Shown here in pieces: positions 1-21,383 of a stretch of 21,383 nt of DNA. The stretch is taken from positions 1 through 21,383 of IMG/VR virus record IMGVR_UViG_3300046507_000558, one strand, 5' to 3'. Made by a program: the position numbers and the translations under genes. Each line of letters starts with the position of its first letter. Within the stretch, counting starts at the first letter, position 1. The DNA is from a virus. The notes below the pieces were generated by a model. It did not search any database and was not told the origin of the DNA. It was given only the letters and a program-made list of their open reading frames with translations.

Positions 1-665
1 GGGCCTACATGCTGGGCCGCGAGTACGCGCGCCAGATCGAGGGGCGCTGCGTCATCTTCCCGGCCTTCCGCTCGGCTAAGACCGTGCTCATGCCAGAGAT
101 GGCTGGCACCTCAGGCGGCAAGACCCCGAACAGCGGCGTCATCAATGGGACGATGCCGGGCAACATGCGCCTGACCATCGGCAGCGGGTCGACGGCCGGC
201 TGGCCGATCATCACGTTGACCACCGCGAACAACCGCCTGACCGCGGTCATCGACAACACCGGCAACCTGGTCGCGACGCAGAACATCACGATCGACCTGA
301 ACAACCGCACGGCCTACAACGGGAATCTCGCGAACGGTGACATCGTCATCGCGAGCGCGACGCTCGGCATCACCAACCCGGTGGGCCTGCGCCGGCATGA
401 CCTGATCCTGACGCAGAACAGCGAAGGCGCCGGCACGTTGATGGCCATCAGCGCCATGGCCCAGTCGAACCAGGAGCTGATCAACGGGAACGTCCCGGTA
501 CTGCCGCCTCAGAGCTACGGGCCGATCACGCTGCGAACCCAGCCCGTGACGCTGAACGACACCCTGGCCTCGCTCAACGTCGCCCTGTCGCTGCAGATCG
601 CCGCCGGCGGCAGCGTGACGATCGACTACGGCGACCTGACCCTCGACGCGGTCGTCGCGCTGTAA
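1..665 (+). CDS. Phage structural-like protein, C-terminal part (5' end outside window)
   Basis: I do not recognise this family with certainty. The reading frame is open to the first base (codons Ala-Tyr precede the first ATG at position 9), so the real start probably lies upstream; an ATG at 9 would leave no room in the window for a ribosome binding site. The visible ~220 residues are rich in Gly, Asn, Thr and Ile with alternating hydrophobic residues, as in beta-sandwich phage proteins. A segment around residues 34-52 (ending GVINGTMPGN) and a long threonine-rich beta region follow. It is followed after 23 bases by a small gene and then the portal gene, so a virion protein such as a decoration, fibre or tail-collar-like protein is plausible by context. 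There are no catalytic motifs I can name. Confidence 0.6.
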   Translation, partial: AYMLGREYARQIEGRCVIFPAFRSAKTVLMPEMAGTSGGKTPNSGVINGTMPGNMRLTIGSGSTAGWPIITLTTANNRLTAVIDNTGNLVATQNITIDLNNRTAYNGNLANGDIVIASATLGITNPVGLRRHDLILTQNSEGAGTLMAISAMAQSNQELINGNVPVLPPQSYGPITLRTQPVTLNDTLASLNVALSLQIAAGGSVTIDYGDLTLDAVVAL

Positions 666-688
666 CCCTCACCCTGAAGGACCACACC

Positions 689-1033
689 ATGCGAGCCATC
701 ATCACTGCATCGACGGTTGCCGCCCTCTTGCCGGAGGGTAAGGCCTTCAGCGGCACCTATCTGGCTGTCGTCGACGGCGGAAAATCCGTTGGCCAGGGGC
801 CGGCGGGGACGAAGTTCGCCTTCGACCTCGCTCCCGGCGACCACGTCGTCCGCATCGCGGCGCTGGACGCCGACGGCGAGCCGATGGGCGAAGACGCGCT
901 GCTGCAGTTCTGGGTGCCGGACCACATCGAGCACGCCGGCGAGCCGGTCGCGACCGCGCATGCGGGCGAGGCGGCATCCGCGGAGACGGGAACCTACCCG
1001 GCGCCTACGATGCCCCACGTCGAGTTCGCTTGA
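689..1033 (+). CDS. Hypothetical small phage protein, 114 aa
   Basis: A good ribosome binding site, GAAGGA at 676-681, sits 7 bases before the ATG. The first ~90 residues alternate hydrophobic and polar residues and include a Gly/Asp-rich stretch ending FAFDLAPGDHVVRIAALD, which reads like a small immunoglobulin- or fibronectin-like beta-sandwich. The last ~25 residues are Ala/Glu/Pro-rich and probably disordered. It lies between an incomplete structural-like gene and the portal gene and ends 9 bases before the portal start, so it is probably co-transcribed with head genes. The function is unknown; a decoration or accessory head protein is only a guess from size and position. Confidence 0.7.
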   Translation: MRAIITASTVAALLPEGKAFSGTYLAVVDGGKSVGQGPAGTKFAFDLAPGDHVVRIAALDADGEPMGEDALLQFWVPDHIEHAGEPVATAHAGEAASAETGTYPAPTMPHVEFA

Positions 1034-1042
1034 GCGCCCAGG

Positions 1043-3118
1043 ATGGCCCGCATCAGCAAGGCCCAGCGCCACGCCGACATCCACGCTGACGCGCTCGCGG
1101 AGATGGACGAGATCCAGCTCGCGGTGCGCGACGAGCGCATGCAGTGCCTGCAGGATCGGCGCTTCTATTCGATCGCCGGCGGCCAGTGGGAAGGCGCCGT
1201 CGGCGCGCAGTTCGAGAACAAGCCGCAGTTCGAGTTCAACAAGTGCCACCTGGCGCTGATCCGCCTGTTCAGCGAGTACCGCAACAACCGCATCACGGTC
1301 AACTTCCAGACCCCCGACGGCGAGAAGGACGACGGCCTGGCCGACGCCTGCGACGGCATGTTCCGGGCCGACGAGCGGGCCTGCGACGCCGACGAGGCGT
1401 ACGACAACCTCTTCGAGGAGGGCACCGGCGGCGGCATGGGCGCGGTCCGGCTGTGCGACGAGTACGAGAACCCTGGCGACGACGAGGACACGCGCCAGCG
1501 CACGCGCATCGAGCCGGTGTTCGACGCCGACACGACCGTCTTCTGGCCGCTGGACGCCAAGCGCTACGACAAGTCGGACGCGAAGCGCGTCTACCTGCTC
1601 ACGCCCTACACGCCGGCCGCTTACCGCGACGAGTTCGACGACGATCCGACGACCTGGCCGAAGGAGATTTTCCAGCACGAGTTCGACTGGGCGACGCCGC
1701 TCGTCGTGTGGGTCTGCGAACTGTACAAGGTCGAGGAGACCAAGCAGACGCTCCACTTCTTCCGCGGCCTGGACCCGTCCGCCGAGGACATGAAGGTCAC
1801 CGACCAGCAACTCGAGGACGACCCCGACATGCTGGGCGAGCTGAAGGCGACTGGCTTCCGCGAGGTGCGCCAGAAGCAGGTCACCCGCCGGCGCGTGCGC
1901 AAATACCTGCTCTCCGGCTCGCGGATCCTTGATGACTGCGGCTACATCGCCGGCGAGCACCTGCCCGTCGTGCCGTTCTACGGCAAGCGCTGGGTCGTCG
2001 ACGGCGTCGAGCGGATCATGGGACACGTACGGCTCGCCAAGGACGCGCAGCGCCTGCAGAACATGCTCATGTCGTGGCTGGCCGAGATGGCGAGCCGCTT
2101 CGACATCGAGAAGCCGATCCTCGACGCCCGCCAGGTCGCGCGCCACGCCACGATGTGGGCCGAGGACAACGTCAAGAAGTTCCCCTACCTGCTGCTCGAC
2201 GCGATCCCGGGCGACGACGGCAACCCGCTGCCGCCGGCCCCGCTCTCCTACACGAAGTCGCCGCAGATCCCGCCCGCGATGGCCGCACTCGCGCAGATTG
2301 CCGGCCAGGCGCTCGAGGACATGCTGGGCAACCAGCAGCAGGGCGAGGAGATGCAGCCCAACATCTCCGGCAAGGCCGTGGAGCTGATCCAGAACCGGCT
2401 CGACATGCAGGTCTTCATCTACATGTCCAACCTGGCCAAGACGATGAAGCAGATCGGCCGGGTCTGGCTCTCGAAGCAGAAAGAGCTGCTGGTCGAGGAA
2501 TCGCGCGCGAAGAAGACGATCGATCCGGCGGGCAAGGCCGGCAAGGTGGTCCTGAACCAGCCGTCCTACAACGCCGAGACCGGCCGCGAGGAGCTGAAGA
2601 ACGACCTCTCGAAGTCGAACTACGAGCCTGACGTCGACGTCGGCCCGAGCAGCAGCTCGAAGAAGGCGGCCACCGTGCGCGCGCTCACCGGCGTGCTGCC
2701 GCTGGTCGAGGATCCGCAGACGAAGCAGGCGATCACGCTGGCGCTGCTGACCAACGTCGACGGCGAGGGGCTCGGCGAGCTCAACGCGTGGGCCCGCAAG
2801 CAGGCGCTGCGACTCGGCGTCGTCAAGCCCACCGACGACGAGAAGGACGAGCTCGCGCAGGAGCAGCAAACCGCCGCAAATCAGCCGCCCGACCCGCAGA
2901 CGCAGCTGGTCCTGTCGGCCGCCGAACAGGCGAAGTCCGACGCCGACGCCGCCAAGGCCAAGACCGTCGACACGCTCGCCGACGCCGACCTGAAGCGCGC
3001 GCAGACCGCCAAGACGTACGCCGAGGCGATGTCCACGCACTCGGGCGCGCTCAACGACCACGCGATGACGCTGCACGAGATCAATCAACCACCGGAAAGG
3101 CCGGCCGGTGCGCAATGA
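1043..3118 (+). CDS. Portal protein, P22 gp1-like
   Basis: The portal forms the dodecameric ring at one capsid vertex through which DNA is packaged and ejected, and it docks the terminase and later the tail. At 691 residues it is close to P22 gp1 (725). The N-terminal part has the family's look: a DERMQCLQDRRFYSIAGGQW block near residues 30-50, followed by a FENKPQFEFNK stretch and an FSEYRNNRITVNF stretch. The middle carries the acidic wing and stem regions. The C-terminal ~100 residues are Ala/Gln/Lys/Asp-rich and helical, like the portal barrel or coiled-coil end. Scaffold and coat genes follow directly. The start is the first ATG after the previous stop, but only a weak AGG lies upstream, so a start at 1102 cannot be excluded. 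Confidence 0.93.
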   Translation: MARISKAQRHADIHADALAEMDEIQLAVRDERMQCLQDRRFYSIAGGQWEGAVGAQFENKPQFEFNKCHLALIRLFSEYRNNRITVNFQTPDGEKDDGLADACDGMFRADERACDADEAYDNLFEEGTGGGMGAVRLCDEYENPGDDEDTRQRTRIEPVFDADTTVFWPLDAKRYDKSDAKRVYLLTPYTPAAYRDEFDDDPTTWPKEIFQHEFDWATPLVVWVCELYKVEETKQTLHFFRGLDPSAEDMKVTDQQLEDDPDMLGELKATGFREVRQKQVTRRRVRKYLLSGSRILDDCGYIAGEHLPVVPFYGKRWVVDGVERIMGHVRLAKDAQRLQNMLMSWLAEMASRFDIEKPILDARQVARHATMWAEDNVKKFPYLLLDAIPGDDGNPLPPAPLSYTKSPQIPPAMAALAQIAGQALEDMLGNQQQGEEMQPNISGKAVELIQNRLDMQVFIYMSNLAKTMKQIGRVWLSKQKELLVEESRAKKTIDPAGKAGKVVLNQPSYNAETGREELKNDLSKSNYEPDVDVGPSSSSKKAATVRALTGVLPLVEDPQTKQAITLALLTNVDGEGLGELNAWARKQALRLGVVKPTDDEKDELAQEQQTAANQPPDPQTQLVLSAAEQAKSDADAAKAKTVDTLADADLKRAQTAKTYAEAMSTHSGALNDHAMTLHEINQPPERPAGAQ

Positions 3119-3126
3119 TCTTGCCG

Positions 3127-3142
3127 TGATTCACGTGAAACA
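3127..3142. promoter_or_regulatory. parS-like palindrome (ParB-type centromere site)
   Basis: The 16 bases TGATTCACGTGAAACA differ at one position (third base A instead of T) from the bacterial chromosomal parS consensus TGTTTCACGTGAAACA. The inner ten bases TTCACGTGAA (3130-3139) are a perfect palindrome. The site lies in the portal-scaffold gap and its last base touches the -35 hexamer of the candidate promoter at 3143. In bacteria, parS is bound by ParB, which loads and spreads on flanking DNA. The centre is CACGTG, as in ParB sites, not CCCGGG as in Noc sites. Binding here by host or phage ParB is inference. I saw no second copy by eye. Confidence 0.6.
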
Positions 3143-3171
3143 TTGAAGTTATTGCGCGAATGCGCTTTAAT
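3143..3171 (+). promoter_or_regulatory. Candidate sigma-70 promoter for scaffold/coat
   Basis: A TTGAAG hexamer (3143-3148, 4 of 6 to TTGACA) and a TTTAAT hexamer (3166-3171, 5 of 6 to TATAAT) are separated by exactly 17 bases. The surrounding 60 bases are visibly AT-richer than the neighbouring genes. Transcription would start near 3178 and give a ~30-base leader before the scaffold ATG, with a ribosome binding site AGGAA at 3198-3202. It would boost scaffold and coat, the most heavily needed virion proteins, above read-through from upstream. The parS-like palindrome abuts its upstream edge. Confidence 0.55.
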
Positions 3172-3208
3172 CGCCCCTGACGAGCTGCCCAAACCCTAGG
3201 AACCCGCA

Positions 3209-4156
3209 ATGCCCAACCCATCCGCCGACACCGACCTCGAAGACCAGATCGACGACGCCCTCGCGGGCGACGACGCAACGGGCGACGCGGACGGCGACGG
3301 CGATGGCTCCGAAGCCGGCGACGACTCGGACGAGGAGGGCGGTACGGGCACCGAGGGCACCTCCTCGGACGACGGAGAAGGCGAAGGCAGCGATACCGAC
3401 GACGGACAGCTCGTCATCTCCCTCGGCGACGATGCCGAAGAGGAGGACGCCCCCGGTGCCGACGGCCGACCCGCGCCGGCGTGGCTGAAGAACCTGCGCA
3501 AGGAGAACCGGGACAAGGATCGCCGCATCCGCGACCTCGAGCGCCAGGTGCAGACGCAAGCGCCGAGCGTGCCCACCGTGGGGCCGAAGCCGACGATGGA
3601 GTCCTGCGGGTTCGACGCCGACAAGTTCGAGGCCGACCTCACAGCGTGGACTGAACGCAAGGCGAAGGCCGACAGCGCCGTCGCGGCCGCCGAGAGCCAG
3701 CGCAAGCAGCAGGAGCAGACCTGGACGCGGCGCCTGGCCACCGTCGATGCCGAGGAGGGACGCCTGAAGCTGGCCGACCGCGAGGAGTCGCGCGAGGCAT
3801 TCGAGGCGCAGCTCTCGCCGCTGCAGCAGGCGCTCGTCCTCGACGGCCCGGACGATCCGAAGACGGCCGCCATGCTGCGCTACGCCATCGGCCGCAACCC
3901 TTCCGTCGCGGCGCGCCTGCGCGCCATCGAAAACCCGGTGAAGTTCACCTTCGCCATCGCTGAACTGGTGGGCAAGATGAAGGCAGTCAAGAAGGGCGTA
4001 CCGCCCAAACCCGAGAGCCGCCCGCGCGGCGGCGCGGCAGGCCACGCGGCCGTCGACGGTGCGCTCGCCAAGCTCGAAGCCGATGCCGCGCGCACCGGCG
4101 ACCGCACGAAGGTCGCGGCCTACCACCGCAACAAGATGAAGGCCGCCGCGGCCTGA
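3209..4156 (+). CDS. Scaffolding protein, P22 gp8-like
   Basis: Scaffolding protein directs coat protein and portal into a procapsid and then leaves before or during DNA packaging. The 315 residues are close to P22 gp8 (303). Residues 1-85 are extremely acidic (Asp/Glu with Gly and Ser), residues ~90-120 are a charged coiled-coil (WLKNLRKENRDKDRRIRDLE), the middle is helical and highly charged, and the last ~60 residues are basic, ending in a short helix (KVAAYHRNKMKAAAA). The basic C-terminus matches the coat-binding end of known P22-type scaffolds. The ATG is preceded by AGGAA at 3198-3202, and the gene sits in the expected place between portal and coat. The assignment rests on position, composition and size more than on conserved residues. 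Confidence 0.85.
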   Translation: MPNPSADTDLEDQIDDALAGDDATGDADGDGDGSEAGDDSDEEGGTGTEGTSSDDGEGEGSDTDDGQLVISLGDDAEEEDAPGADGRPAPAWLKNLRKENRDKDRRIRDLERQVQTQAPSVPTVGPKPTMESCGFDADKFEADLTAWTERKAKADSAVAAAESQRKQQEQTWTRRLATVDAEEGRLKLADREESREAFEAQLSPLQQALVLDGPDDPKTAAMLRYAIGRNPSVAARLRAIENPVKFTFAIAELVGKMKAVKKGVPPKPESRPRGGAAGHAAVDGALAKLEADAARTGDRTKVAAYHRNKMKAAAA

Positions 4157-4236
4157 TACCGCGGCAGGCCGGCGCCCCTTCAGCGCGCCAGGAATCGCCC
4201 ACCTCGAAGGGCAGTGAGGCCCCCGTCCGGCCCTGA

Positions 4237-4288
4237 GCGGATGAGTCAACGCAGCGCGAGCGAAAGCCGCGCGTCGATCACTCATCGC
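4237..4288 (+). ncRNA. Stem-loop in coat gene leader
   Basis: The outer arms GCGGATGAGT (4237-4246) and ACTCATCGC (4280-4288) are complementary apart from one bulged G. Inside, GCGCG (4254-4258), a bulged A and GC (4260-4261) pair with GC (4266-4267) and CGCGC (4268-4272), capped by a GAAA tetraloop (4262-4265). The structure ends 3 bases before the coat ribosome binding site AGGAGG (4292-4297). It has no U-tract, so it is not a classical terminator. Possible roles are mRNA protection, processing or translational control of coat; none is shown by the sequence. The rest of the 146-base gap holds no gene that I see. Confidence 0.5.
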
Positions 4289-4302
4289 ATCAGGAGGCCG
4301 CC

Positions 4303-5601
4303 GTGGCGACCGCATTCACCAAGCAAGAAACCGTCTTCTTCGACAAGCTGCTGGCCGGCTTCGACGACCAACTCATCTTCGGGCGCAACGTCAGCGTCTA
4401 CAACGCCGACCCGGTCGTGCTCGAGCGCTCGCAGGGCACCGCCTTCTGGCGTCCGGTGCCCTACGTGTCCGTCGTGATCGACGGCCCCGCCGGTACGGAC
4501 ATCTCCGCGTCGTTCGGCGACGTGACGCAACTGTCGGTTCCCATCGGCCTCGGCTACGACAAGACCGTGCCGTGGAAGATGACGTCGAACGACCTCAACG
4601 ACCCGCAGCAGCGCGAGCGCAAGCTGGCGAGCGCCACGCAGGCGCTGGCGTCCTCCATCAACATCTCGGTCGCCAACGTCGCCGCGCTGCAGTCCACGCT
4701 GACCGTCAAGCGCACCGTCGCGGCGAGCGGCTTCGACGACCTGGCCGCGGCCGACTCGCTGATGCTCGAGCAGGGCCTGGTGGGCGACGTCGGCCGGCGC
4801 GTGTCCGTGCTGCACGCCCGCGACTACAACAACATGGCCTCGGTGCTCGCCAAGCCGGCCACCTCCGCGAACTCGAAGGTCAATCCGGCCTACGAGCGCG
4901 GCTATGTCGGCACGGTGTCGGGCTTCGACACCTTCAAGGCGGAGTACACCTACCGCCTGACCGCGGCGGCCGGCGTCACGGTCACGATGAGCGCCGCGAA
5001 CCAGTACTACACGCCCAAGGCGACCAGCACGGCGACGACCGGCGAGCAGCAGAACGTCGACAACCGCTACCAGACGATCTCGATCGCGGTGACGAGCGGC
5101 ACGGTCAAGGTGGGCGACAAGTTCACGATCGCCGGCGTCAACGCGGTCAACCACATCACGAAGGCCGACACGGGCCAGCTGAAGACCTTCACGATCACCC
5201 AGATCGTGACGGGCGCCGGCGGCACGGGAACGGTGCAGATCTCGCCGCCGATCATCTCCGGCCAGGGCGCGACGAAGCCGGAACTCGAGTACCAGAACGT
5301 GACCGCCACGCCGGCCAACGGCGCCGCGATCGTGTTCCTGAACACCGCGGCCTGCAACGCCTCGCCGTTCTGGGACGAGCGCGCGATCGAACTGCTTCCG
5401 GGGCGCACTGGCGTCGACGAGGGGCTGGCCGCCGCGGGCGCTGCCTACATGCGCGGCTCCACGGAGCTGGGCGTCGAGCTGTTCATGTACAAGTTCTTCG
5501 ACATCAACACGAAGGTCTACAAGTACCGCGTGGATGCGCGCTGGGGCGTCGGGATGACGAACCCGGAGATGTGCGGCGTCGTGCTCTTCAGCCAGACCTG
5601 A
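4303..5601 (+). CDS. Major coat protein, P22 gp5-like (HK97 fold with I-domain)
   Basis: This is the capsid shell protein. At 432 residues it nearly equals P22 gp5 (430). The start is GTG at 4303 with a perfect AGGAGG at 4292-4297. The N-terminal arm (residues 1-60, including LLAGFDDQLIFGRNVSVYN and WRPVPYVSVV), the central region around 85-180 (YDKTVPWKMTSNDLND; HARDYNNMAS) and the C-terminal end (RWGVGMTNPEMCGVVLF) have the look of P22-type coats. Residues ~225-350 form a separate beta-rich block (DNRYQTISIAV, VGDKFTIAGVN, GTVQISPPI) at the place where P22 carries its inserted telokin-like I-domain, which stabilises the monomer. It is flanked by a structured leader and by two hairpins after the stop, consistent with separately tuned, high expression. 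Confidence 0.95.
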   Translation: MATAFTKQETVFFDKLLAGFDDQLIFGRNVSVYNADPVVLERSQGTAFWRPVPYVSVVIDGPAGTDISASFGDVTQLSVPIGLGYDKTVPWKMTSNDLNDPQQRERKLASATQALASSINISVANVAALQSTLTVKRTVAASGFDDLAAADSLMLEQGLVGDVGRRVSVLHARDYNNMASVLAKPATSANSKVNPAYERGYVGTVSGFDTFKAEYTYRLTAAAGVTVTMSAANQYYTPKATSTATTGEQQNVDNRYQTISIAVTSGTVKVGDKFTIAGVNAVNHITKADTGQLKTFTITQIVTGAGGTGTVQISPPIISGQGATKPELEYQNVTATPANGAAIVFLNTAACNASPFWDERAIELLPGRTGVDEGLAAAGAAYMRGSTELGVELFMYKFFDINTKVYKYRVDARWGVGMTNPEMCGVVLFSQT

Positions 5602-5606
5602 CGGGC

Positions 5607-5657
5607 GGGCCGGCCTCGGCTGGCCCCTCCGTCGCCCCGGGCCGCCTCGTGCGGCCC
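5607..5657 (+). terminator. Tandem GC-rich hairpins after coat gene
   Basis: Hairpin one spans 5607-5626: arms GGGCCGGC and GCTGGCCC, one G-U pair, loop CTCG. Hairpin two spans 5639-5657: perfect 7-bp arms GGGCCGC and GCGGCCC with loop CTCGT. Both start within 40 bases of the coat stop. Neither is followed by a T-run, so they may attenuate transcription only partially or protect the 3' end of a coat message. The next gene starts 29 bases downstream with its own GAGG ribosome binding site. Confidence 0.5.
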
Positions 5658-5685
5658 GATCCACTCTCAGCCCGCGAGGTTCACC

Positions 5686-6051
5686 ATGGATCGCTTCCCG
5701 AAGATGCTCTACCGCTTTCCGGCCACGAGCGGCGACCCCGTCCAGCTGCAGGACGGCGTCTACAACACACTCATCGTCGACGACGAGGCCGCGCACGACG
5801 AGGCGCTTGCGGCCGGCTGGCGCGAGACGTCGCCGGAGGCGCGCCAGGCGCATGTCGATGCGCAGGATGCGGACGCCGCGCTGGCCGCCGCCGGCGCCAA
5901 GGCCGCCGACACGTCCGACGACGGCCTGCCCGCGACGCGAGCGGAGCTCGAGCAGAAGGCGGCAGAGCTGGGCGTCGAGTTCTCGCCCAAGATCGGCGAC
6001 GCGAAGCTGGCCGAGCGCATCGCCGCCGCGCTGGCCGCCGCCGGCGTCTGA
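5686..6051 (+). CDS. Small head-region protein with LEM/HeH-like C-terminus, 121 aa
   Basis: A ribosome binding site GAGG (5676-5679) precedes the ATG by 6 bases. The N-terminal ~48 residues (MLYRFPATSGDPVQLQDG, then a VDDE segment and GWRETSP) look like a type of small protein often found beside phage coat or head-completion genes. The middle is Ala/Asp-rich. Residues ~82-118 (TRAELEQKAAELGVEF followed by KLAERIAAAL) have the two-helix pattern of HeH/LEM-type domains, short motifs of phage head and terminator proteins. It lies between coat and the gp4-like adaptor. The function is unknown. The domain call is by eye and moderate. Confidence 0.75.
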   Translation: MDRFPKMLYRFPATSGDPVQLQDGVYNTLIVDDEAAHDEALAAGWRETSPEARQAHVDAQDADAALAAAGAKAADTSDDGLPATRAELEQKAAELGVEFSPKIGDAKLAERIAAALAAAGV

Positions 6052-6060
6052 AAGCCCGCC

Positions 6061-6531
6061 ATGCGCACGAAGCAGCAGCTCATTGAGGACGCCTACGGCG
6101 AGATGGGCCTCGCCAGCTACACCTTCGACCTCGAGCCGGAGGAGATGCAGACGGCGCTGCGGCGCATGGACGCGATGTGGGCAACCTGGGAGGCGGCCGG
6201 CATCCGCCAGGGCTACAACTTCCCCGGCGGCCTGAGCGACGACAGCGGCCTGCCCGATGTCGCCAACGAGCCCACGTTCTGCGAGCTCGCGATCCGCCTG
6301 GCGCCCGGCAAGGGCAAGCAGATCAACCCGGACACGAAGCGCAACGCGCGCGACGGGCTGGCTGCGCTCTACGCCATCGCGGCGATGCCCATGGAGCAGC
6401 AGCGCCCGTCGACGATGCCGCGCGGCGCCGGCAACAAGACGTGGCGCGGGCCCTGCGGCACCTTCTATCCGACGCCGACCTTCGACCCGCTGGTGGCCGA
6501 CAGCTCGGACGATCTCATCATCACCCCGTAG
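6061..6531 (+). CDS. Head completion/tail accessory protein, P22 gp4-like
   Basis: P22 gp4 is added to the portal after DNA packaging, closes the channel and forms the platform for the rest of the tail. This protein has 156 residues against 166 in P22. Shared features are an N-terminal helix with QLIEDAYGEMGLASYTF, a LRRMDAMWATWEAAGI segment followed by a GYNF turn (P22 has a comparable EAMMAEWYQDGIITGY), an acidic loop, and a C-terminal SRMP-like segment, here PSTMPRGAGNKTW. The position after coat and before the gp10-like hub agrees with P22 gene order. The gene begins 10 bases after the preceding stop with no strong ribosome binding site, which suggests translational coupling. Confidence 0.9.
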   Translation: MRTKQQLIEDAYGEMGLASYTFDLEPEEMQTALRRMDAMWATWEAAGIRQGYNFPGGLSDDSGLPDVANEPTFCELAIRLAPGKGKQINPDTKRNARDGLAALYAIAAMPMEQQRPSTMPRGAGNKTWRGPCGTFYPTPTFDPLVADSSDDLIITP

Positions 6532-6537
6532 GGCGCC

Positions 6538-8535
6538 ATGTCGATCGAACAGCTGAACCAGGGCACCCTCGCGCTCACCTCCGAGCTGCCGTTCCGAGAC
6601 GTGGGCGCCAGTGCGGACCGGCGCGGCACGGTCGCCGAGCTGAAGTCGCTGATCCTCGACGACTACGCCGGGCCGGCCACCGCGTCGGCCTACGTCACAC
6701 CGCCGAGCGACGGCATCACCGGTGCGATCGCAGCGATCCAGGCCGCCCACGACCAGCTGCTGAACGACTTCAACGGCGGCAAGCTGACGATCGCGCCGCG
6801 GCTCGGCTCGCAGAAGTACCTGTGGGAGAAGACGTTCTTCCACCACCCGAAGGTGAAGATCGAATGGCCCGGCAAGGGCCTGGCCGACTTCGTCCTGATC
6901 GATCACCTTCCGCTCGCGCAGTTCGTCTATCGCGACGTCGCGACTGGCGTCGTCGCGCTCCGCGACCTGCCGTCCCGCTGCTGCATCTACGTCATCCCGT
7001 ACGCGCCCTTCGACCTGACTGGCCAGGTCATCACGCCCTCGGCCAACGGCGTCATCACGGCGTACGAAGGCTTCACGATCGACGGCAACAAGACGGCGCA
7101 GGACGGCTACTGCTACGGCATCTACGCGCCGCCCGGCAAGACGGACCCGAACTGGCCCTTCGTCGCCGGCGCCTGGAGCATGAACCAGGTGACGAACCCG
7201 GGGCAGGGCGTCGTCAACTTGAACGCGGACGCGCAGGCCTACTACGGCTACACGACGCGCTCGGTCGAGATCTTCAACACGACCGGCACGCAGTTCTACG
7301 CCGGCGCCGACCGCCAGCGCACGCACTTGCTCGAGGAGACGAAGGGCACGCTCGGCGGCATCAACAACCCGGACGGCTCCGCGCTCTACGTCGCGCGCGG
7401 CTACGACATCCAGGGCAACGACGGCTGGGTCTTCGGCGGCGGCTTCGGCAACAACAACGGTGCGTCGCAGGGCTCGGGCGAGTCCGGGATGATGCGCCTG
7501 CAGAACAACGTCTTCCCACCCAAGGGAAACGACCCGGCCTCGATCGGCGTGCGCGACTTCGCCGTGAACGGCACGATGAACGTCTGCAACGTCATCAACA
7601 CGCTCGCCCGCATGGAAGTCGCCGCGGGCAACCCGATCAAGGCGCGCGGAGGCGGCTACGTCGGGAACAACTTCCTCTGGGGCGGCTTCATGCAGACGAG
7701 CGGCCCGAATACCGGCCGGCCCGTGGGCGCGACGACGGAAGAGGGCGACTCGTCGCTGCAGTTCCAGGGCTACGGGCAGACGGTTGCGATCGGCAACGTC
7801 TTCAGCGTGGGCACCGACGGCACGACGCCGAAGTACCACATCAGCGCGACGCAGGGCGCCGGCGTGCTTGCCTGGAACCCGGCGACCAGCAACGTCGACG
7901 GCTCCAAGAGCTACCGCGGCACGACGCCCTGGTTCACCGACAACACGCTCGGCGTGATCGGCGGCGGCTGGCTGGACCAGTACACGGCGACGCTACACAT
8001 CGGCGTGTCGTGGAAAGGGCTGATGGCCGGGCCCAACGTGGCCAGCACGCAGTTCGTGCAGATCGACACGCCGCTCGTCGCGGCGGCCGGCATCGTCGGG
8101 CGCACCGATGGCGCCGCGCCGCCCGCCGGCTTCGTGGGCGAGCCCGGCGCCAACAGCGGCACGATCGCGGCGATCACGCTCAACGCCGAGGCCGACGTCA
8201 CCACGCTCGTTCTGCAGGCCGGCGAACACGACCTCTACGGCGAGGTCCAGTTCGCCCTCGCCGCCATCAGCGTGGCCGCGGCGTCCGCCTACTTCGAGGT
8301 GTCGATCAGCTCCACCGCGAACACGATGGACCGCAGCTCCGCGCGCATCTACGCCGCCGACTTCCTGGCTATCCCGGCCGCCGGCGCCAGCGGCACGCCG
8401 CTGCGCTCGCTGCGTGTCGGCCCGCTGCGGCTCAGCCTGGCCGGAAACCAGACCTTCCACCTGGTCATCAAGGGCGCGGCCATCTCCACCAACACGATCT
8501 CCGCCGCGGGCGTCCTGCACTCGCGGCGCTGGTAA
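6538..8535 (+). CDS. Beta-helix tailspike/fibre-like protein 1, 665 aa
   Basis: This is probably a trimeric receptor-binding or polysaccharide-degrading spike. Residues ~20-130 resemble the entry to a right-handed beta-helix (FRDVGASADRRG, IQAAHDQLLNDFNGG, KLTIAPRLGS). The long middle has Gly/Asn-rich short strands typical of parallel beta-helices (GFTIDGNKTAQDGY, GGGFGNNNGASQGSG). From ~540 to the end there is a separate beta-rich block (LVLQAGEHDLYGEVQF, then FHLVIKGAA, ending SRRW), like the jelly-roll caps found at the ends of phage fibres. There is no P22-type head-binding domain at its N-terminus. The gene sits between gp4- and gp10-like genes, where P22 has no spike, and starts 6 bases after the preceding stop. 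Enzymatic activity cannot be read from the sequence. Confidence 0.8.
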   Translation: MSIEQLNQGTLALTSELPFRDVGASADRRGTVAELKSLILDDYAGPATASAYVTPPSDGITGAIAAIQAAHDQLLNDFNGGKLTIAPRLGSQKYLWEKTFFHHPKVKIEWPGKGLADFVLIDHLPLAQFVYRDVATGVVALRDLPSRCCIYVIPYAPFDLTGQVITPSANGVITAYEGFTIDGNKTAQDGYCYGIYAPPGKTDPNWPFVAGAWSMNQVTNPGQGVVNLNADAQAYYGYTTRSVEIFNTTGTQFYAGADRQRTHLLEETKGTLGGINNPDGSALYVARGYDIQGNDGWVFGGGFGNNNGASQGSGESGMMRLQNNVFPPKGNDPASIGVRDFAVNGTMNVCNVINTLARMEVAAGNPIKARGGGYVGNNFLWGGFMQTSGPNTGRPVGATTEEGDSSLQFQGYGQTVAIGNVFSVGTDGTTPKYHISATQGAGVLAWNPATSNVDGSKSYRGTTPWFTDNTLGVIGGGWLDQYTATLHIGVSWKGLMAGPNVASTQFVQIDTPLVAAAGIVGRTDGAAPPAGFVGEPGANSGTIAAITLNAEADVTTLVLQAGEHDLYGEVQFALAAISVAAASAYFEVSISSTANTMDRSSARIYAADFLAIPAAGASGTPLRSLRVGPLRLSLAGNQTFHLVIKGAAISTNTISAAGVLHSRRW

Positions 8536-8552
8536 CCCCGAAAGGACTTCCC

Positions 8553-8870
8553 GTGATCAATCAGCCCTTCGCCCCGCGCTACGGCGCAACGGTCGTCGCC
8601 GCCACCGCGGCCGGCGCCGTCAACGTCAACGTCCCGGCCGATTCGAAGAACATCCTCATCGTCAACGACGGGACGGGCGTCGTGATGATCCGCGTGAAGC
8701 CCTCCGGCCAGGCCGGTGATGCCACGGCGGCCGACTGCCCGGTCGCCAAGAACAGCTCGCGCGTCATCACGAAGGACCCGGGCTCGCAGGGCGTCGTGAG
8801 CGTCTGGTCGCCGGGCGGCGCCGTGGGCAACGTCTACATCTGCCCGGGCGAAGGCTGGGGCGGGCAGTAA
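8553..8870 (+). CDS. Hypothetical small phage protein with GTG start, 105 aa
   Basis: The start is GTG at 8553 with a clear AAAGGA at 8541-8546. The gene runs to TAA at 8868 and leaves 3 bases before the gp10-like ATG. The protein begins MINQPFAPRYGATVVAAT and is rich in Val, Gly, Ala and Asn with short alternating strands (VNVNVPADSKNILIVND; VVMIRVKPSGQA; VWSPGGAVGNVYICPGEGW). This suggests a compact all-beta fold. I do not recognise the family; small beta proteins of this kind occur beside phage spikes and head genes. A decoration, spike-adaptor or fibre-associated role is guesswork from position. The strong ribosome binding site and tight packing argue that it is a real gene. Confidence 0.72.
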   Translation: MINQPFAPRYGATVVAATAAGAVNVNVPADSKNILIVNDGTGVVMIRVKPSGQAGDATAADCPVAKNSSRVITKDPGSQGVVSVWSPGGAVGNVYICPGEGWGGQ

Positions 8871-8873
8871 GCC

Positions 8874-10289
8874 ATGCAGGTCCCGCTGCTGAACGGTATC
8901 TGGACGGACGCGGTCGCCGACTTCCGGGTCAGCTACCCGCGCAATCGCGTGCCGGTGCCGGTGGAGCAGGGAATCTCGAAGGGCTACACGCGGCCCGCGC
9001 CCGGCATCCGCGCGAACGGTACCGGCCTGGGCAACGGCCGCGGCGGTGCGCGGTGGAAGGACACGCACTACCGCGTCTCTGGATCGAAGCTGCTGCGCGT
9101 GTCTGAGGATGGCTCGACGACCGAACTCGGCGACGTCGGCGACGACACCCACCCGGCGACGTTCTCGTATGGCTTCGACCGGCTCGCCATCGCGTCGGCG
9201 AACAACCTCTACTACTGGAACGGCTCGGCGCTGACCCACGTCACCGACCCGGATCTCGGGCGCGTGCTCGACGTCGTCTGGATTGCCGGCTACTACCTCA
9301 CGACCGACGGCACGTCGCTCGTGGTGACCGACCTCAACGACCCGACATCCGTCAACCCGCTGCACTACGGCTCGGCCGAGGCGGACCCCGATTCGATCGT
9401 CGCGGTGCGCGAGCTTCGCGACGAGGCCTATGCCATCGGCCGCTTCTCGATCCAGGCGTTCGACAACATCGGGGGCACCGGCTTCCCCTTCGCGCCGATC
9501 AAGGGCGCCACGGTGCCGCGCGGCGCTGTCGGCACGCATGCGGTCGCTGCGTTCCTCGGCTCGTTCGCATTCGTCGGCGGCGGCCGCACCGAGGACGGCC
9601 CGGAGCCGCCCGCGGTCTGGATCATGACGCCCGGCGACGCAACGCGGATCTCCACGCGCGAGATCGACACCATCCTGCAGGGCTACACCGACGACCAGCT
9701 CGGCGACTGCTACGTCGAGTCGCGCATGGAGCGCGGGCACCAGCAGCTGCTCGTGCATCTGCCCGACCAGTGCCTCGTCTACGACGCCGCGGCCTCGCAG
9801 ATCGTTCAGGAACCGGTCTGGTACACCTTCGACAGCGGCTTCGACGCCCCGGCCACGTACCGCGCGCGCTCACTCGTCTGGTGCCACGGCCGCTGGAACG
9901 TCGACGACCCGACCAGCACCGCGCTCGGCTACCTCGTCGACGATGTCTCGACGCACTACGGCTCGAAGATCGGTTGGGACTTCGGGACGATGGTCCTCTA
10001 CAACGAGAGCCGCGGCGCCATCGTGCACGACATCGAGCTCGTCGCGCTGACAGGCCGCGTCGCGCTCGGCGCCGATCCTGTGGTCTGGACATCCTGGTCC
10101 ATCGACGGCATCACCTGGAGCCAGGAGCGCGCGAAGAGCGCCGGCAAGCGCGGCGACCGCGCCAAGCGCCTGCAGTGGCGCGACCAGGGCCGGTTCGAGA
10201 ACTGGCGCGTCCAGCGCTTTCGCGGCACGAGCGACGCGCACGTCACCTTCGCGCGCCTCGAGATGACCGTCGAGCCGCTGGCGGTCTGA
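8874..10289 (+). CDS. Tail hub / packaged DNA stabilisation protein, P22 gp10-like
   Basis: P22 gp10 binds below gp4, helps retain packaged DNA and carries the tailspikes. The length, 471 residues, is almost identical to P22 gp10 (472). The N-terminal start (VPLLNGIWTDA, then GYTRPAPGIRANG), the HYRVSGSKLLRVSEDG block, the repeated blade-like segments with YYLTTDGTSLVVTDLND, the PDSIVAVRELRDEAYAIG-F-IQAFDN region and the QQLLVHLPDQCLVYDAAASQ motif line up in order with the P22 protein as I recall it. The C-terminal third has the characteristic basic WSQERAKSAGKRG-RAKRLQW stretch. The gene starts 3 bases after the preceding stop. Confidence is high for the family. Confidence 0.93.
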   Translation: MQVPLLNGIWTDAVADFRVSYPRNRVPVPVEQGISKGYTRPAPGIRANGTGLGNGRGGARWKDTHYRVSGSKLLRVSEDGSTTELGDVGDDTHPATFSYGFDRLAIASANNLYYWNGSALTHVTDPDLGRVLDVVWIAGYYLTTDGTSLVVTDLNDPTSVNPLHYGSAEADPDSIVAVRELRDEAYAIGRFSIQAFDNIGGTGFPFAPIKGATVPRGAVGTHAVAAFLGSFAFVGGGRTEDGPEPPAVWIMTPGDATRISTREIDTILQGYTDDQLGDCYVESRMERGHQQLLVHLPDQCLVYDAAASQIVQEPVWYTFDSGFDAPATYRARSLVWCHGRWNVDDPTSTALGYLVDDVSTHYGSKIGWDFGTMVLYNESRGAIVHDIELVALTGRVALGADPVVWTSWSIDGITWSQERAKSAGKRGDRAKRLQWRDQGRFENWRVQRFRGTSDAHVTFARLEMTVEPLAV

Positions 10290-10290
10290 C

Positions 10291-12216
10291 GTGCCGGACG
10301 TCAATCTCGCCAACCGCCCAGTCCCGCGCACGCAGCTCAGGGACGCGCTAGGCAACGACCCGCGGCTGATCAAGAGCTTCGAGGGCCTGCAGGCCGACAG
10401 CGTGAACATCGCGTTCGCGATCAACACGCTGACGCTCCAGCTGCTGAATTCGTCGCCGGGCGCCTTCAACGTGCGGTTGTTCCGGCACATCAGCGACCTT
10501 CACTGGGATGAGATGGGGCTGTCGACGCCCGACTCGATCCGAACCGCCGGCTATAGCGCCATCGGCAAGGGGGCGGCGACGTACTTCCGCCTGCCCGATG
10601 GGCCGTGGTCCGCCAACGCATACACGATCCAGGATGCCTCCGGCAACTGGTGGCGGTTGCCCCTGGACCAGCCGGTCGAGGCCGAGCAGTTGGGCGCCGT
10701 CGGCGACGCTGTCATCGAGACAGGCCTCGCACAGGGAACCGACGACACACAGGCATGGCAACTGGCGCTGTCCGGTCCATGGGCGAGCGTCAGGGCGAAT
10801 CCTGTCGGCTACCTGGTGGGCGACCTGCGGCCCGCGCCGGGCGTCACGATCTTTGCTGGCGCCGGGCTCGCCTACACGGACAACACGAACCCGTTCAACC
10901 CGCGCGTGGCGCCGACCTTCATACGGTTGGCCGGCGCGCAATCGGTCTTCGACATGGGCTGGCTGCGCGGCACCAACCCGGCCGACCTCGCGACCTACAA
11001 CCTGCCGATCCCGCTGCGATCGGTGACGATGGTTGGCATCGACGTGGACGGCGTCGCCCGCGACTGCTTCGGCATCTCTGGCGGCTCGAACCGCCTGCGC
11101 CTGCTCAACGTCCAGGTCATGAACTGCTCGGTCGACCTAGGCGGGCAGACCCTGGGCTCGGACGGCCATGTCGGCTCAGCCTACACGCGCAGCGCGCGCG
11201 TCATCGACTGCGCCTTTACCAGCGCCGACATCGGGGCGCAGAACTTCATCGACAGCCAGTTTCTCGGCGGGGAGATCGCCAATTGCGACACGTTCGGCTG
11301 GCACTGCACGAACGGCGGCAATTCGAACACCGTCATCGGGACCCGAATCGAGTTCACCCAATCGGGCACGAACATCGAAATCAACAACTGCTCGGACATC
11401 ATCTTCGCGGCCTTCCTGTCCGATCGCGGCGGCCTGCTCGGGATCTCGATCAAGAACTGCACGGACGTGCAGATCAACGGCGTCAAGGTGCGCCGCGCCG
11501 GCGCGCTCGGCAACGTCGGGTTCCAGTCGGACGCGGCGATCTACCTCGAGGACAGCCAGCGCATCGACCTGGTGAACGTCACGGCGTCGATCGGCCACGC
11601 CGATGGCGGCACGCCGCCGGATACGCCCGACATCGGCATCGTGATCAACAACTCCGGCGGCCCGAATCCGTGCTCGGACATCTCGATCACGGGCGGCGAC
11701 TTCGCGGCGATGCCGACCCCGCTGAAGGCGGTGCCTGGGCGCGACTCCATCACCAGGTTGCGCATCCTCAACGTGCGCGGCATCCCGGACTACGACAACT
11801 CGAGCCCCGAGAAGCGCAAGGACGGCCGCACCTACTACGACAACCCCGTGACTGCGCTGCTGAATGCGGCGGGCGGCTCGCAGGCCTTCACGATGGACCT
11901 GCTGCCGCTGTCCGCGTTCACTTACGACGCATTCACGCTGACCGTCTGGACGCGATGGGACACCGGGCTCGGCAACCGCGGCCTCGCCAAGTTCGCGCTG
12001 CTGTCGCGAATCGATAGCGCGGGTACGGCCGCCGTCGACGTCGGCTCGGTCTTCGGCGAACACGGTGCGGCCGGTGCCATCGCGTTCGGGGGTGGCACGG
12101 CAATCGACCTGGCAATCAGCGCCGTGGCGGCTGATGCCTCGTCGTTCACGCTCACAATCACGAACGTCGATGCCACGCACAAGATTGAGGTCTATGCGCG
12201 CGTGACGTCGGCGTGA
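10291..12216 (+). CDS. Beta-helix tailspike-like protein 2, 641 aa
   Basis: The start is GTG at 10291, one base after the gp10-like stop, so translation is probably coupled. Residues 1-55 are helical and may be an attachment or coiled-coil segment (LRDALGNDPRLIKSFEGLQ). Residues ~62-128 form a small domain ending in NWWRLPLDQPVE, followed by EAEQLGAVGDA and GTDDTQAWQLAL (residues ~130-160), the classic entry motif of pectate-lyase-like phage spikes. Residues ~200-510 show repeated Asn/Asp/Cys-containing rungs (IANCDTFGWHCTNGGN; IEINNCSDIIFAAF; ISIKNCTDVQINGVKV). The last ~110 residues are a separate beta-rich cap. The gene occupies the place of gp26, the tail needle, in P22, yet does not look like one. 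Polysaccharide binding or cleavage is inferred from fold. Confidence 0.82.
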   Translation: MPDVNLANRPVPRTQLRDALGNDPRLIKSFEGLQADSVNIAFAINTLTLQLLNSSPGAFNVRLFRHISDLHWDEMGLSTPDSIRTAGYSAIGKGAATYFRLPDGPWSANAYTIQDASGNWWRLPLDQPVEAEQLGAVGDAVIETGLAQGTDDTQAWQLALSGPWASVRANPVGYLVGDLRPAPGVTIFAGAGLAYTDNTNPFNPRVAPTFIRLAGAQSVFDMGWLRGTNPADLATYNLPIPLRSVTMVGIDVDGVARDCFGISGGSNRLRLLNVQVMNCSVDLGGQTLGSDGHVGSAYTRSARVIDCAFTSADIGAQNFIDSQFLGGEIANCDTFGWHCTNGGNSNTVIGTRIEFTQSGTNIEINNCSDIIFAAFLSDRGGLLGISIKNCTDVQINGVKVRRAGALGNVGFQSDAAIYLEDSQRIDLVNVTASIGHADGGTPPDTPDIGIVINNSGGPNPCSDISITGGDFAAMPTPLKAVPGRDSITRLRILNVRGIPDYDNSSPEKRKDGRTYYDNPVTALLNAAGGSQAFTMDLLPLSAFTYDAFTLTVWTRWDTGLGNRGLAKFALLSRIDSAGTAAVDVGSVFGEHGAAGAIAFGGGTAIDLAISAVAADASSFTLTITNVDATHKIEVYARVTSA

Positions 12217-12217
12217 T

Positions 12218-12247
12218 TTGCCTCGAGACGCCGCCGCGCGTGATAAT
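12218..12247 (+). promoter_or_regulatory. Candidate promoter upstream of oxygenase/GNAT pair
   Basis: TTGCCT (12218-12223, 4 of 6 to TTGACA) and GATAAT (12242-12247, 5 of 6 to TATAAT) are 18 bases apart, and a TG directly overlaps the -10 element. It begins right after the second spike's stop, in the largest gap of this half of the window. Transcription would begin near 12254, just before the hairpins at 12257. This is the pattern expected for an independently expressed cargo gene. Confidence 0.4.
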
Positions 12248-12253
12248 GCGGCA

Positions 12254-12330
12254 CCCGATGGGCGCAACGCCCATCCGCTGAGCCAACAGAGCCGCCAGCA
12301 GCTCGCCTACCCCCGATGGGGAGACGAGGA
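12254..12330 (+). ncRNA. Structured leader of oxygenase gene (candidate)
   Basis: The perfect hairpin GATGGGCG (12257-12264), loop CAA, CGCCCATC (12268-12275) is followed by a second, CCCC (12311-12314), GAT, GGGG (12318-12321). A 9-base direct repeat CCCGATGGG occurs at 12254-12262 and 12312-12320. The ribosome binding site GAGGA (12326-12330) lies immediately after the second hairpin. No known riboswitch consensus is recognised and no U-tract follows, so a regulatory, stabilising or insulating role remains open. Confidence 0.35.
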
Positions 12331-12335
12331 CTGTG

Positions 12336-12926
12336 ATGCGGAATTTTCTGAGGATCGCCAGCGGCGTCAACGTGGCGCCGCTCATGCTGGCGATCGCGCG
12401 CCGGCCCGACCTCTGGACGGAAGACACCTTCCTCCGGCACTACCCGCAAGGTCCGTTCGGCGAGGTCGACTCGATCATGCTGCGCTTCCCGCGCAAGATC
12501 GAGTTCAAGGGCAAGAGCGCTGAGCGCAAGGTCGCCGCCTACAAGGCGAACCGCCTGCCCGGGTTCGACCAGCACGAGTCCGTCGACTACCCCGCCTACG
12601 CGCAGTTGCCCGAGGCGCGGCCGCTCGTCATGAGCATCTTCGCCGCGGTCGCCGGCGAGCGCCTGGGCCGCGTGATGATCAACCGCATCGCGCCTGGCGG
12701 CCGCATCTTCCCGCACGCCGACACGCCCGAGCACACCGACTACTACTCGCGCTTCCACCTGGTGCTGCAGTCCTCCGAGGGCGTCCGGTTCCGCGCGGGC
12801 GACGAGGTCGCGTACTGGGAGACGGGCGCCGTCTTCTGGTTCGACAACAAGCAGGAGCACGAGGTCGTCAACGAGTCGGCGGTCGACCGAATCCACATGA
12901 TCGTCGACGCGAGGTGCTCGCGATGA
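12336..12926 (+). CDS. Aspartyl/asparaginyl beta-hydroxylase-like 2OG-Fe(II) oxygenase
   Basis: Such enzymes use 2-oxoglutarate, O2 and Fe(II) to hydroxylate a substrate, usually Asp or Asn side chains. The iron ligands are visible as His127 and Asp129 (IFPHADTPEH) and His175 (KQEHEVVN), with Arg185 (VDRIHMIVD) as likely 2-oxoglutarate anchor. The strands between them (FHLVLQSSEGVRFRAG; YWETGAVFWFDNK) fit the double-stranded beta-helix core. The 196-residue length is that of a minimal catalytic domain. I prefer the ATG at 12336 over the GTG three bases earlier because it leaves 5 bases from GAGGA (12326-12330). The gene overlaps the GNAT gene by an ATGA junction, so the two are co-expressed. 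The substrate is unknown; a virion or host protein is possible. Confidence 0.85.
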   Translation: MRNFLRIASGVNVAPLMLAIARRPDLWTEDTFLRHYPQGPFGEVDSIMLRFPRKIEFKGKSAERKVAAYKANRLPGFDQHESVDYPAYAQLPEARPLVMSIFAAVAGERLGRVMINRIAPGGRIFPHADTPEHTDYYSRFHLVLQSSEGVRFRAGDEVAYWETGAVFWFDNKQEHEVVNESAVDRIHMIVDARCSR

Positions 12927-13462
12927 GCTGGGCTGAGGGGTTCAGGATGGCCGAAGACTCGGCATTCGCGGCAGCCGAGGGAAGGTGCGCCGCCCCGCGC
13001 GCCGGCACCGTCTACCAGGTCGAGCCGTGGGCGACCTTCAAGGTCGAGGCGAAGGGCCTGTTCGAACGCCACTGGCGCGAGGTCGCGCTGAACCATGCCG
13101 AGGTGCCCCTCGACGTCGACTATCCGCGCTACGACGAGATGGCGGCGCGCGGTGCGGTGCACGTCGTCACGGCGCGCCGCGGCGGCCTGCTGATCGGCTA
13201 CCACGTCGCCTTCATCGCCGGGCACATGCACTACCGCTCCACGCTGCACGCGGTGACCGACGTCTACTGGATCGCGCCGGAGTGCCGCCACGGCGTCACG
13301 GCGATCCGGCTATTCCAGGCTGTCGAGCGCGAGCTCGCCAAGCGCGGCGTGCGCAAGGTCTTCACGGCGACGAAGCTGCACATGGACCAGGGCCCGCTCT
13401 TCGAGCGCCTCGGCTACAAGCCGGTCGAGCGCATGTACGCCAAGCTGCTGGGAGCCGCCTGA
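12923..13462 (+). CDS. GNAT-family N-acetyltransferase
   Basis: The protein resembles GNAT enzymes found in many phages beside virion genes. Motif A, the acetyl-CoA binding strand-turn-helix, is visible at residues 113-131 (DVYWIAPECRHGVTAIRLF), with Arg122-His-Gly124 where the family has Arg/Gln-x-x-Gly-x-Gly/Ala, so the loop is slightly atypical. Motif B is at ~159-176 (LFERLGYKPVERMYAKLL). The ATG is fused to the preceding oxygenase stop (ATGA), giving 179 residues; a GTG at 12914 or ATG at 12947 region starts are less likely. The next gene starts at the overlapping TGATG. The substrate is unknown. Coupling to the oxygenase suggests both modify the same pathway or target. Confidence 0.85.
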   Translation: MSWAEGFRMAEDSAFAAAEGRCAAPRAGTVYQVEPWATFKVEAKGLFERHWREVALNHAEVPLDVDYPRYDEMAARGAVHVVTARRGGLLIGYHVAFIAGHMHYRSTLHAVTDVYWIAPECRHGVTAIRLFQAVERELAKRGVRKVFTATKLHMDQGPLFERLGYKPVERMYAKLLGAA

Positions 13463-14157
13463 TGGTCGCCGCAGCAGTGGGCATAGGCACCGCGGTCGCG
13501 GGCCTTGGCGCCGCCGCCATGCAGTCGCACTCGGCCAGTTCCGCCGCCGGCGCGCAGACCGCGGCCGCGCAGGCCGGCATCGCCGAACAGCAGCGCCAGT
13601 TCGACACGGTGCAGCGGCTCCTCTCGCCCTACGTCACGGCGGGTACCGGCGCCATCGGTGCGCAGCAGAACATGCTCGGGCTCAACGGTCCGGATGCGCA
13701 GCAGCAAGCCATCGCCGCCCTGCAGTCGTCGCCGTACTTCACGGCCATGCAGCAGCAGGGCACGGATTCGATCCTCGCGAACGCCTCGGCCACCGGCGGA
13801 CTGCGCGGCGGCAACACACAGGCTGCGCTCGCGCAGTTCACGCCGCAGCTGCTCGCGCAGACCTTCCAGCAGCAATACGGAAACCTGGCCGGCATCTCCA
13901 GCCTGGGCCAGAACGCGGCGGCCGGCGTCGGCAATGCCGGCCTGGCAACGGGCCAGGGGATCGCCGGGCTGCTCCAGCAGCAAGGCGCCGCGCAGGCCGG
14001 CGGCGCGCTGGGACAAGGCGCCGCGTACGCGGGCGCCATGAACAGCTTCACGAGCGGCCTGGGCGCCTATGCCGGGCTCGGCGGCTTCCAGCAGCGCGCG
14101 CAGGTTCCGAGCGTCAACCTCGGCAGCGCCTTCGACTACGGGCCGGGGGGCTTCTGA
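13462..14157 (+). CDS. Ejection (internal virion) protein, P22 gp7-like
   Basis: This is the first of three proteins that leave the head ahead of the DNA and help build a conduit across the cell envelope. Its 231 residues match P22 gp7 (229). It begins with a small hydrophobic stretch (VAAAVGIGTAVAGLGAAAM) and then an Ala/Gln-rich segment with AEQQRQFDTVQRLLSPYV, GTGAIGAQQNMLGLNG and NASATGGLRGGNTQAAL, which are recurrent in phage DNA-transfer proteins. The C-terminal half is Gly/Ala/Gln-rich and ends FDYGPGGF. The ATG overlaps the GNAT stop (TGATG) and is preceded by GGGAG at 13450-13454. The order gp7, gp20, gp16 is kept. Confidence 0.85.
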   Translation: MVAAAVGIGTAVAGLGAAAMQSHSASSAAGAQTAAAQAGIAEQQRQFDTVQRLLSPYVTAGTGAIGAQQNMLGLNGPDAQQQAIAALQSSPYFTAMQQQGTDSILANASATGGLRGGNTQAALAQFTPQLLAQTFQQQYGNLAGISSLGQNAAAGVGNAGLATGQGIAGLLQQQGAAQAGGALGQGAAYAGAMNSFTSGLGAYAGLGGFQQRAQVPSVNLGSAFDYGPGGF

Positions 14158-15497
14158 TGGGACCGAACGACTACATCCTGAACACCGCGGCGCCCTTCCA
14201 GGCCTTCGCGCAGGGCTACCAGGGCGGCGCCGCGATCCGAGACGACCAGTTCGCCCAACAGCAGCAGCAGACGGCGCTCGCGCAGCAGCAGCAGCTTCTG
14301 CAGGCGCGCCAAGCCGCCATCTCGAACCCCACGGCGACGAACTTCTCGACGCTGATGCTGCTCGACCCCAAGTCGGCCGAGGCATCGCAGAAGGCTTGGG
14401 AGACGCGCAACACCGAGCAGCAGCAATCTCTGGCATCCGACCTCGGAAGCTACGGCGCGGCGCTCGTGAACAAGCAACCGCAGATCGTCGCGGACGGACT
14501 CAATCGCCAGGCCGACCTCATCGAGCAGCAGACTGGCGGCCCGACGCCCGACTCGCAGTCGAAGCGCGCGCTCGCGCAGGTCGCGCTCGAACACCCCGAG
14601 CTGGCGCTGGGCAAGATCATCGCCGTCCTGAAGTCGAGCAAGGCCGGCGGCCCGGTGGCCGACTCGCTCTTGGCGCTCATGACGAAGCCGGCCGAGGTGG
14701 CGAAGGCGAATGCCGACGCGTCGAGCGCGACGACGAAGGCCGCCGTCGACGCTGCGGCCGCTCCGGACGTCGCCGCGAAGCCCGGAATCGACAACGCGAA
14801 GACGCAGGCCGACATGCGCATCGCGGAGCTCAACACGCAGATTGCACAGGCCAACAGCGAGACCGATCGCGGCAGGCTGACCCTCGAGCGCGACAAGCTG
14901 GTCCAGGAGCAGGCGCTCGCCAAGCAGTCGCGAGGCCAGGCAGCACAGGACTCGCAGGACAGCGTCACGCAGGCGCTGCAGACCCTCGACCAGATCAAGA
15001 CGCACCCCGGGCTCGATTCGCACGCTTGGTACGACCCGCGCGGGTTGGACGATACCAACCCCGGGACGCTCTGGGGCCAGGTCATGAAGAGGCTGCCAGG
15101 CACAGACCGGAACGCCCTCGAGACCTACGTCGATTCGCTGAAGGGGCAACTCGGGTATCAGGCGCTGCTCGCCGCGAAGGCGGCAAGCCCGACCGGCGCA
15201 TCAGGGTTCGGCGCGCTCAGCGAGGGCGAGCTGAAGCTGCTTTCCAACCTCGCCGGCAACCTTGATACGAGCAGCAAGGACTTCCCGAAGCAGCTCAGCA
15301 ACGTCGAGAAATACCTGACGAAGATGCAGTCGAAGATCACTGCCTCGCCGAGCGTTCCGACGGCCGGCGGTGCCTTCGTCATGAACACGCCCCGGTATGG
15401 GGTCGTGGATGAAGGCCGGGTCAACTCACTGTTGAAGCAGTTCCCCGGCTCGACGCGCGCTCAGGTCCTGCAGTTCCTGCAGGCCCAGGGGAAGTGA
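14157..15497 (+). CDS. Ejection (internal virion) protein, P22 gp20-like
   Basis: The 446 residues compare with 471 in P22 gp20. The N-terminus begins NDYILNTAAPFQAFAQGYQG, followed by poly-Gln-rich helices (QQQQQTALAQQQQLLQARQ). A long Ala/Lys/Gln/Asp-rich helical or coiled-coil centre runs to ~residue 270, and the C-terminal part has short helices (DSLKGQLGYQALLAAKAA; EGELKLLSNLAGNLD) ending QVLQFLQAQGK. In P22 this protein is ejected with gp7 and gp16 into the periplasm. The assignment rests on composition, size and position between gp7-like and gp16-like genes. Start and stop junctions on both sides are TGATG overlaps, so translation is coupled along the operon. Confidence 0.82.
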   Translation: MGPNDYILNTAAPFQAFAQGYQGGAAIRDDQFAQQQQQTALAQQQQLLQARQAAISNPTATNFSTLMLLDPKSAEASQKAWETRNTEQQQSLASDLGSYGAALVNKQPQIVADGLNRQADLIEQQTGGPTPDSQSKRALAQVALEHPELALGKIIAVLKSSKAGGPVADSLLALMTKPAEVAKANADASSATTKAAVDAAAAPDVAAKPGIDNAKTQADMRIAELNTQIAQANSETDRGRLTLERDKLVQEQALAKQSRGQAAQDSQDSVTQALQTLDQIKTHPGLDSHAWYDPRGLDDTNPGTLWGQVMKRLPGTDRNALETYVDSLKGQLGYQALLAAKAASPTGASGFGALSEGELKLLSNLAGNLDTSSKDFPKQLSNVEKYLTKMQSKITASPSVPTAGGAFVMNTPRYGVVDEGRVNSLLKQFPGSTRAQVLQFLQAQGK

Positions 15498-17992
15498 TGG
15501 CGCAAGCCGAGGCGACCCCCAACAGCTACCGCGATCCGTTCTGGACGCAGCTGGCCGAGACGACTGCGCAGAAGGTCGGGCTCCCGGCCGGCTTGCTGTC
15601 GGCCGTCGTCCTGCACGGTGAGAAGTCGAACGCCGACCAGGTCAGCGAGGCCGGCGCGAAGACGCCGTTCCAGATCACGCCCACCACGCGCGATGCGATC
15701 CTGAAGCGCGACGGCATCGACGCCTATCTCTCGCCCGAGAACGCCGCCGAGGCCGCGGCGCTGGTGCTGAAGGACGGCCTGCAGTGGGCCAAGGGCCGCG
15801 CGAGCGATCCGGCGACTCAGGAGCGCCTGGCCGCCGGCTTCTATCACGGTGGCGGCGACACGGCGAACTGGGGGCCGCGCACCAACGCCTACATCGCGCG
15901 CGTGAGCGCCGGCTCGCAGCAAGCCAAGGGCGACGCGCTCGCCAACGACTTCGCGGCGTTCATGAAGGAGAATCCGGCGGTGCCGGCCGCTGCAGCGCCC
16001 ACCGCGGCCGCCGGCGCAGATCCGCTCGCCGCTGACTTCGGCGCCCGGAAGCAGCAGCAGGACGCGACGGCCGCGCACCCCGACCGCGACTACTCGCCGC
16101 AGATCCCCGACACGCCCACGCAGCTCGACGAGCAGGGCCGGCCCTACGTCAGCAACGCGCGTGCGCCGCAGCCCGGCCTCGGCGACAAGGCCCTCGGCGC
16201 CGGCGAGGCTGGGCTCGCCACTGCGACTGGCATTCCGGCCTACATCGCCGGCGCCGGCTCGTACCTCGACCAGTTCAACCGCGCCATCGCAAACAAGCTG
16301 GGTGACTCGCTCGGCGTGGGCGGCCCGTCGTGGCCGGTGCAGGACCCGGACCAGGCGGCGACGCAGACCGCGCAGCAGCTCACCTACCAGCCGCGCACCT
16401 CCACGGGCCAGGACTATGCGCAGTCGCTGTCCGAGGCGATGCAGCCGCTTGCCGGACTGAACCCGGTCGAGGGTGCGCTGATCGCGAGCGGTGCGCGCCC
16501 GGCGGTCCAGGCAACTGCCGGCGCCGCGCGCGCCGCGCCCGAGGCAATCACGGACGGCGCTGCAGCCGCCGGCGCCGCGATCCGCGACCGGTATGCCGCG
16601 CTGACGGGCGGCGCGTCGGTCAAGGCCACGCCGGGCTCGATGGGCAGCGCGGGCGCCGCAGGCACCGACATCGCGTTGCAGCGCGCAGCCACTGCCGCTG
16701 ACCTGCCGGTGCCAATCAAGCTCACCCGTGGCCAGGCCACGCGCGACTTCGCCCAGCAGCAGTTCGAGGGCGAGACGGCGAAGAATCCGGACGTGGGCGA
16801 GCCGCTGCGCGAGAACGCGGCCAAGCAGAACCAGCAGCTGGCGCAGAACTTCGACGCGCTCATCGACCGCACCGGCGCCGAGAAGGCGAGCGACATCGAG
16901 GCCGGCCGGTTCATCGTGGACGACACGCTGAAGAAGGCCGCGGCGCGCTCGAAGGCCGAATACGACGCGAAGTATGCCGCGGCGGACAAGGCCGGCGAGA
17001 CGCTGGCGCCGGTCGACGTCCAGCCGGTGCTCGACTACCTGAACACGCAGCCCGAGGGCCTGCCATCCAACCGCGTGCCCGACGCCGCGCGCAAGTACGC
17101 CGAGACGCTCGGTATCGCGACGCGTGACGCCGACGGCAACCTCGTCGCGAATCCGGACGTGAACCTGCGGGCGACCGAGGCCTGGCGCAAGGAGATCAAC
17201 CAGGCCGTCGGATTCGATCCCAGCGACCAGCGCCAGGGCGCCATCATCAAGGGCCATCTCGACGCCCAGACAGAAGGCCTCGGCGGCGACCTCTACAAGC
17301 AGGCGCGCCAGGCCTACCAGCGGCATGCGCAGCTGTTCCAGAACAACGCGATCGTCGCGGACCTGCTGGAGACGAAGCCCGGCACCGCCGACCGCCGCGT
17401 CGCACTCGACGACGTCATCGGCCGCATCGTCCTCAAGGGCTCGCGCGAGGACCTCTCCGCGCTGCGCCGCACGCTGCACGTCAGCGACCAGCACGCCGGC
17501 GTCGCGCCGGGCGGCGCCGGACCGGGCAGCCAGGCTTGGCGCGAGGTGCAGGGCGCGACGCTGCGCTACATCGCCGACGAGGCCGGCGCCGTGGGCAAGA
17601 ACGCGTCGCGCGACACCGCGGGGCGCCCGATCATCTCGTTCGCCGGCCTGAACAAGGCGATCCGCACGCTCGACGACGGCGGCCGGCTCGACTTCATCCT
17701 CGGCAAGAAGGACGCGCAGACCGTACGCGACATCGCCGACGTGGCGGCCGTCATCAAGACCGTGCCGCCCGGCTCGGTGAACACCTCCAACACCGCAGCG
17801 ACGTTGATCGCCGCCCTCGGCGAGTCCGCCGTCACCGGCGCGCTGACCGGCCTGCCGGCCCCGCTCTACACGATCGCCAAGTTCGCGAAGCAGTACCGCG
17901 ACGCCGAGCGCCTGCGTGTGCGCGTGCAGGACGCGCTCGAGGGCATGCACCACACGGCCCCCACGCCAGCACCCCAACCGAGGAAGTTCTGA
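15497..17992 (+). CDS. Ejection protein with lytic transglycosylase-like N-terminus, P22 gp16-like
   Basis: This is the largest ejection protein, 831 residues against 609 in P22 gp16. Residues ~28-137 resemble a soluble lytic transglycosylase domain: GLPAGLLSAVVLHGEKSN with candidate catalytic Glu42, then SEAGAKTPFQITPTT (residues 50-64, the usual S-x-x-GA-x-G-x-MQ pattern with Pro-Phe in place of the Gly-Leu/Met), and a GFYHGGG segment like the common A-Y-N-x-G motif. This would open peptidoglycan during DNA entry. Residues ~400-455 (KLTRGQATRDFAQQQFEG; EPLRENAAKQNQQLAQNFD) form the conserved helical region of such proteins. Hydrophobic segments near ~236-260 and ~765-800 may contact membrane. 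I chose ATG 15497, at the TGATG overlap, over the GTG one codon upstream. Confidence 0.85.
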   Translation: MAQAEATPNSYRDPFWTQLAETTAQKVGLPAGLLSAVVLHGEKSNADQVSEAGAKTPFQITPTTRDAILKRDGIDAYLSPENAAEAAALVLKDGLQWAKGRASDPATQERLAAGFYHGGGDTANWGPRTNAYIARVSAGSQQAKGDALANDFAAFMKENPAVPAAAAPTAAAGADPLAADFGARKQQQDATAAHPDRDYSPQIPDTPTQLDEQGRPYVSNARAPQPGLGDKALGAGEAGLATATGIPAYIAGAGSYLDQFNRAIANKLGDSLGVGGPSWPVQDPDQAATQTAQQLTYQPRTSTGQDYAQSLSEAMQPLAGLNPVEGALIASGARPAVQATAGAARAAPEAITDGAAAAGAAIRDRYAALTGGASVKATPGSMGSAGAAGTDIALQRAATAADLPVPIKLTRGQATRDFAQQQFEGETAKNPDVGEPLRENAAKQNQQLAQNFDALIDRTGAEKASDIEAGRFIVDDTLKKAAARSKAEYDAKYAAADKAGETLAPVDVQPVLDYLNTQPEGLPSNRVPDAARKYAETLGIATRDADGNLVANPDVNLRATEAWRKEINQAVGFDPSDQRQGAIIKGHLDAQTEGLGGDLYKQARQAYQRHAQLFQNNAIVADLLETKPGTADRRVALDDVIGRIVLKGSREDLSALRRTLHVSDQHAGVAPGGAGPGSQAWREVQGATLRYIADEAGAVGKNASRDTAGRPIISFAGLNKAIRTLDDGGRLDFILGKKDAQTVRDIADVAAVIKTVPPGSVNTSNTAATLIAALGESAVTGALTGLPAPLYTIAKFAKQYRDAERLRVRVQDALEGMHHTAPTPAPQPRKF

Positions 17993-20052
17993 TGCTCGCG
18001 ATCCAGTCGCCACTGCCGCAATTCCCTGACCTGTTCGGCAAGCCGCTGCAGGCGGGCCAGGCCTTCTTCGGGGTTCCCAACGACAACCCGATCACCGCGC
18101 CCGTCGACGTCTTCTGGGACCTCATGGGCACGCAGCCGGCGACGCAACCGGTGCGCACAGTCAACGGCATGCTGGCGCGGGCGGGCACGCCCGCCACGGT
18201 CTTCTGTGCGGGCGACTTCTCGCTGCTGATCCAGGACGCGACCGGCGCGCAGGTCTTCTACGCCGCCTCGTCGGCCGACATCAGCAATTTCCTCGCGATC
18301 GAGGCCCGGCTGGACGGCCTGGCGACCGCGACCGGCGCACCCTCCATCGGCTACCTCGCGAAGGGCAATGGCGCGGTGCTGCGGCCGGTCGACAGTAAGC
18401 TCGACGACTTCCGCGGGCCGATGGACTTCGGCGCGACAGGGCTGCAGGCCAACGACGCCACCAATTCGATGCAGCTGGCCGTCGATGCAGCGCTGAGCGA
18501 CGACAAGCCGGGTAACTCGGTCTTCACTCCGGACGGCACGTTCCCGCTCACGGAGAGCATCGAAATCGACCTGACGATCGCCAACACGTCGACGGCAGGC
18601 CGCTTCTCGTTCTTCGGTGTGGGCAATGCGTCCATGCTGCTGATGAACGCGAACCCGAACGAAAACGTCTTCAACATCTCGGCCAACCCGGGCCAGTCCT
18701 TCAGCAGCGACTTCCGCAATTTCCGCGTGCAGGTCTTGCCGCAGGGCAACAACGTCAACAGCTACGTCCTCGACACCGGACTCGGGTCGACGATGCTCGA
18801 CTTCCAGATCAGCGGGATCTACGTCAACGGCATCGCTCGCGGATTCGGCGGGCAGTTCGTCTCGGGGCAATTTACGAACTGCATCTTCGACTTCATGCCC
18901 GACTACGCCATCCATGGCAAGTCGAAGGAGTTCCGCAAGCTCGAGATCGTCGGATGTCACTTCTACAAGGTGAAGCAGTACTCAGTCTACGTGCAGGGCG
19001 ACCTCGACTCGAGCGGCAACCCGACGGACATCGCTGACCGCGACAACGGACGCGGCGCCGGGCACTACACGATTGCCGGCTGCGGCTTCGATCGCCACCT
19101 CGACAACACCGAGACCTGCCAACACATCTACGCTTCGCAGGTCGACAACGCGACGCACGCGGGCAACTGGTTCAACGGCAAGGACCCGGGCTCGACCGAC
19201 TACCCGCTCGACGCGATCCGCTACATCGGAGCGCGCTTCCTGAGCTTCGCCGCGCAGCAGATGCGCCACTACGGGCGCGGCGTCTATCTGCAGGACTGCA
19301 TCGGCCTGCAGATCGAGGGCATGAACATCGTCACCGGCAACCAGCTCAGCCAGCCGACGACGGGCGCCCTGACGATGATCAACGTCACGGACTCGATGAT
19401 CCGGGCCAGCATCATCGAGTCGGGCGGGCTCGGCGCAAGCCTGGACGGCTGCGTGGACTGCACCGTGGAACTCGATGTGACGGACTCGCAGTTCAGCGGG
19501 ATCTACATCACGAACTGCTCGCGCATCAAGCTCAAGCCCCGGGTGGTCGATGCCAACAAAGCCGACAGCGGCACGGCCAACCAGACGTACGGCATCTGGA
19601 TCGGCCCGGGCTGCAGCGGCATCGAGATCGAATGCCCACACAGCTACGTGACGAACGTGCTCGCGGGCCAGAAGATCAATCTCTTCATCGATCCCGCCAA
19701 CGCCGTCGGCGCGGTCCAGATCTACGGGGGCGGCCGGCTCTCCAGCGTGCGAACGGGCGGCGCAGCCGTCTCCGACACCGGCGGCGTGCTGAGGTCCAGC
19801 GGCACGATCAAGGGTTTCGTGACCAAGGCGTCCGGCCAAGCCAGCATCGCCAACCCCGCGACGACGGTCGTCGTCAATCACGGCCTCGGCCGCACGCCGT
19901 CGATCGCCGACATCGTGCTCACGCCGAACAACGCCACGGCGGCCGCGACGCCGGCATGGCCCTCGGGCGTCACGTCGACGCAGTTCACCCTCAACGGCTC
20001 ACCAAGCGCGGGCACCGCGACCTGGGGCTGGTCGATCGACACGGAGCATTGA
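17992..20052 (+). CDS. Tailspike with P22-type head-binding domain, beta-helix protein 3, 686 aa
   Basis: This is the clearest tailspike. Residues ~1-105 align in order with the P22 tailspike N-terminal head-binding domain: QAGQAFFGVPNDNP (20-33; P22 ANGKIYIGQIDTDP), then NGMLARAGTPATVFC and DFSLLIQDATGAQVFYA (75-91; P22 MAIYDANGSQVDYIA). Residues ~140-560 form a right-handed beta-helix starting at MDFGATGLQANDATNSMQ, with rungs ISGIYVNGIARGFGGQ and GLQIEGMNIVTGN. Residues ~600-686 are a cap with VVVNHGLGRTPSIADIV and STQFTLN, recurrent at the ends of phage spikes. It should bind the gp10-like hub. An AGGAAG precedes the ATG at 17981-17986 and the start overlaps the gp16-like stop (TGATG). 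Substrate (O-antigen or capsule) is not deducible. Confidence 0.92.
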   Translation: MLAIQSPLPQFPDLFGKPLQAGQAFFGVPNDNPITAPVDVFWDLMGTQPATQPVRTVNGMLARAGTPATVFCAGDFSLLIQDATGAQVFYAASSADISNFLAIEARLDGLATATGAPSIGYLAKGNGAVLRPVDSKLDDFRGPMDFGATGLQANDATNSMQLAVDAALSDDKPGNSVFTPDGTFPLTESIEIDLTIANTSTAGRFSFFGVGNASMLLMNANPNENVFNISANPGQSFSSDFRNFRVQVLPQGNNVNSYVLDTGLGSTMLDFQISGIYVNGIARGFGGQFVSGQFTNCIFDFMPDYAIHGKSKEFRKLEIVGCHFYKVKQYSVYVQGDLDSSGNPTDIADRDNGRGAGHYTIAGCGFDRHLDNTETCQHIYASQVDNATHAGNWFNGKDPGSTDYPLDAIRYIGARFLSFAAQQMRHYGRGVYLQDCIGLQIEGMNIVTGNQLSQPTTGALTMINVTDSMIRASIIESGGLGASLDGCVDCTVELDVTDSQFSGIYITNCSRIKLKPRVVDANKADSGTANQTYGIWIGPGCSGIEIECPHSYVTNVLAGQKINLFIDPANAVGAVQIYGGGRLSSVRTGGAAVSDTGGVLRSSGTIKGFVTKASGQASIANPATTVVVNHGLGRTPSIADIVLTPNNATAAATPAWPSGVTSTQFTLNGSPSAGTATWGWSIDTEH

Positions 20053-20378
20053 TGGCCGAAGACCGCTCCACGAGCCGCCCCATGGTCCTCGACGAGTCCC
20101 GCAGTCGAGCGAGCGACGTGCCGGCCACGCAGGAGGACCTCTCCAAGGTCGACAGGCGCTTGGCAAGTTGCGAACTCGAAGTCTCCAACATGAACAAGAT
20201 GCTCGCGGCCAACACCGTGATGACTGCGGAGACGAAGGAGGTTCTCGATGCCGTGAAGGCCGGCCTGCTGGTGCTTGGCTACATCGGGAAGGCGGCCCAG
20301 TGGGCGGCCAGGCTGGCCACGGCCGTCGCGGCGATCTACGCGGCCTGGCAGTTGATCCGGCACGGCCAGTCGAAGTGA
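20052..20378 (+). CDS. Putative holin (one C-terminal membrane helix), 108 aa
   Basis: The first ~65 residues are charged and soluble with a short helical segment (ATQEDLSKVDRRLASCELEV). The rest is hydrophobic (AGLLVLGYIGKAAQWAARL, then ATAVAAIYAAWQLI, residues ~70-102) and ends in a basic tail (RHGQSK). This is the look of small phage holins with an N-terminal coiled segment and a C-terminal membrane helix. It starts at a TGATG overlap with the tailspike stop and lies upstream of the endolysin. Holin is inferred from size, topology and context. A second holin-like gene follows at 20747, so one of them may be an antiholin. Confidence 0.68.
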   Translation: MAEDRSTSRPMVLDESRSRASDVPATQEDLSKVDRRLASCELEVSNMNKMLAANTVMTAETKEVLDAVKAGLLVLGYIGKAAQWAARLATAVAAIYAAWQLIRHGQSK

Positions 20379-20382
20379 TGCC

Positions 20383-20577
20383 ATGCGCCGCCCCGACTTC
20401 ACCGAGATCGTCACCCGGCAGCTCGCCGAGGAATGCTCGGTGCTGCAGCGCGCGGCCTACGACCGGCTCTGGCTCGAGATCAACCGCGACTCCATCGAGC
20501 TGTTGAGGCAGCGCGTGGAGATGCAATCGCGGCAGGCCCTGGGGCTGCTCGACTACGCGAGGCTGCCGCGGCCATGA
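20383..20577 (+). CDS. Hypothetical small protein in lysis cassette, 64 aa
   Basis: I do not recognise it. It is strongly helical and charged: TEIVTRQLAEECSVLQRAAY, then LWLEINRDSIELLRQRVEMQ, with no signal peptide or membrane segment. The ATG lies 5 bases after the holin-like stop; its stop overlaps the next start (ATGA at 20574). The tight stop-start packing on both sides and G/C-rich third positions support a real gene. A lysis-control or adaptor role is only inferred from position. Confidence 0.6.
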   Translation: MRRPDFTEIVTRQLAEECSVLQRAAYDRLWLEINRDSIELLRQRVEMQSRQALGLLDYARLPRP

Positions 20578-20750
20578 CGCGCAGCGGCCCGCCCGAGCCA
20601 CCGGCCGGCCCATGGCAGCCGCTCGGCTCGCCGACTCCGAAGCCTGCCCCGACGCCCGCGTCGGAGTGGGACCCCGTCCCCGACACCCCGGGGATTGAAC
20701 GCAACCGACTCACCGGCCGGCTGCGCACCAACCTGCCACTCCCGAAATGA
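20574..20750 (+). CDS. Hypothetical proline-rich mini-protein, 58 aa
   Basis: This short frame is joined by ATGA overlaps to both neighbours (20574 and 20747). The protein is proline-rich and probably disordered in its first ~40 residues (SGPPEPPAGPWQPLGSPTP), then a short basic end (ERNRLTGRLRTNLPLPK). There is no lipoprotein box or signal sequence, so it is not an obvious spanin. G/C-rich third positions and seamless coupling favour a real gene, but no function can be given. Confidence 0.5.
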   Translation: MTRSGPPEPPAGPWQPLGSPTPKPAPTPASEWDPVPDTPGIERNRLTGRLRTNLPLPK

Positions 20751-20968
20751 AGCTCATCGACGACGCCGGCGCGGTCTGGCACCGCCTCTGGTCCGTGCGC
20801 CTGGCGCTGCTTGCCGCGGCGCTCGACGGCGGGAACGTGCTGCTCGGCTACCTGGTGCCCGAGCACCCTCGCCAGTCGCTCGCCATCCTGGCCGGTGGCG
20901 TGGCCATGGCGGCCGCAATCGCGCGCGTGGTCGCGCAACCGAAGCTCCGGAAGGACACCGATGCCTGA
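20747..20968 (+). CDS. Putative holin / DUF7940-like membrane protein, 73 aa
   Basis: Two hydrophobic segments are visible, LALLAAALDGGNVLLGYLV (~19-37) and SLAILAGGVAMAAAIARVVA (~44-63), joined by a PEHPRQ turn, with a short charged N-terminus (MKLIDDAGAVWHRLWSVR) and a basic tail. This resembles small phage membrane proteins that precede endolysin genes (DUF7940-like), by memory rather than by search. The ATG is fused to the preceding stop (ATGA), and the stop overlaps the endolysin start by 8 bases. Pinholin or antiholin is plausible, since the endolysin has its own signal anchor. Assignment rests on topology and place. Confidence 0.68.
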   Translation: MKLIDDAGAVWHRLWSVRLALLAAALDGGNVLLGYLVPEHPRQSLAILAGGVAMAAAIARVVAQPKLRKDTDA

Positions 20969-21383
20969 AGCCTCCCCGAACCGCCGGCGCACCGCCATCG
21001 CCGCTGCCGTCGTTGCGCTCGCCGCGCCCGCCGAGGGCATCCGGCACTACGCCTACTACGACCCGCCGCACATTCTGACCGTCTGCGAGGGCCACACCGG
21101 GTCCGACGTCATCAAGGGCCGGTATTACTCGGACGGCGAGTGCTACGCCCTGACGCAGGCCGACGCCGGCAAGGCTGTTGACGCGGTGCTGCGCTGCGCG
21201 CCGGACGCGCCCGACTCGGTCGCCGCCGCCTTCGGCGATGCCGTCTTCAACCTCGGCCCAGCGATCGCCTGCGATCGAACCCGGTCCACCGCGGCGCGCC
21301 TGCTCTACGCCCACGAATGGCGAGGGGCTTGCGAGCAGCTGCCACGCTGGGACAAGGCGACCATCGCCGGCGTCAGCGTCCCG
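20961..21383 (+). CDS. SAR-type endolysin, GH24 lysozyme (3' end outside window)
   Basis: This is a peptidoglycan muramidase. The catalytic triad spacing is exactly that of T4 lysozyme: Glu25 (PAEGIRHYAYYD), Asp34 and Thr40 (9 and 15 residues after the Glu, as E11/D20/T26 in T4). The block TVCEGHTGSD (40-49), with YYSDGEC (55-61), matches the phage P21 endolysin. Residues 8-24 (basic RRR, then TAIAAAVVALAAPA) form a short, weakly hydrophobic N-terminal segment typical of a signal-anchor-release start. Five cysteines (42, 61, 79, 104, 124) suggest periplasmic disulfides, as in other secreted endolysins. AAGGA (20951-20955) precedes the ATG. Only the first 141 residues are in the window. Release and activation of the signal anchor are inferred from the family. 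Confidence 0.92.
   Translation, partial: MPEASPNRRRTAIAAAVVALAAPAEGIRHYAYYDPPHILTVCEGHTGSDVIKGRYYSDGECYALTQADAGKAVDAVLRCAPDAPDSVAAAFGDAVFNLGPAIACDRTRSTAARLLYAHEWRGACEQLPRWDKATIAGVSVP

Follow-up and report, generated by a model that had tools for sequence, protein, structure and literature searches.

The window analyzed here, the entire 21,383-base virus record, which may itself be a fragment, is a late region of the P22 type that encodes portal, scaffold, coat, gp4-like, head closure, ejection and other proteins. On the plus strand, the P22-type portal protein gene (1043-3118; phrog_156, E 2.9e-116) is followed by genes for a P22-type head scaffolding protein (3209-4156; phrog_648, E 4.2e-43) and a P22-type coat protein (4303-5601; PF11651, E 1e-77), with the gp4-like gene at 6061-6531 and the head closure gene at 8874-10289. 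The portal and scaffold genes are separated by a 90-bp gap (3119-3208), which a codon-model gene caller also leaves as a gap, and this gap contains, at 3127-3142 (plus strand), the palindrome TGATTCACGTGAAACA. The 16-mer is identical in 15 of its 16 bases to TGTTTCACGTGAAACA, the consensus of the chromosomal parS sites of ParABS systems (PMC7383237 and PMC10197239); the sole difference is T to A in position 3, the inner TTCACGTGAA palindrome is intact, and the same sequence occurs as a chromosomal parS in some bacteria. The first-pass annotation had described precisely this, a 15/16 parS match with an intact palindrome in a non-coding gap between portal and scaffold genes, and its sequence, coordinates and identity are all correct, the gap is genuine, and the placement is borne out by the phrog_156 and phrog_648 matches on either side.

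A match of this quality is rare. The expected number of matches with one or no mismatch per window is 2.0e-5, 3.4e-5 and 5.8e-6 under Markov models of order 0, 1 and 2, respectively, so that the earlier estimate of about one chance occurrence in several thousand windows was right as to rarity but too generous as to the figure (6e-6 to 3e-5 per window); these expectations count one window and one motif out of however many were screened beforehand. For a 90-bp stretch with the composition of the gap itself, ∼1e-6 such matches are expected. Within the window, the 16-mer is the only match to the consensus at three or fewer mismatches (mean of 0.01 in 100 shuffles), that is, the record holds one copy and no second site at this threshold, and thus no cluster of parS copies on the same replicon. 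A single parS site is possible on chromosomes.

The gap has another feature that the first-pass annotation overlooked while correctly placing the site there, namely, a promoter-like sequence directly adjoining the palindrome. Under a weighted sigma-70 model, a predicted -35 hexamer, TTGAAG (3143-3148, plus strand), begins immediately after the 16-mer and is followed, after a 17-bp spacer, by a predicted -10 hexamer, TTTAAT (3166-3171, plus strand), with transcription inferred to start near 3178, and a Shine-Dalgarno-like AGGA (3198-3201, plus strand) lies 7 bases ahead of the scaffold ATG. This is the top-scoring sigma-70-type pair on either strand of the window (score 15.4, compared with 12.5 at 12218 on the plus strand and 12.0 on the minus strand for the runner-up independent pairs), and its score is significant against random stretches of the window (p 0.010) and against shuffles of the gap (p 0.025); a stricter consensus promoter scan of positions 2500-6500 did not call it. 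In the same gap of the window and 13 relatives, chosen by hand because their portals are close and their genomes GC-rich, the best pair beats random stretches of its own locus in 12 of the 14 cases (p<0.05), a count that is partly inflated because the gaps have lower GC, and beats gap shuffles, a comparison free of that effect, in 7 of the 14 (p<0.05); the gaps of L127 and L132 fall short of the threshold in both comparisons. In GC-poorer relatives, outside the scored set, the contents of the gap differ. Given these 12/14 and 7/14 counts above controls, a promoter for the scaffold and coat genes is probably a recurrent feature of the portal-scaffold gap. The relatives retain the promoter-like pair and not the site, so that the predicted promoter would have no need of the 16-mer.

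The center of the palindrome falls at approximately -44 relative to the inferred start, the region from which activators or repressors usually act. It could therefore be that the 16-mer is an operator for an unrelated host or phage transcription factor, a CACGTG-centered palindrome that regulates the scaffold/coat promoter from -44 and resembles parS by coincidence. The position directly upstream of the -35 element of the best promoter-like pair, and the recurrence of promoter-like sequences in the gaps of the relatives, are what such an operator would lead one to expect, but the match extends beyond CACGTG to the full 16 bp, identical to a real chromosomal parS, and the 13 gaps tested, in which inverted repeats are not enriched (p 0.23 for all combined, 0.61 for the window by itself), give no sign of a dyad operator common to this gap. 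On balance, we regard the operator explanation as unlikely. One of these gaps, in L011, does contain a long perfect inverted repeat (p 0.005), with 12-bp arms GCATAGTTGTGC and GCACAACTATGC (L011:4919-4953), that overlaps the predicted -35.

The 16-mer itself is apparently not conserved among the relatives that could be compared. Across 147 distinct portal-relative loci (1.64 Mb; 71 from one portal search, the best 80 of at least 581, and two MAG contigs, with overlaps merged), there is no site at two or fewer mismatches at this place or elsewhere. These loci are too distant for the gap to be aligned and some end before it; among those whose gap can be read, portal identity reaches no more than 62-63%, and the closer L126 and L124 end inside the portal gene. 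With some loci cut and the readable gaps no closer than this, the absence makes for a weak test, yet a negative one. A search for relatives through the scaffold protein gave 14 candidate stretches, none of which was confirmed. Among named genomes, the two closest, MW202867 and PfAn1, also lack the site: there is no parS-like site at four or fewer mismatches in the PfAn1 stretches fetched, and the one 4-mismatch site in MW202867 lies outside the portal-scaffold gap. The genome scan for a prophage or host found portal relatives on two MAG contigs only (Alphaproteobacteria and Lentisphaera) and gave no host assignment.

Weaker matches in the relatives do not amount to conservation either. In L127, CGTTTCACTTGAAACC matches with three mismatches within the portal-scaffold gap, and was rejected as a conserved site because it is in the wrong position, just before the ATG and away from the promoter-like pair, and because 3-mismatch matches are near chance expectation over 1.64 Mb. 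The other seven 3-mismatch matches are all TGGTTCACGTGGAACC; the three that could be placed (L053, L054 and L174) precede the portal start by 0.8-0.9 kb, and all seven are probably coding because a near match in MW202867 falls within the annotated terminase gene.

The absence from all 147 loci at two or fewer mismatches, the presence of a single site in the record and the choice of the finding from an unstated number of windows and motifs together suggest another possibility, that a spacer drifted into a parS-like string that nothing reads. The expectation of 6e-6 to 3e-5 per window, and the intergenic location next to the best promoter-like pair, weigh in the other direction, and we rate chance as a minority explanation, slightly more credible than the unrelated operator.

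As a sequence, the 16-mer is a genuine parS of certain bacteria. Among 398 bacterial genomes (from the same phylum as an alphaproteobacterial MAG, presumably Pseudomonadota), 19 contain 26 exact copies, compared with ∼0.7 under a uniform-base estimate and none for the reversed control pattern. In 18 of the 19, the exact 16-mer and the best-scoring ParB_N match share a contig and are no more than 12 kb apart, and in the nineteenth (G156), the two are on separate contigs. In 9 of the 10 bacterial stretches fetched, there are further parS-like sites or more copies within ∼7 kb, and 50 of the 60 genomes searched have parS matches at one mismatch or less. Judging from these sequences, some bacteria naturally have the exact 16-mer as a chromosomal parS, though the host of this phage need not be among them; and because it sits beside chromosomal ParB genes, the mismatch in position 3 leaves it within the natural range of parS. 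In bacterial chromosome segregation, parS serves as an address label.

The record does not encode the protein that would read such a label. ParB_N has no match in the window or in 21 portal relatives, a set of 22 records that includes seven of 34-43 kb, nor does HTH_ParB have one in any of 44 records, again with the window among them; many of the records in both searches are fragments. The suggestion, made with the original observation, of a phage-encoded ParB-like protein that regulates late genes is thus not upheld in these records, and because neither the window nor the 21 relatives have a ParB domain, the ParB involved would be that of the host. A phage-encoded partition system requires parB on the same replicon, and none was found in these searches; still, a record of just 21 kb leaves the early genes out of view, and an extrachromosomal prophage could use the 16-mer as the parS of its own ParA/ParB. 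Plasmid-type ParBs mostly recognize other site sequences, and this, together with the ParB_N (0/22) and HTH_ParB (0/44) results, makes plasmid-type partition highly improbable.

Comparison with known systems outlines the peculiarity of the locus. The window resembles chromosomal ParABS in the 15/16 identity and in that the exact 16-mer adjoins parB in some bacteria, but differs in having a single copy, in a phage late operon, next to a promoter-like pair, with no ParB domain on the record. The P1 and N15 phages likewise have a centromere-like site on the phage genome but encode their own ParA/ParB and have their own site sequences, whereas the site in the window is of the chromosomal type and no ParB was found on the record. 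VirB and KorB are ParB-fold regulators that act on transcription (PMC10653881 and PMC11790492); in the case of the window, by contrast, the acting protein would be the host chromosomal ParB. Both VirB and KorB are encoded by the replicon that each regulates. In P22 itself, parS has been inserted for imaging and is not natural (PMC8585504).

The window is not the only viral sequence with a parS site. Exact scans of IMG/VR yield 77 stretches with the variant found in the window and at least 120 with the perfect parS, of which 80 are listed. When genes are called with the codon model and GC-matched 16-mers serve as the control, the perfect parS among the matches listed is intergenic in 87 of the 116 cases in contigs with GC<0.55 (12.9% expected, p 1.7e-52) and in 8 of 20 in contigs with GC≥0.55 (22.4% expected, p 0.059). 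The exact variant is intergenic in 9 of 14 cases in contigs with GC≥0.55 (28.8% expected, p 0.006) and in 7 of 35 in contigs with GC<0.55 (7.7% expected, p 0.016); these counts exclude the window and, from a total of 78 copies, 6 near locus ends and 23 duplicates. The GC-rich value shifts somewhat with the treatment of individual cases: it becomes 8/14 (p 0.025) if genic status is given to the doubtful L205 site, which may overlap a gene start and whose homolog in L272 the caller places within a gene, and 10/15 (p 0.0026) if L235, a GC-rich contig omitted as a duplicate of the GC-poor L218, is included. Under a slightly different rule, with the window included, 17 of 50 variant sites are intergenic. 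A cruder ORF test puts 81 of 129 perfect sites among the matches listed outside ORFs (15% background) and the variant at background level, 6 of 49 (14% background); it was replaced by the codon-model caller because ORFs are over-called in GC-rich DNA. Since the intergenic counts exceed those of the composition-matched controls, the perfect parS in viral contigs is, by this measure, mostly non-random; for the variant, this seems to be true in part, chiefly in GC-rich contigs. The bearing on chance drift is mixed: 28 of the 35 exact copies in GC-poor viral contigs are genic, as drift would have it, but the same 16-mer is intergenic in 9 of the 14 cases in GC-rich contigs.

Among 28 parS-bearing viral records of 17-201 kb, ParB_N matches occur in one and are lacking in 27, and the degenerate parS pattern, when reversed as a control, does not occur in any of the 28. 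A second site within one mismatch is present in three of six chosen variant-bearing records. Two exact copies of the variant (L207:1326-1341 and L229:3633-3648) lie 15 kb apart on the same 97,657-base contig, the L207 copy being 48 bases before a transposase-like gene.

Several of the viral sites are located near packaging and head genes, so that the window is not unique in having a chromosomal-type parS close to phage packaging genes. In L074, two tandem parS-like palindromes, TGTTCCACGTGGAACA and TGTTTCACGTGAAACA (L074:310-349), precede terL, the nearer one 37 bases from its start, and this double site is shared by the marine-type contigs L076-L078, L080, L082, L084, L087, L093, L102-L104 and L111 (terL was checked in L074, L076 and L082, and the rest of the group was judged by the shared flank). 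L098, a P22-like locus with a portal 45% identical, which was found via parS rather than via the portal and is outside the 147 loci, has a perfect parS between terS and terL, 1.8 kb before terL. The exact variant is found 8 bases ahead of the portal gene in L210, between portal and head protease genes, behind a small called ORF, in L243, and ∼190 bases past the 3' end of terL in L221. There is no ParB_N match in the L074, L082 and L098 records and no HTH_ParB in those of L210 and L243. The L074 group, L098, L210 and L243 are thus similar to the window in having parS or the same variant near packaging or head genes, but belong to other phage lineages and involve other gaps; moreover, the L074 and L098 sites are perfect, and there are two in the L074 group, whereas the window has a single variant site. 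The isolates closest to the L074 terL, HTVC027P and 023Pt_psg01, have no parS-like site at four or fewer mismatches in the stretches fetched, and L327, a record from IMG/VR that contains a perfect parS, has no match in the phage collection. The proteins encoded next to the sites show a similar tendency: of ten scanned beside variant sites, three belong to head or packaging families and one is a transposase, the rest being unknown or without a match (with one marginal integrase match). For 57 proteins beside perfect sites, at least two members match each of 10 PHROG families, and 8 of these are terminase families, which represent few proteins because PHROG families overlap. This impression of gene function may be biased, head genes being easily annotated.

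We put at roughly an even chance the reading that the 16-mer is a host-type parS that recruits host ParB beside the scaffold/coat promoter, and consider it a toss-up whether ParB truly reads the site at all. The phage would carry a host-type parS but, as far as its genome is known, no parB gene, and the host chromosomal ParB, supplied in trans, would nucleate at the 16-mer just upstream of the scaffold/coat promoter. ParB forms CTP clamps at parS (PMC12704722); in the phage, such clamps might stay on the site or slide into the adjacent promoter, and whether bound or sliding, would change the timing or strength of scaffold and coat transcription. As a second choice, the host ParABS would tether or partition the phage DNA, and the sequence alone fits both regulation and tethering or partition. 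We infer the binding of ParB, the regulation of the scaffold and coat genes and the host range from these comparisons. Recruitment of host ParB, as originally proposed, is plausible because the 16-mer is a real chromosomal parS and because host-type sites recur in viruses that mostly lack ParB (27 of the 28 records without ParB_N), but the absence of the site from distant relatives speaks against it, and to this count we add the single copy, the possibly fragmentary record and the genic location of most GC-poor copies of the variant.

If phages without ParB do carry host-type parS sites at their late promoters, then phage DNA may be regulated or carried by a segregation protein that is conserved among hosts. 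The mostly intergenic placement of the perfect parS in GC-poor contigs (among the matches listed) and the single ParB_N-positive record among the 28 suggest that the phenomenon is wider than one phage. A more tentative generalization, to which we would give distinctly less than even weight, is that many parB-less phages carry genuine host parS sites, often before late packaging or head genes, and draw host ParB, possibly with ParA or SMC, to time late transcription, to position or partition their genomes, or to titrate the segregation machinery, the window being a P22-like example. The parS site itself is known; as far as we have seen, the setting is new, a chromosomal-type parS without parB at what is predicted to be a phage scaffold/coat promoter. 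Our searches of open-license PMC papers turned up no report of host-type parS at late promoters of ParB-less phages, and one may be in print elsewhere.

The portal-scaffold gaps of the relatives contain other elements. In many of them, an H-type pseudoknot (ACGGC..CACCCA GCCGT..TGGGTG) is conserved just before the scaffold start, its last strand reaching into the scaffold gene's ribosome-binding region (for example, L156:12087-12121, L141:12072-12106, L012:7354-7388, L134:12129-12154 and, in PfAn1, L415:4112-4141); it was not seen in the window. In 17 of 24 gaps, picked for showing the pseudoknot, 93.8% of the cells pair, compared with 26-41% in slid controls, and compensatory changes alter both sides of 5 of the 11 pairs in these same 17 gaps. 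Searches of five sources gave no Rfam match. P22-type scaffold genes are autoregulated, and the pseudoknot could be the element behind this autoregulation, on which a literature search returned nothing. In L034, the gap contains a CRISPR-like array (L034:1985-2274) of approximately four copies of the repeat ATGTTCCCCGCGTGCGCGGGGTTGAACCG and its variants with spacers, which may be genuine or may result from chimeric assembly. Finally, in the window itself, the second-best promoter-like site, TTGCCT-18-GATAAT (12218-12247), is in another gap and precedes a gene with an Asp/Arg beta-hydroxylase domain (12336-12926; PF05118, E 1.9e-18), which is unexpected in a head/tail operon.
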